Source: Leptospiraceae bacterium | GTDB taxonomy: Bacteria > Spirochaetota > Leptospiria > Leptospirales > Leptonemataceae | Length of the DNA stretch: 64,000 nt | Direction of reading: 5' to 3' | NCBI GenBank assembly: GCA_025059995.1 | Contig: JANXCF010000010.1 | Location: 1-64,000, forward strand | Shown here: positions 1-64,000 of the stretch, piece by piece | Numbering within the stretch: position 1 is the first letter of the stretch | Layout of the letters: each line of letters begins with the position of its first letter | The notes under the pieces: model-generated | What the model was told of the DNA's origin: nothing | What the model saw: the letters and a program-made list of their open reading frames with translations, nothing else | Database searches by the model: none | Program-made: the position numbers and the translations under genes

Positions 1-3000
1 TAATAATTCTGTTTCTTCTCTTAAAAAGTCAGCTCCGATGTAGATAATTGTTTCATTTTGTTTCGTTTGTTTTTTTTGATAAATATATTCCATTAGTTTT
101 TTTCTATCAAATAAATGAAGTTCAGGGACACTTGGTTTTATTGTCATGTTTGTTCGGTTAGCAATCTCATTCAGTAGACTAGAGCCAACTATGTTAGTCA
201 ACTCATTAAGAACAGATTTTATATCCTCGATGTCGATGTTTTCGACTTTTCTTTGCTCCATAGGTATACCCATTAATTCTCCTGCAGTAACTATTGCTCG
301 ATCTTCATCAAAGACCAAACACAACAAAGATTCGAATTCACCTCCAGTTTCTAAGAAAATAGAATAAAAATTTTTATCGGGCTGAATCAATTCCTCCATA
401 TCATGAAATTCAATTGCTTTAAATTCTGGAACAGAAACATCAATTGTAACTCCTAATAATTGGGTTAAAACCAAACCAGCGTTTATCATTCCTGAGTTCA
501 CAACAGAGTATAATTTTTCATAATCCTTTTCTGATAAAAATTGCTTCTCATCTTTAACTATAGAATCACCTTCTTTGAATATTTCTAACCCTATTTCTTT
601 TCGCCTTTCTTTTTCTTTGCGAAATTCCTCGATTACAACAATTTTATCTAACGTTTTATCCTCTTGTTGTATTTCTTTTTGTGTTATTTGGATTGCTTCA
701 TTTTGATTCGCTGAAGATAACAATACATCATTGTTTTTATCTGTTGTTTTTTCTATTATATGGACAACTGCTGTTTCTTTCTTTGGTTCTTGTGGTTCTT
801 GAATGAATTCTTCTTTTTCTTTAATTTCTTTAATAGGTAAGCTTTTTGATTTTTTCTTTATTCTTCTTGATGTTGTGGATAGTTCCTTCACTTTTTGATT
901 GTAAACTTTTATAGCATTTATAATTTCTTCATCTTGTTTTATTTTTTGAATTTGTGCATCATAGTTTTGTGTCGCAATTTCTAAAAGTCCATTCACATCT
1001 AAAACCATCACTATACTACCATCCCCTAATAAACAAGCACCAATAAGTCCCAAGATATTTTTATAATTTTGTTCCAAAGATTTAATTACAATTTCTCTCT
1101 TTCCTATCATTTCATCTACAATATACCCCACTTTTCGACTTCCAATACTTACGATAACTACTGGGATTTCTTTGTTTTGATTTTCAGCTGCAGATTCATC
1201 AACCTCTGCTGGTATGTTTTTGTAAACATTTCCATTCCATTTCGAAGGTAATCCCATCAAAACTGAGAGTTCGTAAACAGGGACTATTTCTTTTCGTAGA
1301 TTAATTATATTTTTCCCTTGCAATGTAGTAATTTGAGAAGGTGATATCCGTACAGTTTCAACCACATCAGAAAGTGGAAATGCATATTCTTCATCTTCTA
1401 CTTTGACATGTATAGTAGAAATAATAGCCAAAGTAAGAGGAAACATTAAAATAAAGCTGGTTCCCACACCAGGTGTTGTATTAATCTGTATAGAACCTTT
1501 GAATTGATCAACAACATCCTTCACTACATTCATTCCTACACCACGACCACTTATGTTGCTTACTCGTTCAGCAGTAGAAAAACCCGGCTGAAAGATAAAT
1601 TGATAAATTTCATTCTCAGTTAGTTGTTCTTTTTCATTGAGTAATCCAAGACTTTTTGCTTTTTCTAAAATTTTTTCTTTGTTTAATCCACGACCATCAT
1701 CTTGAACTTCTATAAAGATATGATTCCCACTTTGATAAGCTTTTAATATTATCGTCCCAGTCTCAGGTTTGCCTTTTTGTATTCTTTCTTCTGAAGGTTC
1801 AATCCCATGATCAATAGCATTTCTGATTAAATGCATTAGGGGATCATTTAAAGAATCAATAATGTTTTTATCTAATTCTGTATCCTCCCCTTGAATAATC
1901 AGTTCTACTTTCTTTCCCAATCCCATAGCTAAATCTCTAACAGGGCGATGAAATCTTTGGAAGACGACACCAACAGGCATCATCCTCATCTTCATCACCC
2001 CTGATTGAAGTTCTCGTGCGATTCGAATAGCTTGTTCAATTTTGTTTCTCAGCTCCGTTAGAGTTTGAGTTTCCCCAAATTCATTCACTAAATCATCATA
2101 GATTTTTTGAAGTCCTGAATTGGTAATTACCAACTCTCCCACGTTATTTAAAATATAATCAATCTTTTCTGCAGGTACTCGGATGCTTTTTGATTTAATT
2201 ACACTTTCTGTATCAAGCTCTTTATCTTTGGATATGCCACCTTCTTTCGAGGAAGAGATTTCTTGGGATAATCTTTGATTTATGGTTTTAGAAGGCATTA
2301 TATCTCTTAATCCTCTTTGAAGTTCAATTTCTTTAACGGATATCTTTTCTATTAAATCTATTTGACATAACTTTATGATCTGCTGCTGATTGAAGGGACC
2401 ATAAACTACAAATTCTAATCTTTTTAAGTTGGAATTTCTTTCTAGTTCATTTAGACTAGGATCTATCTTGTAAATTTGTAAGGCTTTGAACAAGCGATTG
2501 TAAATTAAAAGTAAGCGTAGATTTTTCATGGGTGCTTCTTCTTCTAATTGAACATACCCATGAAATACCTTTTCATCATATCTAACGATGTTTGTTAATT
2601 GATGAAGGTCTTCTTCTGTTAGTTCAATCTTCATTTTAATTTTATCATCTTGTTGTATTAATTCTTTTTGTTCTGATAATCTTGCTTCTTCAAATTCCTT
2701 TTCTTTTTCTTTCAGTATCTCTGAACTTGTTTTTTTTACATCATGAATTTCTGACTTGGCTTTTGTGATATCACTGCTATTAAAGCTTTGAACCTCTTTT
2801 ATGGAGTATTCCTCAAGCTTTTTTGCTAATTCGTTTAGAACTTCTTTTTCTTCTTCTCTATTTGCTTGAAAACTTGCAACAGAGTTCTTTATGGCATCCA
2901 AACAAGAAAAAAGTAAATTCATTAGTTCTGTCTTGACTAAAATCTTCTTATCTTTGATAAGTTGAAATAAGTCTTCCATTTTGTGTGCTAAACGAGATAG

Positions 3001-3174
3001 GTATTCTAAGCCAACAAAACCAGCAGAGGATTTTAAAGTGTGAGCTATCCGAAAGATTTCATTGATGATTTCTGGATTTGTATAATCCTGCTCCAGTTCT
3101 AATAAACTGCGATTTAAATCATCAATGTGTTCTTGAACCTCATCAAAAAATAGATCTAAGTATTTTTCTTCCAT
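1..3174 (-). CDS. cheA: Chemotaxis histidine kinase CheA with C-terminal CheC-like domain (3' end beyond window)
   Basis: The frame is open from ATG at 3174 to base 1, giving at least 1058 residues; the stop lies outside the window. Domains in order: P1/HPt (about 1-110, phospho-acceptor H45 in AHTLKSSAG); a P2-like linker; dimerisation segment near 328; HATPase with N-box LIRNAIDHG near 445 and G-box GRGVGMNV near 545; a CheW-like domain (about 560-700); a charged linker; and a CheC-like domain from about 870. The last domain has an intact CheC/CheX/FliY phosphatase motif S987-x3-E991-x2-N994-x22-P1017, and an earlier copy with S890 where the catalytic Glu should be. CheA phosphorylates CheY; the extra domain may dephosphorylate it. 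It starts 15 bases after cheW. Confidence 0.95.
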   Translation of the reverse strand, partial: MEEKYLDLFFDEVQEHIDDLNRSLLELEQDYTNPEIINEIFRIAHTLKSSAGFVGLEYLSRLAHKMEDLFQLIKDKKILVKTELMNLLFSCLDAIKNSVASFQANREEEKEVLNELAKKLEEYSIKEVQSFNSSDITKAKSEIHDVKKTSSEILKEKEKEFEEARLSEQKELIQQDDKIKMKIELTEEDLHQLTNIVRYDEKVFHGYVQLEEEAPMKNLRLLLIYNRLFKALQIYKIDPSLNELERNSNLKRLEFVVYGPFNQQQIIKLCQIDLIEKISVKEIELQRGLRDIMPSKTINQRLSQEISSSKEGGISKDKELDTESVIKSKSIRVPAEKIDYILNNVGELVITNSGLQKIYDDLVNEFGETQTLTELRNKIEQAIRIARELQSGVMKMRMMPVGVVFQRFHRPVRDLAMGLGKKVELIIQGEDTELDKNIIDSLNDPLMHLIRNAIDHGIEPSEERIQKGKPETGTIILKAYQSGNHIFIEVQDDGRGLNKEKILEKAKSLGLLNEKEQLTENEIYQFIFQPGFSTAERVSNISGRGVGMNVVKDVVDQFKGSIQINTTPGVGTSFILMFPLTLAIISTIHVKVEDEEYAFPLSDVVETVRISPSQITTLQGKNIINLRKEIVPVYELSVLMGLPSKWNGNVYKNIPAEVDESAAENQNKEIPVVIVSIGSRKVGYIVDEMIGKREIVIKSLEQNYKNILGLIGACLLGDGSIVMVLDVNGLLEIATQNYDAQIQKIKQDEEIINAIKVYNQKVKELSTTSRRIKKKSKSLPIKEIKEKEEFIQEPQEPKKETAVVHIIEKTTDKNNDVLLSSANQNEAIQITQKEIQQEDKTLDKIVVIEEFRKEKERRKEIGLEIFKEGDSIVKDEKQFLSEKDYEKLYSVVNSGMINAGLVLTQLLGVTIDVSVPEFKAIEFHDMEELIQPDKNFYSIFLETGGEFESLLCLVFDEDRAIVTAGELMGIPMEQRKVENIDIEDIKSVLNELTNIVGSSLLNEIANRTNMTIKPSVPELHLFDRKKLMEYIYQKKQTKQNETIIYIGADFLREETELL

Positions 3175-3189
3175 AGACCTGAATTCTAA

Positions 3190-3690
3190 TTAGTTTATCA
3201 ATTCTTTTGTATTGGTTAAAGCTTCTTTTTGATATTTTTCTTTTTGTTCCATCATAGGGCTATAGACTCCTACAAGTAAAGGTAAATTAAAAATCAAAAA
3301 CAATTTCTCTTTACTCCTTCCTACACCCTCAATGAAACTTTCTGAAAATCCCTTGAGCTCAACTCCTTCAATTTGGCTTTTCTTCAAGGTTACAACTTCC
3401 TGAACTTTTTCAACCAATATCCCGAGATTTTTGTTAAAAACAGAACAAACGACTATTCTCGAATATGGTGTCAATTGGGTATATTCATTTTTTAAAATCT
3501 TTCTTACATCTAAAACGGGCACTATATTTCCCCTCAAATTAATTACCCCTAATACATAATTTTCTGCGTTTGGCAGTCTTGTTACAGGAAGCGGTTTAAG
3601 AATTTCAGTTATGCTTAATATATCAATCCCATAAATATTTTCAGCTGTTTCGAAAATCAAATATTGCTGTTCATTGCTATACATATTCAT
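3190..3690 (-). CDS. cheW: Chemotaxis coupling protein CheW
   Basis: This 166-residue cytoplasmic protein has the usual CheW length and beta-rich pattern: YLIFETAENIYGID at the start, LGVINLRGNIVPVLDVRKIL in the middle and GILVEKVQEVV later. CheW links CheA to methyl-accepting receptors in the polar array. The gene lies directly upstream of cheA on the same strand, so the two are probably made from one transcript. No receptor or cheY gene is visible here; they may lie past the left edge. ATG at 3690 is used; a second ATG two codons in is possible. Confidence 0.95.
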   Translation of the reverse strand: MNMYSNEQQYLIFETAENIYGIDILSITEILKPLPVTRLPNAENYVLGVINLRGNIVPVLDVRKILKNEYTQLTPYSRIVVCSVFNKNLGILVEKVQEVVTLKKSQIEGVELKGFSESFIEGVGRSKEKLFLIFNLPLLVGVYSPMMEQKEKYQKEALTNTKELIN

Positions 3691-3699
3691 ATTTTACAA

Positions 3700-4284
3700 C
3701 TACATATTTTCGATTTTTTTTTGTTTGTAAACAATATTATTTTCGGTAATGATTAGATCTAAAATTAAGTCGTGCTCAAACCCCATAAATGATAATTGAG
3801 TTAGATCCTCAGGAATGATACTAAGTTTGATTGATAATCGGGAACTTGGATTTTTCGAAAAATAGCGATCATAAAAACCTCCTCCCCTTCCTAAACGAAC
3901 AAAATCTTGATTGCATCCCAAAGAAGGAATTATCACCAAATCATTTTCTTGGGGGATACCCTCCTTCATTTCCAACGGTTCCTTTATCCCGAAATGATTC
4001 ACCCCCAAAGGAAAAAATTGACCGTCTTTCTTATAGAGACTAAACTTCATGTCTTGATTATTGATGATAACGGGTAGATAAATCTCTGATTGTAATACAC
4101 CAAAGATTCTATCTACAGGAAATTCATTCTCTATTGGAAAATAAGCAAAGATGCGTTTAGGCTGATATATTTTGAGACTTTGAATGAGAAATTCAAACAT
4201 CCTTTCAATTTTTTTTGTATCTTTAAGAAACTCTTTCCAGTAGAGTTTTGCCTCCTTTCGAATTTCTGTTTTTTCTGCACTCAT
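3700..4284 (-). CDS. 5-formyltetrahydrofolate cyclo-ligase
   Basis: The protein belongs to the family that converts 5-formyl-THF plus ATP to 5,10-methenyl-THF. Supporting features are an N-terminal basic helix (EKTEIRKEAKLYWKEF), the PVIINNQDMKF region and the diagnostic LGRGGGFYDRYF glycine-rich nucleotide loop about two thirds along. Length from the chosen ATG is 194 residues, normal for the family. The start is uncertain: ATG at 4299 and TTG at 4329 are also in frame, and none has a good Shine-Dalgarno. The gene sits 9 bases upstream of cheW, but a link to chemotaxis is unlikely. Confidence 0.88.
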   Translation of the reverse strand: MSAEKTEIRKEAKLYWKEFLKDTKKIERMFEFLIQSLKIYQPKRIFAYFPIENEFPVDRIFGVLQSEIYLPVIINNQDMKFSLYKKDGQFFPLGVNHFGIKEPLEMKEGIPQENDLVIIPSLGCNQDFVRLGRGGGFYDRYFSKNPSSRLSIKLSIIPEDLTQLSFMGFEHDLILDLIITENNIVYKQKKIENM

Positions 4285-4390
4285 AGAAGCATAGAACATA
4301 AATCTTTCAAAATTCCACAACAAATCCAAATTTTTTATCGTTAACCAAAATTTGAGTAGACATTTTTCTCACAATTCATATTTTGTATAT

Positions 4391-4867
4391 ATGAAAACTA
4401 TAATTTTAAAACCATATCCAGAACTTTTAAATACTAGAAAAGTAAGATTGCATGCCAGCTTGGTTAGTTTGATAACCCTTTTGAGTTTGATCACTTTTTG
4501 GTTGATTCATCCCGTTGTTTCGTTGGTAATTACGAGTTTTCTTTTTCTTGACTTTTTGTTTACTTTTCTCTTTGGTCCGAATCGTTCATTCTTTTCTTCT
4601 TTAGTAGAAACTCTCCATCAGAAATATCAGTTATTTTCCGAAAATTGGGTATCCCCAAGACCAAAACGATTTGCCAAGTTTTGTGGCTTATCCATTCTAT
4701 TGATTTCTTTTCTATTTTACCCTAACAATTTATATGTATTTTTTCTTTCTCTGTTGGCATTGTTCAGTTTTCTTGAGGCGGCATTTAATTATTGTGTTGC
4801 ATGCAAATTATTTTCTTTGGGACAAAGAATTGGAATTGTTCCACCAGATGATTGTAAAAATTGTTAA
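4391..4867 (+). CDS. DUF4395-type integral membrane protein
   Basis: The protein has about 158 residues and two hydrophobic blocks, each likely two helices (roughly 20-60 and 95-140). The C-terminal part reads FLEAAFNYCVACKLFSLGQR, resembling the conserved Cys-x2-Cys end of DUF4395 proteins, which are often found near thiol or redox genes. It ends with another cysteine pair (DDCKNC). The biochemical role is unknown. ATG at 4391 is preferred over the upstream in-frame codon at 4352, because family members begin just before a basic, proline-rich segment. It is divergent from the cyclo-ligase gene. Confidence 0.6.
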   Translation: MKTIILKPYPELLNTRKVRLHASLVSLITLLSLITFWLIHPVVSLVITSFLFLDFLFTFLFGPNRSFFSSLVETLHQKYQLFSENWVSPRPKRFAKFCGLSILLISFLFYPNNLYVFFLSLLALFSFLEAAFNYCVACKLFSLGQRIGIVPPDDCKNC

Positions 4868-5217
4868 GAATTGGAACATGTCTTTTCTCCAACCTACATA
4901 AGGAAGCAAGATTACATACAATCACTTGGGACCCCCAAGATTGAGGTTTTCGATAGTATTTACGAAGACAAAAAATATATAATCAAGCTGGAACAGAATT
5001 CACAGCCATGCCCGAAAATCGGGCTTCCTGACTTTTGAACCATCTATAACAAATACTGCATTGAATTAAGTATTATATTATCGAAACTTTCGGATTTTCT
5101 ATGAAAATGTTGCAAATAAGATTTTTAGAAGATCCCATCATCGCTGCCATCTAATCACCCAAGCAGAATGAAAATCCAAATTGTGTATAACGTTAGAGAA
5201 GGAATCAAAACAACACG
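4868..5217 (+). other. 350-base gap with a possible decayed transposase fragment
   Basis: No intact gene is visible. Frame 4874-5038 (+) is open for 54 codons and ends KKYIIKLEQNSQPCPKIG, which recalls the N-terminus of ISL3-type transposases, where a valine-rich strand precedes a CPxCG zinc site. No start codon, catalytic region or terminal repeats accompany it. Two short perfect inverted repeats lie inside (CTTGGG/CCCAAG and GCCCGA/TCGGGC). The resemblance is weak and may be chance. Confidence 0.2.
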
Positions 5218-6045
5218 TTAAACATAAGAAGGCGGAAAAACATCCAAAAAACCAGACCGAAAATCAGGAAAACGAAAAGAAAAGTTTTTTGTATAAAGAC
5301 TGATAATTTTTCGTTGTGTAGTGGGTGGCTCGAGGTTTCTTCTTGGGATTTCTATTTTATAGGTCCTGTGGATAAATTCCAATACTTTTTGGATGGGTTC
5401 ATTTTTTGGTTCTATGGCATTGATTACATTCTTTCGTTGATATCCTGAGAAAAGACTTACCTCAATCCCACTATCATAGATTTGATATGAAAACTCAATC
5501 AAGATCTGGCATAAATCATATACATGAATACGATATACAACTTTATTCTCCGTCGGTATTAAATGATATTCTTGATTTTTCAAACTTTTAACCAAATTCC
5601 TCTCAGGTCCGTATATGCCACCAGATCGAACTATCAAGGCATAAGGAAACCACATCAAGACAGCTTCTTCTAATTCCCAACGTTTTATCCCTCTTTCCGA
5701 AAAAAAAGGAATTTCGGTTTGTTCATGAAATTCCATTGAAACTTCTGGATAAACTGATGTAGAACTAATGTGAGTATAGACAAACTTTTTTTGTTGATAC
5801 AAAGGGAGCAAAACTTCCTTGTATAAAGGATTCATTAACCTCTGGTTTTCCTCATAAACTGGCGGAATGGTATCGATCACTACATCAGGAAAAAAATCTT
5901 CAGTCCACACCCACTCTTTTTTTAAGTCTTCTGGTTTTCTGGTTAAAACTCGAAAGTCAATATCAAAGTGTCGAATGAAATATTTTGTTGTAAATCCAAA
6001 TCCCAAAATCAGAACTTTTTTCTTTGACACAGAATTAGAAAACAA
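5218..6045 (-). CDS. NAD(P)-binding epimerase/dehydratase-like protein (extended SDR)
   Basis: About 270 residues. A Rossmann N-terminus reads KKVLILGFGFTTKYFIRHF. An SSTSVYPEV stretch occupies the place of the catalytic Ser/Tyr region, followed by RSGGIYGPERN, typical of extended SDRs such as the YeeZ group. The substrate is unknown; similar genes are often annotated as sugar-nucleotide epimerase or ornithine-cyclodeaminase-like, without proof. There is no in-frame ATG at the 5' end, so the start is TTG at 6045 or GTG at 6030. GTG at 6030 puts the nucleotide-binding strand at residue 5. It is divergent from the gene at 6082. Confidence 0.7.
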   Translation of the reverse strand: MFSNSVSKKKVLILGFGFTTKYFIRHFDIDFRVLTRKPEDLKKEWVWTEDFFPDVVIDTIPPVYEENQRLMNPLYKEVLLPLYQQKKFVYTHISSTSVYPEVSMEFHEQTEIPFFSERGIKRWELEEAVLMWFPYALIVRSGGIYGPERNLVKSLKNQEYHLIPTENKVVYRIHVYDLCQILIEFSYQIYDSGIEVSLFSGYQRKNVINAIEPKNEPIQKVLEFIHRTYKIEIPRRNLEPPTTQRKIISLYTKNFSFRFPDFRSGFLDVFPPSYV

Positions 6046-6081
6046 AAAAGAAAAAACACAAAAAAAGAAAATGCATTTTTT

Positions 6082-6945
6082 ATGAAGTTCTTAGAATCTT
6101 TGGAACTCCAAAATCTATCAAAACAATACTATCTTGATTTAACTGTAAAGAAGCAAATTTTCCCTTCGGTGATTCTTGATGATGATTGGTTCTTGGGGAA
6201 TCCATCATCACGTTTTTTTGTAGTCATTGAGCGAGATCACCTCGAGAAAGAAGAATTCTGGGAATTCCTTTGGAACTTCTATCAACCGAATTATGTGAAG
6301 CTTTCCCGATGGTGGCATAGACACTTCCCTGAAAAAAATCCTATTGGAATTATAAAAAGTTTTCACTGGGGCTATCACAACAGAACCTTGAGTGATTGGA
6401 AAGAGTGGTCCGATTTTCATACCAACTCAGAAAAACTTTTAGAGCTTTATGAACTACCCATATCGGTTGTTCGTTTATGGGATCGTCTAAATGAAGAATT
6501 ACAAAATGATTGGTTGAAAATCTTAAATATCTTTCGGATCAAAAAAAACTATATTATGAAAATCATAGAATATCTTTATGATCTTCCATTCGAAAAACAA
6601 AAGGAAATAACAAAAACGAGTTTAGAATTAGCCATCAAATATCAAGAAAACCCTGAAAAAACATTCCCCCAGAGCGAAATTTACGAGATGGTGGTAGGAG
6701 CTCGATATCCTCTATTTTACAAAAGAAAAATCCTCACCTATAAACTCAAAAAAACTCTTGAAGATCGACTACAAATACAAAACTTATCGATACAATTACC
6801 CGAGGATTTTGAATCCCATCCTATAGAACTACGATTATCTTTGAAATCTTTTGAGGACCTAAAAGACTTTTTACAAAAAATCCAAAAAAAAGAAAATCAA
6901 GATTACTTAAAAGAATTAATAGAAAAAGTTTATGAAATTTCGTAG
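6082..6945 (+). CDS. Protein of unknown function (287 aa)
   Basis: I do not recognise a family. The protein is cytoplasmic by composition, with no signal peptide or membrane segment, and is rich in Trp, Tyr, Lys and Glu. The N-terminal third is mixed alpha/beta with a histidine- and tryptophan-rich stretch (SRWWHRHFPEK). Residues about 130-200 look all-helical, and a helical C-terminus follows. The middle (PISVVRLWDRLNEELQ) loosely recalls the helical part of ParB-like proteins, but no ParB box is present. The stop overlaps the next gene by 14 bases, so the two are probably translated together. Confidence 0.75.
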   Translation: MKFLESLELQNLSKQYYLDLTVKKQIFPSVILDDDWFLGNPSSRFFVVIERDHLEKEEFWEFLWNFYQPNYVKLSRWWHRHFPEKNPIGIIKSFHWGYHNRTLSDWKEWSDFHTNSEKLLELYELPISVVRLWDRLNEELQNDWLKILNIFRIKKNYIMKIIEYLYDLPFEKQKEITKTSLELAIKYQENPEKTFPQSEIYEMVVGARYPLFYKRKILTYKLKKTLEDRLQIQNLSIQLPEDFESHPIELRLSLKSFEDLKDFLQKIQKKENQDYLKELIEKVYEIS

Positions 6946-7885
6946 TTTGGGACTTCTCTTATATCTTATTTCTTACAACTCCATCTTTTCGGATCCTTTG
7001 AATCTTCCTCTAAAACCCATTCTCCCCAAAACTGAGAATGTTTGGCATCAATATCTACAACTGGGAGACTATTACTACAAAAAGAAGTATTATACTCATG
7101 CTTTGTTTTATTATGAATTTCTCTACAAAAACAAATATTTCAATAATCACTTAAAGTCGAAACTATTATTAAACTATCTACAACTAAAAGAAAAAGAATT
7201 TCTAAAACCCAATTTACAATATATCCAAGAAATTTTATCCCAAGAAAGCCATGATTTTTCAGAAAATTACATTCAACTTTATGCTTCTTTTCGTTTTGGA
7301 TTTCACCCTATGGCATTAGTCAAAATGAGAGCTCTGATGAATTCTTCTATCCCTGAGGAGAAAAAAGACTACGCCAAACTGATTTTCGGAAGTCTCTATT
7401 TTGAAGAAGGGAATTTCCATCAAGCAATCGAGTATTACGAAAAACTAAAACACGAAAGCCAAAATCAGGAAGTTCAGAAATTAGCAGAAGACATCATCGA
7501 AGAAACCCAACAACTCCAAAAAGAAAAGTTCAAAAATCCCTTGATAGCTTCTTTTTTATCTTTAATGATTCCAGGGAGTGGGTATTTCTACACTGGAAGC
7601 TATGTTGAAGGTACTTTGGCATTTTTTTGGAATTTGATTTTTTTCGGTGGTGGGATTTATATTTATCAGTTAGAAAGCCAAACAAAGCGACCACACCTTG
7701 TATCATATGCGTTTCTCGTGCCTGGTGTGATTCTTTATGTATCTCAGATTCTTGGTTCTTATGCAAATGTAATGCATCATAATCATTTTCGTCTTCGGGT
7801 ATTTTATCAAAAATTACGGAGCTTATATTTTCATACGGACTTCATTGAAAGAACTTCAGGGATTGAATTTCAAGTCGCTTTTTGA
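6932..7885 (+). CDS. Secreted/membrane TPR protein with C-terminal transmembrane domain
   Basis: A signal peptide or anchor (about 1-20, LGLLLYLISYNSIFS) is followed by helical repeats resembling tetratricopeptides (AKLIFGSLYFEEGNFHQAI, AIEYYEKLK, about 60-190). A C-terminal membrane region starts at about 205 with SLMIPGSGYFYTGSYVEG and has three hydrophobic stretches. Membrane regions with a P-G-x-G-x-x-Y-x-G motif occur in TM2/DUF5683-like proteins attached to TPRs. A scaffold or envelope role is likely; the precise function is unknown. The ATG at 6932 lies inside the previous gene. The gene converges on coaX with one base between stops. Confidence 0.7.
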   Translation: MKFRSLGLLLYLISYNSIFSDPLNLPLKPILPKTENVWHQYLQLGDYYYKKKYYTHALFYYEFLYKNKYFNNHLKSKLLLNYLQLKEKEFLKPNLQYIQEILSQESHDFSENYIQLYASFRFGFHPMALVKMRALMNSSIPEEKKDYAKLIFGSLYFEEGNFHQAIEYYEKLKHESQNQEVQKLAEDIIEETQQLQKEKFKNPLIASFLSLMIPGSGYFYTGSYVEGTLAFFWNLIFFGGGIYIYQLESQTKRPHLVSYAFLVPGVILYVSQILGSYANVMHHNHFRLRVFYQKLRSLYFHTDFIERTSGIEFQVAF

Positions 7886-7886
7886 T

Positions 7887-8666
7887 CTATGACTTTTGAT
7901 AATCAAAAATGAACTTTAAGCCTTTTAACGTCAAATCATAATCTACGATATCAAACAGATTTGGAACTTCACGATGGATCATCTGGGAAAATCCCCCCGT
8001 GGCTATTACTTGAAATTGAGTTTCTGAATACTTTGCTTTCATGTTGTTGATGATTTCTTTCAACATTCCCACCCATCCATAAAAAAAACCCGCTTGTATA
8101 GAATGAACGGTACTGTCGCCAATGATTCCTGAGGGAGGTTTCGTAAATTCTACTAACGGAAGCAAGGCGGTTTTAGCGTGAAGTGCTTCTATAGACATAC
8201 GAAGTCCAGGAGCTATCACACCACCGTGGTAGTCACCTTCTTTGATTAAACAAAAAGTGGTTGCCGTCCCCAAATCCACAATGATTAAATCTTTACCATA
8301 AAGAGTAATCCCAGCAACAGCATTTACGATCCGATCCGCCCCCAATTCAAAGGGACGAGGATATTTGAATTTTAATGGCAATTTCATGTTATATACAACT
8401 CTTATAGGATCGCAGTGATAATATTCTTTAATCATTCTATCCAAAATGGGATTAAACGAAGGAACAACAGAAGAATAAATGGCTTGATGGATAGAATTTG
8501 GTTGGTAATTGGCAGACTGGAGAAAATTGTTCAAATAGACTCCCAGTTCATCAGAGGTCCATTCTTTTTTTGTTACAATGCGCCATGATCTAACCAAAGT
8601 ATCACCATCAAACAAACCAAAAACGGTATTCGTATTTCCAACATCAACGGCTAAAAGATAGCTCAT
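7887..8666 (-). CDS. coaX: Type III pantothenate kinase
   Basis: First step of coenzyme A synthesis: pantothenate plus ATP to 4'-phosphopantothenate. The 259-residue length and ASKHA-fold motifs fit CoaX: DVGNTNTVFG (phosphate 1), GADRIVNAVAG, IVDLGTATTF (catalytic Asp region) and GGVIAPGLRMS. The ATG at 8666 overlaps the birA stop by four bases (ATGA), so translation is probably coupled. The birA-coaX order is common in bacteria, and both enzymes serve cofactor supply. Confidence 0.96.
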   Translation of the reverse strand: MSYLLAVDVGNTNTVFGLFDGDTLVRSWRIVTKKEWTSDELGVYLNNFLQSANYQPNSIHQAIYSSVVPSFNPILDRMIKEYYHCDPIRVVYNMKLPLKFKYPRPFELGADRIVNAVAGITLYGKDLIIVDLGTATTFCLIKEGDYHGGVIAPGLRMSIEALHAKTALLPLVEFTKPPSGIIGDSTVHSIQAGFFYGWVGMLKEIINNMKAKYSETQFQVIATGGFSQMIHREVPNLFDIVDYDLTLKGLKFIFDYQKS

Positions 8667-9412
8667 ACTAATACAATCCTATCATCCCAATCTTTGATGG
8701 TTGTGATTTGATTTTCTTTGTTGCGGATTCTTAAGTATCCTTTATTGTCAATATTTTCTACTACATATTCTTCTGTATTTATACGTATCTTTCTATGCAT
8801 TAAAAAATGATAACGATGTATCAAGTCTTTGTAAGACTCAAAAGAATAAGGTTTTTCGAGAGAAAGTTCGTTCATTTTTTGAATCAAAAAGTCCAAGTAA
8901 AATAGAGGTTCATATTCCACATTTTCAGAAAACAAGGCAACCGGTGGAAACAGAGCAGGTTCATCGATTGAGGGTGTAGCTGACCAATTCAGTCCGATCC
9001 CAACAACAACTTTCCAAGTTTTCTTGTTTTTGAATTGGGTTTCAATCAAAATCCCTGCGAGTTTCCCTAAGTTTTGAGATTCATCTCTCATCAAAACATC
9101 ATTAGGCCACTTGATATAAAATGTCTTCTCTGAGAGACTGAGTTGCTTCATCATGGCATACAATGACTCAACAACGCACAAAGCAACCACCAGCGAAAAG
9201 TAGCTATAACGTTCAAAATCGTCGATATATAGTCCAAGTGAGAAAAGAAACGATTTTTTGGGGACATCTTTCCATTTTCGTTCTTTTCGTCCTTTTCCTC
9301 TTTGTTGGGAATCGGCTGTGATGATTGTTCCGTGTTCAAAATCCTGTTGGAGCAAATAATCATTGGTTGAGTCAATCGAAGGAAAGTGGATCCAATGAGC
9401 TTTGGTAAGCAT
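8663..9412 (-). CDS. birA: Biotin--protein ligase, single-domain
   Basis: It activates biotin to biotinyl-AMP and transfers it to a lysine of biotin carboxyl carrier proteins. Motifs are STNDYLL at the start, the biotin/ATP loop QQRGKGRKERKW (the family GRGRxGRxW loop), KWPNDVLM and KLAGILIET, then VVGIGLNW. At 249 residues there is no N-terminal helix-turn-helix, so it should be enzymatic only and not a repressor. It lies between htrA (no spacer) and coaX (4-base overlap). Confidence 0.95.
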   Translation of the reverse strand: MLTKAHWIHFPSIDSTNDYLLQQDFEHGTIITADSQQRGKGRKERKWKDVPKKSFLFSLGLYIDDFERYSYFSLVVALCVVESLYAMMKQLSLSEKTFYIKWPNDVLMRDESQNLGKLAGILIETQFKNKKTWKVVVGIGLNWSATPSIDEPALFPPVALFSENVEYEPLFYLDFLIQKMNELSLEKPYSFESYKDLIHRYHFLMHRKIRINTEEYVVENIDNKGYLRIRNKENQITTIKDWDDRIVLV

Positions 9413-10531
9413 TTATGACAAATCTTCTCCTACGATGGCTTTGATTTTGATTCGATTTCCTTTGCGTATGATGTGTAATTCTACTTCAGCTCCAATACCG
9501 GCACGTTGTATTGCCCTCACTAAATCTTCTGTGGATTCAATGTTTTGATCGTTTAATTTATAAATAAAATCATTTTCTTGGATTCCTGCTTTATCCGCTG
9601 AAGAACCTGGAACAACAAAACGAACAACCACTCCTTTTTGATCTCTTGGTATTCCTAAGTATTCTTTTAATCCTTCATTGACTTCTGCTACACTGATTCC
9701 GAGTGCTGCTTTACCAATGACACGTTTTTCTTTTTTTAGGATTTCAATGGTTTCTTTGATTTCATTAATAGGAATAGCAAATCCGATTCCGACACTTCCA
9801 CCCTTCCCATCAGGAGAAATTATGGATTGATTGATACCTATCACCTCTCCATAGATGTTCAACAAAGGACCTCCTGAATTTCCAGGATTGATGGAGGCGT
9901 CAGTTTGGATCCTTGAATACTTCGTATTATCAATATATCGAGTAACAGCTGACACAATCCCAAACGTAAAGGTTCTTGCTAATCCATAGGGTGATCCCAA
10001 CGCAAAGACCAGCTGTCCCGGTTTGACTTTATCAGAATCTCCCAAAACTGCGGGTTGTAGTTTATCCGATGCAGGAACCTTGATCAGAGCTATGTCTGAG
10101 TTTTCGTCCCTTCCTACAAGTTTGGCGATAGCTCTTGTATCATCACTAAAATAAACCTCAATTACCGAAGCTCCTTTTACTACATGGCTATTGGTAACAA
10201 TATAACCCTCTTTGTCGATGATCACACCTGAACCAGCACCTTCCACCTGATGATAAAAATCAAACCAAGCATGAGGACGGACTAAGATGTTCGTTTTAAT
10301 ATAAACCACTGACGGTTGAGCCTTATTGTAAACATTCATGAACGTTTTTTCAATTTCCACAGCGCTGATCTGATCCGAGGCTGGAATAGGATCAGCATTC
10401 GTTTGCAGTGTTCCAGATTTCCAAAATTGCTTAAATCCTGAGTAAAATAAGGGACTAAAAAAGGTTCCCAACAAAAAAGCAGCGAAAAGTAAATTCACTA
10501 AAACATATCTTGATACTTGGATTTTTTTCAT
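9413..10531 (-). CDS. htrA: HtrA/DegP-family serine protease with one PDZ domain
   Basis: Envelope protease/chaperone. An N-terminal hydrophobic helix (about 8-30) acts as signal anchor. The trypsin-like domain carries the full triad: H116 (TNSHVV), D146 (NSDIALIKV) and S219 (NPGNSGGPLL). One PDZ domain follows (about 275-370), with GISVAEVNEGL at its start and PGSSADKAGIQENDFIYKLN inside. One PDZ and 372 residues resemble DegS or HtrA of spirochaetes more than two-PDZ DegP. It appears to be the first gene of htrA-birA-coaX. Confidence 0.95.
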   Translation of the reverse strand: MKKIQVSRYVLVNLLFAAFLLGTFFSPLFYSGFKQFWKSGTLQTNADPIPASDQISAVEIEKTFMNVYNKAQPSVVYIKTNILVRPHAWFDFYHQVEGAGSGVIIDKEGYIVTNSHVVKGASVIEVYFSDDTRAIAKLVGRDENSDIALIKVPASDKLQPAVLGDSDKVKPGQLVFALGSPYGLARTFTFGIVSAVTRYIDNTKYSRIQTDASINPGNSGGPLLNIYGEVIGINQSIISPDGKGGSVGIGFAIPINEIKETIEILKKEKRVIGKAALGISVAEVNEGLKEYLGIPRDQKGVVVRFVVPGSSADKAGIQENDFIYKLNDQNIESTEDLVRAIQRAGIGAEVELHIIRKGNRIKIKAIVGEDLS

Positions 10532-10617
10532 AGGTTCCCCTCAATGAACATGATTTACGTTTTTGTCAAAAAAATCAATTTTTTCTGAGACTTATCTGAA
10601 AGAATTGAAGGGTTTTT

Positions 10618-10707
10618 CGGAGAGGGAGGGATTCGAACCCTCGGTACTCCTTTTGGGAGTACACAGCATTTCCAGTGCTGCACCTTCGGCCTCTCGGTCA
10701 CCTCTCC
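10618..10707 (-). tRNA. tRNA-Ser (anticodon GGA)
   Basis: On the minus strand a 7-base acceptor stem GGAGAGG/CCTCTCC closes the molecule, with discriminator G. Anticodon stem CAGCA/TGCTG encloses loop CTGGAAA, giving GGA. A long variable arm (TACTCC/GGAGTA) marks a class II serine tRNA. The T-arm is GAGGG-TTCGAAT-CCCTC. No CCA is encoded. It stands alone downstream of the decayed segment. Confidence 0.95.
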
Positions 10708-10890
10708 TTATAATTGCAATATACATGTTTTTTGCCAATTTAACATCGTCAAATCAGAATCAAAGAGTCATCCATCAAGCTTCGTGTTTGTAATACCTTT
10801 TACCTCAAAGTTATGAGGCTTGGAATGCATAATTTTAATTGTTAGTTCAGTAAAGGCGTTAACTTTTATTTTGATTGTGTGTGGTTTTTG
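10708..10890. other. Spacer between tRNA-Ser and pseudogene
   Basis: AT-rich DNA with no gene or convincing RNA visible. An in-frame remnant ends at the TAA at 10891-10893; below that only short open stretches broken by stops are seen on both strands. Confidence 0.4.
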
Positions 10891-11740
10891 TTAGACAACT
10901 TCAAAATGTTTCCCTTGGATTTCTAAAAAGTTATCTGGAGAAGTAAGTAGTAAAATCTCATATTTTCCTTTGGGAAAAAATAAATTAATATCCCATAAAA
11001 CAGGAATAGGAATGAGATTTTTTTAAGTTTCTATTGAATTCATTTTTATAAAATTTTATGATTTTTTCAGTTTGAAATAAAATCGTATTCTCTGGAATTT
11101 TAGTGGCAAAGTGATAAATGTATCTTATATCTTTAATTTTAGTTTTCCATAAAAAAGAATCATGGAAAATCACCCACTCAAAAAAATATTACTTTTGTTT
11201 ATTATAAACAAAATCAAACAATAAGACCACATATACTATTAATAAAATGGCATAAAACAGATATTTCTTTAGTAGTAGGTGAGAAAAAATTTAGCCATAG
11301 GACTTCAAAGAATTGATCAAAGCTAAACTTGATGCTATCTTCTTTTACTTTTTGGTTTCGTATATAATAACCACCAACTACATGATCATAGAATAATAGA
11401 TAAGCAAAAGGAACAGCACCTAAAAGATATCTCCAATTATAAAATGTAATCACTTTTGTTTTTGGTGAAATGAATACCAATAGCTCGAATAGAAGTGTCA
11501 TGCCCGGAAGGTAATATAGTTTTCCATCATAATCAAAAAACAAATAGGCTTTTTTCAACTTTACTTGAATCTAACACTAAATATTCTTCTGGATTCCCAA
11601 AGTAATCGTTTAACTCTAAATTTCCTTGCAACAATAAACTGAGCGTTGTCAACCTTCCTGATTAGGTATCAAAAGTTTTAAAGAATGCCAAAAGAAATAA
11701 AATCCAATAAAAAACGAGGATTCATAAAGTAAAGCTAAAT
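10891..11740 (-). pseudogene. Decayed membrane-protein gene with several frameshifts
   Basis: Successive minus-strand frames read as one broken protein. A hydrophobic stretch (ALLYESSFFIGFYFFWH) comes first, then LSLLLQGNLELNDYFGNPEE, and the longest open piece at 11214-11558 (LYYLPGMTLLFELLVFI, YNWRYLLGAVPFAYLLFY). VVLLFDFVYNKQK, a stop, and FFEWVIFHDSFLWKTK to FYKNEFNRNLK follow. After a run of seven A near 11021 the frame shifts to IPIPVLWDINLFFPKGKYEI and ends at 10891. At least three frameshifts and one stop are needed to join the pieces. It has several likely membrane helices. I do not recognise the family. The A7 shift could be a sequencing error, but the nonsense codon supports decay. 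Confidence 0.55.
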
Positions 11741-11803
11741 TTTTATTAAAAAAATGAAGTAAATCGTTTTCATGATTTTATGGGATTTTCTAATAACTCA
11801 AAA

Positions 11804-12247
11804 TTAACTTTTATCTTGTTTATTTTTTATGAACCTTTTATAAATTTCTTCTATTTTTTCCTTTATGGTTTCTCGGAATGGATAGGACCAAACTTCATCA
11901 TTAAAGGCTTTGTATATACCAACAAAAGTAACATAAAGATAACCCAAAAGGCTCAAAATCCAGACGGTTTCAGTTAAAGGATGAAGAAGTTGATTTTCAC
12001 CAAACAGCCATCGAAACAGAGGAAAATTTTCCAAAAACCAAAGAACAATATAAACTAAAACAATAAACAAATTGATTTCTTTTGCTTGATCCTTATGAAA
12101 TTCCACCAAAGGATCGTTTTTTTGGGACTTCAAAGAAACAATAATCCATCCTACGAGAGGAACGTAAGAAATTACCGCTAAGAGTTCATCTCCGTTTTCG
12201 ATTTTACTTTTGATTTGTTGTTGGATTTGTTTTATCTTATCAGCCAT
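11804..12247 (-). CDS. Small DUF4870/Tic20-like membrane protein
   Basis: About 147 residues: a charged N-terminal helix, then LLAVISYVPLVGWIIV, a polar loop with LVEFHKDQAKE, and two further hydrophobic stretches. The pattern of a YVPLVGWI helix followed by FHxxQA is that of DUF4870/Tic20-like proteins of unknown role. ATG at 12247 (MADKIKQ) is chosen because the longer frame to 12322 runs back into a tRNA-Ser gene, which cannot be coding sequence. It lies just downstream of the two tRNA-Ser genes and may share their transcript. Confidence 0.7.
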   Translation of the reverse strand: MADKIKQIQQQIKSKIENGDELLAVISYVPLVGWIIVSLKSQKNDPLVEFHKDQAKEINLFIVLVYIVLWFLENFPLFRWLFGENQLLHPLTETVWILSLLGYLYVTFVGIYKAFNDEVWSYPFRETIKEKIEEIYKRFIKNKQDKS

Positions 12248-12263
12248 AATTTTTATACAACTT

Positions 12264-12354
12264 CGGAGAGGGAGGGATTCGAACCCTCGGTAGCACATTT
12301 CTGTACTACGGCGGTTTAGCAAACCGCTGCCTTAAGCCTCTCGGCCACCTCTCC
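12264..12354 (-). tRNA. tRNA-Ser (anticodon GCT)
   Basis: The acceptor stem is GGAGAGG/CCTCTCC with discriminator G. Anticodon stem GCGGT/ACCGC holds loop TTGCTAA, giving GCT. A long variable arm (GTAGTAC.../GTGCTAC) shows class II. There is no encoded CCA. Its 3' 29 bases are identical to those of the tRNA-Ser(GGA) gene at 10618. It lies five bases downstream of tRNA-Ser(TGA). Confidence 0.95.
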
Positions 12355-12359
12355 CCATT

Positions 12360-12446
12360 CGGAGGAGGTGGGATTCGAACCCACGGTACCCGCCAGGGTA
12401 CAACGGTTTTCAAGACCGCCGCCTTAAACCACTCGGCCACTCCTCC
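12360..12446 (-). tRNA. tRNA-Ser (anticodon TGA)
   Basis: Acceptor stem GGAGGAG/CTCCTCC with discriminator G; anticodon stem GCGGT/ACCGT with loop CTTGAAA, giving TGA; a long variable arm with GTACCC/GGGTAC; T-arm GTGGG-TTCGAAT-CCCAC. No CCA is encoded. It is the upstream member of a tandem pair with tRNA-Ser(GCT), and the two are probably processed from one precursor. Confidence 0.95.
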
Positions 12447-12511
12447 ACTATCCATTGGTTTTAATCAAACGGAAACGTCAAGCCAAACTATAGGGAACAC
12501 TCTAATGAATT

Positions 12512-13615
12512 TTATTGATGTTTCTTTTCTAATTCTTCCATACGTTTTTTTAGGGCTTTGATTTCTTTTGCGTATTCTTCGAGCTTTTGTAAGTGTAGCT
12601 GGATACGATGAAATTTCGCAGAAGGAATCGCTGGATAACCTAAATAAATCCCTGATTCTGGAATGTCACTCAACACAGCAGTTCTACCCAGAAGTATTGT
12701 ATCATCAGGAATCTGGACATGATCAGCAATCCCCACTTGACCACTACATATAACGCGCTTTCCCAATTTTGAAGACCCAGCAATTCCCACTTGAGCAACA
12801 AGGATGGAATTTTCTCCTATATCGCAGTTATGAGCGACATGGATCAAATTATCTGTGATTACCCCTTTTCGAATGATTGTTTTATCATAAGTAGCTCGAT
12901 CAATGCAACAATTTGCACCAATGACAACATCATCTTCAATTTCTACAATCCCGAGCTGTGGTATACGATAATGCCGAAACTGTTCATCCTGCGCAAAACC
13001 AAAACCCTCGCTACCTATCACTGTTCCAGGATGGATTCGACAATTTTTTCCAATGATACAACCCCACCCCACATAAACATTCGGAAATAAGATAGTATTA
13101 TCTCCAATTTGAACACCAGCTTCAATTACTACATTTGCCCCTAAATATACGTTTTCCCCCAATTTTACGTTTTCTCCAATCACAACGTTGGGACCTACGT
13201 AGATTTTTTGCGGGAGCTCAACACTTGGATGTATCTCAGCAGAGGGATGGACGTAATGTTCTTCTTTCACATCCCATAGTTCGTAATCAAAGAAATGTTG
13301 CAAAAATAATGCACGAAAAACATCCACATTCTTGGAAACGAAAAAAACTGTTTTTGGATAACTTTCCTTAATCGATAAAAAAATTTCTTTATTTGTAACA
13401 ACAGCTTTGGGAGGAGTTTGAGGATTTAAGTATTGAATGAACTTTTTATTGTTTAAAAAAACTATTGAATCTTTTGTGTATTCTTCAATGGGTTTTAACT
13501 CTACGAAAAATTGATTTTCGCTAGCGTGATAAATTTCAAAATCAAGGTGTTTTTTTAGTTTTTCATTGATCTCATCAAGAGATATAAGTTTTTTTTTTAG
13601 ATTTTGTAATTTCAT
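12512..13615 (-). CDS. lpxD: UDP-3-O-(3-hydroxyacyl)glucosamine N-acyltransferase
   Basis: Third enzyme of lipid A synthesis; it adds the N-linked hydroxyacyl chain from acyl-ACP. An N-terminal uridine-binding domain (about 1-110) precedes a left-handed beta-helix of hexapeptide repeats from about 120 (IHPSVELPQKIYVGPNVVIG, then VKLGENVYLGANVVIEAGV). NLIHVAHNCDIGENSI carries the catalytic His region, and the C-terminal helix (IQLHLQKLEEYAKEIKALKK) is charged. Length (367) fits LpxD rather than LpxA. It lies 11 bases after rpmB. With lpxC and lpxA also in the window, it shows an LPS-making outer membrane. Confidence 0.95.
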   Translation of the reverse strand: MKLQNLKKKLISLDEINEKLKKHLDFEIYHASENQFFVELKPIEEYTKDSIVFLNNKKFIQYLNPQTPPKAVVTNKEIFLSIKESYPKTVFFVSKNVDVFRALFLQHFFDYELWDVKEEHYVHPSAEIHPSVELPQKIYVGPNVVIGENVKLGENVYLGANVVIEAGVQIGDNTILFPNVYVGWGCIIGKNCRIHPGTVIGSEGFGFAQDEQFRHYRIPQLGIVEIEDDVVIGANCCIDRATYDKTIIRKGVITDNLIHVAHNCDIGENSILVAQVGIAGSSKLGKRVICSGQVGIADHVQIPDDTILLGRTAVLSDIPESGIYLGYPAIPSAKFHRIQLHLQKLEEYAKEIKALKKRMEELEKKHQ

Positions 13616-13626
13616 CAGGGATGATT

Positions 13627-13872
13627 TTACTTTTTCTCTAAAACTTTTAGATCTTGTCCGTATTTTTTGATTAGGGTTTTAATTCCTGTTTTATTTAAGG
13701 ATTTTAACATTCTCGCAGAAATTCTCAAAGTGACAAACCGATCTTCTTCTGGGATATAGATTCTTTTTTTGAATAGGTTTACTTTGAATTTTCGCTTGGT
13801 TTTTCTGTGTGAGTGCGATATCGTATTTCCCACTTGGGTTCTTTTACCAGAGATTTGACATTTTCTTGCCAT
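13627..13872 (-). CDS. rpmB: 50S ribosomal protein L28
   Basis: 81 residues, strongly basic, with the L28 pattern MARKCQISGKRTQVGNTISH, then KRKFKVNL and RFVTLRISARMLKSLNKTGI. It is a component of the large ribosomal subunit. AGGAGT precedes the ATG. A promoter with TTGTCA and TATATA lies upstream (see 13890-13941). lpxD follows closely and probably shares the transcript. Confidence 0.97.
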   Translation of the reverse strand: MARKCQISGKRTQVGNTISHSHRKTKRKFKVNLFKKRIYIPEEDRFVTLRISARMLKSLNKTGIKTLIKKYGQDLKVLEKK

Positions 13873-13889
13873 ACTCCTATTTTTTTTTT

Positions 13890-13941
13890 TATATAGTGCT
13901 AGTCAATTCGAATTGACAAATTTTGGATTTTAATGTATACT
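13890..13941. promoter_or_regulatory. Back-to-back sigma-70-type promoters over a palindrome
   Basis: Plus strand: TTGACA (13913-13918), 17-base spacer, TATACT (13936-13941), driving the gene at 13949. Minus strand: TTGTCA (13919-13914), 18-base spacer, TATATA (13895-13890), driving rpmB-lpxD. The two -35 elements overlap each other and overlap the perfect 14-base palindrome TCAATTCGAATTGA (13903-13916). Only one polymerase could bind at a time, and the palindrome could be an operator. Positions are read directly from sequence; activity is inferred. Confidence 0.6.
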
Positions 13942-13948
13942 TTTCATT

Positions 13949-14797
13949 ATGTCTTTTTATATCATAGATATACTTCCATACTTAAAGGGTGAGGCTATAC
14001 TTAATATAGAAAAATTACTTGGAATGGTTTTACGAAACACTTCGAAAAAAGAAGAACTACAAAAACAATTAAAAAGCATTTTAAAACGAAAATTTCTTCC
14101 CATCTTCAAAGAACATCTTTTGAGTGATAAAAACCATATTACAAAACAAATCTTTTTAGAGGGTGGATTCCTATTAAAAGAAGAAGGGTGGGAAATATCC
14201 GAAATCGACTTTCCCTTGATTGAATTTCATGATTATATTTACTTACCTCTTGAATTTTACGAAATCATCTTAGAAGATGGTTTTTTCTTAAAGAATCACT
14301 TTCTAATTGGAGCATTAAAAAAAGTCCCGAAAAGAGAACTATTCTTTTGGAAAACATGGTTAGAAAAAGAAACCCAAATTCAATTTTATCATGAAACCCA
14401 AGAGAAATATTTACTGAAGTTTTATTTTTATGTTCTTCTATCTCCTATCAATTTACCTTTCATAACTTTGAAAAAAAGAATTTATTCTTTAGAGGAAGTG
14501 TTTCGAGAATATCTCAATAAACATCCCTTGTTATTATGGAATGAGAATTTTTATTTCTATCAAGCATTAACAAAATTGAATTTATATTATGGGGACTCTT
14601 TTGTTTATTTCGAGAACACAAAATTAAAGCTAAAAGAACTACTTCTTTTGTTTTTAACAGGAAAATTAATCCCAATATTTGAGAAAGGGAAAATCCAACA
14701 TCTTGTAGCTACAAGAGAACTTAGAGATATTGAAATCTCTACTTATACTCCCTCTGATAATGTAAAAAGTCTATACCAAATAAACATAAAGATTTAA
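13949..14797 (+). CDS. Protein of unknown function (282 aa)
   Basis: I do not recognise a family. The protein is cytoplasmic by appearance, without signal peptide, rich in Leu, Lys, Phe and Glu, and mostly helical by pattern. It starts MSFYIIDILPYLKGEAILNI and has a long central region of aromatic/charged helices (LKFYFYVLLSPINLPFITLK). The ATG falls seven bases after the -10 TATACT, so the transcript would start at or next to the start codon and be leaderless; there is no Shine-Dalgarno sequence. Its stop overlaps ribF convergently by four bases. Confidence 0.75.
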   Translation: MSFYIIDILPYLKGEAILNIEKLLGMVLRNTSKKEELQKQLKSILKRKFLPIFKEHLLSDKNHITKQIFLEGGFLLKEEGWEISEIDFPLIEFHDYIYLPLEFYEIILEDGFFLKNHFLIGALKKVPKRELFFWKTWLEKETQIQFYHETQEKYLLKFYFYVLLSPINLPFITLKKRIYSLEEVFREYLNKHPLLLWNENFYFYQALTKLNLYYGDSFVYFENTKLKLKELLLLFLTGKLIPIFEKGKIQHLVATRELRDIEISTYTPSDNVKSLYQINIKI

Positions 14798-15732
14798 AAA
14801 CACTTCTCACACTCTGGAAGTTTATCTGCCATTTCCCTATCTTTTTGGAGTTGATTTCGCAGTTCATCTACGCTAGAAAATTTCATTTCATCTCGAATAC
14901 GATCCACAAAATGGAACTTTACGATCTCACCATAAATCAATTTATCAAAGTTTAAAATATGAGCCTCTATACTCAAAAGTTGATTATTAAATGTAGGGTT
15001 AAAGCCAATATTAATCATCGCTTTGTATAACACTCCACCAAGTTCACAATAACCAATATAAACTCCAATCTTCGGAATTACCTTTGTTAGAGGGACATCC
15101 AAATTGGCTGTGGGAAAACCAATAAGTTTACCTCTTTGAAAACCTTTCACAACAGTCCCAGTGATAAAAAAATTTTTTCCTAAAAGAAGGTTAGCTTGTC
15201 GGATTTCTCCTGCTTTTAGGAGTTCTCTAATCCTTGAGCTGGATACAATCTTATCATCGATCTTTACTGGAGATAACTGTTCTACATGATATCCATATTT
15301 TTCTTCTCTTTTTTTTAAAAATTCAAAATTACCTTCACGTCCTTTCCCAAAACATTGATCATAACCGATCACAATGTATTTTGCTTTTAACTTTTCTACT
15401 AAGATTTTTTCTAAAAAGATTTCTGCAGTAGTATTCGCTAATTCTTGGGTAAATGGCAGTACTACTACTACATCAATATCATATTTTTGTAGTAAAGATA
15501 CCTTTTCTTCATAAGTGAAAAGTTCCATTCCATATTTCTCACGTCGTTTCCCTAACACTATATCAGGATGCGGATGATATGTGACTAAAATCCTTTTGTA
15601 AGAATCTCTTTTTCTTTGGATTCTCTTTAGGAGTTCCTGATGTCCTATGTGAATTCCATCAAATACTCCAAGAGTGATATTTGCATGACTCCAGTCAGGA
15701 CGAAAAGAGTCTAAATCATGAATTATAAGCAT
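14794..15732 (-). CDS. ribF: Bifunctional riboflavin kinase/FAD synthetase
   Basis: It makes FMN from riboflavin and then FAD. The N-terminal nucleotidyltransferase domain has LGVFDGIHIGHQELL and TYHPHPD, with ISSSRIR-like VSSSRIRELL near 170. The C-terminal flavokinase domain (about 185-305) has GKLIGFPTANL and PKIGVYIGY, ending MINIGFNPTF and the catalytic-region EAHILNF. 312 residues is the normal length. It is followed by bcp with one base between in the same direction, so the two may share a transcript. Confidence 0.96.
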   Translation of the reverse strand: MLIIHDLDSFRPDWSHANITLGVFDGIHIGHQELLKRIQRKRDSYKRILVTYHPHPDIVLGKRREKYGMELFTYEEKVSLLQKYDIDVVVVLPFTQELANTTAEIFLEKILVEKLKAKYIVIGYDQCFGKGREGNFEFLKKREEKYGYHVEQLSPVKIDDKIVSSSRIRELLKAGEIRQANLLLGKNFFITGTVVKGFQRGKLIGFPTANLDVPLTKVIPKIGVYIGYCELGGVLYKAMINIGFNPTFNNQLLSIEAHILNFDKLIYGEIVKFHFVDRIRDEMKFSSVDELRNQLQKDREMADKLPECEKCF

Positions 15733-15733
15733 A

Positions 15734-16201
15734 TCAAAGTTTTCCTTGTTTTCTTAGTTCTCTTATAACATTCAATAATTCCTCTTTTGTTCTTCGAAAC
15801 AGTGATAGCACCTCTTTGTGATACCAAATTAAATTCTGTTCCTTATCTAACAAAAACACAGCACGATTCACAGTTCCTAAAAGAGTTTTACATCCAAAAA
15901 TTTCTGCAACTTTACCTTCGGGATCGCTCAACAAACGAAATGGGAGCTGATATTTTTTTTTGAATTTCTTATGGGACTCAATACTGTCTCTATTAATACC
16001 AACTACATCAATGTCAAAATCTCGAAATTGCTCTATCCCATCTCTATAGTCACAGAGTTGAGCTGTGCATACAGGTGTGTCATCTCCAGGGTAGAAAACG
16101 ATAAGTAATGGTTGATTTTGCTCATACAAGCGAAAAAGGTTTTCTTCATCATCATATAATTCAAAATCAGGAACCTTTTGATCGAGATTTAAAGTTTTCA
16201 T
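15734..16201 (-). CDS. bcp: Thiol peroxidase of the Bcp/PrxQ type
   Basis: A peroxiredoxin reducing hydroperoxides at the expense of thioredoxin. The 155-residue thioredoxin fold starts LDQKVPDFELYDDEENLFRL. The active site is FYPGDDTPVCTAQLCDYRDG, with peroxidatic C45 and a second cysteine at C50, the spacing that defines the PrxQ/Bcp group with an intramolecular disulfide. PLLIVFYP and the LLSDPEGKVAEIFG segment are also typical. It is immediately upstream of ribF. Confidence 0.93.
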   Translation of the reverse strand: MKTLNLDQKVPDFELYDDEENLFRLYEQNQPLLIVFYPGDDTPVCTAQLCDYRDGIEQFRDFDIDVVGINRDSIESHKKFKKKYQLPFRLLSDPEGKVAEIFGCKTLLGTVNRAVFLLDKEQNLIWYHKEVLSLFRRTKEELLNVIRELRKQGKL

Positions 16202-16232
16202 ATTTTAGCCTCTCTTATTAAGAAAAACAAAA

Positions 16233-16775
16233 TCAAAATAATGCATATTCTTCTTCTTTAGTATAAATGGAACCATGAGGGTGGAGAATACTAGAGTAAA
16301 GAAAAAAAGACACAACATCAAACTCCATCGTTGTAAAACCTTCGAAAGAAAGCAAGTATTCATTTAGTTTTCTTTGATTAACGACATCCATTCTTGCAAT
16401 AGTAACATGTGGGATGAAATTTTGTGCTGGTTTTGATAAAGGGATTTTGTATTTTTGAAGCAATTTTATGATTTCATTTCGAAGTGCTATCACGGGTTCA
16501 TTCGGAATGGCTTTCAACCATAAGATTTTTTGCTTTTTGATGAAAACATTTGGTTCTTGCAAACTAATCCGAAATCGCTTTCCTTGAACTTCTCTTAGAA
16601 TCTCTCGAATATGTTCGAATAAGTCAAGAGGAATCTCTCCAAGAAATTCCAAAGTCAAATGGAGATTTTCTTTTTTTGTCCATTTGGCTGTGGGTATCCC
16701 TATTTGACATCGCTCTATTTCATCTCGAACTTCTTCTGGTATATCCAAAGCAATAAAAACCCTTTTATGGTTCAT
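16233..16775 (-). CDS. thpR: RNA 2',3'-cyclic phosphodiesterase (2H family)
   Basis: A LigT/ThpR-like enzyme with two H-x-T-x motifs: HLTLEFLG (H39, T41) and HVTIARM (about 128). These motifs define the 2H phosphoesterase superfamily, which hydrolyses 2',3'-cyclic phosphates to 2'-phosphates. It starts RVFIALDIPEEVRDEI, and its 180 residues are normal. It overlaps the end of ispD by 11 bases, so translation is likely coupled. Its physiological RNA substrate is unknown. Confidence 0.92.
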   Translation of the reverse strand: MNHKRVFIALDIPEEVRDEIERCQIGIPTAKWTKKENLHLTLEFLGEIPLDLFEHIREILREVQGKRFRISLQEPNVFIKKQKILWLKAIPNEPVIALRNEIIKLLQKYKIPLSKPAQNFIPHVTIARMDVVNQRKLNEYLLSFEGFTTMEFDVVSFFLYSSILHPHGSIYTKEEEYALF

Positions 16776-17526
16776 ATTCTATTTGATACTTTTTTAAACC
16801 CAATAGACTTTTTACAAGTGGAAAATCTTCTTTGTAAGTGATTTTTATATTATGACTTTCTGAAACAACAATATCATATGGGATTTTATGTTCATCACAC
16901 CATGTAAGTAAATCAGTATAACGTATTTCTGTAGGTTTTTTTAAAAATAATTCCAAATAACGTCCATTCAAAAGTTGCGGTGTTTTAATCACAAAAAGAG
17001 TATTCCTATCGATAGGTTTAATCGTGTCTAATTTCTGAACCACAGTTTCATGGATAGGAGCTGCTAAAGAAATCCCACCTAATGAGGGACTTTGAAGGAA
17101 AGCCTCCATACATCTATCTAAGTCTTCTAAAAGAAAAAGGGGTCTTGCGGTATCATGGATAAAAACCAAGACTTGCTCAAAGTTAAGTTGTTTTTTCTCA
17201 GAATCTGCTTTCACAACAATCAATCCTTGTTTTGTGGAATCATGGCGATTTTCTCCTCCTTGTGTGAATAGTAAATCATAGTTTCGATACAATTCTCTTG
17301 CGTATTCAAAATAATCTTTGTGAATAACCATAACCATGCTTTCAGGTTTGAAATTCTTTTTTTCACGACTTACATGCGAAATACCCTGAAACCAACGTTG
17401 AAACCGAAGAATGCTATATTCAGCCAAAGTATGACCATCAAGCTTTTGGAACTGTTTGGGGACTTCACCTCCTATTCTTGATCCAATCCCACCCGCCAAA
17501 AGAATTGCGTAAATATGATATGTCAT
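16765..17526 (-). CDS. ispD: 2-C-methyl-D-erythritol 4-phosphate cytidylyltransferase
   Basis: MEP-pathway enzyme joining CTP and MEP to make CDP-ME. The signature AILLAGGIGSRIGGEVPKQF holds the CTP-binding loop. VLVFIHDTARPLF carries the conserved D-x-A-R-P, and LFVIKTPQLL is the family TPQ motif. There are 253 residues; a region near 65-80 (VSREKKNFKPESMV) is slightly longer than usual. ispE is elsewhere in the window (35591). It overlaps thpR by 11 bases. Confidence 0.94.
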   Translation of the reverse strand: MTYHIYAILLAGGIGSRIGGEVPKQFQKLDGHTLAEYSILRFQRWFQGISHVSREKKNFKPESMVMVIHKDYFEYARELYRNYDLLFTQGGENRHDSTKQGLIVVKADSEKKQLNFEQVLVFIHDTARPLFLLEDLDRCMEAFLQSPSLGGISLAAPIHETVVQKLDTIKPIDRNTLFVIKTPQLLNGRYLELFLKKPTEIRYTDLLTWCDEHKIPYDIVVSESHNIKITYKEDFPLVKSLLGLKKYQIEYEP

Positions 17527-17532
17527 AGAAAA

Positions 17533-18621
17533 CTAGGGTTTTAAAGATGGCTCAACATATTCTTGAACGATTGGGATTTTTCCTTCAACGTAGGGTGTAT
17601 CCAAAACAAACAAGGGAATAGATATACCGGGATTTTTGGTTCTTAATGATTTTATCATGTCTATTCCTTTCTGCATAGGGACATAAAAATGAGATACCCC
17701 AAAAACATCATCACACTGATGAAGATAATAAGGCTTGATCCCAAAAGATATCAACTTCAAGACTAGTTCTTCTAAAATCTCATATTGGTCATTTATATCC
17801 TTTAAAAGTACGGATTGATTGAGAATTAGAAAACCATTCATACGAAGAAGTTTTACTTTTTGATATACAAGTTGCGTGAGTTCCCTCGGATGATTGAAGT
17901 GGGAAACAATCGTAAGAGGATAAAATTTTCTTCCCAAAAGAGCAAATTTTTTTGTAAACCTTTGGGGTAATGTTGCCAACATTCTTGTATGGATTCGAAT
18001 ACTATAAAGATGTGGTATGTTTTTTAAGTGTTTTAGTATTCGAAATAGCCATTGATCTGACAAACTCAACGGATCGCCGCCAGAAAGTATCACTTCTTTG
18101 ATTTCTTTATGGTTTTCTATATAATTTAAGATTGTTTCGAAATTCGTTTTGAAGTAGTTGGATCTTGGGTTCGATACCTTCCTTTTTCTCGTGCAAAATC
18201 GGCAATAAACAGCACAATGATGAGAAACATACCACAAAACCCGATCAGGATATTTATGAATCAAATTAGGGATAGGCGAAAATTCCTCTTCCCTCAAAGG
18301 ATCGAAAGAAACAAAGACTTGATCATCGATTTCTTCTTTTTTGGGAAGAATTTGATTTAAGATAGGACATTTGGGATCATGAATATTAGCCAGGTTCAAA
18401 TAATAACGGGTTACTTTGAAACGAAACTTTCGATGGATTTGTTCAAAAATTTTTTTATAATCCTCTTTTAGGATGTATTCATAAGGGCTTGCTTTGATAT
18501 TATCTTTGCCAAAAAACTCGATGAGCCCCTCGATGGTTTGGATAGAATGCTTTAATTCTTGTTTCCAATTTTTCGAAAAACTTTTCGAAGAAACTTTCAT
18601 TATTGATGAAGAGGACTCCAT
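17533..18621 (-). CDS. Radical SAM aminomutase of the KamA/EpmB family
   Basis: The cluster motif is HHCAVYCRFCTRKRKV (C139, C143, C146 counted from the upstream TTG), in the CxxxCxxC form of radical SAM enzymes. Next come EVILSGGDPLSLSD (the SAM-binding GGD motif) and IRIHTRMLATLPQRF. PLTIVSHFNHPREL and YYLHQCDDVFG follow, as in lysine 2,3-aminomutases. PLP binding is expected. The family contains KamA (free lysine) and EpmB (modifies EF-P); length of about 362 is between the two and the substrate cannot be decided here. ATG at 18621 is preferred to TTG at 18630. Confidence 0.85.
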   Translation of the reverse strand: MESSSSIMKVSSKSFSKNWKQELKHSIQTIEGLIEFFGKDNIKASPYEYILKEDYKKIFEQIHRKFRFKVTRYYLNLANIHDPKCPILNQILPKKEEIDDQVFVSFDPLREEEFSPIPNLIHKYPDRVLWYVSHHCAVYCRFCTRKRKVSNPRSNYFKTNFETILNYIENHKEIKEVILSGGDPLSLSDQWLFRILKHLKNIPHLYSIRIHTRMLATLPQRFTKKFALLGRKFYPLTIVSHFNHPRELTQLVYQKVKLLRMNGFLILNQSVLLKDINDQYEILEELVLKLISFGIKPYYLHQCDDVFGVSHFYVPMQKGIDMIKSLRTKNPGISIPLFVLDTPYVEGKIPIVQEYVEPSLKP

Positions 18622-18658
18622 TTGAGTCAAGATTTCTGTGATTCACTTATAGTAAAGT

Positions 18659-19969
18659 TTAAACATATAATTCCTTTCTTAGGGTTTGAATTTCTTTCTG
18701 AAACTCATTCCACAAAAAGTATTTCCTGGGATGAAAGGTCGATTCAACCCCCATGCGAACTAAATCTACAATTTCTGAGATTGAAAACCTCAAGTGCTTG
18801 TAGAGTTTATAGTATTCGGTTGTTAAATCCACTTGAAAAATCTCAGGATCATCTGTATTGATGGAAAGCATCAATCCATAATCATAGTACCTTCTCACAG
18901 GGTGATCCTCAGGTCTTCGGACATACTTTCCTGTGAATATATTTGATGTTAAGCAAATTTCAATAGGGATTTGTTTATCTCGTAGATACTCAAGTAAATC
19001 TGGATCTTGGATTGCTGATGTTCCATGACCTATTCGTTCTGCTTTCAAAACCTTCACCGTATCCCAAATCGACCACGGTCCATCATCTTCTCCACTATGA
19101 GCAACACAATGTAGTCCTTCTGCTCGTGCTTGCGCAAATACATCTTTGAAATCCCTTGCAGGTCCCATCAGCTCAGCTCCCCCTAAGCCAATCCCAATAT
19201 GGTTTGTTGTTTTTGCTTTGATGAGTCTTTGTAGATTCTTGCTGGCATTTTCTGGACCAAAGGTTCGAGAAACATCCACTAAAAATTTCACATCAGGTCC
19301 TCCCTCAAGCCTACATTCACTTGCTAAATAATCCAAAGTCCGAGCAATTTCTTGAAAATCCAGTCCATTTTGAATTAATCTTGATGGCGCATAAAATACT
19401 TCTGCGTATTTGATATTGTTTTTTTCTAAATACGACCTTAAATTCTGAAAAATAAAGATAAAGTCTTCTGGCTTTTTTATGGTATCTAAAATAAATAAAA
19501 AAAGTTTTATAAATTCATTTAAATTTTTAAATTGATATAATTTCTCGATTTCTTCAATACTATATTTTTCTTTGTGATCCTCAAGGATTTTTATAATAGT
19601 CTCTTTTGATATACATGCTTCGATATGAAGGTGAATCTCAGTTTTGGGGATTTTTGTAAGAAAATCAAGAATGGTTTTGTCTTTTTCTTCTATCCTTACT
19701 TTCTCTGGAACTGTGGTAATACGAGAGGCTGTTGCCAAGTCCACAGTTAAAACATTTTGCACGAGTTCTTCAGGAGGATGTTCTATCTCTAATTGCTCTA
19801 ACTCAAGTTTTTGATTCAAAAGTTCGTTGATGATTTTATCAAAATGCAAATGCAAATCTAAACTATAAAATCGATCTTTGGGAATTTTGTTTTTTATGTT
19901 TTGGAGTTCTTGCGCTTCTCTTTCAATCTGTTTGATCTTTTTATAAACTTTTTCAAATTTTAAAATCAA
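18659..19969 (-). CDS. add: Adenosine deaminase-family amidohydrolase with long N-terminal extension
   Basis: TIM-barrel metal hydrolase deaminating adenosine or a related purine. Zinc/catalytic motifs: H113-L-H115 in KTEIHLHIEAC, then VAHSGEDDG, ERIGHGTSA and the terminal NTDDPEIF. The first hundred residues are extra: a charged helical segment (YKKIKQIEREAQELQNIKNK) ending near TTVPEKVRIEEK. The usual H-x-H-L-D/E-G is HLHIEA here, so adenosine is not certain; adenine or aminofutalosine remain possible. No ATG exists in the 5' third. TTG at 19969 with AAAGGGA upstream is the best start, unusual but well placed. Confidence 0.8.
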   Translation of the reverse strand: MILKFEKVYKKIKQIEREAQELQNIKNKIPKDRFYSLDLHLHFDKIINELLNQKLELEQLEIEHPPEELVQNVLTVDLATASRITTVPEKVRIEEKDKTILDFLTKIPKTEIHLHIEACISKETIIKILEDHKEKYSIEEIEKLYQFKNLNEFIKLFLFILDTIKKPEDFIFIFQNLRSYLEKNNIKYAEVFYAPSRLIQNGLDFQEIARTLDYLASECRLEGGPDVKFLVDVSRTFGPENASKNLQRLIKAKTTNHIGIGLGGAELMGPARDFKDVFAQARAEGLHCVAHSGEDDGPWSIWDTVKVLKAERIGHGTSAIQDPDLLEYLRDKQIPIEICLTSNIFTGKYVRRPEDHPVRRYYDYGLMLSINTDDPEIFQVDLTTEYYKLYKHLRFSISEIVDLVRMGVESTFHPRKYFLWNEFQKEIQTLRKELYV

Positions 19970-19981
19970 ATTTTTATCCCT

Positions 19982-22900
19982 TTATTTTGATTTTAATTCA
20001 GCTTCGAGTTTTTCTAATCGTTTTTTTAGCTTCAAAGCTTGTGGACTATTAGGATTTTCTTCTAACGCTTGTTCAAGAAAAATATTTGCTCTGCCTATGT
20101 GTTTTAATTTATAATGCAAATCTGCTAATTGAAGCAAAACGGGGATTCGATTGGGATTGAGTTCATGAGCTCTTTCGCAGGTTTCTAAGGCTTTTTCTAA
20201 ATTTCCTGTTTTTTTATAGGCAATTGACAAATATAACCAAAAGTCCTCCTCATCAGGAAAAGCCTGTAAATATTTCTCTAAAAGTGTGATGGCTTTTTCA
20301 TAATTTTCTGTTTTGAATGCTAAGATTGCCAAAGTTCGATTCAAATCGAAATGATCTTTTTTGATTTCATAAGCCTTTTCGAAATAAGACAATGCTTCTT
20401 GATAATTACGTTTCTTTAAACTTTCATTGCCTTTTAGAAATAAATCATGAAATTCGTTAACTTCGGGAATTTCTATTATAGCCTCTGGATTCTCTTCGTC
20501 TAGAACAATAATCATTTTTTGATAAGTCATTTGTTTGTTTTCTTTTTGAAGACTGATTTCTTCTTTCGCTAATTCTTTGAAACTATATTCTACTTCTCTT
20601 TTGTCTTCAGTCTTATAAACCGACGAAACTTTTACATCTTTAGGCTGATAATGAATTTTTAATAAAGAAACATCATCTGTGATTTTTCCTCTTTTTTTGA
20701 TCCCCTCATAGATTTCTTGCAAATTCCCTTTTGCTTCTTCTACAATCTCCAAAATTAAGTATTCGTTTTCGTTGATCATGCGAATCCCTTCGTTTGTTTT
20801 TTCGATTTCTATGTCATCTCTTCCATCAGAACCTGCAATGATGACATCTCCTGGTTCTAACTGAAAATATTTTACCTCAAAAGGATAATCAGACTCCAGA
20901 CCCAATTTTCTTAATTTCATTTCTTCTTCGATAAATGTAGCTTTCCCATTTCTATATAAAATTTGGTAAGGATGTTCTGCATTGAAATAATACATCTTTC
21001 CTGTTTCTTCTTCTATTAGATCAACTACACACGAGATACACATGCTCCCGCCAAAAGCAGAAAAAATTCCATGTATTTCTTCGTAGATTTCTTTTAGCCA
21101 TTGTTCAGGTGTTATATCCAAAACTCGATCATTTCTTGCAGAACGAGCAATGATGGAATTCATAACAACTCCCATCACCAAAGCACCACCTGCACCTTGA
21201 GTTGATTTTCCCATGGCATCTCCATTCATTGCCACAATATATCGTTTTGCAGTTTCTAACGATTTCCCTAAACGTAAATTCCCAGTCACACAGATATCTC
21301 CACCAATTTCAGAGATTTTCCCTCGAAATTCAAATTCTTTATATTGCTTAACAAAGAATTCTGTTGGTACTTTCTTGGATTTATTCAAATTCACAATCAA
21401 TGGCTTTAGTAAAAGGGATGTTAAATAGTAATCACCATCTTGCATTTGTTTTAGTCTTTTTACTTCTAAAAGAGAAGCATTGAGTTCTGCGGTTCTCTCT
21501 CTGACTTTCTCTTCAAGATTGTTGGCATAATCTTGTAGCTGTTCTTTGGCTTCACGTATAGAAACCACCATTTTATTGAAAGTAGTGGCTAGATATCCAA
21601 TCTCATCTTGAACATAAACTGGCACTTTAACTGTTAGATCACCTTGATTTACTTTTTTTACACCTTGGAGTAGATCTTCAAGTGGTTTAATTAGACTACC
21701 TCGAAAGAAAAGGGGATAAACAATCGTAACAACAAAAAATATCGTAATGTAGAATAATGTTTGTTGTAACGCCGGTTTATGTATAAATGCCCGATAATCA
21801 ACATATCGAAATCCACCCTCATATAGGATATTTTTTTCTTGATCATATTGAAGAAAACTTACGTAATGAGTAAAACCATCTTCACTTGTTCGATAGATTC
21901 TTTGATTGCTTGCTCGCAAAGGAGCCAAATATTCATAGATCTTTGTTTTGAGATACTTTCCATCTTGAGAAGTTTCTTTTTGTAAAAGATTCTTAATAGC
22001 TTCTGTAAAAAAGAAAAATTCCTTCGGAGTTCTATCTAAATATTTTAATACTTCTTCTCGAAAAGTTTCATTCTTTAAAAAACTAATTCTATTGTAATGA
22101 ACGAATATAAGTTTATTTAAATTATCAATATATTCTAACAAATCTTCTTTTGGGGTTTGCTTGCTTGGTTTGTATTGATTGATATATTGTTGTATGCTTT
22201 TCTTATAGGCTATAAAATGTTCTGGCATTTGATCTAGTTCTTTCAATACATATTCTAAATAATTATCTCCTTCATAATTTTTAATCCTCTCATAAAAAGC
22301 TGTGTTTTTGATATCTGTAAGATAGAGCGAGAAATTTACTTTATCTTTTGGGTCAGCAAAAAAATAATCTTCTCGTGTATAAAGATACCTACTTTCATTC
22401 TTATTCAAATCATGCTGAAATAGATATACCATCTCAGGATGATATTTTCTGATAAGAATAGCTTTTTCTACATGTTCTTTTTTTAGTTCATCATATTCTT
22501 TTTCTTTTTCATTAAGAGTAAAGTAAGACACTCCTTGCATTAAGAAAGAAAATGTTACTAAAGTAATTCCGACAATCTTTGCCATGAAGGTCGTTCGATC
22601 ATCGGTGGTATTGATATAAAGAATAGCAAGTAAAAACAGCATCGTCACCACAGACAAGGTCAAAGTATTCAAAAACACATCTCGTCCTACTACACCATCT
22701 CTACTTAATGTGTTCAAGATTCCTGGAGCTAAGGTACCAATAAGTAAGATCAAAACAAAAAGTAGGAGCAAATTTCTGTGTTTTTTATTTTGACGAAATT
22801 TGTAAGCACGAATGACTCCTACGATAGGAATTAGAAGAATGTAAAGTAATATGAAATAGGCAACAATCTTACTGAGATGTTCTACATCAAAGTCCCAATA

Positions 22901-23317
22901 ATGACCCGTAAAATGAAATTTATATTCTGAAGTTCTTGTTTCAAAAAAAAATATCCCTACTATGGCTAATCCAACAATCCACTGGGTATATTTTATGAAT
23001 TTTTGAAAACGAACCCAAGTATTTTCAGGATAAAGTAAAATAAACTGCAAATAATATAAAAGTGCAGGATAAATAAAACCAACGGTCAATAATCTATGAT
23101 TAGCTGCAATGGGATGATATATAACAGCAGAAAAGAAATAGCCACTGTAAAAAAAAGCCTGTAGAAGATATGTATTAGCTAATGCCTTTGTATACTCAGA
23201 TTTGTCTTTGATGCTAAGTAAAAAAAAGTAAAAAAAAAGTGCTAACGCAGAGATCAAGAGGGAACCAAATGACAGAAAATTAAAAAAAATGTTATAGTAA
23301 TTTAAGAAATCAAACAT
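19982..23317 (-). CDS. Membrane sensor SpoIIE-type (PP2C) phosphatase with HAMP and C-terminal TPRs
   Basis: 1111 residues. Seven or eight membrane helices occupy about 1-268; an extracytoplasmic helical region follows (about 270-525). Then come another membrane helix (about 528-548), HAMP (about 550-605, PVYVQDEIGYLATTFNKMV), a coiled coil, a SpoIIE phosphatase domain (about 665-885) and four or so TPRs (about 955-1105, FHDLFLKGNESLKKRNYQEA). Metal-binding acidic motifs are intact: EIGGDICVTG, MNGDAMGKSTQGAGG, IAGSDGRDD, KITDDVSLL. It probably dephosphorylates an anti-anti-sigma-type Ser/Thr target in response to an envelope signal. No STAS or anti-sigma gene is adjacent. Confidence 0.85.
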   Translation of the reverse strand: MFDFLNYYNIFFNFLSFGSLLISALALFFYFFLLSIKDKSEYTKALANTYLLQAFFYSGYFFSAVIYHPIAANHRLLTVGFIYPALLYYLQFILLYPENTWVRFQKFIKYTQWIVGLAIVGIFFFETRTSEYKFHFTGHYWDFDVEHLSKIVAYFILLYILLIPIVGVIRAYKFRQNKKHRNLLLLFVLILLIGTLAPGILNTLSRDGVVGRDVFLNTLTLSVVTMLFLLAILYINTTDDRTTFMAKIVGITLVTFSFLMQGVSYFTLNEKEKEYDELKKEHVEKAILIRKYHPEMVYLFQHDLNKNESRYLYTREDYFFADPKDKVNFSLYLTDIKNTAFYERIKNYEGDNYLEYVLKELDQMPEHFIAYKKSIQQYINQYKPSKQTPKEDLLEYIDNLNKLIFVHYNRISFLKNETFREEVLKYLDRTPKEFFFFTEAIKNLLQKETSQDGKYLKTKIYEYLAPLRASNQRIYRTSEDGFTHYVSFLQYDQEKNILYEGGFRYVDYRAFIHKPALQQTLFYITIFFVVTIVYPLFFRGSLIKPLEDLLQGVKKVNQGDLTVKVPVYVQDEIGYLATTFNKMVVSIREAKEQLQDYANNLEEKVRERTAELNASLLEVKRLKQMQDGDYYLTSLLLKPLIVNLNKSKKVPTEFFVKQYKEFEFRGKISEIGGDICVTGNLRLGKSLETAKRYIVAMNGDAMGKSTQGAGGALVMGVVMNSIIARSARNDRVLDITPEQWLKEIYEEIHGIFSAFGGSMCISCVVDLIEEETGKMYYFNAEHPYQILYRNGKATFIEEEMKLRKLGLESDYPFEVKYFQLEPGDVIIAGSDGRDDIEIEKTNEGIRMINENEYLILEIVEEAKGNLQEIYEGIKKRGKITDDVSLLKIHYQPKDVKVSSVYKTEDKREVEYSFKELAKEEISLQKENKQMTYQKMIIVLDEENPEAIIEIPEVNEFHDLFLKGNESLKKRNYQEALSYFEKAYEIKKDHFDLNRTLAILAFKTENYEKAITLLEKYLQAFPDEEDFWLYLSIAYKKTGNLEKALETCERAHELNPNRIPVLLQLADLHYKLKHIGRANIFLEQALEENPNSPQALKLKKRLEKLEAELKSK

Positions 23318-23528
23318 TACCCCCTCCTAACTATATTTATCCCCCTTTATCTCTTCTTTTTTTAACATTCAGTTGTTTTTTAAGCTAACTGTGATTTGTA
23401 ATTTGTAAAATGTAAACCATTTTTCAAATTTTTATATTATAAAAAAAATTCAAAACGCCAATTACATATTGAAAATTTAATTAGCTAAGAAACCATATTA
23501 GTGTTAAAAAAAAAGTTAAGTGTAGTTT

Positions 23529-24437
23529 TTAGTAATATAAGTATTCCTCTTTACTTTTGAGAGTATGATATATGTTCTTTGCTAATGCTATGTCCAAAGT
23601 ATGACCAGTTTTGAAAGCAATGATGTGAGCAATTAATGGGCGATTTAATAAGTACAAATCTCCTACTAAATCCAAAATTTTGTGTCGGATACATTCATTT
23701 GAAAATCGGAGCTGATTTAAATATCCATCCTCTGTGAGCACAACAGCATTCTCTAAAGATGCCCCTCGTATAAGTCCCTTTTTCTTTAGTAATTCCACAT
23801 CTTTAAGAAAACCAAAGGTTCTTGCAGGAAGAATCTCTTTCTTCATCACTTCCGAATTCAAGGAAATAGATAAACTTTTCCCCCTTAGGTCGGGATGTTC
23901 ATAGTGGATTGTGTAGGTTACTTTGAATTCATCTGAAGGCACAGCGATAATGTATTTATCATTCGAAACTACCCAAACAGGATTGGTAAGCTTGATGGGT
24001 GTGATGGGCGAATCCTTGTATTCCATCACTCCAACAGAGCTCATGATTTCAAAAAATTCTATTGATGAACCATCTAAAATGGGGATTTCTTCTCCTTCTA
24101 ATTCCACGATCAAATCCGTTATTCCTAAAGTTGCTAATGCTGCGAGAAGATGTTCTACGGTAGATACTTGCCAATTTCCGTTACTTAAAACCACTGCGTT
24201 TTGTGTATGTTTGACGTTTTCGACATTAGCTGGGATTTCTTCTTTGGTTTTTGCATTTCGAAAAATAATCCCTTGATGACTTGGTGCAGGTAAAATTCGC
24301 ACTTTTGCTTGAGTCCCCCGATGCAAGGTGATACCTTGTAGATGTATTTCATTTTTAATAGTAGAACGAAAATATCTTCCAATATAATTTGGAGCATGAA
24401 CTTGTAAGATTGTATTTTTAACCAGCAAAGAATTCAT
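23529..24437 (-). CDS. lpxC: UDP-3-O-acyl-N-acetylglucosamine deacetylase
   Basis: Committed, zinc-dependent step of lipid A synthesis. LpxC motifs: TIKNEIHLQGITLHRG at the start, STVEHLLAAL (first zinc His), IPILDGSSIEF, FTYxxxxEHP-like VTYTIHYEHPDLRG, ARTFGF, CIRHKILDLVGDLYLL (second zinc His and Asp), and KTGHTLDIAL with the late catalytic His. About 302 residues from ATG at 24437; an upstream start at 24479 would add a non-conserved hydrophobic stretch. No clear Shine-Dalgarno precedes the ATG. Confidence 0.95.
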   Translation of the reverse strand: MNSLLVKNTILQVHAPNYIGRYFRSTIKNEIHLQGITLHRGTQAKVRILPAPSHQGIIFRNAKTKEEIPANVENVKHTQNAVVLSNGNWQVSTVEHLLAALATLGITDLIVELEGEEIPILDGSSIEFFEIMSSVGVMEYKDSPITPIKLTNPVWVVSNDKYIIAVPSDEFKVTYTIHYEHPDLRGKSLSISLNSEVMKKEILPARTFGFLKDVELLKKKGLIRGASLENAVVLTEDGYLNQLRFSNECIRHKILDLVGDLYLLNRPLIAHIIAFKTGHTLDIALAKNIYHTLKSKEEYLYY

Positions 24438-24754
24438 TTCGCAACAAAATAAGCAAAAAAAATGCCACAACAATAACAAAACAAAATTTTGATTATGTTT
24501 ATTTCTTTATTTATTTCCATTAGAAAATATAGAAGTAAAAATAATATACGAACAATAGTACATATGAAAAAAAGGAAATTTTTTAATAACTACAAAAAAG
24601 TAATGTATCATTTTTGATACACTGAAAACATTTCTTAACGCCTCAAGACAAGTTTGATTCTATGATAATATTCTGACCTAAAACAACCTCTAATTTTGAT
24701 TTGACAAATTGTGCAATGCAAAAAAATCTTCACATCACTACTTAAGGAGGTAGT

Positions 24755-25168
24755 ATGGAACTTCAAAGAACACTACAAAATTTACTAAATGCTGGCATTG
24801 GTTTATATAAGACCAGTGAAGAAAACATCAAAAAAGTTTTATCTGATTTTGATCAATTCTATGAAGAACTTGTGAAAAAAGGAGCTGCCGAAGACAGCGA
24901 ACTTATTACAAACATCAGAAAAAATCTCGATGATATTGTGAAGCAAATTGAAGAAATCAATCAAAAAGCTAGCCAGACTTTCGAAGATCTCAGCAAATTA
25001 ATACAAGAAAATTATCAAAAGCTAATTGCTGAAATCGAAAAAGTTGTTCCTAAAGAACAATTTGAACAGATCAAATCCAGAGTCGATGAGTTAATCAATA
25101 CACTTCAAACAAAAATCGGTGAAATTTCTCAGCAATTTAGAAAAGAAGAACCTCAAAAAACAGAATAA
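24755..25168 (+). CDS. Phasin-like amphipathic coiled-coil protein
   Basis: 137 residues, almost entirely amphipathic helix with heptad-like spacing (RKNLDDIVKQIEEINQKASQ, ELINTLQTKIGEISQQF). The N-terminal LNAGIGLYKTSEENIKKVL is typical of the phasin/PhaF-like group, which coats polyhydroxyalkanoate granules. A very strong ribosome site (AAGGAGG, 5 bases before the ATG) and a strong terminator downstream suggest high expression as a single gene. A TTGACA at 24701 could be a -35, but no good -10 follows. The granule role is inferred from family resemblance only. Confidence 0.65.
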   Translation: MELQRTLQNLLNAGIGLYKTSEENIKKVLSDFDQFYEELVKKGAAEDSELITNIRKNLDDIVKQIEEINQKASQTFEDLSKLIQENYQKLIAEIEKVVPKEQFEQIKSRVDELINTLQTKIGEISQQFRKEEPQKTE

Positions 25169-25176
25169 CTCATCTT

Positions 25177-25199
25177 GCCCTGCATTGGCAGGGCTTTTA
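25177..25199 (+). terminator. Intrinsic terminator after phasin-like gene
   Basis: Perfect 7-base stem GCCCTGC/GCAGGGC around loop ATTG, followed by TTTTATT. It lies 9 bases after the stop of the 24755 gene and before the convergent flgI stop. Confidence 0.85.
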
Positions 25200-26279
25200 T
25201 TGCAAAATAAAATCTGCTTTGATGGTTCGACTATCCACCAACGATTGAAGTATAAAAACAATCTCACTAAAAGTGAATGCATTTTGATTGAGTTCATTTA
25301 CAAGCTCTTCGATATTAGTTGCTTTTACTTGTACTACCGAACGAACTTGATCTAAGCCGGGAGTATAAATATAAATACCTTGGTAAGCTTCCCTCTGAAT
25401 TTTATCATATTGTTTTGGTTTTGGAGTTCGTATCACAGTAAAGGGACTAAGAGAAATATCCCCCATCAAAACAATCGTTTGTTGCTTTGGATAAACATAG
25501 ATCTTCGCTTTTTGAGGTATACTCACTTCCAAATTCAAAATCTGAGAAATCAAACTCAAAACCTCATCCCTTTCGTTTATGATTACAATACTTCCACCAT
25601 CAATTTGCAAGTTGATATTTGGAAAGTTTTGCTTGATAGTATGATGTAAGATTGTCAATACATCAAAATCAAACTCCAAAAGTTGCAAACGAAATTGGTT
25701 GCCTAATTCCAATTCTTGTAAATCCCTTTCGATAATCACGCCATTTGGTATGTATCCTGTCCCAGTCCTTTGAAAAAGAGATTTTTCTTCTATTGTGGTA
25801 TGGATTTTCCCCTGAGCTAATGCATAAATCTGTCCATTTGCCCCGAACAATGGTGTTTGCAGTAAAACTCCATCTTGAAGGGATTTTGCATCACCAATTG
25901 AAGCCACATAACAAGATATTCGATCCCCTTTTTTTGCAAAAGGAGGAATTTCAGCAATCACCATTACACTTGCGATATTTTTTGTATCAAAGTCTCTGAT
26001 ACTGACTTGAAGATTCCACTTCGAAAAGAGATTTTCTAATATTTGTTTATTTAGACTTGATTTTGTATCACCAGTTCCATTAAGACCGACTACGATCCCA
26101 TATCCAACCAATTGATTGTTTTTGTATCCTAAAACACGAACTAAATCTTTGATTTTTGCTTTGTTTTCTTTTTTGATGATTGTGATATTCTGAGTTTGTT
26201 GCAACGTATTTTCTTGAGAAATTAGAGAAAAAACTAATCCTAGAAAAAAAACTAAAAAGTATCTTTTTTTATGGAACAT
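25197..26279 (-). CDS. flgI: Flagellar P-ring protein FlgI
   Basis: A periplasmic basal-body protein of 360 residues. A signal peptide (YFLVFFLGLVFSLIS, about 6-20) is followed by the FlgI hallmarks KDLVRVLGYKNNQLVGYGIV and GLNGTGDTKSS. ASVMVIAEIPPFAKKGDRI and LQTPLFGANGQIYALAQG follow. The C-terminal region has VVQVKATNIEELVNELN. It overlaps the end of flgH by 11 bases. Spirochaetal motors have been reported without canonical P/L rings, so the function in a periplasmic flagellum is not obvious. Confidence 0.94.
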   Translation of the reverse strand: MFHKKRYFLVFFLGLVFSLISQENTLQQTQNITIIKKENKAKIKDLVRVLGYKNNQLVGYGIVVGLNGTGDTKSSLNKQILENLFSKWNLQVSIRDFDTKNIASVMVIAEIPPFAKKGDRISCYVASIGDAKSLQDGVLLQTPLFGANGQIYALAQGKIHTTIEEKSLFQRTGTGYIPNGVIIERDLQELELGNQFRLQLLEFDFDVLTILHHTIKQNFPNINLQIDGGSIVIINERDEVLSLISQILNLEVSIPQKAKIYVYPKQQTIVLMGDISLSPFTVIRTPKPKQYDKIQREAYQGIYIYTPGLDQVRSVVQVKATNIEELVNELNQNAFTFSEIVFILQSLVDSRTIKADFILQ

Positions 26280-26934
26280 TGATATTTTGTTCTTCTAAGA
26301 TTTTTCTTAGGTATTCCAAAAAGATTTTTCTTTTTGTGGCATCATCAATGATAATGCGTTCTTGCTCTAATTGTAAATTTTGATTAGACTCTTCAACTAC
26401 ATTGACTTGGATAACAAGATTCGAAAGGTAATTTGATGGTATCGTGTAGTTTTTGATGAAGCGAGTATGGGCTTCTGCTTGAAACCCAACAAGATAGCGA
26501 AGTTGATCATATTGATATTGTCGAAATCCTTCCAAAAAAAGCTGTTCTCCAACTTTGTTTACAACTTTCAAAGCAATCTTTGATTGAAAACGAAATTGAT
26601 CTTTTTTCTTGAAGTTTTGACTTTTTTGAGAGCTCCTTGTATCATTCACATCTGGAAGAAAATCAAAAAGAAGCTTATCGGGTATTAATTTAATTGATAG
26701 ATTTTTTTGTTGTCCTTTCTCAAACTCTGCATGAAATTGAAGGTTTTCGTGAAATTCAATAAGAATCACATCACCAATTTTGTAGCTTTCCTGATTGGGT
26801 GCATAGATGTTTTCGCCATTCCATAAATCTTCTGCTTGCAGGAAAAAAATTGAGTTTTTATGATAAACAAAATAAAAGCTAACATTCAACATCAAAAATA
26901 AGCCAAAAAGAAGTTCAATTAAATAAAACCTCAT
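26269..26934 (-). CDS. flgH: Divergent flagellar L-ring-like protein FlgH
   Basis: 221 residues; N-terminal hydrophobic signal (about 3-22) then EDLWNGENIYAPNQESYKIG, resembling the FlgH start where a Leu-Trp pair precedes a G-D-I-I/V motif (IGDVILIEF here). The region after about 110 is beta-rich, as in FlgH. Outer-membrane lipobox Cys is absent. The assignment rests on this N-terminal pattern and on position between flgG and flgI, the conserved order. FlgA would be the other candidate, but no SAF-domain features are seen. Confidence 0.65.
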   Translation of the reverse strand: MRFYLIELLFGLFLMLNVSFYFVYHKNSIFFLQAEDLWNGENIYAPNQESYKIGDVILIEFHENLQFHAEFEKGQQKNLSIKLIPDKLLFDFLPDVNDTRSSQKSQNFKKKDQFRFQSKIALKVVNKVGEQLFLEGFRQYQYDQLRYLVGFQAEAHTRFIKNYTIPSNYLSNLVIQVNVVEESNQNLQLEQERIIIDDATKRKIFLEYLRKILEEQNINVP

Positions 26935-26935
26935 T

Positions 26936-27733
26936 TTATCGCTTCATCGCAATGGCTGTTCCAAGCATGTTGTCCGAAGTAATGATGGATTTGGAGTTGG
27001 ACTCATAAGCTCTTTGAGCCACAATCATGTTCACCATTTCTTCTACAATCTTCACGTTTGACATTTCCAAAAATCCCTGAAGCAAACTACCAAAACCTTC
27101 TCTTCCTGGAATGCCCTCAATCTCTGGACCACTTGCAACTGTTTCTTTAAAGAGATTGTTTCCAATAGCTTGTAAACCTGCTGGATTCACAAATCGATAC
27201 AAAAGGATTTGTCCAATTTTTATTGGGCGAATTTCATCATAAACTTTTACAAACACTTCTCCATCTTCAGTTACTTGAAGACTATGATTGATTGCTCCTT
27301 CGGGAAGCACAATGGGGGGTTCCAACAGATAACCATTTGAAGTCACAATTTGTCGATTCGAATCAATCTTAAATGAACCGTCTCTTGTGTAAGCAAAACT
27401 CCCGTCAGGAAGAAGGATCTTAAAAAAACCCACTTCTGAAGTAATGGCCAAATCAAATTTATTTCCTGTGTTTTGTAAGCTACCCATCTCAAAGAGCTTT
27501 TGTGTTGCCGCAACTCTTGTGCCACTTCCCACGTAAACACCCGTGGGTATTTCTGAAACTGGGGTTGCTGGTGTTCCAGCCAAAATGTGTTGTTGATAAA
27601 TCAGATCTTCAAAGTCCACACGGTTTTTTTTGAAACCCGTCGTATTTACGTTGGAGAGATTGTTAGAAATCGTATCCATTTGGTATTGTTGTGCAATCAT
27701 GCCTGTTGCCGCAGTCCATAAAGATCTTAGCAT
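26936..27733 (-). CDS. flgG: Flagellar distal rod protein FlgG
   Basis: 265 residues from ATG at 27733, preceded by GGAGGG. The N-terminus MLRSLWTAATGMIAQQYQMD and NNLSNVNTTGFKKNRVDFED are the conserved rod/hook helix. The C-terminus EGFLEMSNVKIVEEMVNMIV and QRAYESNSKSIITSDNML complete the paired coiled-coil ends. Family length is about 260. The frame extends to 28069 upstream, but that part is antisense to the ferredoxin gene and lacks FlgG character. First gene of flgG-flgH-flgI. Confidence 0.96.
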   Translation of the reverse strand: MLRSLWTAATGMIAQQYQMDTISNNLSNVNTTGFKKNRVDFEDLIYQQHILAGTPATPVSEIPTGVYVGSGTRVAATQKLFEMGSLQNTGNKFDLAITSEVGFFKILLPDGSFAYTRDGSFKIDSNRQIVTSNGYLLEPPIVLPEGAINHSLQVTEDGEVFVKVYDEIRPIKIGQILLYRFVNPAGLQAIGNNLFKETVASGPEIEGIPGREGFGSLLQGFLEMSNVKIVEEMVNMIVAQRAYESNSKSIITSDNMLGTAIAMKR

Positions 27734-27838
27734 AAACCCTCCGTTTTCAATTTCCTTCGGTAGATTCTTAAAAATTTTAACAGAGAACCAATAATTAAAA
27801 AAAATCGACTTGAAATAAATACCTATTTTTTTTATAGC

Positions 27839-28084
27839 ATGGAACTTTTGATTGAAGGAAAGAAATTTAGAATAGTAGCTGTTAATAAACTCGACTGCAC
27901 TTCGTGCTATAGCTGTGTTGCCCATCTTCCACAGTATTTCCGTATGGATGATGAGGATCTTTCCGAAAGCCATAACAATGGCGAAAACATAAATCATGCA
28001 TATGTTCCCGAAGAAGACTGGGAAGCCATCCAAGAACAAATCGAAATATGTCCTGGAGAGTGTATCCACTGGAAGGTATCATAA
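27839..28084 (+). CDS. Single-cluster 4Fe-4S ferredoxin
   Basis: 81 residues with LDCTSCYSC (C20, C23, C26) and CPGEC (C71, then C75), i.e. CxxCxxC plus a distal CP, typical of monocluster 4Fe-4S ferredoxins. C75 is extra and could form a disulfide. A small soluble electron carrier; partner unknown. It sits between divergently read flgG and the flaB flagellin gene, 85 bases upstream of flaB, and may be transcribed with it. Confidence 0.85.
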   Translation: MELLIEGKKFRIVAVNKLDCTSCYSCVAHLPQYFRMDDEDLSESHNNGENINHAYVPEEDWEAIQEQIEICPGECIHWKVS

Positions 28085-28135
28085 CTCATAATGAAACAAA
28101 AGAGAAATCAAAAAAATAATTCAGAAATTTCGAGA

Positions 28136-28167
28136 ACCCTCCGAAAACAAGTTTTAGAACGGAGGGT
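28136..28167 (+). promoter_or_regulatory. Hairpin sequestering the flaB ribosome-binding site
   Basis: A perfect 8-base inverted repeat ACCCTCCG (28136-28143) / CGGAGGGT (28160-28167) flanks an inner AAAA/TTTT pairing. The 3' arm contains the whole Shine-Dalgarno GGAGGG of flaB, whose ATG follows at 28170. In mRNA the arm would be fully paired and closed, a layout typical of translational control. Seen directly; the regulator, if any, is unknown. Confidence 0.6.
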
Positions 28168-28169
28168 CT

Positions 28170-29018
28170 ATGATCATCAATCATAACATCAGTGCTATCT
28201 TTTCGCATAGAACTCTAAAATTTCATGACTATGCGATGGGGAAAGATATTGAAAAGCTTGCTTCGGGATTGAGGATTAATCGTGCGGGAGACGATGCCGC
28301 AGGTCTTGCCGTTTCAGAAAAAATGAGAACCCAAATCCTTGGACTACGTCAAGCAGAAAGAAATGCCGAAGACGGAATTTCCTTTATACAAACTACTGAA
28401 GGTTATTTACAAGAAACCCAAGAAATCATCCAAAGAATACGAGTTTTAGCCGTCCAAGCAGCGAACGGAATTTACACAGCCGAAGATCGCCAACAAATCC
28501 AAGTAGAAATTTCCCAATTGATTGATGAAATTGATCGAATTGCCTCTCAAGCAGAATTCAACAAAATGAAGATGTTGACCGGAGCTTTTGCTCGACTCAA
28601 CCCATCTGCTTCCATGTGGTTTCACATTGGTCCGAATATGCATCAAAGAGAGAGAGTTTATATTAACACCATGACAACAGCTGGTTTAGGTTTAAGGAAC
28701 CCCACAGTTCTAACGTTCATCTCAATAAGCACGCCTGACAAAGCCAATATGGTCATTGGTCGAGCAGATGAAGCTCTACGTAGAATTTCAAAACAAAGAG
28801 CGGATTTAGGTGCTTATCAAAACCGATTAGAACACGCAGCAAAAGGTTTGATGAATGCTTATGAAAACATCCAAGCATCAGAATCCCGTATACGAGATAC
28901 AGATATGGCTGAACAAATCATTTCCTTTACAAGATACCAAATCTTGACTCAATCCGCGAATGCGATGTTGGCACAAGCTAACCAAAAACCTCAATTAGTT
29001 TTACAACTCCTCCGTTAA
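28170..29018 (+). CDS. flaB: Periplasmic flagellin core protein, FlaB family
   Basis: 282 residues, the usual FlaB length. The N-terminal D0/D1 helix ([19 protein letters not shown]) and [20 protein letters not shown] are classic, as is the C-terminal [20 protein letters not shown]. The spirochaetal central signature [17 protein letters not shown] is present, and the hypervariable D2/D3 domains of external flagellins are absent. It forms the core of the periplasmic filament. The ribosome site is locked in a hairpin (28136-28167) and an intrinsic terminator follows. Confidence 0.97.
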
Positions 29019-29021
29019 TGA

Positions 29022-29044
29022 GCCACTTTTGAAGTGGCTTTTTT
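29022..29044 (+). terminator. Intrinsic terminator after flaB
   Basis: Stem GCCACTT/AAGTGGC with a three-base loop, followed directly by six T. It begins three bases after the flaB stop and overlaps the 3' end of the convergent mtnA gene. Confidence 0.85.
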
Positions 29045-30071
29045 AAAATTGATAGGGATAGCGAAAAATCCCCATCTCTGTGATAATACCTGTTATCAAG
29101 TGAGAGGGAGTAATATCAAAAGCAGGATTATAAACTTCTACATCAGGGGGCGAAGAAATACAATCACGAAAATTTCTTACCTCATCAGGTCTTCGAAATT
29201 CGATTGGAATATGAGAACCATCAGGAATGCTTGTATCAATACTTGTTGAAGGAGCAACCACATAAAAGGGAACAGAAAAATATTGACTCAAAATAGCTAT
29301 ACCTAATGTCCCAATCTTGTTGGCTGTATCCCCGTTCCTCGCTATTCGGTCAGCTCCAACTAAGACCATGTCGATTTCTTTATTCGCAAAAAGACTCGCC
29401 ACCATATTATCAGTAATGAGCATATTCGGAATTTTTGCATATTGAAGCTCAAAAGAAGTCAATCGGGAACCCTGAAGCAAAGGTCTTGTTTCAGTATTAT
29501 AAACAAATATTTTTTTATTCTGCTCTACGGCAGTGTAAATCACTCCAAGAGCTGTTCCTTTTCCAGCCGTAGCCAAAGAACCTGTATTACAATGAGTTAA
29601 GATTTTTGCACCATCAAAAACTAACTGACTACCCCAAAAACCTATTTTTTCGCACAGTTCTTTATCTTCTTCGAAAATTGAAAGCGCTACTTTTTTTAAT
29701 TCTTTTAAGGCTTCAGTTAAATCATTCCATGCTATTGAAAGAACCTCACCACGAATCCGTTCGATAGCATAAAAGAGATTTACTGCCGTTGGACGTGATT
29801 GAGAAATTTTTTTTAGATTTATGTTTAACTCATTATAAAATTCTTCAAGACTTTGAATTTGCCTATTTTCTACTAATCGTTTTTGTTCTACATAGATACT
29901 AAGAGCTGCCATGACTCCAATCGCAGGTGCACCACGAATGCGAAGACTTTTAATAGCTTCAATGGCTTGATCAATGTTTGTTATTGTTTTGTATTCAATC
30001 TTTTGAGGTAGTAAAGTCTGATCTAAAATTTTCAATTCATCATTTTCGAAAACCAACGAGGATAGAATCAT
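29043..30071 (-). CDS. mtnA: 5-methylthioribose-1-phosphate isomerase
   Basis: eIF2B-alpha-like fold. It isomerises methylthioribose-1-P (or 5-deoxyribose-1-P) to the ribulose form in methionine or 5'-deoxyadenosine salvage. Motifs: KSLRIRGAPAIGV, THCNTGSLATAGKGTALGVI with the catalytic Cys, and VGADRIARNGDTANKIGT with the catalytic Asp. Length of 342 is normal. No mtnK, mtnC or mtnD is nearby; a class II aldolase lies at 43339. It overlaps the upstream gene by four bases. Confidence 0.93.
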   Translation of the reverse strand: MILSSLVFENDELKILDQTLLPQKIEYKTITNIDQAIEAIKSLRIRGAPAIGVMAALSIYVEQKRLVENRQIQSLEEFYNELNINLKKISQSRPTAVNLFYAIERIRGEVLSIAWNDLTEALKELKKVALSIFEEDKELCEKIGFWGSQLVFDGAKILTHCNTGSLATAGKGTALGVIYTAVEQNKKIFVYNTETRPLLQGSRLTSFELQYAKIPNMLITDNMVASLFANKEIDMVLVGADRIARNGDTANKIGTLGIAILSQYFSVPFYVVAPSTSIDTSIPDGSHIPIEFRRPDEVRNFRDCISSPPDVEVYNPAFDITPSHLITGIITEMGIFRYPYQF

Positions 30072-30715
30072 TCTTTCTTCTCCTCACTTTCAACTTCAAG
30101 ATAAGAAATACCTGCTTTGATAAACAAATCTGGATAAATATCAATACACTCAGGAAAAAAAGAAAAAAACTCCTCTAAGGGAACAATTCGGTAGTACATT
30201 CCAAATTCTTGCTGAAATTTCTCAGTAAAAGGAAGGTAAGGGGTCATGTGAAAGGGAACTTTTTCTTGGAATTCATTGATTGATTTTAAGTCAATTTTTG
30301 ACGTAAAGTCAATTTGGATTTTCATCAAGTTCCAGTTATTCTTGAAAGTGAGTTTCTCAGTTGACTCTGATACTTTTGCTTTCGATACGAGATCTAATAG
30401 TCTCAATAAGGGAAAACCTTCTTCAAAATATAAGTCTACATTAATCTTGATAAATTTTTGAGAAATCCCTAAAGGTTCCCAAATTTTTCGAACTTTAGAA
30501 GGGAATGCATTAGCCAAACGAATATGCTCTCGCAAAGTATGTAAATCATTTTTGGGTAGTTCTGGATACCCAAATTCACCCAACCAAAGCCAAGAATAGA
30601 TATCTTGTGGAGTATAGTTTTCATAATTGTTGTAAAACCAGTTTGCAAAACGCAATTTTTCATCTAAACTGAATACTTGGTATTTATCAATTAAAGCTTC
30701 TATATCAATCTTCAT
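30068..30715 (-). CDS. Protein of unknown function (215 aa)
   Basis: I recognise no family. A soluble, acidic-aromatic protein: an N-terminal helical region (about 1-90, with NWFYNNYENYTPQDIYSWLW), a likely beta strand region in the middle and a hydrophobic-rich C-terminus. No signal peptide. It overlaps der by 11 bases upstream and mtnA by 4 bases downstream, so it belongs to the smpB-der-mtnA transcript. Confidence 0.8.
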   Translation of the reverse strand: MKIDIEALIDKYQVFSLDEKLRFANWFYNNYENYTPQDIYSWLWLGEFGYPELPKNDLHTLREHIRLANAFPSKVRKIWEPLGISQKFIKINVDLYFEEGFPLLRLLDLVSKAKVSESTEKLTFKNNWNLMKIQIDFTSKIDLKSINEFQEKVPFHMTPYLPFTEKFQQEFGMYYRIVPLEEFFSFFPECIDIYPDLFIKAGISYLEVESEEKKE

Positions 30716-32114
30716 CTGTCTTTTCTTTTAACTTCATTCGGATTGGAACCCCATATAATTGAAAGTCTTCGCGTATCCGATTTTCTAAAAAAGAAATAAA
30801 ATTTGATGAAATCAAGCTTTTATGATTACAAAACAAAACAAATATTAAAGGTTTTTCAGCTACTTGGGTAGCATAGTAGATTTTAAATTTCTGATTGTGG
30901 GGGAATTTTTTCAACTGTTCTTGGATGTAGCGGTTGAACTGAGAAGTAGAAATCCGAAAGTGCAGTTTTTCGTAGAGCTCCAAAACCTTTTTCAAAGGTT
31001 CAGTGGCTCTTTTCTTGGTTTTTGCTGAACCAAACAAAATAGGAACATTCTTCAAATAAGGCAATTCAGCATATAAACCCTCTAAGTACTCTTTTTGGAT
31101 TTTGTCATGTTTATTTTCAATCAGATCCCATTTGTTCACAAAAAGTATCATCGCACGATTTAATTCTTTTACGAGAGCTACGATTTTTTTGTCATATTTT
31201 GTGATTCCATCAGGAGCTGAAATCACCAAAATCACAATATCGGAATCTTGAATAGCTCTGATGGTTCTACGAGAAGAAATAAACTCTATATGATCCTCAA
31301 TCACCTTTCTTTTTCGTAAACCTGCAGTATCCAAGATTCGTATGTTCTTTCCAAAAAAACGAATCACAGTATCAATTGTATCCCTTGTTGTTCCTGGAAT
31401 GTCAGAAACCAACGATATTTCTTTTCCTGCCCACAAGTTAAAGAGAGTGGACTTCCCCACATTGGGTTTCCCCACGATGGTAATGCGAATATCATCCTGA
31501 AGAAAGTCAGAAACCACCGTCGAATCATAATAGCCCTTTTTTTGTGATTTTTCACGATGTTTTTCTTCGTAGTCTTTGTCGTGACGAATCTGAGGAAACA
31601 TTTCCGCCAATATACTGATAAGTTTTTTTACATTGTATTTACTCAGTGCTGAAATTCCTATGGGAGAAAAATTAGCTTCAAAAAAATTGGGAAGAAACTC
31701 AAATTCTCGTTCTTTACTATCTATCTTATTCACAGCTTCGATAATGGGTTTTGTTAGTTCTTTTTTATGGTATTCTCGGAATTCAAAATCAAACCTACTG
31801 GGAGAAGGTGGCTCCATCAAGTGAATGATGACATCAGCCTGGGATTTGATGAATTCATAGGCTTTTTCTCTGGCTAACCTTTCCAGCTCATTTTTCTCTT
31901 CCCCCAGATCCATCACGTCCAATCCCGGAAGATCGTAAAACAAAGCATGTATCCCAAAATTTTGGATTTCAACCTCAATCACATCTCTTGTAAGTCCTGG
32001 ATAATCATCAACAATGGTTCGTTGTTTTCCGGACAAGAGATTAATTAAGCTGGATTTTCCTACATTTTTCTTCCCAACAATGGCAATTTTGAGCAATTTT
32101 TTTTTAGTAATCAT
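30705..32114 (-). CDS. der: Ribosome biogenesis GTPase Der (EngA)
   Basis: Two tandem G domains and a KH-like C-terminus, acting in 50S subunit assembly. Domain 1: G1 GKKNVGKS, G3 DLPGLD (instead of the common DTGG/DTAG) and G4 NKID. Domain 2 (about 210-370): GKPNVGKS, GTTRDT, LDTAGL, NKWD. The C-terminal region FKIYYATQVAEKPLIFVLFC is typical. 469 residues. It overlaps smpB by 11 bases and the next gene by 11. Confidence 0.95.
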   Translation of the reverse strand: MITKKKLLKIAIVGKKNVGKSSLINLLSGKQRTIVDDYPGLTRDVIEVEIQNFGIHALFYDLPGLDVMDLGEEKNELERLAREKAYEFIKSQADVIIHLMEPPSPSRFDFEFREYHKKELTKPIIEAVNKIDSKEREFEFLPNFFEANFSPIGISALSKYNVKKLISILAEMFPQIRHDKDYEEKHREKSQKKGYYDSTVVSDFLQDDIRITIVGKPNVGKSTLFNLWAGKEISLVSDIPGTTRDTIDTVIRFFGKNIRILDTAGLRKRKVIEDHIEFISSRRTIRAIQDSDIVILVISAPDGITKYDKKIVALVKELNRAMILFVNKWDLIENKHDKIQKEYLEGLYAELPYLKNVPILFGSAKTKKRATEPLKKVLELYEKLHFRISTSQFNRYIQEQLKKFPHNQKFKIYYATQVAEKPLIFVLFCNHKSLISSNFISFLENRIREDFQLYGVPIRMKLKEKTDED

Positions 32115-32586
32115 ATTGTTTGTACTTCAAGACCCGTTGGATTTGTTTTTCGGTTTCTTTTTTTCGTTCTTCTTGTCGCTTGTCATAAAGTTTCTTTCCT
32201 CTACATAAGGCAATTTCTAATTTGACTATATTTTTCGAATTAAAGTAAAGCTTCAAAGGAATGATGGTCAGCCGTTTCTCTTTTACCTTTGAGCTCCAGC
32301 GCTCAATCTCTTTTTTATGCATTAAGAGTTTTTTGGTTCTTGTTTCTTGATGTCCAAAATGCTTTGCATTTTCGTAAGGAGCGATTTTTAAATTTACAAC
32401 AAACATCTCTCCGTCTTTGGGAATTACAAAAGAATCATCCAAGTTTACTCTTCCAGCCCGAATGCTTTTTACTTCTGATCCTAAAAGTTGAATCCCCGCC
32501 TCTAAGGTTTCTAAAATTTCATATTCTTTTTTTGCTTTTTTATTATGGAAAGATCGTTCTCTAAACTCTTTTTTTTCTTTTGCCAT
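32104..32586 (-). CDS. smpB: SsrA-binding protein SmpB
   Basis: Delivers tmRNA to stalled ribosomes. 160 residues with NKKAKKEYEILETLEAGIQL, LGSEVKSIRAGRVNLDDSFV and a lysine/arginine-rich tail (CRGKKLYDKRQEERKKETEK), all characteristic. ATG at 32586 is used. It leads the smpB-der unit with an 11-base overlap. Confidence 0.97.
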   Translation of the reverse strand: MAKEKKEFRERSFHNKKAKKEYEILETLEAGIQLLGSEVKSIRAGRVNLDDSFVIPKDGEMFVVNLKIAPYENAKHFGHQETRTKKLLMHKKEIERWSSKVKEKRLTIIPLKLYFNSKNIVKLEIALCRGKKLYDKRQEERKKETEKQIQRVLKYKQYDY

Positions 32587-32624
32587 CACTGACAGTTTTT
32601 TGCTTTCTATGAATAAGTAAATAC

Positions 32625-33821
32625 CTAATAAATTCGTATATACTTTTCTATCACATATTTAGCAAAAGGATATGCTGCTGTAAAAGCAGGTGAAACTGCA
32701 TTCAAAACATGAATGGAATTTTCTTCTTGTTCTACGACAAAATCATTCACAAGTTGTAAAGTCTTTTTATTCAAAAGTTGGGCACGAATCCCTGCTTTGC
32801 CCCATCGAAATTTTCGTTCTGGAATTTCTGAGACCAACATCATGGCTTTTTTCAGTAAATACGATCTATTGTATTTTTTTATTTCTTCTGCTGCAAAACT
32901 ACGAAACTCAAAGGAACTTCTCAAAAAAAGAGATGAACCATGATAAAGTATCTTTAATAATTCCCCAAAACGAAAATTCTCAAAACCCGAATACTGTTCT
33001 CGCCAAAAAGCTGGTATAGCCGTAGGTCCGATTTTGATTTTATCATCAATAGTAATAGTGAAATGAACCCCCAAAAAAGGGAAGTTCAAATCTGGAACAG
33101 GATAAATATTCGTTCGAAAAAAGTTTTGATTCTCTGCCTCAAGATAGAGTCCTTTAAAGGGTAAAATCGTATAATCTTTTCCCACTCCAAAACCTTTAGC
33201 TATCCTATCCGCATACAAGCCTGCAGCATTGATGATGAACCTACTTTTAATTTGATAGTTTTTCGTGATCACTTGATCTTTTCTTCTAGTGATGTAGGGT
33301 TCTGAGAAAAGAAATAACACTGAAGTTTTTGATAATTCTTCTTTCAAATGAAAACTGATTTTTTTTGGGTCCACATTCCCTGTTAAAGGTGAATATAATG
33401 CCCTTTGAAAGGTTTTTGCCTTGGGTTCAATTTCTTTGAGTTCTTTTTCGTCGATCAGTTTTAGCGGAACTTGATTCTTATTTCCTCTCTGATAGAGCTC
33501 CCAGAGGGTTTTTAATTCATCTTCGTTTTTTGTAACAACGACTTTTTGGGTGTTTTTATAGGGTAAGTGATTTTTGAGGCAATAGTCCTTCCAGTAGAGA
33601 TTTCCATCTTTTGTCAATTTTGCTTTGAGGGAATCAGGTGAATAGTAAAACCCGGCATGAAGCACCCCACTGTTTCTGCTACTTGCATGGAGTGCTACAT
33701 CATTTTCTTTATCAATAATAATGATCTTTGCATCCGTAAAAACTTCTTTGAGTCTTTTAGCAAAGACAAGTCCAATAATCCCAGCACCAATGACCAAAAA
33801 GTCAGTCTCAACCTTTTGCAT
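32625..33821 (-). CDS. lhgO: FAD-dependent oxidoreductase, LhgO-like (L-2-hydroxyglutarate oxidase group)
   Basis: DAO-fold flavoenzyme of 398 residues. It has dinucleotide motif DFLVIGAGIIGLVFAKRL at the start and SSRNSGVLHAGFYYSPDSLK, which is characteristic of the LhgO/YgaF group. FIINAAGLYADRIAKGFG and IKIGPTAIPAFWREQYSGF follow. LhgO oxidises L-2-hydroxyglutarate to 2-oxoglutarate and passes electrons to the membrane. Substrate is inferred from subgroup motifs. Confidence 0.85.
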   Translation of the reverse strand: MQKVETDFLVIGAGIIGLVFAKRLKEVFTDAKIIIIDKENDVALHASSRNSGVLHAGFYYSPDSLKAKLTKDGNLYWKDYCLKNHLPYKNTQKVVVTKNEDELKTLWELYQRGNKNQVPLKLIDEKELKEIEPKAKTFQRALYSPLTGNVDPKKISFHLKEELSKTSVLFLFSEPYITRRKDQVITKNYQIKSRFIINAAGLYADRIAKGFGVGKDYTILPFKGLYLEAENQNFFRTNIYPVPDLNFPFLGVHFTITIDDKIKIGPTAIPAFWREQYSGFENFRFGELLKILYHGSSLFLRSSFEFRSFAAEEIKKYNRSYLLKKAMMLVSEIPERKFRWGKAGIRAQLLNKKTLQLVNDFVVEQEENSIHVLNAVSPAFTAAYPFAKYVIEKYIRIY

Positions 33822-33829
33822 TAAAAATT

Positions 33830-34768
33830 TTATAAAAAAAGGGAACTTATGGATTCTTCATTGTGGATTCTTCGAATAGACTCTCCTAATAATACTGCAA
33901 TCGATAAAACCACAATTTTGGGTATTCTTTTCTCTGGTGGTAAATAAATTGTATTTGTAAATACAACTTCATCCAGTTCTGAATTTTGTAATTTTTCTAT
34001 AGCATTCCCAGAGAGCACGGCATGAGTGGCACAAGCAATTACTTTTTTTGCCCCTTTTTCTTTTAGAGCTCTCGCTGCTTTTGTAATAGTTCCGGCTGTG
34101 TCAATTATATCATCATAAATAATACATTCTCTACCCTCTACATCGCCAATCACATTCATGATCTCTGCATCATTAGGCTGAGGTCTTCTTTTATCTATGA
34201 TAGCTAAATTTGCTTCTATGTGCCTTGCAACATATCGTGCTCGCTCTACACCCCCCGTATCAGGAGAAATCACGACAGGAGCTTCAAATTGTTTATTTTT
34301 GATGTAATTAATGAACACAGGAGCTGCATAAATATTATCAACAGGGATGTGAAAAAAACCTTGAATCTGATCTGCATGTAAATCTACAGTTAAAACTCGA
34401 TCGGGACCAGTTACTTGCAAAATATCGGCTATTACTCTTGCTGAGATGGGGACTCTTGGCTCAGATTTTCTATCTTGCCTACCATATCCATAATACGGAA
34501 TAACTACAGTAATTCGTTTCGCAGAAGCTCTTCGAACGGCATCGACAGTCAATAAAAGTTCCATTATGTGATCATTTGCTGGCGCTGATGTAGGTTGGAT
34601 GATAAAAACATCTTTACCTCGTATGTTTTCGTTGATTTTTACTGATATTTCCCCATCTGAAAATTTTTTTATACTCACATCAGCTAATTTTAGATTCAAA
34701 TACTTAGCGACTTCTTCTGCTAAGGGTCGATTTGCATTGCCTGATATTAACAAAAGTTCAAAACTCAT
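33830..34768 (-). CDS. prs: Ribose-phosphate pyrophosphokinase
   Basis: Makes PRPP from ribose-5-phosphate and ATP for nucleotide, histidine and tryptophan synthesis. Motifs: KFSDGEISVKINENIRGKDV, PYYGYGRQDRKSEPRVPISA, TVDLHADQIQGFFHIPVDNI, and the PRPP-loop CIIYDDIIDTAGTI. 312 residues, full length. It follows glmU, a common pairing. Confidence 0.97.
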   Translation of the reverse strand: MSFELLLISGNANRPLAEEVAKYLNLKLADVSIKKFSDGEISVKINENIRGKDVFIIQPTSAPANDHIMELLLTVDAVRRASAKRITVVIPYYGYGRQDRKSEPRVPISARVIADILQVTGPDRVLTVDLHADQIQGFFHIPVDNIYAAPVFINYIKNKQFEAPVVISPDTGGVERARYVARHIEANLAIIDKRRPQPNDAEIMNVIGDVEGRECIIYDDIIDTAGTITKAARALKEKGAKKVIACATHAVLSGNAIEKLQNSELDEVVFTNTIYLPPEKRIPKIVVLSIAVLLGESIRRIHNEESISSLFL

Positions 34769-34798
34769 AATTTAAAAAAAGATAAATTTTTTTTTGTT

Positions 34799-35569
34799 CT
34801 ATTTGAGCAAGTAATAAATACGATTTAACTCATTTAATTCATCAATGGTGTTTGCTCCAAATGCTTCGCGTGAGTCCTGCAATGTATAAACAGAGAAAAA
34901 TTGATTTTGCTTTCGATAAACTTTAATCACATCAGGAAGATAATATTCTTTCTGGACATTATGATTGTTGATTTGTTTGATTACATGAAAAACCCCAGGA
35001 AGACGAAATACATAACATCCTGTATTGATTTCTTTGATTTTTTTTGTTTCTTCATCAGCATCTTTTTCTTCGATTATGGCTTCTAATAAGCCTTCTTTGT
35101 TTCGAACGAACCTTCCATAACCTGTGGGATTTTCTAAAACAGCACCAAGAACAGAACCAGGGGTTTGATGAACCTCACAAAGCTCAAACAATTTTAAAAA
35201 CGATTTTGTTTTGATCAAGGGCATGTCTCCAGCTGTCACTAAAACCAACCCCCTCTTTTGAGACAAATATGGCTCAGTCATCAAGAAGGCATGTGCTGTT
35301 CCTAATTGTTCTTTTTGTTCAACAAATTCAATTTTGGATGATTTTTCTGGATAGTTTTGATGAACAAATTCCTGAGTTTTTTCCTCTACTAATTCTTTTT
35401 TATATCCTACTACAATCAAAATTTTCTCTAAGTCTATATGAAACAAATTTTCCAAAACATGATGAATCATGGGTTTTTCTGCCACTTCCATTAGTACTTT
35501 AGGAAGATCGGATTTCATTCGTGTGCCCTTCCCAGCGGCAAGAACAACAGCATATTTCTCTGATACCAT
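34799..35569 (-). CDS. glmU: UDP-GlcNAc pyrophosphorylase domain only (GlmU-like)
   Basis: The protein contains only the N-terminal uridylyltransferase half of GlmU: VVLAAGKGTRMKSDLPKVL, VEQKEQLGTAHAFLMTEPYL, LVTAGDMPLIKT and NPTGYGRFVRN, ending LNELNRIYYLLK. At 256 residues it lacks the left-handed beta-helix acetyltransferase domain of E. coli GlmU. It should form UDP-GlcNAc from GlcNAc-1-P; acetylation of GlcN-1-P must be done by another protein. It sits 25 bases after the tRNA-Gln gene and before prs. Confidence 0.9.
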   Translation of the reverse strand: MVSEKYAVVLAAGKGTRMKSDLPKVLMEVAEKPMIHHVLENLFHIDLEKILIVVGYKKELVEEKTQEFVHQNYPEKSSKIEFVEQKEQLGTAHAFLMTEPYLSQKRGLVLVTAGDMPLIKTKSFLKLFELCEVHQTPGSVLGAVLENPTGYGRFVRNKEGLLEAIIEEKDADEETKKIKEINTGCYVFRLPGVFHVIKQINNHNVQKEYYLPDVIKVYRKQNQFFSVYTLQDSREAFGANTIDELNELNRIYYLLK

Positions 35570-35590
35570 GACGAAAACACCCTTGCGTTT

Positions 35591-36601
35591 CTAATGGCTG
35601 GGCAGGGAGGATTCGAACCTCCGAATGTCAGAACCAAAATCTGATGCCTTACCGCTTGGCGACTGCCCAGTGAGTATCCGAAAAGGAGAAAAACTTCTGC
35701 TTGAATCCATTTTATTTAGAAATCTTAGGGACTCAATCATTTTTTTCTTGTCGTTATACAAAGAAAAAAGAGCTGAACCACTACCTGTCATTCTTGTCAA
35801 CAGGGGTTGAGTTTTCATCAGATTTTCTTTGCATTCCCAAAGTTCAGGATAGAGATTCAAAACTGGTTCTTCAAAATCATTTCTTGTGAAATTAAAAAAA
35901 TTTTCTATATTCTCGTTAAGAAAATTTGATAATTGTTTTTTTTGATTCGTATAATCAAATCCCTTCTTATCTAAAGGGCGTTTCAACATTTCATATGCTA
36001 ATTTTGTAGAAACAGAAATCTCATTCAAACACAAAATGCCATATAAACCAGAGAATATCGCCGAATTTTTCAAAGGTTCTATGATTTCTCCACGACCCAT
36101 TACCCAACTTGGCTTATTGTATAGAAAAAAGGGAATATCAGAACCAAGAGAAATGGCAACATCATAAGCTTCGTTAAAATTCAAAATCCCTACTTTTACC
36201 AAAAATCTTAATAAAGCACCTACATTTCCCGAACCACCACCCAAACCTGAGCCCGGAGGAATTTTTTTGTATAACCTTATCGAAAGCTTAGGGATTTTGA
36301 ATCCTTTCGTTAAAAGTATTTCAAAAAGTTTATAGATCAAATTTTTTTTGAAATTTCCTTTCTCCGAAACTTCTTCGAATTCAAGTCTTGGTTTTTTTAA
36401 CGAAATGAGGTTTATGCTTTGAAATTCTATCTTATCAGGCTCTGTAAGAAAGTTATCTGTATTTAGAATAATTCGTAAACGATCTCCAAAAGAAACAGGA
36501 AGAAAAAGGCTTAAAATGTTGTGAAATCCATCCTCCCTTTTATTCAAAACATGTAGAAATAAATTGATTTTGGCATTCGAAATCTCATCATAAACTTTCA
36601 T
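35591..36601 (-). CDS. ispE: 4-diphosphocytidyl-2-C-methyl-D-erythritol kinase; frame runs through tRNA-Gln
   Basis: GHMP kinase of the MEP pathway. It starts [20 protein letters not shown], and the ATP loop is [40 protein letters not shown] and [17 protein letters not shown] follow. The natural end appears near residue 310 (FSPFRILT). No stop occurs there: the frame continues for about 25 codons ([20 protein letters not shown]) that are the tRNA-Gln gene itself, stopping at 35591. Its ATG overlaps the rpmG stop (ATGA). Confidence 0.93.
35595..35669 (-). tRNA. tRNA-Gln (anticodon TTG), CCA encoded
   Basis: Acceptor stem TGGGCAG/CTGCCCA with G-CCA at the 3' end. D-arm GCC/GGC; anticodon stem TCAGA/TCTGA with loop TTTTGGT, giving TTG; T-arm GGAGG-TTCGAAT-CCTCC. 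It lies inside the 3' end of the ispE frame on the same strand. Unlike the three tRNA-Ser genes in this window, it encodes CCA. Confidence 0.96.
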
Positions 36602-36756
36602 TTAGAGATTTTCTTCTCAACAAACTTGACGTGTTTTCTTACAATAGGGTCGTATTTTCGAACTTCTAATTTCGAAGTTTGCTTTTTCTTGTTTTTTGTT
36701 GTGGTATAAAAATAGCCTGTTTTTGCTGTTGATTCTAATTTGATTATTTCTCTCAT
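36598..36756 (-). CDS. rpmG: 50S ribosomal protein L33
   Basis: 52 residues: [20 protein letters not shown] at the start and [16 protein letters not shown] near the end, the standard L33 pattern (the zinc-free form, no CxxC). TGA at 36598-36600 overlaps the ispE ATG. It heads rpmG-ispE-tRNA-Gln-glmU-prs. Upstream (36757-36805) is AT-rich with a TTGACG that could be a -35. Confidence 0.95.
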
Positions 36757-36805
36757 GTGGTTATATTTTTTATGATCAATAAAACGTCAACTTTTATAAA
36801 GAAAG

Positions 36806-36836
36806 CTAAGACGCACTCTGATAAGAGTGCTCTTAG
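36806..36836 (-). terminator. Intrinsic terminator for the secreted-protein gene at 36833
   Basis: Read on the minus strand: CTAAGA-GCACTCT, loop TATC, AGAGTGC-(G)-TCTTAG, then a pyrimidine-rich CTTTCTTTAT. The stem has 13 pairs with one bulge. The stop codon of the 36833 gene lies in the 5' arm. Confidence 0.7.
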
Positions 36837-37747
36837 TACTCCATTGACTCAATTAGGTATTCAAGAACTTTTTGATTATATTCATTTGAATCTCTTTTAG
36901 CGAAACCATCCACCATTCGGTAAAGAATATTGAAATGATCAAGAAGAATCAAATGAAAATCCCTTTTAAATTCAACCCTATGAGGATAATTTGGTGTATT
37001 ATGCATACTACCTAGTATAATTACATTCGTTGGTTTTTGATTATATCGATGTAAAATAACAACATCATCAAGCCCATCTGTTTCTGGACTTGGATCAATC
37101 ACTAATTCAACATCTTTTATTCCTTCTCTGATGTTATCTCTAACAATACGAGATACTACCATGGTCATTCGAAAATCCTGAGGAATATCAATTACACCTT
37201 GGTTTACTCTTTCATAAAATAAAGTTAGTGACTTTCTTCTTGAACCAATTACTTCTCTGGTTGGTGAATTTTCATCATAGATAAAATCAAACTGAGTGAG
37301 CTCAATCCCATCTCTTTGTTTAAACTGTAATTGTGGAACTTGAACACCTTGACTCACAACATAGTCAATTCGTTCTTTTATTTTTGCTAGGGTTTCTTCT
37401 GTAGTACCAAAACCAACTAACAAGAATTCAGGAGTTTCTTTTACATAGCGTATATAGGTATTTCTTGGAGTATAAATGATATTTTTAAGAGTATGACGAA
37501 AATCTAAAGGATCTTCTCTATGTTTGAAAAACTTCGCTCTATCATCTTTGGCAAGATTTATTAACGGCCCAAATATAGATAAGCGTTTGTATGCATCCGC
37601 TATATTTCTATCCAATATTTTTTCTGTTTGTTGTAGGTCCGGGTATTCTTTTCTTTCTTCTTCTCTATCAATCAGTTTTTGCTGCCCAAAAACGTAGGTT
37701 GTCATCACAAAAAAAATGAGTATATACTTCCAAATCTTTACTTTCAT
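36833..37747 (-). CDS. Secreted protein of unknown function (304 aa)
   Basis: A signal peptide (IWKYILIFFVMTTYVFGQ, about 5-22) is followed by a charged helical region (about 25-75, ILDRNIADAYKRLSIFGPLI). Mixed alpha/beta follows, with VIDPSPETDGLDDVVILHRY late in the protein. No lipobox, no C-terminal beta-barrel aromatic. Shine-Dalgarno GAGGAG decides the ATG at 37747. A periplasmic protein, with its own terminator. Leptospiral flagellar-sheath proteins (FlaA, FcpA, FcpB) were considered because they are secreted and of this size, but I cannot support a match. Confidence 0.8.
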   Translation of the reverse strand: MKVKIWKYILIFFVMTTYVFGQQKLIDREEERKEYPDLQQTEKILDRNIADAYKRLSIFGPLINLAKDDRAKFFKHREDPLDFRHTLKNIIYTPRNTYIRYVKETPEFLLVGFGTTEETLAKIKERIDYVVSQGVQVPQLQFKQRDGIELTQFDFIYDENSPTREVIGSRRKSLTLFYERVNQGVIDIPQDFRMTMVVSRIVRDNIREGIKDVELVIDPSPETDGLDDVVILHRYNQKPTNVIILGSMHNTPNYPHRVEFKRDFHLILLDHFNILYRMVDGFAKRDSNEYNQKVLEYLIESMEY

Positions 37748-37809
37748 AACCACTCCTCTTTTTAATTATAGGTATTTTCGCTTTACGAATTTAATGAATT
37801 TAAGAATTT

Positions 37810-38130
37810 TTATTTTTTTTCTCCTGAATTTTGTTCGGTATTAGATTTTTCTACGGGAATATTTGGGGGTGTTTCTTCTGGAATAGTGATTTTTCTTCGT
37901 GGTTCAGCAAATAAAATTGCCAACAAAATCGCAAAAACAAAAAAAAGAGCTATCCCCCACCAAGTGATTTTCTCTACAATATCCATAGTAGAAGCACCAA
38001 ATGGAGTATTTGATGCACCCCCCATAATACCTAAACTCCCCCCTTTACCAGATTGAATTAAAATAAAAAACATCAAAACAAAACTCAGTATAATAAAAAT
38101 AACTATCAACGCCATTTTGAGAAATTCCAT
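37810..38130 (-). CDS. secG: Protein translocase subunit SecG
   Basis: About 106 residues from ATG at 38130. Two membrane helices (ALIVIFIILSFVLMFFILIQ and WWGIALFFVFAILLAILFA) flank the SecG loop QSGKGGSLGIMGGASNTPFG. A charged C-terminal tail follows (ETPPNIPVEKSNTEQNSGEK). It stimulates SecYEG/SecA protein export in the inner membrane. It precedes the secreted-protein gene in the same direction. Confidence 0.93.
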   Translation of the reverse strand: MEFLKMALIVIFIILSFVLMFFILIQSGKGGSLGIMGGASNTPFGASTMDIVEKITWWGIALFFVFAILLAILFAEPRRKITIPEETPPNIPVEKSNTEQNSGEKK

Positions 38131-38200
38131 GACATTATACCCAAGCAAAAAAATCAATTATCAAGAAAAATTTCATTTAGTCCTTGTAAATCATTTCTTT

Positions 38201-39073
38201 TTATAATTCCATCGTATTTAATTTTTCCATGATTTTTACTAAGCTGGCAAAATCTTCTTCTCCATAACCTTCATTCATACCTGCATTGTAGATTGACTTT
38301 AGTCCCATCGATAAGGGAAGAGCTACTTGATGCTTGATTGCTTGTTGTATAGCATGGTTGACATCTTTGTTCATGTTCTTCAAAGAAAAATGAGGTTCAA
38401 AATTCTTTTGTTTTGCTAACGACATTTTGGCTTCCAAAATAGGAGAATTTACAGCTGAATTTTGGAGAATTTCATAAAAAACTTCAAAATCAACTCCCTG
38501 CTTTTTAGCTAAGAAAAATCCTTCTATAAGGATTTGATACACGCCCGCTTGAACCAAATTCAAAGCAATCTTGGCTCTTTGTCCGTAGGAAACTGGTCCA
38601 CAAAAAATTGTCTTTCTACCACAGGTTTCAAAAAGATCTTTGCCAGCTTCATAATCCTCTTTTGTTCCCCCCATCATATATAAAATCTGACCTGCTAAGG
38701 CGGCGTTTTTACTTCCCGTCATGGGTGCATCAAAAAAGCGGACCCCTATTGATTTTGCCTCTTCAAACATCCGAAGGGTTAACTCAGGAGAAGTGGTCCC
38801 AGTATCGACAATAACTTTCTGTGGTGTTCCCAAAAAATCAGGATGAAAAAAAATCTTTTCAACAACGGAATCCTCAGTTAAGCAAAGTACAGTCAAATCA
38901 CTATCTTTCACAGCTTCTTTCAAAGAATCCGTAATGATTGTATGTTGGTTTTGTAAGTCCTGAATTTTTTTTGGATTCCTTGCATAAAGTTTTAGACGGT
39001 ATCCTTTTTTTTGAAGGTTGATGGCCATCCCCCTACCCATGATTCCTACACCAATGATACTTATGGTTTTCAT
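38201..39073 (-). CDS. Beta-hydroxyacid dehydrogenase (3-hydroxyisobutyrate dehydrogenase family)
   Basis: NAD(P)-dependent, 290 residues. Rossmann start ISIIGVGIMGRGMAINLQKK; substrate motif FFDAPMTGSKNAALAGQI; catalytic-lysine helix GQRAKIALNLVQAGVY; cofactor-domain segment HFSLKNMNKDVNHAI. Family members reduce or oxidise 3-hydroxyisobutyrate, tartronate semialdehyde or succinic semialdehyde; which one cannot be decided. Confidence 0.88.
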   Translation of the reverse strand: MKTISIIGVGIMGRGMAINLQKKGYRLKLYARNPKKIQDLQNQHTIITDSLKEAVKDSDLTVLCLTEDSVVEKIFFHPDFLGTPQKVIVDTGTTSPELTLRMFEEAKSIGVRFFDAPMTGSKNAALAGQILYMMGGTKEDYEAGKDLFETCGRKTIFCGPVSYGQRAKIALNLVQAGVYQILIEGFFLAKKQGVDFEVFYEILQNSAVNSPILEAKMSLAKQKNFEPHFSLKNMNKDVNHAIQQAIKHQVALPLSMGLKSIYNAGMNEGYGEEDFASLVKIMEKLNTMEL

Positions 39074-39150
39074 CTTTTACCTCTTTTGACGTTTAGTGCT
39101 TTAAAAAGAAAGTAAGGTTTTCCCTTACTTTCCCGAGTCAAGCTTTACAT

Positions 39151-41965
39151 TTATGAAGAATAGAGAATGCTACTAACGCCATTTTGGTTTTTAACTATGA
39201 TTTGGTTTTGGAAACGCTTTTTCATGTATTCAACATGGGTAATGATACCAATTTGTCTTTTTCTATTTTTAATCATCTTCAAGAAATACTCCTCAAGAGT
39301 TGAGATCACTGAATCTAATGTTCCCTCATCAAGGCTTCCAAAACCTTCATCAACAAAGAGAAAATCAAACTCAAGACCTGCGGTTCTTTGTCGAAACATA
39401 TCGTTTAACCCCAATGCCAACGCCAAACTCACGTAAAACGTTTCTCCTCCAGATAGTTCGTTAATGTTTCGCTCAACCCCATTATAAGAATCAAAGACCT
39501 TAATCCCTAAGCCTAATTTCTTTTGACGTGCTTCAATTTTTTCATCCGTATAAAACAACTCATATCGATTCGTAATAGATTTTAAACGTTCATTGGCATT
39601 CCTCAAAACTAAATCAAAGTAAACGTTTAAAATATACTTATCAAAAGAAATTCTTTTCAGATTCTTTCCTTCTCCCTTGAGGATCTGGGTTAACTGATTG
39701 ACAATATCATATTCATTTTTTTGTTGTTTATATTTTTCAATTGAATTAACAAATTCATCACGATCTTTCTTTAAACTCTCGATCTTACTTAATAATTTTC
39801 CTATTTCTTGATTGATACTCGTTAATTCTTCTTCTATTGAAGAAGTAGAGTTTTTTATGTCTTCTATTTCCTTTTCAATCTTAGCTTTTTCACTATTTTT
39901 TTGTTCAATTGTTTGTTGAATTTCATTGTCATTGAATTCAGGAAGTTTATCTAGAATTTGATTGTATAATTGATTTTTTTGTGGTTCTATATCGGTTTTT
40001 TGTTCATCGAATTCTTTTACTTCCTTTTCTATATTATCTAACTCTTCACTTTCGATATAAAAATTTTCAATATCACTTTTCTTTAATCCCCTTTGTTTAA
40101 GATGATTTTCAAGTTTTTCTTCAAGTTCTTCTAAATTTTTTTCATATTCTTTAATATTATCTTTCAACTTTGATTTTTCCCCTTCTAATTTTCCAATCTC
40201 TTCAGATATCCCTATGATTTGTTCTTGAATTTTATCAAATTCTTTAATTTCATTTTCTAATTCTTTTTTTCTTTCGTTTAACTTATTCTTTAGTTCCATT
40301 ACGTTGTTTTTTTCAATAATATCATGTAAATCCGGATAGTATTGTTTAGCAAATTCTTTTAGTGAATTTCTTACTGAAAGCTCTTCTGAAAATTTATTTA
40401 TTATTTCTTCTTTATTTATTTTTTCATCAATGGCTTTAATTTGTTTTTCTAACTCATCAATCTTTTCTTTTAATTTATTTCTTTCTTTCAATAATTTTTC
40501 AGGCTCAAATGTTTCTGCAGACTTGTACGGTTGAGGATGCTCTAAAGAACCACAAACTGGACAAGGTTCTCCTTCTTTTAAACCACTTGAAAATTTGACT
40601 TTAAAAATATCTTCTAATGAATGTTCAATCTTATCTAACTTAATTTTGTATTGGTTTTTTTGTTCTTCCATATTTTCTTTTTTTTGTTTTTGGGAGTTTA
40701 AATTTTTGATTTCTTCTTGTAGTTTTTCAAAATTTGGTATTTTATTGAGTATATCATCTATTTTATACTTTTGGTACTCCTTTGATTTTTTTTCCCCTTC
40801 CTTTCCTTCTAACTCTTTTTTTTTTATCATCAAGTTCCTTTTGTTTTTTCTGTTTTTCCTTTTCTTTTGCATTGATCTCTTCTTGAGATTTTTTAATATC
40901 ATTTTCTAACTTTTCAATTTGTTTGAAGATTGGGTATAAATCCGAAACCTTTCTCGCATTTTCGATTTTTTCTTTTTTTTGCTTTATCTCTTCTTGCTTT
41001 GATAAGATTTTTTCCTGGTATTCCTTTACTTTTTTATCATATTTATTCAAATCCTTGATGATGTCCTCGATTTTTTTCTTTTCATCTTTTTTCTCATTTT
41101 CCTGTTGACTCAAGTTTTTTTTCTTTTCTTCTTTACCTCGTTTTGATTCTTCTAAATTTTTCTTTTGATTTTCTAATTCTTGTATTTTCAGGTCAAATTC
41201 CGAAATCACATGATTGTCTTCAATGGATTTCTTGATTAAATTTCTTTCTAAAATTGTCTCTAAATCATTTCTTTTTAATTCAATTTCCTTCTCTAACTGC
41301 TTTCTTTTCTCATCAATAAAATTAATAAATTTTTCATAGAAATCTAATTGAAATACTTTAGCAAGGAAATCAGCTCTTTCGTCTGATTTCAACTTCAAGA
41401 AGTCGCTAAACCTATTTTGAGGTATTACCACAATTTTTTGAAACTGATCTAAAAATTTTTCAGTAAAATCTTTTATTTCAATTCCTCCGAAAAAGGGCAA
41501 CTTTTGCATAGGTCCCGATTTAGTACTAAGAATTTCTGTTTCAGTTTCGAATTTGATTTTTTTTAGTAATTCCTCTTTATCCAATTCTTGTAGAGACTTT
41601 ATTGAACCTTTTAATTTTTTATCTTCTTTTTTAAAATTGTATTTTGTATATCGTTTAATAGTATAGATTTTGCCATTATACTCGAATTCTAACTCAACTT
41701 TCGATAAATAATTTTTTTTCGTTTTCTGAGAACTCAAATAACCAAGAGAGTTGAGTACTTGAGCATTTATATGCTCATAATTTTTCAAACCATCTTTATA
41801 CTCACCAAAAAGGGCAAATTGTATGGCATCTAAAATTGTAGATTTCCCCGCCCCTGTGTTTCCAACAATAAGAAAGATTTGATTCTCAGGTAATCTTGTA
41901 AAATCTATTGTAATTTGATCTTTATAGGATTTGAAACCTTCTAAGGTTAACTTTCTCAATTTCAT
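39151..41965 (-). CDS. sbcC: DNA repair exonuclease subunit SbcC, frame interrupted at an A10 run
   Basis: SMC-like ATPase partner of SbcD, processing DNA ends and hairpins. The N-terminal part starts at ATG 41965 with FKSYKDQITIDF and Walker A GNTGAGKST, and runs through coiled coil to an A10 run at 40816-40825. After it, frame 1 ends at 40763 (RVRRKGRGKK...) while a +1 frame continues naturally (ELEGKEGEKKSKEYQ...). The second part has zinc hook EPCPVCGSLEHPQP, signature NELSGGETFYVSLALALGL and Walker B FDFLFVDEGFGSLD, ending at 39151. Removing one A restores a single frame of about 937 residues. Either slippage makes full product, the gene is dead, or the run length is misread. Confidence 0.9.
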
Positions 41966-41966
41966 T

Positions 41967-43220
41967 TTAACCTCCTATTATTAAATCTCCTTTTTTAAAT
42001 TCATCATAGTATTGCTTAATGATTTTTATGAATTCATCTCTTGGTAATGAAGTGTCATCATCTGATGTTTTCTCGAGGGTTGGCTCTTTTTTTGGTGATG
42101 TAGCATCAGTTTCTTCTTTCTGAGTCTGAGTTACATAGTCTAAAAACTTGGAAAATAGTTGTTCAATCGATAGTTCATGAACTTCTTCATAAGTAAGGTT
42201 ATATTGCCAACTCCTCAAATTTGAAATTAATTCTTCATACGTAATGGATACTATGTTATTAAAATAGTTAGATAATTCGTCCTTCAAACGAGCTCGTTCA
42301 TGATAAGAAAGGGAAGTATCTTTTATATTGATAAAAACAAAATCGTCTTTGTGTTGATGATATTTTGAATTGTTAATGATATTCGATTTAGTGTCCTCAA
42401 TATAGACTACGTCCCTCATGGGTTTAAGTGGGATTAATTTTGTTTGAAATGTTTTCCCATCCCATTCATGCAGAAGAATCCCTTTGGTATGAGAAACTTC
42501 CCTCTCAGAGTACTTATAAATAGAACCCGAATAGTAAATTGAATCTGAAAACTTTAAATGCTTGTGAAAATGCCCAAGTAAAACCAACTTGAATTTTTTA
42601 AAAACCTCAGCCGAGACCAATCCTACATTTCCATAAGTATCATCTTCAGAAGTTTTGTCTTCTGAATAACCCATATAATCTATCGCAGCGTGAGTAATCA
42701 AAATTGGAATCCCATGATCTATTTCTAAAGAAGAGAACAGAGTTTCGTAAACTCCCTTATGATCATCGACTCTATGATCAGGAAATTGCTGGTTGAAATC
42801 AAAAATACGAATAAATGGAATAACATAAAAATCAAAATCAAAACCATTTTTGTGGATGGGAATTTTTAATGGCTTTGGCTCTTTCGTTGATGGTAGTTTG
42901 GATATGATTTTTAGATTTTCTACCATTAGTTGGGAACCAAAATTGAGCTTGTCAGAAGAATCATGATTTCCGTTAATGATGATGAAGGTGGTTCCTGGAT
43001 GAGATTTCACTGCTTTTACTAAAAATTCATCGAATAAATTTACGGCTTCGTCTGAGGGATTATAATGCTGATAAATATCCCCAGCCAAAACAAAAACATC
43101 TGGCTTTAATTCATTAAGCTTTTCTATGATTTGATTGAGTAATTCCCTTTGAACCTCAAAAAGGGATATTTCATGAAATTTCTTTCCAAGATGCCAGTCA
43201 GCTGTATGCAAAATTTTCAT
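41967..43220 (-). CDS. sbcD: DNA repair exonuclease subunit SbcD
   Basis: Calcineurin-like nuclease. Phosphoesterase motifs: ILHTADWHLGKK (I), VFVLAGDIYQHYNPS (II), IIINGNHDSSDKL (III), PILITHAAIDYMG and LVLLGHFHKHLKF (IV/V). The C-terminal third includes a capping domain and an acidic tail. 417 residues is normal. A Shine-Dalgarno for sbcC (GGAGG) lies in its last codons and its stop is one base from the sbcC ATG. Confidence 0.95.
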   Translation of the reverse strand: MKILHTADWHLGKKFHEISLFEVQRELLNQIIEKLNELKPDVFVLAGDIYQHYNPSDEAVNLFDEFLVKAVKSHPGTTFIIINGNHDSSDKLNFGSQLMVENLKIISKLPSTKEPKPLKIPIHKNGFDFDFYVIPFIRIFDFNQQFPDHRVDDHKGVYETLFSSLEIDHGIPILITHAAIDYMGYSEDKTSEDDTYGNVGLVSAEVFKKFKLVLLGHFHKHLKFSDSIYYSGSIYKYSEREVSHTKGILLHEWDGKTFQTKLIPLKPMRDVVYIEDTKSNIINNSKYHQHKDDFVFINIKDTSLSYHERARLKDELSNYFNNIVSITYEELISNLRSWQYNLTYEEVHELSIEQLFSKFLDYVTQTQKEETDATSPKKEPTLEKTSDDDTSLPRDEFIKIIKQYYDEFKKGDLIIGG

Positions 43221-43338
43221 AAATTCCTCCTAATATATAGCAAGACGAGATAGGTTTTGTTTCAATTCTTTAGGAATTTTTTTCTACCGGATTCAGATTT
43301 TTTTACTTTGGAATATTGTTTTAGGAGAAAGAAGTTAT

Positions 43339-43989
43339 TTAACTACCATATCCTATTCGTTTTTTTCTGAGTTCTCGGATTTCTTGTTTTCGGTATTCGG
43401 GGAGTTTTTGGATATTTCCTATAGAGTGGGCTATACACAAAATCTTAGCCGTGTGTTCCAAGAGCTCCATTTTGTTGTAGGCTACCCAGATGCTACTTCC
43501 AAATGTAATAGCACCATGATGAGAAAGTAAAATAGCCTCCGAATCCAAAAATGGCTCAAGGGCATGAAACATCTCTATCGTTCCCGTTAAAGCATAAGGT
43601 GCCGTTGGAACATCACCTAAGATCAAATGAACCTCAGGTAAATCCGTATCCATAAAAGAAATTCCATTCAATGTAGCAGCAATACAATAGGGTGGATGCG
43701 CATGCACAATGGCTTTTATGTTTGGTCGTGATTTGTAAATGTTAAGATGCATGGGCAATTCTGTTGAGGGTTTTTTTTGATGGGATTCCAATACATTCCC
43801 CTCGAAGTCAACTACCACGAAATCATGAATACTTAGATTTCCTTTGTGAACCGCAGATGCGGTAATTATGATTTTCCCCTCATACTGAATCGAGAGGTTT
43901 CCCTCTAATGCTACAATCATGCCTTTTTCGTATAACCGTTTTCCTACTTCAATCACATCTTGTAGCAATCCCATCAATTCTACGTTCAT
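43339..43989 (-). CDS. Class II aldolase (FucA/AraD/MtnB-like)
   Basis: Zinc-dependent aldolase/epimerase/dehydratase. Metal ligands: HAHPPYCIA (two His) and SHHGAITFG (third His). The catalytic Glu lies in PSTELPMHLNI, and VALEGNLSIQYEG holds the phosphate-binding loop. About 216 residues, fitting fuculose-phosphate aldolase. With mtnA in the same genome, a 5-deoxyribulose-1-P aldolase or MtnB role is possible but unproven. ATG at 43989 is 2 bases after the previous stop; GTG at 44010 is also in frame. Confidence 0.82.
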   Translation of the reverse strand: MNVELMGLLQDVIEVGKRLYEKGMIVALEGNLSIQYEGKIIITASAVHKGNLSIHDFVVVDFEGNVLESHQKKPSTELPMHLNIYKSRPNIKAIVHAHPPYCIAATLNGISFMDTDLPEVHLILGDVPTAPYALTGTIEMFHALEPFLDSEAILLSHHGAITFGSSIWVAYNKMELLEHTAKILCIAHSIGNIQKLPEYRKQEIRELRKKRIGYGS

Positions 43990-43991
43990 AA

Positions 43992-44426
43992 TCAGTATGG
44001 AGAATTCCACGTAGGAGTTTTTGTAGTTGTAGTTTTTTCTAACTCAAAATTTAGTTTTTCCGAAATTTGATTCCATTCCTCTTGCTGAATGGCACTTGTG
44101 ATAACCCACAGAAAGAAAAACGTCATATAAGCAAAAACATCCAAAATCACAACTATTAGTGAAGTATTACTTCCCTCGAGTTGGTGCCTACTTCGGATTT
44201 GATGTAGGATTGTAGAAATTTTATAATCAACAAAAATTCCCCACACACCAAACGTGAACAGTGATAGCAAAAAATCCAACCTAAAAGAATTTCCTGTAGG
44301 AGTTGTTCCTGTGGCTATGCGAATTTCTTTATAAATCTGAGCATACCAATAAATCAAATACAACCCAAACGTAATCAAAGACATAACCACAACAAACAGA
44401 GGAGAACGTTTTTTAAAACTCTTCAT
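43992..44426 (-). CDS. DUF4234 membrane protein
   Basis: 144 residues with helices about 8-28 (LFVVVMSLITFGLYLIYWYA), 50-70 (LLSLFTFGVWGIFVDY) and 88-112 (LIVVILDVFAYMTFFFLWV). The pattern of a T-F-G-x-Y/W followed by YW is that of DUF4234, whose function is unknown. It sits directly upstream of the class II aldolase gene. Confidence 0.7.
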   Translation of the reverse strand: MKSFKKRSPLFVVVMSLITFGLYLIYWYAQIYKEIRIATGTTPTGNSFRLDFLLSLFTFGVWGIFVDYKISTILHQIRSRHQLEGSNTSLIVVILDVFAYMTFFFLWVITSAIQQEEWNQISEKLNFELEKTTTTKTPTWNSPY

Positions 44427-44467
44427 GATTACGTGTTCGTGTTTCGCTTCGAAATGTAAAGGAGATT

Positions 44468-45268
44468 TTAAAATTCAGCTGCATGGGTAGTCTTTGAGCT
44501 TGAAGCAATCCCTCGTTTTGATTTTTCGATAAAATCAATCAAAATTTGGATGTCAGGATCATTGGGAAACTGAAGCTTCAATTCTTCTAACGCTTTGGAT
44601 ATGGAGAATTCGCTTTTATATAAAATCTTATATGCTTGTTTGATTTTTCTTTTTTGTTCTTCAGTAAAATTTGCTCTACGTAGTCCCACTATATTTATCC
44701 CTACGATTTCTGCGGGATTGCCATCTGCCATCATGTATGGGGGTATATCCTGCACCACTTTTGCTAATCCCCCAATAATGCTATAATCTCCCACACGACA
44801 AAATTGATGTATCCCTACATGACCACTAATAAATGCTCGGTTCCCAATTTCTACATGTCCTGCTAAAACGGAACTATGAACCAAAATATTTCGATTTCCA
44901 ATTTTACAATCATGAGCTATGTGCACAGAACCCATAATATAATTTTCATCTCCTATCCTCGTGGGTTCTTCTTTTGTGCTACGATGAAGGTTTGCGTACT
45001 CTCTGATGATGTTATGATTTCCAATCACAATCTTTGTTTTTTTTTTGGGATCAAAAGAAATGTCCTGCGGTAACCCTCCAATGTTTGCATAAGAAAAAAT
45101 TTGGTTATTCTCCCCAATAATTGTTCCCGAGTGAATGTAGCAATAAGCACCAATTGTAGTATTTTTTCCAATGACCACATCGTCTTCGATAATAGTATAG
45201 GCTCCGATTTCTACATTTTCGTGGATTTCCGCTTTTGGACTTACAATAGCCGTTGGATGAATCTTCAT
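44468..45268 (-). CDS. lpxA: Acyl-ACP--UDP-aminosugar O-acyltransferase
   Basis: First lipid A enzyme. 266 residues of left-handed beta-helix starting MKIHPTAIVSPKAEIHENVE. Catalytic-region SVHIAHDCKIGNRNI is followed by HVGIHQFCRVGDYSIIGGLA, and the helical C-terminus begins NIVGLRRANFTEEQK, all standard for LpxA. Leptospira LpxA uses a UDP-diamino sugar, but the amino group preference cannot be judged here. ATG at 45268 is chosen over TTG at 45271. Confidence 0.95.
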   Translation of the reverse strand: MKIHPTAIVSPKAEIHENVEIGAYTIIEDDVVIGKNTTIGAYCYIHSGTIIGENNQIFSYANIGGLPQDISFDPKKKTKIVIGNHNIIREYANLHRSTKEEPTRIGDENYIMGSVHIAHDCKIGNRNILVHSSVLAGHVEIGNRAFISGHVGIHQFCRVGDYSIIGGLAKVVQDIPPYMMADGNPAEIVGINIVGLRRANFTEEQKRKIKQAYKILYKSEFSISKALEELKLQFPNDPDIQILIDFIEKSKRGIASSSKTTHAAEF

Positions 45269-45382
45269 CAAAGCAAACTTTTTTGTTTATCAACTATGAG
45301 CAAACGAATTTCAAATCATACAAAGCTAATAAGTTTTAATAATTAAAATTGATATAAAACCTAATCAAAAAAATTTACCCTT

Positions 45383-46222
45383 ATGTGGATTGATACCCAT
45401 TGCCATTTGGATATCACAGAATCATTCGGAATACCCATCAAAATCGCCTTAGAAAACTCCAAAGAAAACTCCATAAGTGTGATCATTCAAATTGCCACTT
45501 CTGAAGAGTCCTCTCGTTGGAATCAAAAATTCATTCAAAACTATTATTTAGCTCCAACTGATCATGTTAAAGTTTACTACACCATAGGGCTACATCCAGA
45601 ATCCATCCAACAATCAAAAAAAGAAGAAATCCAACAAATCCAAAAACTCATCCAACAGAGCTCAGATGATCCCTATTTTGTTGGGATTGGAGAGACAGGT
45701 TTAGACTACTTTTATAATTCTGAAACCAAAGAACTTCAATTAGAATCATTTTTTGAACACCTTCAATTGGCAAAAAAATTGGAGCTCCCCATTATCGTTC
45801 ATTGTCGTGATGATAAACAATACAACGAAGAAAAAACCGAAGCCATAGAAGAAATCTTTCGCTTAGCAAAAGAAGTATCATACCCAAATGGAATTATGCA
45901 TTGTTATACTTATTCTTATAAAGAAGCCAAGTGGTTTTTAGAACTGGATTGGAAGATTTCATTTAGTGGGATTGTCACATTCAAGAATGCGAAAGTAATT
46001 CAAGAAGCTGCTCAAAAAATCCCTTTAGAAAATCTTTTGATTGAAACAGATTCTCCATTCTTAGCGCCGGTCCCCAAACGGGGAAAAACCAACGAACCTG
46101 CCAATCTTATCTACATTGGTGAATTCATAGCCAATCTGAGAAACATTCCAAAAGAGGAATTCCTTCTCCAACTTCAAAAAAATGTAAAAGAAACCTTTAA
46201 AAAAATTTCTATTGAAAAATAA
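45383..46222 (+). CDS. tatD: TatD-family metal-dependent hydrolase (DNase)
   Basis: TIM-barrel nuclease/hydrolase of 279 residues. Metal motifs: MWIDTHCHLDI, GIGETGLDYFY, PIIVHCRDD, GIMHCYTYS and LIETDSPFLAPVPKRGKTNE. It is longer than average only by small loops. It is read divergently from lpxA across 110 bases with no clear operator. Confidence 0.93.
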   Translation: MWIDTHCHLDITESFGIPIKIALENSKENSISVIIQIATSEESSRWNQKFIQNYYLAPTDHVKVYYTIGLHPESIQQSKKEEIQQIQKLIQQSSDDPYFVGIGETGLDYFYNSETKELQLESFFEHLQLAKKLELPIIVHCRDDKQYNEEKTEAIEEIFRLAKEVSYPNGIMHCYTYSYKEAKWFLELDWKISFSGIVTFKNAKVIQEAAQKIPLENLLIETDSPFLAPVPKRGKTNEPANLIYIGEFIANLRNIPKEEFLLQLQKNVKETFKKISIEK

Positions 46223-46289
46223 AAATGATTTGTCTATATAGAGAACTTGATTTATCACTTTTAAAACAAATCAATACAAGGAGAGAGTT

Positions 46290-46865
46290 ATGGCGCAAAA
46301 GAAAATCCTTATGCTTGTTGGTGATTTTGTAGAAGACTATGAAGTAATGGTTCCGTTCCAAGCGTTGTTAGCATTTGGTCATGAAGTTGATGCCGTGTGT
46401 CCTGGCAAGAAAAAAGGCGATAGGGTAAAAACCGCTATTCACGATTTTGAAGGCGAGCAAACCTACTCCGAAAAACCGGGACATTACTTCACTTTGAATA
46501 AAGATTTTGATGAAGTAAAGCCTGAAAATTACGATGCATTATACCTACCAGGGGGTCGGGCTCCTGAATACATACGAAGAAACGATAGGGTTATCTCAAT
46601 CGTCAAACATTTCGCCGAAAACAATAAGCCCATTGCTGCTATCTGTCATGGCATTCAGCTTCTTACTGCAGCAAATGTGGTAAAAGGAAAAACCTTAACT
46701 TGCTATCCCGCCATTGGACCTGAAGTAATATTAGGAGGTGGCAATTATAAAGAAGTCGGTTTTGATCAAGTAGTCGTAGATGGAAATTGGGTGACTTCCC
46801 CAGCATGGCCAGGGCATCCTGCCATTCTAAAAGAATTCATCAAAATTATTGGACATAACCTCTGA
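46290..46865 (+). CDS. DJ-1/PfpI-family protein
   Basis: 191 residues, GATase-1-like fold. Start [20 protein letters not shown]; nucleophile elbow [10 protein letters not shown] with conserved Cys; [15 protein letters not shown] provides the acid region. [10 protein letters not shown] is near the end. Family members are glyoxalase III/deglycase-like or chaperones; the substrate is not known. A strong Shine-Dalgarno (AAGGAGAG) supports the start. A long perfect hairpin follows. Confidence 0.85.
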
Positions 46866-46876
46866 GATTTAACCCT

Positions 46877-46908
46877 GCTCCGCTTCTATTCGAGAGAATA
46901 GAAGCGGA
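46877..46908 (+). terminator. Long perfect hairpin, terminator-like
   Basis: CTCCGCTTCTATTC (46877-46890), loop GAGA, GAATAGAAGCGGAG (46895-46908): 14 perfect pairs. The 3' flank is TTATCCCA, so there is no true U tract. It may stabilise the 3' end of the upstream mRNA rather than terminate alone. Confidence 0.5.
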
Positions 46909-46965
46909 GTTATCCCACATAAAATTTGATTGTCAAATCAAACAAAGTAATTTTTGTTCAAGTTC

Positions 46966-48426
46966 ATGAAAAAGTTCTTAGTTGCCACTGTGTTTATTTT
47001 TTTTATTTTTTTGGGAGTCATTTTCTTCAATACCTTTACCCTTCAAGAACCAAAGTATGAACCTATTCCAAACACAGAGTGGCTTCAATCAACGGAATTC
47101 GAAGAACATTATAAAAAACTTATAGAACATTTAGCCCAAGCAATCCGAATCCAAACGATATCCTATCAGGACCCAAAACAAATAGATAAAAACGAATTTC
47201 AAAAGTTCATACAATTTTTAGAAAAAAGTTTTCCAAGAGTTCATAAAAACCTAAAAAGAACTCTGTTCAATTTTTCACTTCTGTATGAATGGAAAGGGAA
47301 GAATCCAGAACTCAAGCCCGTTATTCTTATGGGGCATTATGATGTGGTTCCTGCGGATCCATCGGAGTGGAAATTTCCCCCATTTGACGGAGTCCTTTCT
47401 GAAGGTTATCTTTTTGGAAGAGGTGCCATTGATGATAAAATTACGGTTTTGGGGATTTTACAAGCAGCAGAATTTTTACTCCAACAAAACTTCCAACCCG
47501 AGCGAACCATTTATTTTTCCTTTGGACATGATGAAGAAATCGGCGGATTCCAAGGAGCAAAACTGATTGTCGAATATCTTCATCAGCAGAACATCCAACC
47601 CGAATTTGTTTTAGATGAAGGTGGAGCCATCACAGTCAAAATCATTCCCAATATTGATACACCTGTTGCCACGATTGGAATCGCCGAAAAAGGGTATTTG
47701 AGTTTGAAGTTAACAACGACAGGAACGAGTGGTCATTCTTCTATGCCACCCAAAGAAACTTCTATAACGAAATTGATCACGGCATTACATCGTCTTCACG
47801 AAAATCCGTTCGATTATGAATTCACCGAAATCCAAAAAACAATGTTTCGATTCATTGGTGCTGATTTTCCTTTCTTTCAAAAGATGGCGATCGCTAACCT
47901 CTGGTTGTTTGAACCTATCATCATTTCGAACTTAACCACCACCAACACAGGTAGAGCTTCCCTTCAAACCACTATGGCTACAACCATCCTCCAAAGTGGA
48001 ATTAAAGAAAATGTCATACCTGAAAAAGCCGAAGCCATCATCAACTTTCGGCTACTGCCGGGGGATACCATTGCCGAAGTAAAAAAGCGAGTCCAAGAAA
48101 TCATTCAGGATCCCACCATCCAAATCGAAGAAACACCCTATTCCATGGAAGCTTCTCCTGTGTCTTCTGTGGATTCTTTAGGATTTACTTTGATTGCTCG
48201 TTCCCTCAAAACCATTAATCCAGAAATCTCGATTGCTCCTTATTTGGTTCTTGGTGCTACGGATGCACGTCATTTTAGTAAAATTTCAAATAGCATTTAC
48301 CGCTTCTTGCCCGTGTATCTCACTGAAGATGAACTCCAGGGTATGCACGGCATCAATGAGCGAATCTCATTGGAGTCTATTAAAACTGCCCTTTCTTTTT
48401 ATGCTTTGGTGATCAAAAATTTGTAA
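46966..48426 (+). CDS. M20-family peptidase with N-terminal membrane anchor (PM20D1-like)
   Basis: N-terminal hydrophobic helix (about 5-22), so secreted or anchored. Di-zinc peptidase motifs: ILMGHYDVVPADPSEWKFPP, GYLFGRGAIDDK, YFSFGHDEEIGGFQGA and FVLDEGGAI. The dimerisation domain has GTSGHSSMPPKETS. About 486 residues, consistent with the PM20D1 group, which hydrolyses N-acyl amino acids. The substrate here is unknown. ATG at 46966 is preferred to an in-frame codon at 46954. Confidence 0.85.
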   Translation: MKKFLVATVFIFFIFLGVIFFNTFTLQEPKYEPIPNTEWLQSTEFEEHYKKLIEHLAQAIRIQTISYQDPKQIDKNEFQKFIQFLEKSFPRVHKNLKRTLFNFSLLYEWKGKNPELKPVILMGHYDVVPADPSEWKFPPFDGVLSEGYLFGRGAIDDKITVLGILQAAEFLLQQNFQPERTIYFSFGHDEEIGGFQGAKLIVEYLHQQNIQPEFVLDEGGAITVKIIPNIDTPVATIGIAEKGYLSLKLTTTGTSGHSSMPPKETSITKLITALHRLHENPFDYEFTEIQKTMFRFIGADFPFFQKMAIANLWLFEPIIISNLTTTNTGRASLQTTMATTILQSGIKENVIPEKAEAIINFRLLPGDTIAEVKKRVQEIIQDPTIQIEETPYSMEASPVSSVDSLGFTLIARSLKTINPEISIAPYLVLGATDARHFSKISNSIYRFLPVYLTEDELQGMHGINERISLESIKTALSFYALVIKNL

Positions 48427-48464
48427 AAGAAATGAATTCATCTTCATAGATAATCATTTTACCT

Positions 48465-49088
48465 ATGCAACTATATGTCCTCGAAGGACTAGATGGAGCT
48501 GGGAAAACTACGGCGATAGAATATTTAAAAAAATTTATAAAAAAACTAAAAATTCATGATTCTTTTGCTTTTTTTTATGAGCCAACAGATTTTTCTACCG
48601 GCAAACAAATACGAGAGCATTTAAAAAAAAAGACTCTTTTGACAACCAAAGAATGGATTGAGCTCTTTGACCGGGACCGAAGAGAAAATTACCAAAGAAA
48701 CCTTTTACCCAATCAAGAAAAAAAAATCATTTTGGATCGATATTATATTTCTACTTCCGTATATCAAGCTCAGAAGGAAAAAGAAGTCGAAGATATTTTT
48801 TATTTTTTTTACAACAAATATCCAAAGCCTACTATGGTTTTTTTTCTCAACATCTCTGTAGATTTAGCCCTCAAACGCTTAGATATTCGAAGCACAAAGA
48901 ATCAACAAGCAAAAGAAATTTTTGAAAAAGAAGAAGAGTTAAAAAGAATCCAACAAAACTATACAATTGCCAAACAACTTTGTCAGAAACATCACATCTT
49001 TTGGGTTGATTTAGACTCTCAAAAAAAGCCTCATCAGCTCGCAAAAGAAATCTTAGAAATGATCTTTTCAGAATCAAAGAACCAATAA
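48465..49088 (+). CDS. tmk: Thymidylate kinase
   Basis: Phosphorylates dTMP to dTDP. Walker A is LEGLDGAGKTTAIEYL; EPTDFSTGKQIREHL and ILDRYYISTSVYQAQKEKE (D-R-Y) are the TMP-binding parts. LNISVDLALKRLDIRSTKN is the LID region. 207 residues, normal length. It may form a unit with pduO-type gene 9 bases downstream. Confidence 0.93.
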   Translation: MQLYVLEGLDGAGKTTAIEYLKKFIKKLKIHDSFAFFYEPTDFSTGKQIREHLKKKTLLTTKEWIELFDRDRRENYQRNLLPNQEKKIILDRYYISTSVYQAQKEKEVEDIFYFFYNKYPKPTMVFFLNISVDLALKRLDIRSTKNQQAKEIFEKEEELKRIQQNYTIAKQLCQKHHIFWVDLDSQKKPHQLAKEILEMIFSESKNQ

Positions 49089-49097
49089 ATTCGATAT

Positions 49098-49700
49098 ATG
49101 CCAAAAATTTATACTAAAAAAGGGGATGAAGGTTTTACCCATTTAGCGAGTGGAGAAAAGGTTTTAAAATTCCACATCCGTGTTGATTTATACGGGAACT
49201 GCGATGAATTGAATTCTTACATAGGTGTTGTATGCAGTTTGATCCAAGAAAAACAGACAAATCCAAAACTCAAAGAAATTTGGGATGAGTTAAATTTCAT
49301 TCAATCCCTTATTTTTGAATATTCTGCGGAATTGGCAGGATACTATCGAGACAATCAAACCATTTTGAAAGAAGAAGACATTCTTCACTTGGAAGAAAAG
49401 ATTGATGAATGGTCCAATAACATGCCAGAACTACGTAAGTTTATTTTGCCGGGAGGAAGTCTGATTGCTTCTTTTTTGCACGTTTGCAGAACCAAATGCC
49501 GAGATGTAGAAAGAAAACTCATCTATGCCATTGTGGAAAAAAAAGAAAATATTCATCCTGATTTTATAAAATTTTTCAATCGTTTGTCAGATTATTTTTT
49601 TACTTTGGCTCGGTATTGTAATTGGGTTTTGGATGTGCCAGAAACGGTTTGGGAAAGCCAACGAAAAAAACAACGTAAATCCTCAGCGGAAAACCGCTGA
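49098..49700 (+). CDS. PduO-type ATP:cob(I)alamin adenosyltransferase
   Basis: Makes adenosylcobalamin. Motifs: PKIYTKKGDEGFTHL (ATP-binding N-terminus), YGNCDELNSYIG, FILPGGSLIASFLHVCRTKC and VERKLI, with ARYCN at the end as in the PduO/EutT family. 200 residues. Adenosylcobalamin would serve mutases or diol dehydratases elsewhere in the genome. The last codons and stop are in a hairpin. Confidence 0.92.
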   Translation: MPKIYTKKGDEGFTHLASGEKVLKFHIRVDLYGNCDELNSYIGVVCSLIQEKQTNPKLKEIWDELNFIQSLIFEYSAELAGYYRDNQTILKEEDILHLEEKIDEWSNNMPELRKFILPGGSLIASFLHVCRTKCRDVERKLIYAIVEKKENIHPDFIKFFNRLSDYFFTLARYCNWVLDVPETVWESQRKKQRKSSAENR

Positions 49701-49703
49701 GGG
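49682..49703. terminator. Perfect hairpin over the pduO-type stop codon
   Basis: CCTCAGCGG, loop AAAA, CCGCTGAGG: nine perfect pairs, with the gene's TGA inside the 3' arm. No U tract in either direction, so termination is uncertain. It separates the convergent genes at 49098 and 49714. Confidence 0.45.
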
Positions 49704-49713
49704 AAAATAGGCT

Positions 49714-50055
49714 TTATTCTCCGTAAACAATCGTGCAGTTCCTTCCAAAAGCAACCCATATAACATTAAACCACTTTCTATCGATATATGCAATTCTACT
49801 TATACCACCATTTTTTCTTGCTGTATCAATTGAAGAGTCCCCAATAGCAACAACGCCAAGAACGATTATAGAACAGGCTTCTCCTTTTTTATTAGGTGCT
49901 GCCGTTGAGACACCGTCTAAATGTTCCGTAAGATCAGAAAAAATCGATCCCATTCCTGTTTTATTTGTTACTGGTGGTATACCAATACAACTACTTCCCA
50001 AAAACAAGCCCACCAAAGCTACTGCTAACAATTTGGGCATAAAAGTTTTCTTCAT
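49714..50055 (-). CDS. TRL-like lipoprotein
   Basis: 113 residues from ATG at 50055, with Shine-Dalgarno AAGGAGG. A basic signal peptide ends in lipobox LGSSC. The mature part has GEACSIIVLGVVAIGDSSID and ARKNGGISRIAYID, the pattern of TRL (tRNA-associated locus) proteins, small lipoproteins of unknown function. C-terminal NCTIVYGE is also typical. Probably outer-membrane or periplasmic. Confidence 0.75.
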   Translation of the reverse strand: MKKTFMPKLLAVALVGLFLGSSCIGIPPVTNKTGMGSIFSDLTEHLDGVSTAAPNKKGEACSIIVLGVVAIGDSSIDTARKNGGISRIAYIDRKWFNVIWVAFGRNCTIVYGE

Positions 50056-50221
50056 ATTACACCCTCCTTTGAGCATGAGCAATTTTGCAATTTCTAAATG
50101 AAACAATATTTAAGTCAAGTAAAATTAGTTTTTTTCACAAATTTTATGAAATTATGATGAAACTTTTTTTATGAATTTGATTTGTTTTGAGATAATAAAA
50201 TTTTAAATTAAAACTCAATAT

Positions 50222-50767
50222 CTAAATAAAATAACGTATGAAGTCGTCCATCACTTTTGAATGTTGATGGTTTATTTTTGAGAGTCCTAAAATTTCCCTT
50301 GCTCTTTCGATATAGTAGAGATAGTCGTTATGTTCACTTTGATTCAAATACAACCAGTAAGCAATTAGTAAAGTCTTGTATTTATTTGAATGAATTCGTA
50401 AAGGTTCTAAATAGCCATTTTCACTTAGAGCTTCTGCTATGTTTTTTCGTGCTGGAAAAATATGATGATAAAGTTTTTGGTTTTTCCAAATCCCTTGAGA
50501 TAACCAAACCGAATGATCCCTACAACGAAAGAGTAGTAGATAAGGGTGGTGATACAATACATTTTCCCATTTTAGATCTTCAATGATTTGAGAGATATTC
50601 AAACTACCTGTATAAACATCAAATTGATTTGTTCCAACTCTTTGAGTCAAAGAAAGAATTCGCTCAAGAGGGACTCTTTTGATGGCATAATGACGAAAAA
50701 TTTTTTTTGTAAGCTGGATATGATGTTTGATGAGATTAAACAGAATTCTTTTCTTCAATAAAGTCAT
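50222..50767 (-). CDS. Protein of unknown function (181 aa)
   Basis: I recognise no family. A basic, aromatic-rich soluble protein with a helical N-terminus (LFNLIKHHIQLTKKIFRHYA) and a region rich in His and Tyr (LYHHPYLLLFRCRDHSVWLS, then NEHNDYLYYIERA-like repeats). No signal or membrane segment. It starts divergently from the DUF4139 gene, with ATGs almost abutting if the longer start of the latter is used. Confidence 0.7.
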   Translation of the reverse strand: MTLLKKRILFNLIKHHIQLTKKIFRHYAIKRVPLERILSLTQRVGTNQFDVYTGSLNISQIIEDLKWENVLYHHPYLLLFRCRDHSVWLSQGIWKNQKLYHHIFPARKNIAEALSENGYLEPLRIHSNKYKTLLIAYWLYLNQSEHNDYLYYIERAREILGLSKINHQHSKVMDDFIRYFI

Positions 50768-50819
50768 GAGAATAAAATTTTCTTTTCATGAAGGAAAAAA
50801 AAGAATATTTAGAAGATTT

Positions 50820-52397
50820 ATGAGAATATTTAATTTTTTTCTTTTTCTTTTTTTTGTTTCTCTTGAGCTCTATTCCCAAGAAATCATTCTAAATCCTCAA
50901 CCCAAAGAAGTTGTGATGTATCCTAACTATGCTTTTATAAAACGTCAAAGCAGCATAAAAATCAAAAAAGGAAGTAACGAAATCTGGATCTCCCCGTTGC
51001 CTGAGGGTTTTCTCGACACTTCCCTTCAAGTTCACATTACAAAAGGAAATACAGAAATCCAAAACCTTCAAATTTGGAATACTTATCTTCGACCAATAAA
51101 AATCGAGAAATTAGAAAAACTAAAATCCAAACTCAACGAGCTCATTCATAAAATCCTAGAACTCGAGAACGAAAAAGAAACCTACAACATCAGTATTCAA
51201 ACTCTAAAGAAACTCACAATAGAAAAGTCCATAACTATTCAAGACATCAAATCTTTTCTACAATACCAAGAAACAAAAATTCTTGAAAACCTAAAAAAAA
51301 TCACAAACCTTCAAAATCAACTCAACGAACTCCATCAAGAAAAAAAGAAAATCGAAGAAGAAATCAACATGTGGGAAGCTCATTCCCAAAAAACAAAAAT
51401 CATACAAATCAATCTCAACTCAAACCAAGATCAAGAAATTATGTTAGAGGTGGGATATTTACAAAAAGATGCCTATTGGAAACCCAGTTATGAGATAAAA
51501 ATTGATCCATTGAAAGAAAAAGCTTTCGTAAGCATGAAGGCAGAAATTTATCAAAACACTGGTGAGGATTGGAAAGATGTTTCTTTGACTTTAAGCACCC
51601 AAGAACCACACTTTGAGTCCATAGTGCCTGAGCTTCCTCCATGGTATTTGGAGGTGCAAAAAGAAGTGATTGTTCCTTATCGAAATCAACCCGAAGCATT
51701 TTTCAGAGCTAAAAAAGAAACCCAACCAGATGAAACACCATTGGCAGAAAATCAGCAGATTACGAAAATACATTCTGACATTTCTTCTTTTGAGTTTCAA
51801 TTACCGGGGAAATACTTGATTTCTTCCAATCAAAAACCACAAAGAGTTCAAGTAATATCAAATCAAAGCCAGGCAAAAATACAGTATTTGAGTGTTCCAA
51901 AGTTGAGGGCTGGAGTTTTCGTTGTGGTAAAACTCGAAAATCCCTTTGATTTTCCTCTAAGTGTAGGTGAGGCAAATGTTTTCTTTGATGATAAATACAA
52001 AAATAAAGTTTTTTTAGAAAAACCTTACCTCCCCAAAGAAGAGATTTCTATCCCAATAGGAACTGAAGAACGAATCAAGATTGAACGAAAACTCGAACGA
52101 AAATTCACTGAAATTGTGGGAACCTTCAAAAAACAAATCCAGATCCATTATGAATTTTCTTTGAAAATCAAGAACACTCTTCCTAAAGAGGTTGAAGTCG
52201 AAATGATGGATCAAATCCCAGTTTCTAAACACGAGATGATTGAAGTTTCTCTATTAGAACCAAAACAAAATTTTTCTTCAAATAAGCAAGGTATCATCAA
52301 ATGGAAAGTTCCCCTCAAGCAAAATCAGGAAAAGAAGTTGGATTTAAAATTCTTGGTTCGTTATCCAGAAGATGTTTACGTCTATGGACTTGACTGA
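50820..52397 (+). CDS. DUF4139 (MuiA-like) secreted coiled-coil protein
   Basis: About 525 residues. Signal peptide IFNFFLFLFFVSLELYS at the N-terminus. A DUF4140-like strand region follows (EVVMYPNYAFIKRQ), then a long coiled coil (about 75-180, LKSKLNELIHKILELENEKE) and the DUF4139 part (YLQKDAYWKPSYEIKID, NTGEDWKDVSLTLSTQEPHF). These are the parts of MuiA/YCF46-like DUF4139 proteins, of unknown mechanism and linked elsewhere to mucoidy control. Longer ATGs at 50766 and 50727 are possible. Its end overlaps the next gene by 26 bases. Confidence 0.75.
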   Translation: MRIFNFFLFLFFVSLELYSQEIILNPQPKEVVMYPNYAFIKRQSSIKIKKGSNEIWISPLPEGFLDTSLQVHITKGNTEIQNLQIWNTYLRPIKIEKLEKLKSKLNELIHKILELENEKETYNISIQTLKKLTIEKSITIQDIKSFLQYQETKILENLKKITNLQNQLNELHQEKKKIEEEINMWEAHSQKTKIIQINLNSNQDQEIMLEVGYLQKDAYWKPSYEIKIDPLKEKAFVSMKAEIYQNTGEDWKDVSLTLSTQEPHFESIVPELPPWYLEVQKEVIVPYRNQPEAFFRAKKETQPDETPLAENQQITKIHSDISSFEFQLPGKYLISSNQKPQRVQVISNQSQAKIQYLSVPKLRAGVFVVVKLENPFDFPLSVGEANVFFDDKYKNKVFLEKPYLPKEEISIPIGTEERIKIERKLERKFTEIVGTFKKQIQIHYEFSLKIKNTLPKEVEVEMMDQIPVSKHEMIEVSLLEPKQNFSSNKQGIIKWKVPLKQNQEKKLDLKFLVRYPEDVYVYGLD

Positions 52398-53946
52398 AGT
52401 CCCCAATCCCAACGAAAAGACTAAGATAAAGATATTTTTTTTACCAGATCAAAAAGAAATCGAAGTCGAAGTAGGATCATCGATTTTAGAAGCATCCCTC
52501 AATTACGGTATACCTCACTATCACGTTTGTTTAGGAAATGGGGTTTGTTCCACATGTCGTGTGGAAATCTTAGAAGGTTTAGAATATCTGCCACCAAGAA
52601 ACTCCCAAGAAAAGCTCATAGCCAACCAGAAAGGATGGAAGGATAACATACGTTTAGCTTGTCAAACCATACCCAAAGGAAATATCAAAGTTCGAAGGCT
52701 CATCTATGACGAAGGAGACTCTCGACTCGCACAAAAAGAAATCACAGACTCTCAAACTAAAGAAAACCAAGAGGCTACAGTTTTAGTCATAGAAATACAA
52801 AATTTTTTCGAATTGATAGAAAAAACTCCTAATGTATTTTTTTCGCTGAGTCATTTTTTTCAACGAGTAAATAAGGTCCTTTCAAATTTTGATTCTTACA
52901 TTGAAAAACTGAATCAACATTCTTTAATGGCAATTTTTGTTCCCAAAGAAAATCAATCATTGTTGGAGCTCTCCCTCCACGCCCTCTATTGTACAAAGGA
53001 GATCTTGGAAATCTCAAAAGAATTCAACGAGACCAATAAACTTCAAGGAATCCAAGTTCAAATGGGGTTAAACCTTGGTGCTGTGATTTTCGCCAGTGCC
53101 AACTACAAAGGCAACTGGGAAAATGTGGTTTTTGGGAAAACAATTGAATGGGCAAATTACTTAACGAAAGTCAATAGAAAAGTCCAGACACATATTTTGA
53201 TTTCAGAATCTCTTTATAACATCGCAAAAGACTATATTCGTATAGGTCGAAAATTCAAAGTGGTATCAAAAGAACTTTTTCAGCCACAGCTCGCATTTGA
53301 ATTTTTAGAACTTAATCTTAACAAGGAAGAAGAACAAAAACGATACCTCCAAAAACCCATGAGCTTTTCTCTAAGGGAAATGATAGAACACAAAGACTTA
53401 TCTCAACATTCACTAAAAAATATTGTTTTTGAGGTAGATAAATCTCAATCTCAGATTGTGTTTTTACTGATGACTCCTTTAGATAGATTCGTGGGTATTG
53501 CTAAGGATTATGAAATAGAAATAAACTATCAAGTTGATATAACCCCTAAACTCAACTTACAAATCTTCATTCCCGTTAAAAATATCACCACTTTACATCA
53601 AACGAGGGATGAAACTTTTTACGCAGAAAACTTCTTTGATGCAGTAAATTTTCCTCATATTTATTTTTTTAGTAACAACATACAAGTGCTTCAAGATCGC
53701 GAATTTCGATCGTATGGGAATTTGTTTCTCAAAGGGATAACCAAGCCCATAAGCATTGATTTTCATGTAAAGCTGGTCGATAAAAACCATCAAAATCCAA
53801 AGATGGGTCTTTCTGGTTCAACGAAAGTCTTTTTGAGGGATTTTGGGATTACCTCAGAACTCAACTACGAAATGCTGATTTCTTTTGAACTCCAATTTTG
53901 GGTTAAATTTTCAATTCAAGAAATAGAAAATAAAAAAGAATTATGA
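52372..53946 (+). CDS. 2Fe-2S ferredoxin / degenerate class III cyclase / YceI fusion protein
   Basis: 524 residues, no signal peptide. (1) Ferredoxin, about 15-110: C53-x5-C59-x2-C62-x34-C97, the adrenodoxin spacing. (2) Class III adenylate/guanylate cyclase fold, about 130-325: QVQMGLNLGAVIF and NVVFGKTIEWANYL align with the usual G-D-x-V-N-x-A-x-R-L, but the Asp, Asn and Arg are Lys, Glu and Tyr, and the first metal Asp is Glu, so catalysis looks lost. (3) YceI domain, about 345-500: TRDETFYAENFFDAVNFPHI and YGNLFLKGITKPISIDFHV. YceI is normally periplasmic; here it would be cytosolic. ATG at 52372 or 52384; translationally coupled to the DUF4139 gene. Confidence 0.8.
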   Translation: MFTSMDLTEVPNPNEKTKIKIFFLPDQKEIEVEVGSSILEASLNYGIPHYHVCLGNGVCSTCRVEILEGLEYLPPRNSQEKLIANQKGWKDNIRLACQTIPKGNIKVRRLIYDEGDSRLAQKEITDSQTKENQEATVLVIEIQNFFELIEKTPNVFFSLSHFFQRVNKVLSNFDSYIEKLNQHSLMAIFVPKENQSLLELSLHALYCTKEILEISKEFNETNKLQGIQVQMGLNLGAVIFASANYKGNWENVVFGKTIEWANYLTKVNRKVQTHILISESLYNIAKDYIRIGRKFKVVSKELFQPQLAFEFLELNLNKEEEQKRYLQKPMSFSLREMIEHKDLSQHSLKNIVFEVDKSQSQIVFLLMTPLDRFVGIAKDYEIEINYQVDITPKLNLQIFIPVKNITTLHQTRDETFYAENFFDAVNFPHIYFFSNNIQVLQDREFRSYGNLFLKGITKPISIDFHVKLVDKNHQNPKMGLSGSTKVFLRDFGITSELNYEMLISFELQFWVKFSIQEIENKKEL

Positions 53947-53969
53947 AGTTCCCTTTTTAACAAGAAAAT

Positions 53970-54431
53970 AAAAAGGGTATTAGGGATTCATTTAACTTCT
54001 TCTGAAATATTAAAAACATTCATTCTTCAGATCAAAAATCAAATCTATCAATATATTTGGGTAGATATGTTTGCAGGAAAAGGGAATTGGATTCTTCCCA
54101 TATTAGAACTCCCGCAAAAGAAAGAGTTGATTTTTCAGAAAACATATATTTCTTTTTGATGTTCAAAAAGAAATGATCGAAAAATGCATAAAGAATGCTC
54201 AAACCTATGGAATACCGTATGAAGTAGCCATAGAAAATATCCAACAACGAGACTCTTTGGAAAATTATCCCAAGCTTTTGAATTCAACTTATCCTGTTTA
54301 TCATAATAACAAATCTTCATCCAACAACACTATCTCATGAAGACTTGATACTTTTGAAAGATTATTTCAATAAGATCAACAAAGAATTCAGAAATGTTGA
54401 TAGAAAAAGAAATTTGCTAATTCCCATTTGA
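53970..54431 (+). pseudogene. Remnant of an N6-adenine DNA methyltransferase
   Basis: Three frames join into one decayed protein: GIHLTSSEILKTFILQIKN with a motif I-like IWVDMFAGKGNWILPI; then, after a frameshift near 54148, LFDVQKEMIEKCIKNAQTYG; then, after a second shift, ITNLHPTTLSHEDL at the place where a motif IV N-P-P-Y would be, to TGA at 54429. The pattern fits N6-adenine methylases of restriction-modification systems. No restriction gene or target is seen. The rest of 53947-54482 is non-coding. Confidence 0.55.
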
Positions 54432-54482
54432 GATCAAATAGATTAAAATCCTTTCGAAGTTTTTTTCATGAACCCAATCAGA

Positions 54483-55301
54483 CTACATCCTAAAACCAAA
54501 ACCAAGTTGGATGGAAACCATACTCCAAATTGGTTTTACCTCCTCCAAGAGTGGGAAATTTCGAAGAACGTAATAAAACGTTTCCAAATATTCTTGTTGG
54601 TATTTGAAGTAATAAGAAATGTCATCTGTAATCCAAATGTATTTTCTTTGTATCCAATACCAATTTTGATTTTGGTTTTTGGAAGTCATTCTTGATGAGA
54701 TTCCGTAGTGATATGACATGCCCAATTTTATTGACCACTGTTGATGACGATAGACAAGATTTCCGTTGATACGCCATAACAAACCTTCACCACTAAAAAA
54801 AGAATTTTGATGAAACGTAATGGGATCTAAAAAGCCAAGTGATTGTAACCTCCAACTTTGATAGAAAAAACGAACTTCTGGCATGTATCCAATCCCTAAT
54901 GGAAATTCAAGATAAAACCACTTTAAGATTCTTGCTTGGATGCCATATTGAAAAACGATAGCGTTGTAATCCCCTTTCCACTCAATTTGGTATTGCGTTA
55001 TGTCATAAATTTTTTGAACCCACATGAAAGGAAAATAAAACTTTCCAAAACTGATAGAAATAAAATCCCTCTCAGAAAAAAAAGAAATCAAAGAAATAAA
55101 GAGCTCCCCATTGAACTGAGAATTTTTTTGATGTTCTAACTTTGCATGAGGTTCATATAGTTCGTAAAGGCGAAAAATGGGATTTCGCATAGAATCCAAA
55201 AAAGAGGTTTTTGGGTAATAGCTTTGATGTAAGTTTACTCCCACCTCCCAAGAGATTGCCTCAAGCAATGAAATAAAAAATAAAAAAACAAAAAATCTCA
55301 C
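54483..55301 (-). CDS. Outer-membrane beta-barrel-like protein
   Basis: 272 residues. Signal peptide FFVFLFFISLLEAIS at the start; the rest is rich in alternating aromatic strands (FISISFGKFYFPFMW, LGMSYHYGISSR, YFKYQQEYLETFYYVL). It ends GFGFRM, an aromatic C-terminus as in barrels, although the last residue is Met. I recognise no family; insertion in the outer membrane is inferred. The ATG overlaps the U32 stop by four bases. Confidence 0.65.
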   Translation of the reverse strand: MRFFVFLFFISLLEAISWEVGVNLHQSYYPKTSFLDSMRNPIFRLYELYEPHAKLEHQKNSQFNGELFISLISFFSERDFISISFGKFYFPFMWVQKIYDITQYQIEWKGDYNAIVFQYGIQARILKWFYLEFPLGIGYMPEVRFFYQSWRLQSLGFLDPITFHQNSFFSGEGLLWRINGNLVYRHQQWSIKLGMSYHYGISSRMTSKNQNQNWYWIQRKYIWITDDISYYFKYQQEYLETFYYVLRNFPLLEEVKPIWSMVSIQLGFGFRM

Positions 55302-56542
55302 TTTGTGATAACCACTGGATGTTTGTATTTTCGTAAAATATCCAAAGGTTGAACGCTTTTTGGGATTTCTTTATCGAATACCAATTTTGCCATTTCTCCG
55401 TTTTTTAAAATATCCATATCCTTGTTGCTGGTTTTGATTTGTTTGATTTGAAATATTTCTTTTTCTAGTCCGTTTCGTAATATTTGGATTCGATCCTCTA
55501 ATAGGATTTTGTCTCTGGCTAATACCCAAATTCCGTCTTCTTCGACATGTTGGATTACACCGCCTAAAGAAAAGGCAGGTTCATTTCTGCTTTTACCGTT
55601 ATGTTGATAACCGTCAATAGGTTGTCCAAAATACATCCCCGTGGTAAACCCACGATTGGAAAACTGTTCTAATTCATCCCACCATTCCTCTTTCACAACA
55701 AAACTGTTTTTCTCTAGGAGATCAATGGCTTCACGATATACCTTCACAACACCTGCCAAGTAGTTTATACCCTTCATGCGCCCTTCAATCTTAAAGCTAT
55801 TTACTCCTGCTTCTGCTAACAAAGGAAGGTGTTCAATCATACACAAATCCTTTGAACTCATCACATAGGTTCCGTGATCATCCTCAAAAACTGGGAAAAA
55901 TTCATTTTCTCTTGTATCTTCTTTTAAATAGTAGACTGAGTACTTCCAGCGACAAGAATTTGTGCATTCTCCTTTGTTAGCAGATCGCCCCGTCATATAA
56001 GCAGAAAGAAAACATCGTCCCGAATACGCAATGCACATAGAACCATGAACAAAGGCTTCCAAATCTACATTTAGGCTTTTACGAAATTCCCGGATATCGT
56101 CTAGGCTTACTTCTCTTGCTAAGATGATTCTTTCTATTCCCAAATCTTCCCAGAATTTCGCAGCTTCTACGTTGGTGATATTGGCTTGAGTGCTTATGTG
56201 GATGGGAATTTCAGGAGCATATTTTTTTGCCAAACGAAAAACTCCATAATCCGAAATAATGATGGCATGAGGTTTTACATCATTCAAAAAAAGCAAATGT
56301 TCTTTTATTGCTTCTAAATCCTTGTTATGGGGATAAATGTTAATTGTGATGTAAATTTTTCTATTTTTTGATTTTACGTAGTCGATGGATTGCTTTAGGA
56401 TCTCCAAATCCATTTCTTTGATTTGGCTTCGAAGACTGAACTCAGGAAGTCCAGTATATACCGCATCAGCCCCATAATGAAGAGCGATTTGTAATTTTTC
56501 AAAATTTCCTGCAGGAGCTAATAGTTCATATTTTTTACTCAT
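55298..56542 (-). CDS. trhP: Peptidase U32 family protein (TrhP/YegQ-like)
   Basis: 414 residues with start KYELLAPAGNFEKLQIALHY and GADAVYTGLPEFSLR. The family cysteine block is HGSMCIAYSGRCFLSAYMTG followed by NKGECTNSCRW. NSFKIEGRMKGINYLAGVV is conserved. U32 proteins such as TrhP hydroxylate tRNA uridine using prephenate, with the four Cys probably holding a cluster. Function inferred from the family; it could also be another U32 subgroup. Confidence 0.85.
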   Translation of the reverse strand: MSKKYELLAPAGNFEKLQIALHYGADAVYTGLPEFSLRSQIKEMDLEILKQSIDYVKSKNRKIYITINIYPHNKDLEAIKEHLLFLNDVKPHAIIISDYGVFRLAKKYAPEIPIHISTQANITNVEAAKFWEDLGIERIILAREVSLDDIREFRKSLNVDLEAFVHGSMCIAYSGRCFLSAYMTGRSANKGECTNSCRWKYSVYYLKEDTRENEFFPVFEDDHGTYVMSSKDLCMIEHLPLLAEAGVNSFKIEGRMKGINYLAGVVKVYREAIDLLEKNSFVVKEEWWDELEQFSNRGFTTGMYFGQPIDGYQHNGKSRNEPAFSLGGVIQHVEEDGIWVLARDKILLEDRIQILRNGLEKEIFQIKQIKTSNKDMDILKNGEMAKLVFDKEIPKSVQPLDILRKYKHPVVITK

Positions 56543-56546
56543 AGAC

Positions 56547-59258
56547 TTACTGAATCTTTAAAAGTTTTTCGATGGTTTGATTTACATATTGTAGTCTTTC
56601 GATTGCTTCTTCTTTTTTATGTCTTTGTTCTTCTATTACTTGTTCGGGAGCGGACTTAATGAACTTTTCGTTATTCAATTTTGAGTCCGCAATCGTAATG
56701 ATTTTTTCTAATTCTTGTTTTTCTTTTTGGAGTTTTTGGAGCTCTGATTGTAGGTTCACTACTCCTTTGAGGGGAACCTCCATAAAGCCTGTTCGTAAAA
56801 CCTCTACTATGGTTTGAGAGTCTATGGTTTTTTCTTGAATGAAAGTGATCTCTTCTGCTTGAATCAAACGTAAAACTGCTTCTTTTTTGGATTCGATATA
56901 ATTTTGAAAATTAGGGTCTTCTGTAAAAATCCGAACTTGGATTTTTCTTGAGGGTGGTATTGATAAATCCGCACGAATGGAACGTGTTTTCGTAATTAGT
57001 TCTTTGAGGTCATCTAAATATGAGATCTTATCCTTCCAGCTGGAAACTTCCCATTTCTTTATTTCGAAATCATACAGTTCCCACATCAAAAAAGGAACAT
57101 CTTTTTTTGATAAAAAGGGCTTTAAATACGAAAACAATTCTTCTGTAAGAAATGGCATAAAAGGATGGAGCAAATTCAAAATCTGATATAGAACATAAAC
57201 CAAGACATACAATGCGGATTCTTTTTTGTCAGAGTCTTTTTTGAGCCGTGGCTTTACAATCTCAATATACCAATCACAATAGTAATTCCAGATAAACTCA
57301 TAGAGTTCTTCTGATACAATGTGGAATTTATAACTATGAAGTAGATTCTGAACTATGTTTTCAACCCGATGCAAATGATAAAGTATCCAATAATCTTCGT
57401 TTTCTAATGCGAGGTCTAATTGATAAAGCCTTGAGAAATCTAGCTGAAAATCTTCTGGTAAATTCAAAAACACAAAGCGAGCAGAATTCCAAATTTTATT
57501 ACAAAAGTTTTGATACCCTTTCAATCGTTGTTCAGAATAAACCAAATCTTTTCCTTCAGTCAACGTAGCCATAAAGAAATAACGATACGAGTCAGCCCCA
57601 TAGGTTTTTATGATCTCTACGGGATCAACGTTGTTTCCCATGCTTTTTGAAATTTTTCTTCCTTTTTCGTCGCGCATCAAACCATGAATATAAACATCCT
57701 TAAAGGGTTCTTTTCCGATAAAATGAACTCCCATCATAATCATCCTTGCCACCCAGAAAAAGATAATATCAAACCCAGTGACCAAAACCCTTGTTGGATA
57801 GTAGGTCTTCAAATCGTCTGTATCTTCAGGCCAACCCATGGTTGAAAAAGGCCACAATGCTGACGAAAACCAAGTATCCAAAACATCGGGATCTCGTTCA
57901 ATATTTTTTGAATGGCAGCTCTCACAAGAAGTCAAGTCTTCCATAGAAACTGAGATATGACCACAATCCTTACAATACCACGCCGGGATTTGATGTCCCC
58001 ACCATAATTGTCGAGAAATACACCAATCCTTTATTTGATGCATCCAAGAAAAGTATAGGTTTTCCCAACGTTTAGGAATGAATTTTATCTTTTCTTGTTC
58101 TACGTATTCTATGGCTTTTTTTGCTAATGGTTCTACTTTTACAAACCATTGAGTGGAAATCATGGGTTCCACTATAGCATTGCTTCTTTGGGAACGACCG
58201 ATGCTCATGATGTGTTCTTTGGTTCCCCGATCTAAGCCTAATTTTGCTATATCTTCTTTGATTTTTTTTCGAGCTTCAAAGCGATCCAAACCTTTGTAGG
58301 GTCCACCATTTTCGTTGATTCTTGCAGATTCATCAAAGATGTTGATAAATTCCAATTGATGGCGTTTCCCTACCTCAAAGTCGTTGGGATCGTGAGCGGG
58401 TGTGACTTTTACCGCACCAGTTCCGAATTGAGGATCCACTAAAATCGCATCTGCAATGATTGGGATTTCTCGTCCCAACAATGGATGTTTGACTTTTTTA
58501 CCGATCAGGTGTTTATATCGTTCATCATCAGGATGAACAGCGATCGCAGTATCCCCTAACATGGTTTCTGGACGAGTGGTAGCAACAACGATTTCTCCTC
58601 CTCCATCAACCAACGGATAAGCAAAACTCCAAAGTTCTCCTTTATAGTTTTCTTCATACTCTACTTCCAAATCCGAGAGAACTGTTTTGGTTTCGGGATC
58701 CCAGTTTACCATTTTTGTATCACGATAGATCAAGCCTTGTTTATACAGATCAACGAATACTTTTCGAACAGCATAGGATAAGCCTTCATCCATCGTGAAG
58801 CGTTCTCTCCCCCAGTCAACGGAAACCCCCAATTTTCTCATTTGTTGTGTGATGACGTTTCCATAATGCTCTTTCCACTGCCAAACTCGTTCTAAGAAAG
58901 CTTCTCGTCCCAAATCCCATCTTGTTTTGTTTTCTTTTTCTTTGAGTTCACGTTCTACTCTGCTTTGAGTGGCTATCCCAGCATGGTCAGTGCCTGGGAT
59001 CCACAAAGTTTGATAGCCCATTTTTCTTGCTAACCGAATCAAAACATCTTGTATTGTCATATTCAATGCATGACCAACGTGCAACTGTCCTGTTACGTTC
59101 GGTGGAGGAATGACAATCGAATAAGGACCTTTAAACTCGAGGCGATTTAGTTTTTTTGCGAACTCAGGAGAAAAGGCATTTTCTTTTTCCCATAACTGAT
59201 ACCATTTTGACTCAACCTGGAGATGTTCATAGCGGGATGGGAGCTCCACTTTTTTCAT
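56547..59258 (-). CDS. valS: Valyl-tRNA synthetase
   Basis: 903 residues, class Ia. HIGH region PPPNVTGQLHVGHALN; editing domain around VVATTRPETMLGDTAIAVHP and GTGAVKVTPAHDPNDFEVGK; KMSKS region as KISKSMGNNVDP; anticodon-binding domain with WNSARFVF. A C-terminal coiled-coil arm (ELQKLQKEKQELEKIITIAD) is typical of ValS. Full length, no breaks. Confidence 0.97.
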   Translation of the reverse strand: MKKVELPSRYEHLQVESKWYQLWEKENAFSPEFAKKLNRLEFKGPYSIVIPPPNVTGQLHVGHALNMTIQDVLIRLARKMGYQTLWIPGTDHAGIATQSRVERELKEKENKTRWDLGREAFLERVWQWKEHYGNVITQQMRKLGVSVDWGRERFTMDEGLSYAVRKVFVDLYKQGLIYRDTKMVNWDPETKTVLSDLEVEYEENYKGELWSFAYPLVDGGGEIVVATTRPETMLGDTAIAVHPDDERYKHLIGKKVKHPLLGREIPIIADAILVDPQFGTGAVKVTPAHDPNDFEVGKRHQLEFINIFDESARINENGGPYKGLDRFEARKKIKEDIAKLGLDRGTKEHIMSIGRSQRSNAIVEPMISTQWFVKVEPLAKKAIEYVEQEKIKFIPKRWENLYFSWMHQIKDWCISRQLWWGHQIPAWYCKDCGHISVSMEDLTSCESCHSKNIERDPDVLDTWFSSALWPFSTMGWPEDTDDLKTYYPTRVLVTGFDIIFFWVARMIMMGVHFIGKEPFKDVYIHGLMRDEKGRKISKSMGNNVDPVEIIKTYGADSYRYFFMATLTEGKDLVYSEQRLKGYQNFCNKIWNSARFVFLNLPEDFQLDFSRLYQLDLALENEDYWILYHLHRVENIVQNLLHSYKFHIVSEELYEFIWNYYCDWYIEIVKPRLKKDSDKKESALYVLVYVLYQILNLLHPFMPFLTEELFSYLKPFLSKKDVPFLMWELYDFEIKKWEVSSWKDKISYLDDLKELITKTRSIRADLSIPPSRKIQVRIFTEDPNFQNYIESKKEAVLRLIQAEEITFIQEKTIDSQTIVEVLRTGFMEVPLKGVVNLQSELQKLQKEKQELEKIITIADSKLNNEKFIKSAPEQVIEEQRHKKEEAIERLQYVNQTIEKLLKIQ

Positions 59259-59316
59259 GAATCCAAAATTTCTTTTAAGAAAGAAAAGAAAAGGATTTTA
59301 CAAATGGATGACTACG

Positions 59317-60099
59317 TTAAGACTTTTGACGCCTAAATTTTTTCTGATAATAAATTCCTAAATTTCTTATCAATGGAAATAGTATTTTTGAAGATGAGGG
59401 GAAAGCGCTCACCACTTTTGCCAATAAACCACGATACATTGGTATGATGACTTCTAACTCCTTTGTCTTCATAGTTTTGAGAATGACTTTACTCACGTAC
59501 TCTGGTGTAAGGTAATAAAAATTCGAAAAAGACAAAGCAGCTTCAATAAAATCCTTTTGATAATCCAACATAGGAGTTTTGATGGCATCAGGGCAGATGA
59601 CACTTACGTAAACATTATAGGGCTTTAATTCTAAAGCTATCGCAAGACTAAAAGCACGAACTGCAAACTTGGTCGCACTATACAAAGAAATTCCCGGAAT
59701 AGGAGCAATCCCAGCCAAAGATGAAATATTAATGATGTGTCCGTTTTGAGTTTCCTTCATTTTTTTAGCAACTAGATAAGTTCCATAAATTAATCCTTTT
59801 AGATTGATATCAATTTGTTTTGTGATCTCTTTCTCTGTAAAATCAAATACATAACGTGGTTGTATTATAGCTGCTAAATTGATTAGCACGTCAATATGAT
59901 GTTTTTGATAAATTGTATTTAATAATTTTTCCCATTCTGAATGATTCGAGACATCCAACGGATAGTATTGAACATTCTTTTGGGAGAAATTATATTGTTG
60001 ATGAATATCAGTTGCAATGATGACGTGATTAAGTTCTGATAATCTTTGTATGAGCGCTTGTCCAAGACCACCACATGCTCCCGTTATGAAAACATACAT
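59317..60099 (-). CDS. Short-chain dehydrogenase/reductase
   Basis: 260 residues, classical SDR. Cofactor motif FITGACGGLGQALIQRL (G-x3-G-x-G), NLAAIIQP (N-A-A), catalytic Ser in INISSLAGIAPIPG and Y-x3-K as YSATKFAVRAFS. The C-terminal part is hydrophobic/basic (KIIFPLIRNLGIYY-like). Substrate not known. Confidence 0.88.
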   Translation of the reverse strand: MYVFITGACGGLGQALIQRLSELNHVIIATDIHQQYNFSQKNVQYYPLDVSNHSEWEKLLNTIYQKHHIDVLINLAAIIQPRYVFDFTEKEITKQIDINLKGLIYGTYLVAKKMKETQNGHIINISSLAGIAPIPGISLYSATKFAVRAFSLAIALELKPYNVYVSVICPDAIKTPMLDYQKDFIEAALSFSNFYYLTPEYVSKVILKTMKTKELEVIIPMYRGLLAKVVSAFPSSSKILFPLIRNLGIYYQKKFRRQKS

Positions 60100-60105
60100 A
60101 ATATT

Positions 60106-61314
60106 TTAGACAGTTTGTTTTTTTGCACGTTTTTCGGATCGCTTCCTAAAATAGGTAACTTCTTTATCTAGTTCCTCTAAATTTTTACAACTGATTAAAC
60201 CTTGGTCGAGTTCTAAGTATTTTTTCTTGATGAGTTCAACAATATACTGCTGATCCTTCACTGGATCCATACCTACCATTTTTAAGAGATCATTTCCTGA
60301 TATACGAAAATTATAAGTAGCTTTAGGTTTGATGGGAACTTTTTCTTTTTCGACTTGGATTAATAACATATCCAACAATCGACCAATGGGATCAGTAATA
60401 GTGAGATTCGATAGTTGTCGATAAGCTGTCCATATTCTTTCAGAAAGAAGTGTAATAAGCCTTTCAGCCATGATGGGCTGTTCTATTACTAAACGATCAA
60501 AATTTTGGCGATTGATTGCCGCCATTTCGCAGTCTTCTGCTGCGATTGCGGTAGCACTACGAGGACGATTGTCCAACAAAGCCATCTCACCAAAAATGTC
60601 GCCTTCTTTCAATAGAGCTAAGATGGTTTCTTTACCTGAAATTAGTTTTGAAATTTTAACACTTCCTTTTTTGATGATATATAATTCATCCCCAGGTTCA
60701 TTTTCACAAAATATGATTTGATCTTTTTTAAAATAACGGGTTAGTTCTTTCTTAATCAGTTTCGGAGCTACAAAAGGTTTATTCATTTTTTGAAGGTAGA
60801 GCTTGGCTTGAGCTACGTTTTTGTCATTCGGGCAGTATTCAATGAACTTTTGAAAGGCATAAGCTGCATGATCAAATCGATTACTTTTAAACCAAAAAAC
60901 ACCCAGATCATATAGATGACTCGGATCTTCTTCTATTTTGAATTGTTGAGCAGAGATGTTTGTAATGGTTGCATCAAACTCTCGTAGTTTCAAAGAGAAA
61001 GATCGAATGATCTTCATTGCAAGGGGTGTGCTCTTGGTAATCAGAACACGAAATTGATCATGAGGAACCTCAATCAGTGTTGTCGGTGCTGATGTTACTG
61101 CACTTTCCATTCGTTTGTGCCCAGTCATAGCAGTTTCTACACCGAAGAAATCACCTTTTCTTAGAACCTTTTCTGGTTGAATCCCAATAGTAAAAAACTT
61201 ACCTGATAATCCTACTTGACCATCTTGAATGATATAAAAGGATCTTGGGTTTGGTTCTGTATTTTCAAAATAGATGTAGGAACCAGGTTTTAAAGTTTTG
61301 ATTGAAAAAGCCAT
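60106..61314 (-). CDS. Double cyclic-nucleotide-binding-domain protein with TPR-like linker
   Basis: About 402 residues. First cNMP-like domain (about 1-115, GSYIYFENTEPNPRSFYIIQ and GDFFGVETAMTGHKRMESAV). A central TPR-like stretch comes next (about 135-185, VFWFKSNRFDHAAYAFQKF), then a second, canonical cNMP domain (about 195-315) with GEMALLDNRPRSATAIA, which holds the cyclic-phosphate Glu and Arg. A C-terminal helical region (about 320-395) could be a winged helix. The first site has KRMES instead of PRSAT, so it probably binds no nucleotide. A cAMP effector, perhaps a regulator. ATG at 61314 follows AAAGGA. Confidence 0.8.
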   Translation of the reverse strand: MAFSIKTLKPGSYIYFENTEPNPRSFYIIQDGQVGLSGKFFTIGIQPEKVLRKGDFFGVETAMTGHKRMESAVTSAPTTLIEVPHDQFRVLITKSTPLAMKIIRSFSLKLREFDATITNISAQQFKIEEDPSHLYDLGVFWFKSNRFDHAAYAFQKFIEYCPNDKNVAQAKLYLQKMNKPFVAPKLIKKELTRYFKKDQIIFCENEPGDELYIIKKGSVKISKLISGKETILALLKEGDIFGEMALLDNRPRSATAIAAEDCEMAAINRQNFDRLVIEQPIMAERLITLLSERIWTAYRQLSNLTITDPIGRLLDMLLIQVEKEKVPIKPKATYNFRISGNDLLKMVGMDPVKDQQYIVELIKKKYLELDQGLISCKNLEELDKEVTYFRKRSEKRAKKQTV

Positions 61315-61431
61315 ACTTTCCTTTATTGATTTCGATATAACCTTTTCACAAAAAAGTAAAATTTTATAATTTATGTATAATTTTTTTATAATAAATATTG
61401 TCAAGCATAAGAAACTAAATTAAGGCTAAGT

Positions 61432-61845
61432 TTAGAAAAACTGATTTTCATATAATTTCCTATATTGTAAAAAAATTTCTTTGCTCAAAAAATTACGTTT
61501 TTCGAGTTCTTCTAATAAAGTAAAAAATTCCTCTACTTTCTTGTTTTTAGAATAATTTTTATAGATTCGATCCAATATCTGCTTTTGGATTTCTGGTTTT
61601 TGAAATTCTTCAGGATACAGATAAAATAACTCCAGTAAGCGCTGGGTTTGTTCGGTAGAATTTCTTAACTCCAGCGCTATACTGAATTGATTCTGAAAGT
61701 CCTTTTGGATAGAGTTTTTTGTATCATACTTTTCTTTTTGATTTAAGTCCTTCTCCTCCTTCGAAAACACAGAAGGAAACGTAGAAAAAACAAACAAAAC
61801 CAAGAAAAACAAGATAAAAAAGAACTTAAATTGCTTTCTTTTCAT
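61432..61845 (-). CDS. Secreted helical protein of unknown function (137 aa)
   Basis: Signal peptide FFFILFFLVLFVFSTFPSVF; the rest is charged and helical (NQKEKYDTKNSIQKDFQ, then RLLELFYLYPEEFQKPEIQK). Unrecognised. Its 5' end overlaps the upstream gene by 20 bases, so the two are coupled. Probably periplasmic. Confidence 0.65.
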   Translation of the reverse strand: MKRKQFKFFFILFFLVLFVFSTFPSVFSKEEKDLNQKEKYDTKNSIQKDFQNQFSIALELRNSTEQTQRLLELFYLYPEEFQKPEIQKQILDRIYKNYSKNKKVEEFFTLLEELEKRNFLSKEIFLQYRKLYENQFF

Positions 61846-62413
61846 AGGTGTCTACAAAAGAGTAGAACCACTCATAATCTTCATCAAAAATATCCGCCAT
61901 AGATAATCCCATTTCTTCGTAATATTGTAATAGAATTTCTAAATGAAGAATGGTTTCTTCTTCGTCTGTATATTTTTCTTTTTCCAAACCCTTCAAAACT
62001 AAGGCTTCTTCTTTGATTTTGTTTTTGAACTCTTCTGATTTGTTTTTGAAGATTAAGATTGATGAAATGATATCAAACTTAATGGTTTCGATGATCTTTT
62101 CAAAGTCTTCGTCTGATTGATAAAAAAATCGAGAAGCAATTTCCGTTTGGAAATAATCACCCCATGTGATGATATCCGGCTTAGCACCGTATTTTTGTTC
62201 CAAGAACTGAACCTCTTCTTCTGAGATATATGGAACCTTTGCATATTTGTCAACAAATTCCTTTAAATTTAACAAAGCGACGATTTTACGAGCTCCAAGT
62301 TGTCCTCGATCAACCATTGGTTGAAGTTGTGGATGTAAACCAGATATTCTAATCATGATAAAAAAATCGGTATAATGAGAAATTCCTAAGATATTTTTTT
62401 TATTAATTGCCAT
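61826..62413 (-). CDS. Protein of unknown function (195 aa)
   Basis: I recognise no family. A soluble, acidic protein with helices rich in Glu, Lys and Asp; the middle (EVQFLEQKYGAKPDIITWGD) and C-terminal (MGLSMADIFDEDYEWFYSF) stretches are notable. ATG at 62413 is used; an internal ATG at 62356 (MIRISG) is possible. It overlaps the 61432 gene by 20 bases. Confidence 0.7.
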   Translation of the reverse strand: MAINKKNILGISHYTDFFIMIRISGLHPQLQPMVDRGQLGARKIVALLNLKEFVDKYAKVPYISEEEVQFLEQKYGAKPDIITWGDYFQTEIASRFFYQSDEDFEKIIETIKFDIISSILIFKNKSEEFKNKIKEEALVLKGLEKEKYTDEEETILHLEILLQYYEEMGLSMADIFDEDYEWFYSFVDTYEKKAI

Positions 62414-62475
62414 TTATCAAAAAATGTGTTGATTTATATTTATCAAATTTTAAACTACTTTAAACCAAATTTTAA

Positions 62476-62503
62476 TTGAAAAATTAATTTTTATATCTAT
62501 ACT
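62476..62503 (+). promoter_or_regulatory. Sigma-70-type promoter for the nucleotidyltransferase gene
   Basis: TTGAAA (62476-62481), 16-base spacer, TATACT (62498-62503). A transcript would begin near 62510, leaving a leader of about 17 bases with a weak GGAATAA before the ATG at 62527. Read by eye; activity inferred. Confidence 0.45.
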
Positions 62504-62526
62504 AATTTACTTGGAATAATAAGTAT

Positions 62527-63222
62527 ATGATATTACCATTTGAGGATAATCCTTTTATCAAAGAGTATGTTGAAATTAAACGTTATTTTCGAAGGTTTGA
62601 GAGCCAAACTTCGAAAGAAAGAATTCGGGATTTCTATCGATTCGCAAAAATCCTAAAGCAGCTTGGATATGAAGTAGCGTTTGATTTTGTAGGCTCTTTA
62701 AACTTTGGTATCACTGAACACAATTCAGATGTAGACTTTATTTTATATATTTGGTGCGATGAACATGTACATCAAGAGTGTACAATTTTCAACTGTAATA
62801 ATTACCGACAAGTATACTTTTTGATACTTCATACTCTAATGCAAAATTATATTAAACCTCAATACCAAGCGCAGATTGTGGATTACATTAACCTAAAAAA
62901 GTTAGAAAAAGAACTCAATAAAGAATCAGAACATGATCATAATATTCTTTTTCGATTTGCTTTTTATCGTTCGATTAGTAGAGGTGTTAATTTGAAAATC
63001 TTGAGACCTTACCAAAAGAAGCTCTTAAGCAAGCCTGAGCTTCTCAAAACCTTATCGAAATACATAGACGATGTTATTTTTACCTTCAATCAATCCTCAA
63101 AGCACAACTTGTCTTTTGAAAAGTACCGGATACGACTTCATGAAAATGGAATCAAGATCCCTGACTCCATCATCAAGAAAATTAAGAATTACTTAAACTT
63201 CTCAAGCAATTATCTTGGCTAG
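62527..63222 (+). CDS. Nucleotidyltransferase-domain protein
   Basis: 231 residues. The minimal NTase motif is seen in FVGSLNFGITEHNSDVDFIL (GS followed by DxD). The rest is helical and basic, without the domains of tRNA CCA enzymes or poly(A) polymerases. Homologous minimal nucleotidyltransferases transfer AMP or other nucleotides to varied targets; the target here is unknown. It converges on the DUF445 gene with a 4-base overlap. Confidence 0.65.
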   Translation: MILPFEDNPFIKEYVEIKRYFRRFESQTSKERIRDFYRFAKILKQLGYEVAFDFVGSLNFGITEHNSDVDFILYIWCDEHVHQECTIFNCNNYRQVYFLILHTLMQNYIKPQYQAQIVDYINLKKLEKELNKESEHDHNILFRFAFYRSISRGVNLKILRPYQKKLLSKPELLKTLSKYIDDVIFTFNQSSKHNLSFEKYRIRLHENGIKIPDSIIKKIKNYLNFSSNYLG

Positions 63223-64000
63223 TCTTTAATTTTTAATTTTTCTTGAGTCTGTGATTTTCGATATAAAAATTCATCAAGAAAAAAGACCAAAAAACCCACA
63301 ATAACAAAAAAAACAAAAGACTCCAATGGTATCCAAATTAAAAATCCTCCTAAAATTCCCAAAAAACATCCCAAGTATTGGATATATTCTAATTGTTCAG
63401 AAGTAGAATACAAAATGAGTTTCTCTAAACGCAATTCATCAAATTCCAGAAGATTATTCACAATGACACTTTTTATATCTATTCGCTCCATTAAAAAAAG
63501 CACGGTATTTAATATCATCAATTCAATATTTTCTTGGCGGTTATTAATCAGTTCAGGTAGTTTCTTTAGGAACTCTTGAACTTTTTTTTGATAAGGGTCT
63601 AATTTGATTTCAACTTTGAGAATCATTTCTTCTATTTTTTTGGACACTTCCTGATTACCCACAAAAAATTTATAGAGTTTGAATAAGCCACCTTCTATTC
63701 CTTTGAGGTTATCTAAATCTAATCCATCAATTATAGATCTGAGGTTTTTTCGAAAATCTTCGGATTTAAGCAAGTTATTTACAGAGGACTCAATAACATG
63801 TATTAGATCCTCTTGGAATTCTTGGAGCTCTATTGTCTCTTTTAGAGACTGATTGAACTTGATTAAGTATTTTTTGATAAGTTCTCGCTCTTTGATTTGT
63901 TTTACCACTAATTGAGGGTTGATAACTTCTTTGCTTATGGCTTCACCCAAACGCTGAGCAATTTTTATTTTACTTGCAGGAATCAATCCTTGTCCCAGTA
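63219..64000 (-). CDS. DUF445-family membrane protein (5' end beyond window)
   Basis: The frame is open to the right edge. The visible part begins LGQGLIPASKIKIAQRLGEA, matching the DUF445 motif in which a G-x-I-P is followed by a basic helix ending in IA-x-x-xG. A long helical region follows, then two closely spaced C-terminal membrane helices (CFLGILGGFLIWIPL and FVFFVIVGFLVFFL). DUF445 (YheB-like) proteins are membrane proteins of unknown role. The TTG at 63986 is not the real start. Confidence 0.7.
   Translation of the reverse strand, partial: LGQGLIPASKIKIAQRLGEAISKEVINPQLVVKQIKERELIKKYLIKFNQSLKETIELQEFQEDLIHVIESSVNNLLKSEDFRKNLRSIIDGLDLDNLKGIEGGLFKLYKFFVGNQEVSKKIEEMILKVEIKLDPYQKKVQEFLKKLPELINNRQENIELMILNTVLFLMERIDIKSVIVNNLLEFDELRLEKLILYSTSEQLEYIQYLGCFLGILGGFLIWIPLESFVFFVIVGFLVFFLDEFLYRKSQTQEKLKIKD

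Follow-up and report, generated by a model that had tools for sequence, protein, structure and literature searches.

The closest described relative of the protein analysed here is CyaC of Sinorhizobium meliloti, in which a 6TM diheme-B membrane part is followed by a [2Fe-2S] domain and a cyclase, and whose activity responds to the redox state of quinones (PMC10463352). Ferredoxin cyclases have been filed under class IIIb, and a 6TM-ferredoxin-class IIIb cluster has been described (PMC4821796). A second point of comparison is YceI: proteins of this family have been found holding octaprenyl compounds or ubiquinone-8, and they are linked or, in alphaproteobacteria, fused to a cytochrome b561 (PMC9113575, PMC5350466). 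Characterised YceI proteins are either secreted standalone proteins or fused to membrane cytochrome b561.

Both kinds of domain meet in one gene of a Leptospiraceae bacterium, in the 64,000-nucleotide stretch of contig JANXCF010000010.1 that we analysed (here called the window). The gene is a single stop-free frame of 524 codons (ORF check), where ~38 in-frame stops would be expected in random sequence of the same composition, and its base composition by codon position resembles that of neighbouring genes. Its three domains follow in the order Fer2 [2Fe-2S] ferredoxin (residues ~17-113), class III cyclase fold (~130-312), and YceI (~351-515), with the following features:

50727..52397 (+): MuiA-family (DUF4139/DUF4140) gene, upstream, with 26 bases shared with the fusion gene
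52372..53946 (+): fusion gene, Fer2, degenerate class III cyclase fold, and YceI, 524 aa
52420..52710 (+): [2Fe-2S] ferredoxin domain, aa 17-113, matched by Pfam Fer2 and E. coli ferredoxin (PDB 1i7h)
52528..52662 (+): cluster ligand codons C53 (52528), C59 (52546), C62 (52555), and C97 (52660), invariant in 106/106 homologues
52711..52758 (+): helical linker, aa 114-129, joining ferredoxin and cyclase fold, modelled as a helix at 114-125
52759..53307 (+): class III cyclase fold, aa 130-312, predicted inactive
52792..52794 (+): E141, replacing metal-binding Asp 1
52906..52908 (+): K179, the substrate-specificity Lys, kept
52918..52920 (+): H183, replacing metal-binding Asp 2
53125..53160 (+): V252 (was specificity Thr), E259 (was Asn), and Y263 (was Arg), within NVVFGKTIEWANYL
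53308..53421 (+): linker, aa 313-350, low model confidence
53422..53916 (+): YceI (bacterial lipocalin) domain, aa 351-515, PF04264, with no preceding signal peptide

Alternative starts of the fusion at ATG 52384 or TTG 52390 lie closer to the start positions of its relatives. The MuiA-family gene is not kept beside the fusion in relatives and is a neighbour only, and a scan for promoters and terminators between 49.6 and 54.6 kb returned no more sites than in shuffled sequence. Elsewhere in the window, a gene ~6 kb from the fusion (60106-61404, minus strand) encodes two cyclic-nucleotide-binding domains with a CRP-like C-terminal half, and a gene close to the fusion (55298-56542, minus strand) encodes a U32-family protein whose best NCBIfam matches, both under their curated cut-offs, are to the tRNA-hydroxylation protein TrhP and the quinone-related UbiU.

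A preliminary description of this locus had called an adrenodoxin-spaced cluster site, a cyclase fold, and a YceI domain, and all three calls hold. Pfam places Fer2 at residues 26-102 (E=1e-10) and YceI (PF04264) at residues 353-506 (E=2.3e-17; 64.2 bits against a gathering score of 23.7), and the cluster spacing C53-x5-C59-x2-C62-x34-C97 is the adrenodoxin/ISC-type [2Fe-2S] pattern in a Fer2 fold. No Pfam cyclase model matched the window protein itself; phmmer aligned its residues 132-311 with CyaB of P. aeruginosa (3r5g; E=8e-4), and the homologues that align through this part are Guanylate_cyc by Pfam. In Foldseek searches, an AlphaFold model built from a 26-row alignment (mean pLDDT 79.5) matches CyaB (3r5g_A, TM 0.86 on target) and Cya2 (0.83) in its middle, and the YceI/BcnA structures 1y0g, 7bwl, and 5ixh (TM 0.79-0.85) at its C-terminus. 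The middle part is, by sequence and structure homology, a class III cyclase fold, and the protein, as placed by the tree, is a member of the Fer2-class IIIb redox cyclase family with its CyaC-like core.

All four genomes of the genus carry the three domains in this order, as does one more member of the family; the fusion-bearing relatives are SKW199, KatS3mg129, H1_Bin_059, and HKST-UBA05, and the five genomes are the only carriers among 48 genomes of the class and again among 393 genomes of the phylum. The preliminary description had allowed for a gene-joining artefact; this reading, like that of an assembly artefact, fails on the recurrence of this order in five assemblies with differing neighbourhoods. 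A single fusion event is most likely, judging from the trees, because the five fusions form one clade of ferredoxin-cyclases (98% SH-aLRT) and their YceI domains form a moderately supported group (82/78) separate from the standalone YceI proteins. Around the five fusions there is no conserved synteny or operon partner, and their neighbourhoods share only the fusion. When 85,000 species genomes were scanned with the window protein alone there was no match; the family alignment did find matches there, giving other ferredoxin-cyclases but none matching at full length, in a peptide-pattern-based scan confined to the best 80 of 193 confirmed loci, which rare distant members may escape. No plasmid record covered 80% of the query, and it is from this pattern-based scan, the phylum sample, and the plasmids that we take the YceI form to be absent outside Leptospiraceae. 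The open papers searched hold no description of a ferredoxin-cyclase-YceI protein, in keeping with the earlier impression that the YceI addition was undescribed.

The window protein resembles CyaC in having a ferredoxin directly ahead of a class IIIb cyclase, the arrangement for which quinone-linked redox control is documented in CyaC. Unlike CyaC, it is soluble, with YceI at its C-terminus and no diheme-B anchor, and has lost its cyclase catalytic residues; in place of the 6TM anchor with heme-binding His that marks CyaC proper, it has no transmembrane stretch at all (maximum mean hydropathy over 19 residues, 1.11). Its YceI domain likewise shares PF04264 and the fold with E. coli YceI (1y0g), TT1927b (1wub), and BcnA (5ixh), but stands at the C-terminus of a chain without an export signal. 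Hydropathy reveals neither an export signal nor a transmembrane stretch in any of the five fusions, as had been noted earlier of the signal in the window copy, and all five thus depart from the signal-peptide-bearing, periplasmic form of YceI; the standalone YceI proteins of the fusion-bearing genomes start with hydrophobic signal sequences. Because the fusions are without a signal or membrane stretch, their YceI domain is most likely cytosolic, and export of the YceI part was ruled out on the same hydropathy.

Catalytic and cluster sites were compared across 106 ferredoxin-cyclases. The four cluster cysteines are present in every one, the first and second catalytic Asp in 104 each, the Asn in 101 (His in 2), and the Arg in 103. 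The four YceI-fusion relatives read D-K-D-T-N-R, which is the class IIIb adenylate-cyclase residue set, and keep the full complement of catalytic residues. The window copy instead has E141, H183, V252, E259, and Y263, with K179 the sole residue of the set that is kept, so that the two Asp, the Asn, and the Arg of an active class III cyclase, with the Lys/Thr specificity pair of class IIIb, form a complete set in the four relatives and not in the window copy. Among the YceI fusions, judged by these residues, a dead cyclase is a feature of the window copy only. Because four relatives with the same domain order keep all catalytic residues, the fusion architecture is predicted to be primarily an active redox-linked adenylate cyclase, of which the window copy would be a derived pseudoenzyme. 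The earlier claim of lost catalysis therefore stands for the window copy and falls as a trait of the architecture. That claim had been argued from a G-D-x-V-N motif, whose Asp is not a metal-binding residue and where two otherwise intact relatives also have Lys; this Lys is no catalytic change. The accompanying suggestion of non-catalytic nucleotide binding is unsupported, with both metal-binding Asp, the Thr, the Asn, and the Arg gone and Lys179 alone left. Since all catalytic residues but the specificity Lys are lost, the window protein should make no cAMP. We also considered a half-active partner like the mammalian C1/C2 cyclases, which is ruled out because the window copy has lost the Asp pair of the metal half as well as the Asn/Arg half.

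Apart from a truncated row (L087), only one other full-length ferredoxin-cyclase of the 106 shows catalytic losses. This protein from Thermoanaerobaculia (L109:2510-5245) has, like the window copy, a degenerate cyclase behind its ferredoxin (residues E/T/G/A), but it reads Ser/Thr kinase, ferredoxin, degenerate cyclase, globin, with the kinase in front and the globin behind, and lies on a distant branch of the tree.

Taken as a whole, the ferredoxin-cyclase pair is a widespread core with interchangeable redox partner modules. YceI aside, the C-terminal partners named by Pfam are redox-cofactor domains: heme peroxidase (L016, L028, and the paralogue L002 of the window genome), FAD/NAD reductase (L012 by Pfam, with further cases assigned by inspecting the sequences), Rieske with or without CDGSH (L046, L050, and L058), and globin (L072, L090, and L109). 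Other members, including L035 and L067, have an N-terminal multi-pass membrane part, unnamed by Pfam, that resembles the CyaC diheme-B anchor by sequence. Partner type is strongly clustered on the ferredoxin-cyclase tree, with few changes. The paralogue L002 (G000:C2:286608-288230) shares the Fer2-cyclase core with the window protein (32% identity over residues 27-285) and is also soluble with a C-terminal third domain; it differs in that this domain is a heme peroxidase (PF00141, E=5.5e-31) in place of YceI, and in its intact catalytic residues.

Ferredoxin-cyclase-heme peroxidase fusions (L002:1429-3051, L016, L018, L019, L023, and L028), with FHD and AHT peroxidase motifs, likewise have no description in the literature searched. 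In a sister genome the peroxidase fusion (L163; G002:C1:409448-410945) is broken up into separate frames, 109 and 408 aa long, and its match contains stops, possibly through a frameshift or assembly error. Another ferredoxin-cyclase (L013, on G053:C1) has an in-frame TGA at residue 250, the codon of its fourth [2Fe-2S] Cys (RLA*QTT). SelA is encoded in the genome of L013 (E=3.5e-136) and not in that of a genus-mate; selenocysteine as a cluster ligand is conceivable, with a plain nonsense change equally likely, and folding lends no support to a selenocysteine element, the downstream hairpin being no better than shuffles (z = -0.71).

The window copy has diverged far from its sisters. Of the sites invariant in the four relatives, it keeps 32/35 in the ferredoxin (91%), 23/69 in the cyclase (33%), and 21/38 in the YceI domain (55%), the last of which has 33-36% identity to the sisters and a shortened C-terminal loop. 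On the ferredoxin-cyclase tree its terminal branch measures 2.05 changes per site, against 0.09-0.34 for the sisters, and relative to the H1 branch it is 3.3x as long for the ferredoxin, 4.4x for the cyclase, and 2.5x for YceI, all with wide intervals. For ValS, the window branch is 0.20 against 0.08-0.29 in sisters, or ~0.7x the H1 branch, and ValS and the peroxidase-fusion paralogue together rule out genome-wide fast evolution. By these comparisons, the whole protein was accelerated on the window branch while its cluster site was protected. Such acceleration, together with the five lost catalytic positions and the shortened YceI loop, is what might be seen in a gene heading to a pseudogene, its frame surviving because loss was recent or because weak selection acts on the ferredoxin only. 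Yet the cyclase part has undergone more than one amino-acid change per site, and the 524 codons remain free of stops and frameshifts; because ~6% of random substitutions in the fusion gene would yield a stop, this argues that selection held the frame open for most of the divergence, though decay may have begun recently. With the cluster ligands retained, along with 91% of the ferredoxin sites that are invariant in relatives, and with a codon-position base composition matching that of neighbouring genes, we regard a decaying gene as unlikely.

The reading that we favour, tentatively and with somewhat less than an even chance, is that these fusions are a family of YceI-carrying [2Fe-2S]-gated adenylate cyclases and that the window copy is a redox- and lipid-responsive pseudo-cyclase. 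Its starting points are read at the level of sequence: the domains and their conservation, the intact residues of the relatives and their loss in the window, the kept ferredoxin site, and the absent export signal. Lineages would add different redox modules to a core of [2Fe-2S] ferredoxin beside class IIIb cyclase, the module in these fusions being a cytosolic YceI barrel. In the relatives, the most likely ligand of this barrel would be an isoprenoid quinone or a prenyl lipid of a similar kind. The [2Fe-2S] cluster would take its state from the occupancy or redox state of the barrel and would, via the helical linker, control the activity of the cyclase dimer and cAMP; the window copy would probably act by dimerisation or protein contact. 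We infer the identity of the ligand, the flow of electrons, the regulation of cAMP, and the residual function of the window copy. By analogy, YceI most likely supplies an isoprenoid or quinone input to the cyclase, because the other partners of the core are redox modules and YceI proteins carry isoprenoids. The preliminary description had proposed a redox-sensing module binding nucleotides or isoprenoids; its isoprenoid or quinone half is plausible and is strengthened by the redox partners of the core, and its nucleotide half is unsupported. Because the window genome encodes 18 cyclase-domain matches, 11 cNMP-binding matches, and UbiA-type prenyltransferases, both cAMP signalling and prenylated compounds (quinones, heme O) are plausible in the cell. 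The proposed mechanism is weakened in that whole-protein acceleration also fits decay, and neighbourhoods that share nothing but the fusion indicate no partner for it. It also counts against this mechanism that the YceI ligands known so far were identified in proteins that are periplasmic or recombinant. Ligand binding by the window YceI domain may moreover be weakened, the domain itself having diverged.

Two other assignments of the YceI domain deserve mention. Octaprenyl phosphate or pyrophosphate, which may stem from the expression host, is bound in several YceI structures (PMC5350466, PMC9113575), and what the domain senses might be not a quinone but a polyprenyl phosphate or pyrophosphate, acting in the cytosol as isoprenoid precursor or carrier lipid, with the ferredoxin serving as a structural element or a separate redox input; however, the alternative partners of the core are redox domains and CyaC responds to quinones, and we consider a carrier-lipid sensor rather improbable. 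Alternatively, the window protein could be an electron-transfer protein, its ferredoxin exchanging electrons with a YceI-held quinone in an antioxidant role and its cyclase fold reduced to a dimerisation spacer. The ferredoxin is indeed the best-kept domain, and the BcnA-LcoA model has a YceI-bound quinone reduced by a cytochrome b561 (PMC9113575), but the fusion has no reductase domain, is cytosolic and so remote from the membrane-lipid role of BcnA, and has a diverged YceI domain, which together make electron transfer quite improbable. Under our preferred reading of a quinone- or isoprenoid-gated cyclase, the fusions could further be a second way, independent of the membrane, of sensing quinones as CyaC does, in which a cytosolic YceI barrel gates the cyclase via the [2Fe-2S] cluster and one species keeps only the redox and lipid part as a pseudo-cyclase, a proposal that we find attractive and on balance doubtful.

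Redox-controlled cyclases with this core are already known, and what appears new is the addition of YceI and the species-specific loss of catalysis. YceI, otherwise known as a secreted or membrane-tethered protein, is found here inside a predicted cytosolic signalling protein, where its ligand could be read out as cAMP, and the question of what YceI binds in the cell becomes approachable by assaying the intact relatives for cyclase activity in the ordinary way. More generally, the comparison shows the ferredoxin-cyclase core to be a general redox-signalling unit with swappable modules, of which we found the diheme-B form alone to have been studied. The pairing within one genus of a predicted active cyclase and a pseudo-cyclase lets one ask what a cyclase scaffold does without catalysis.
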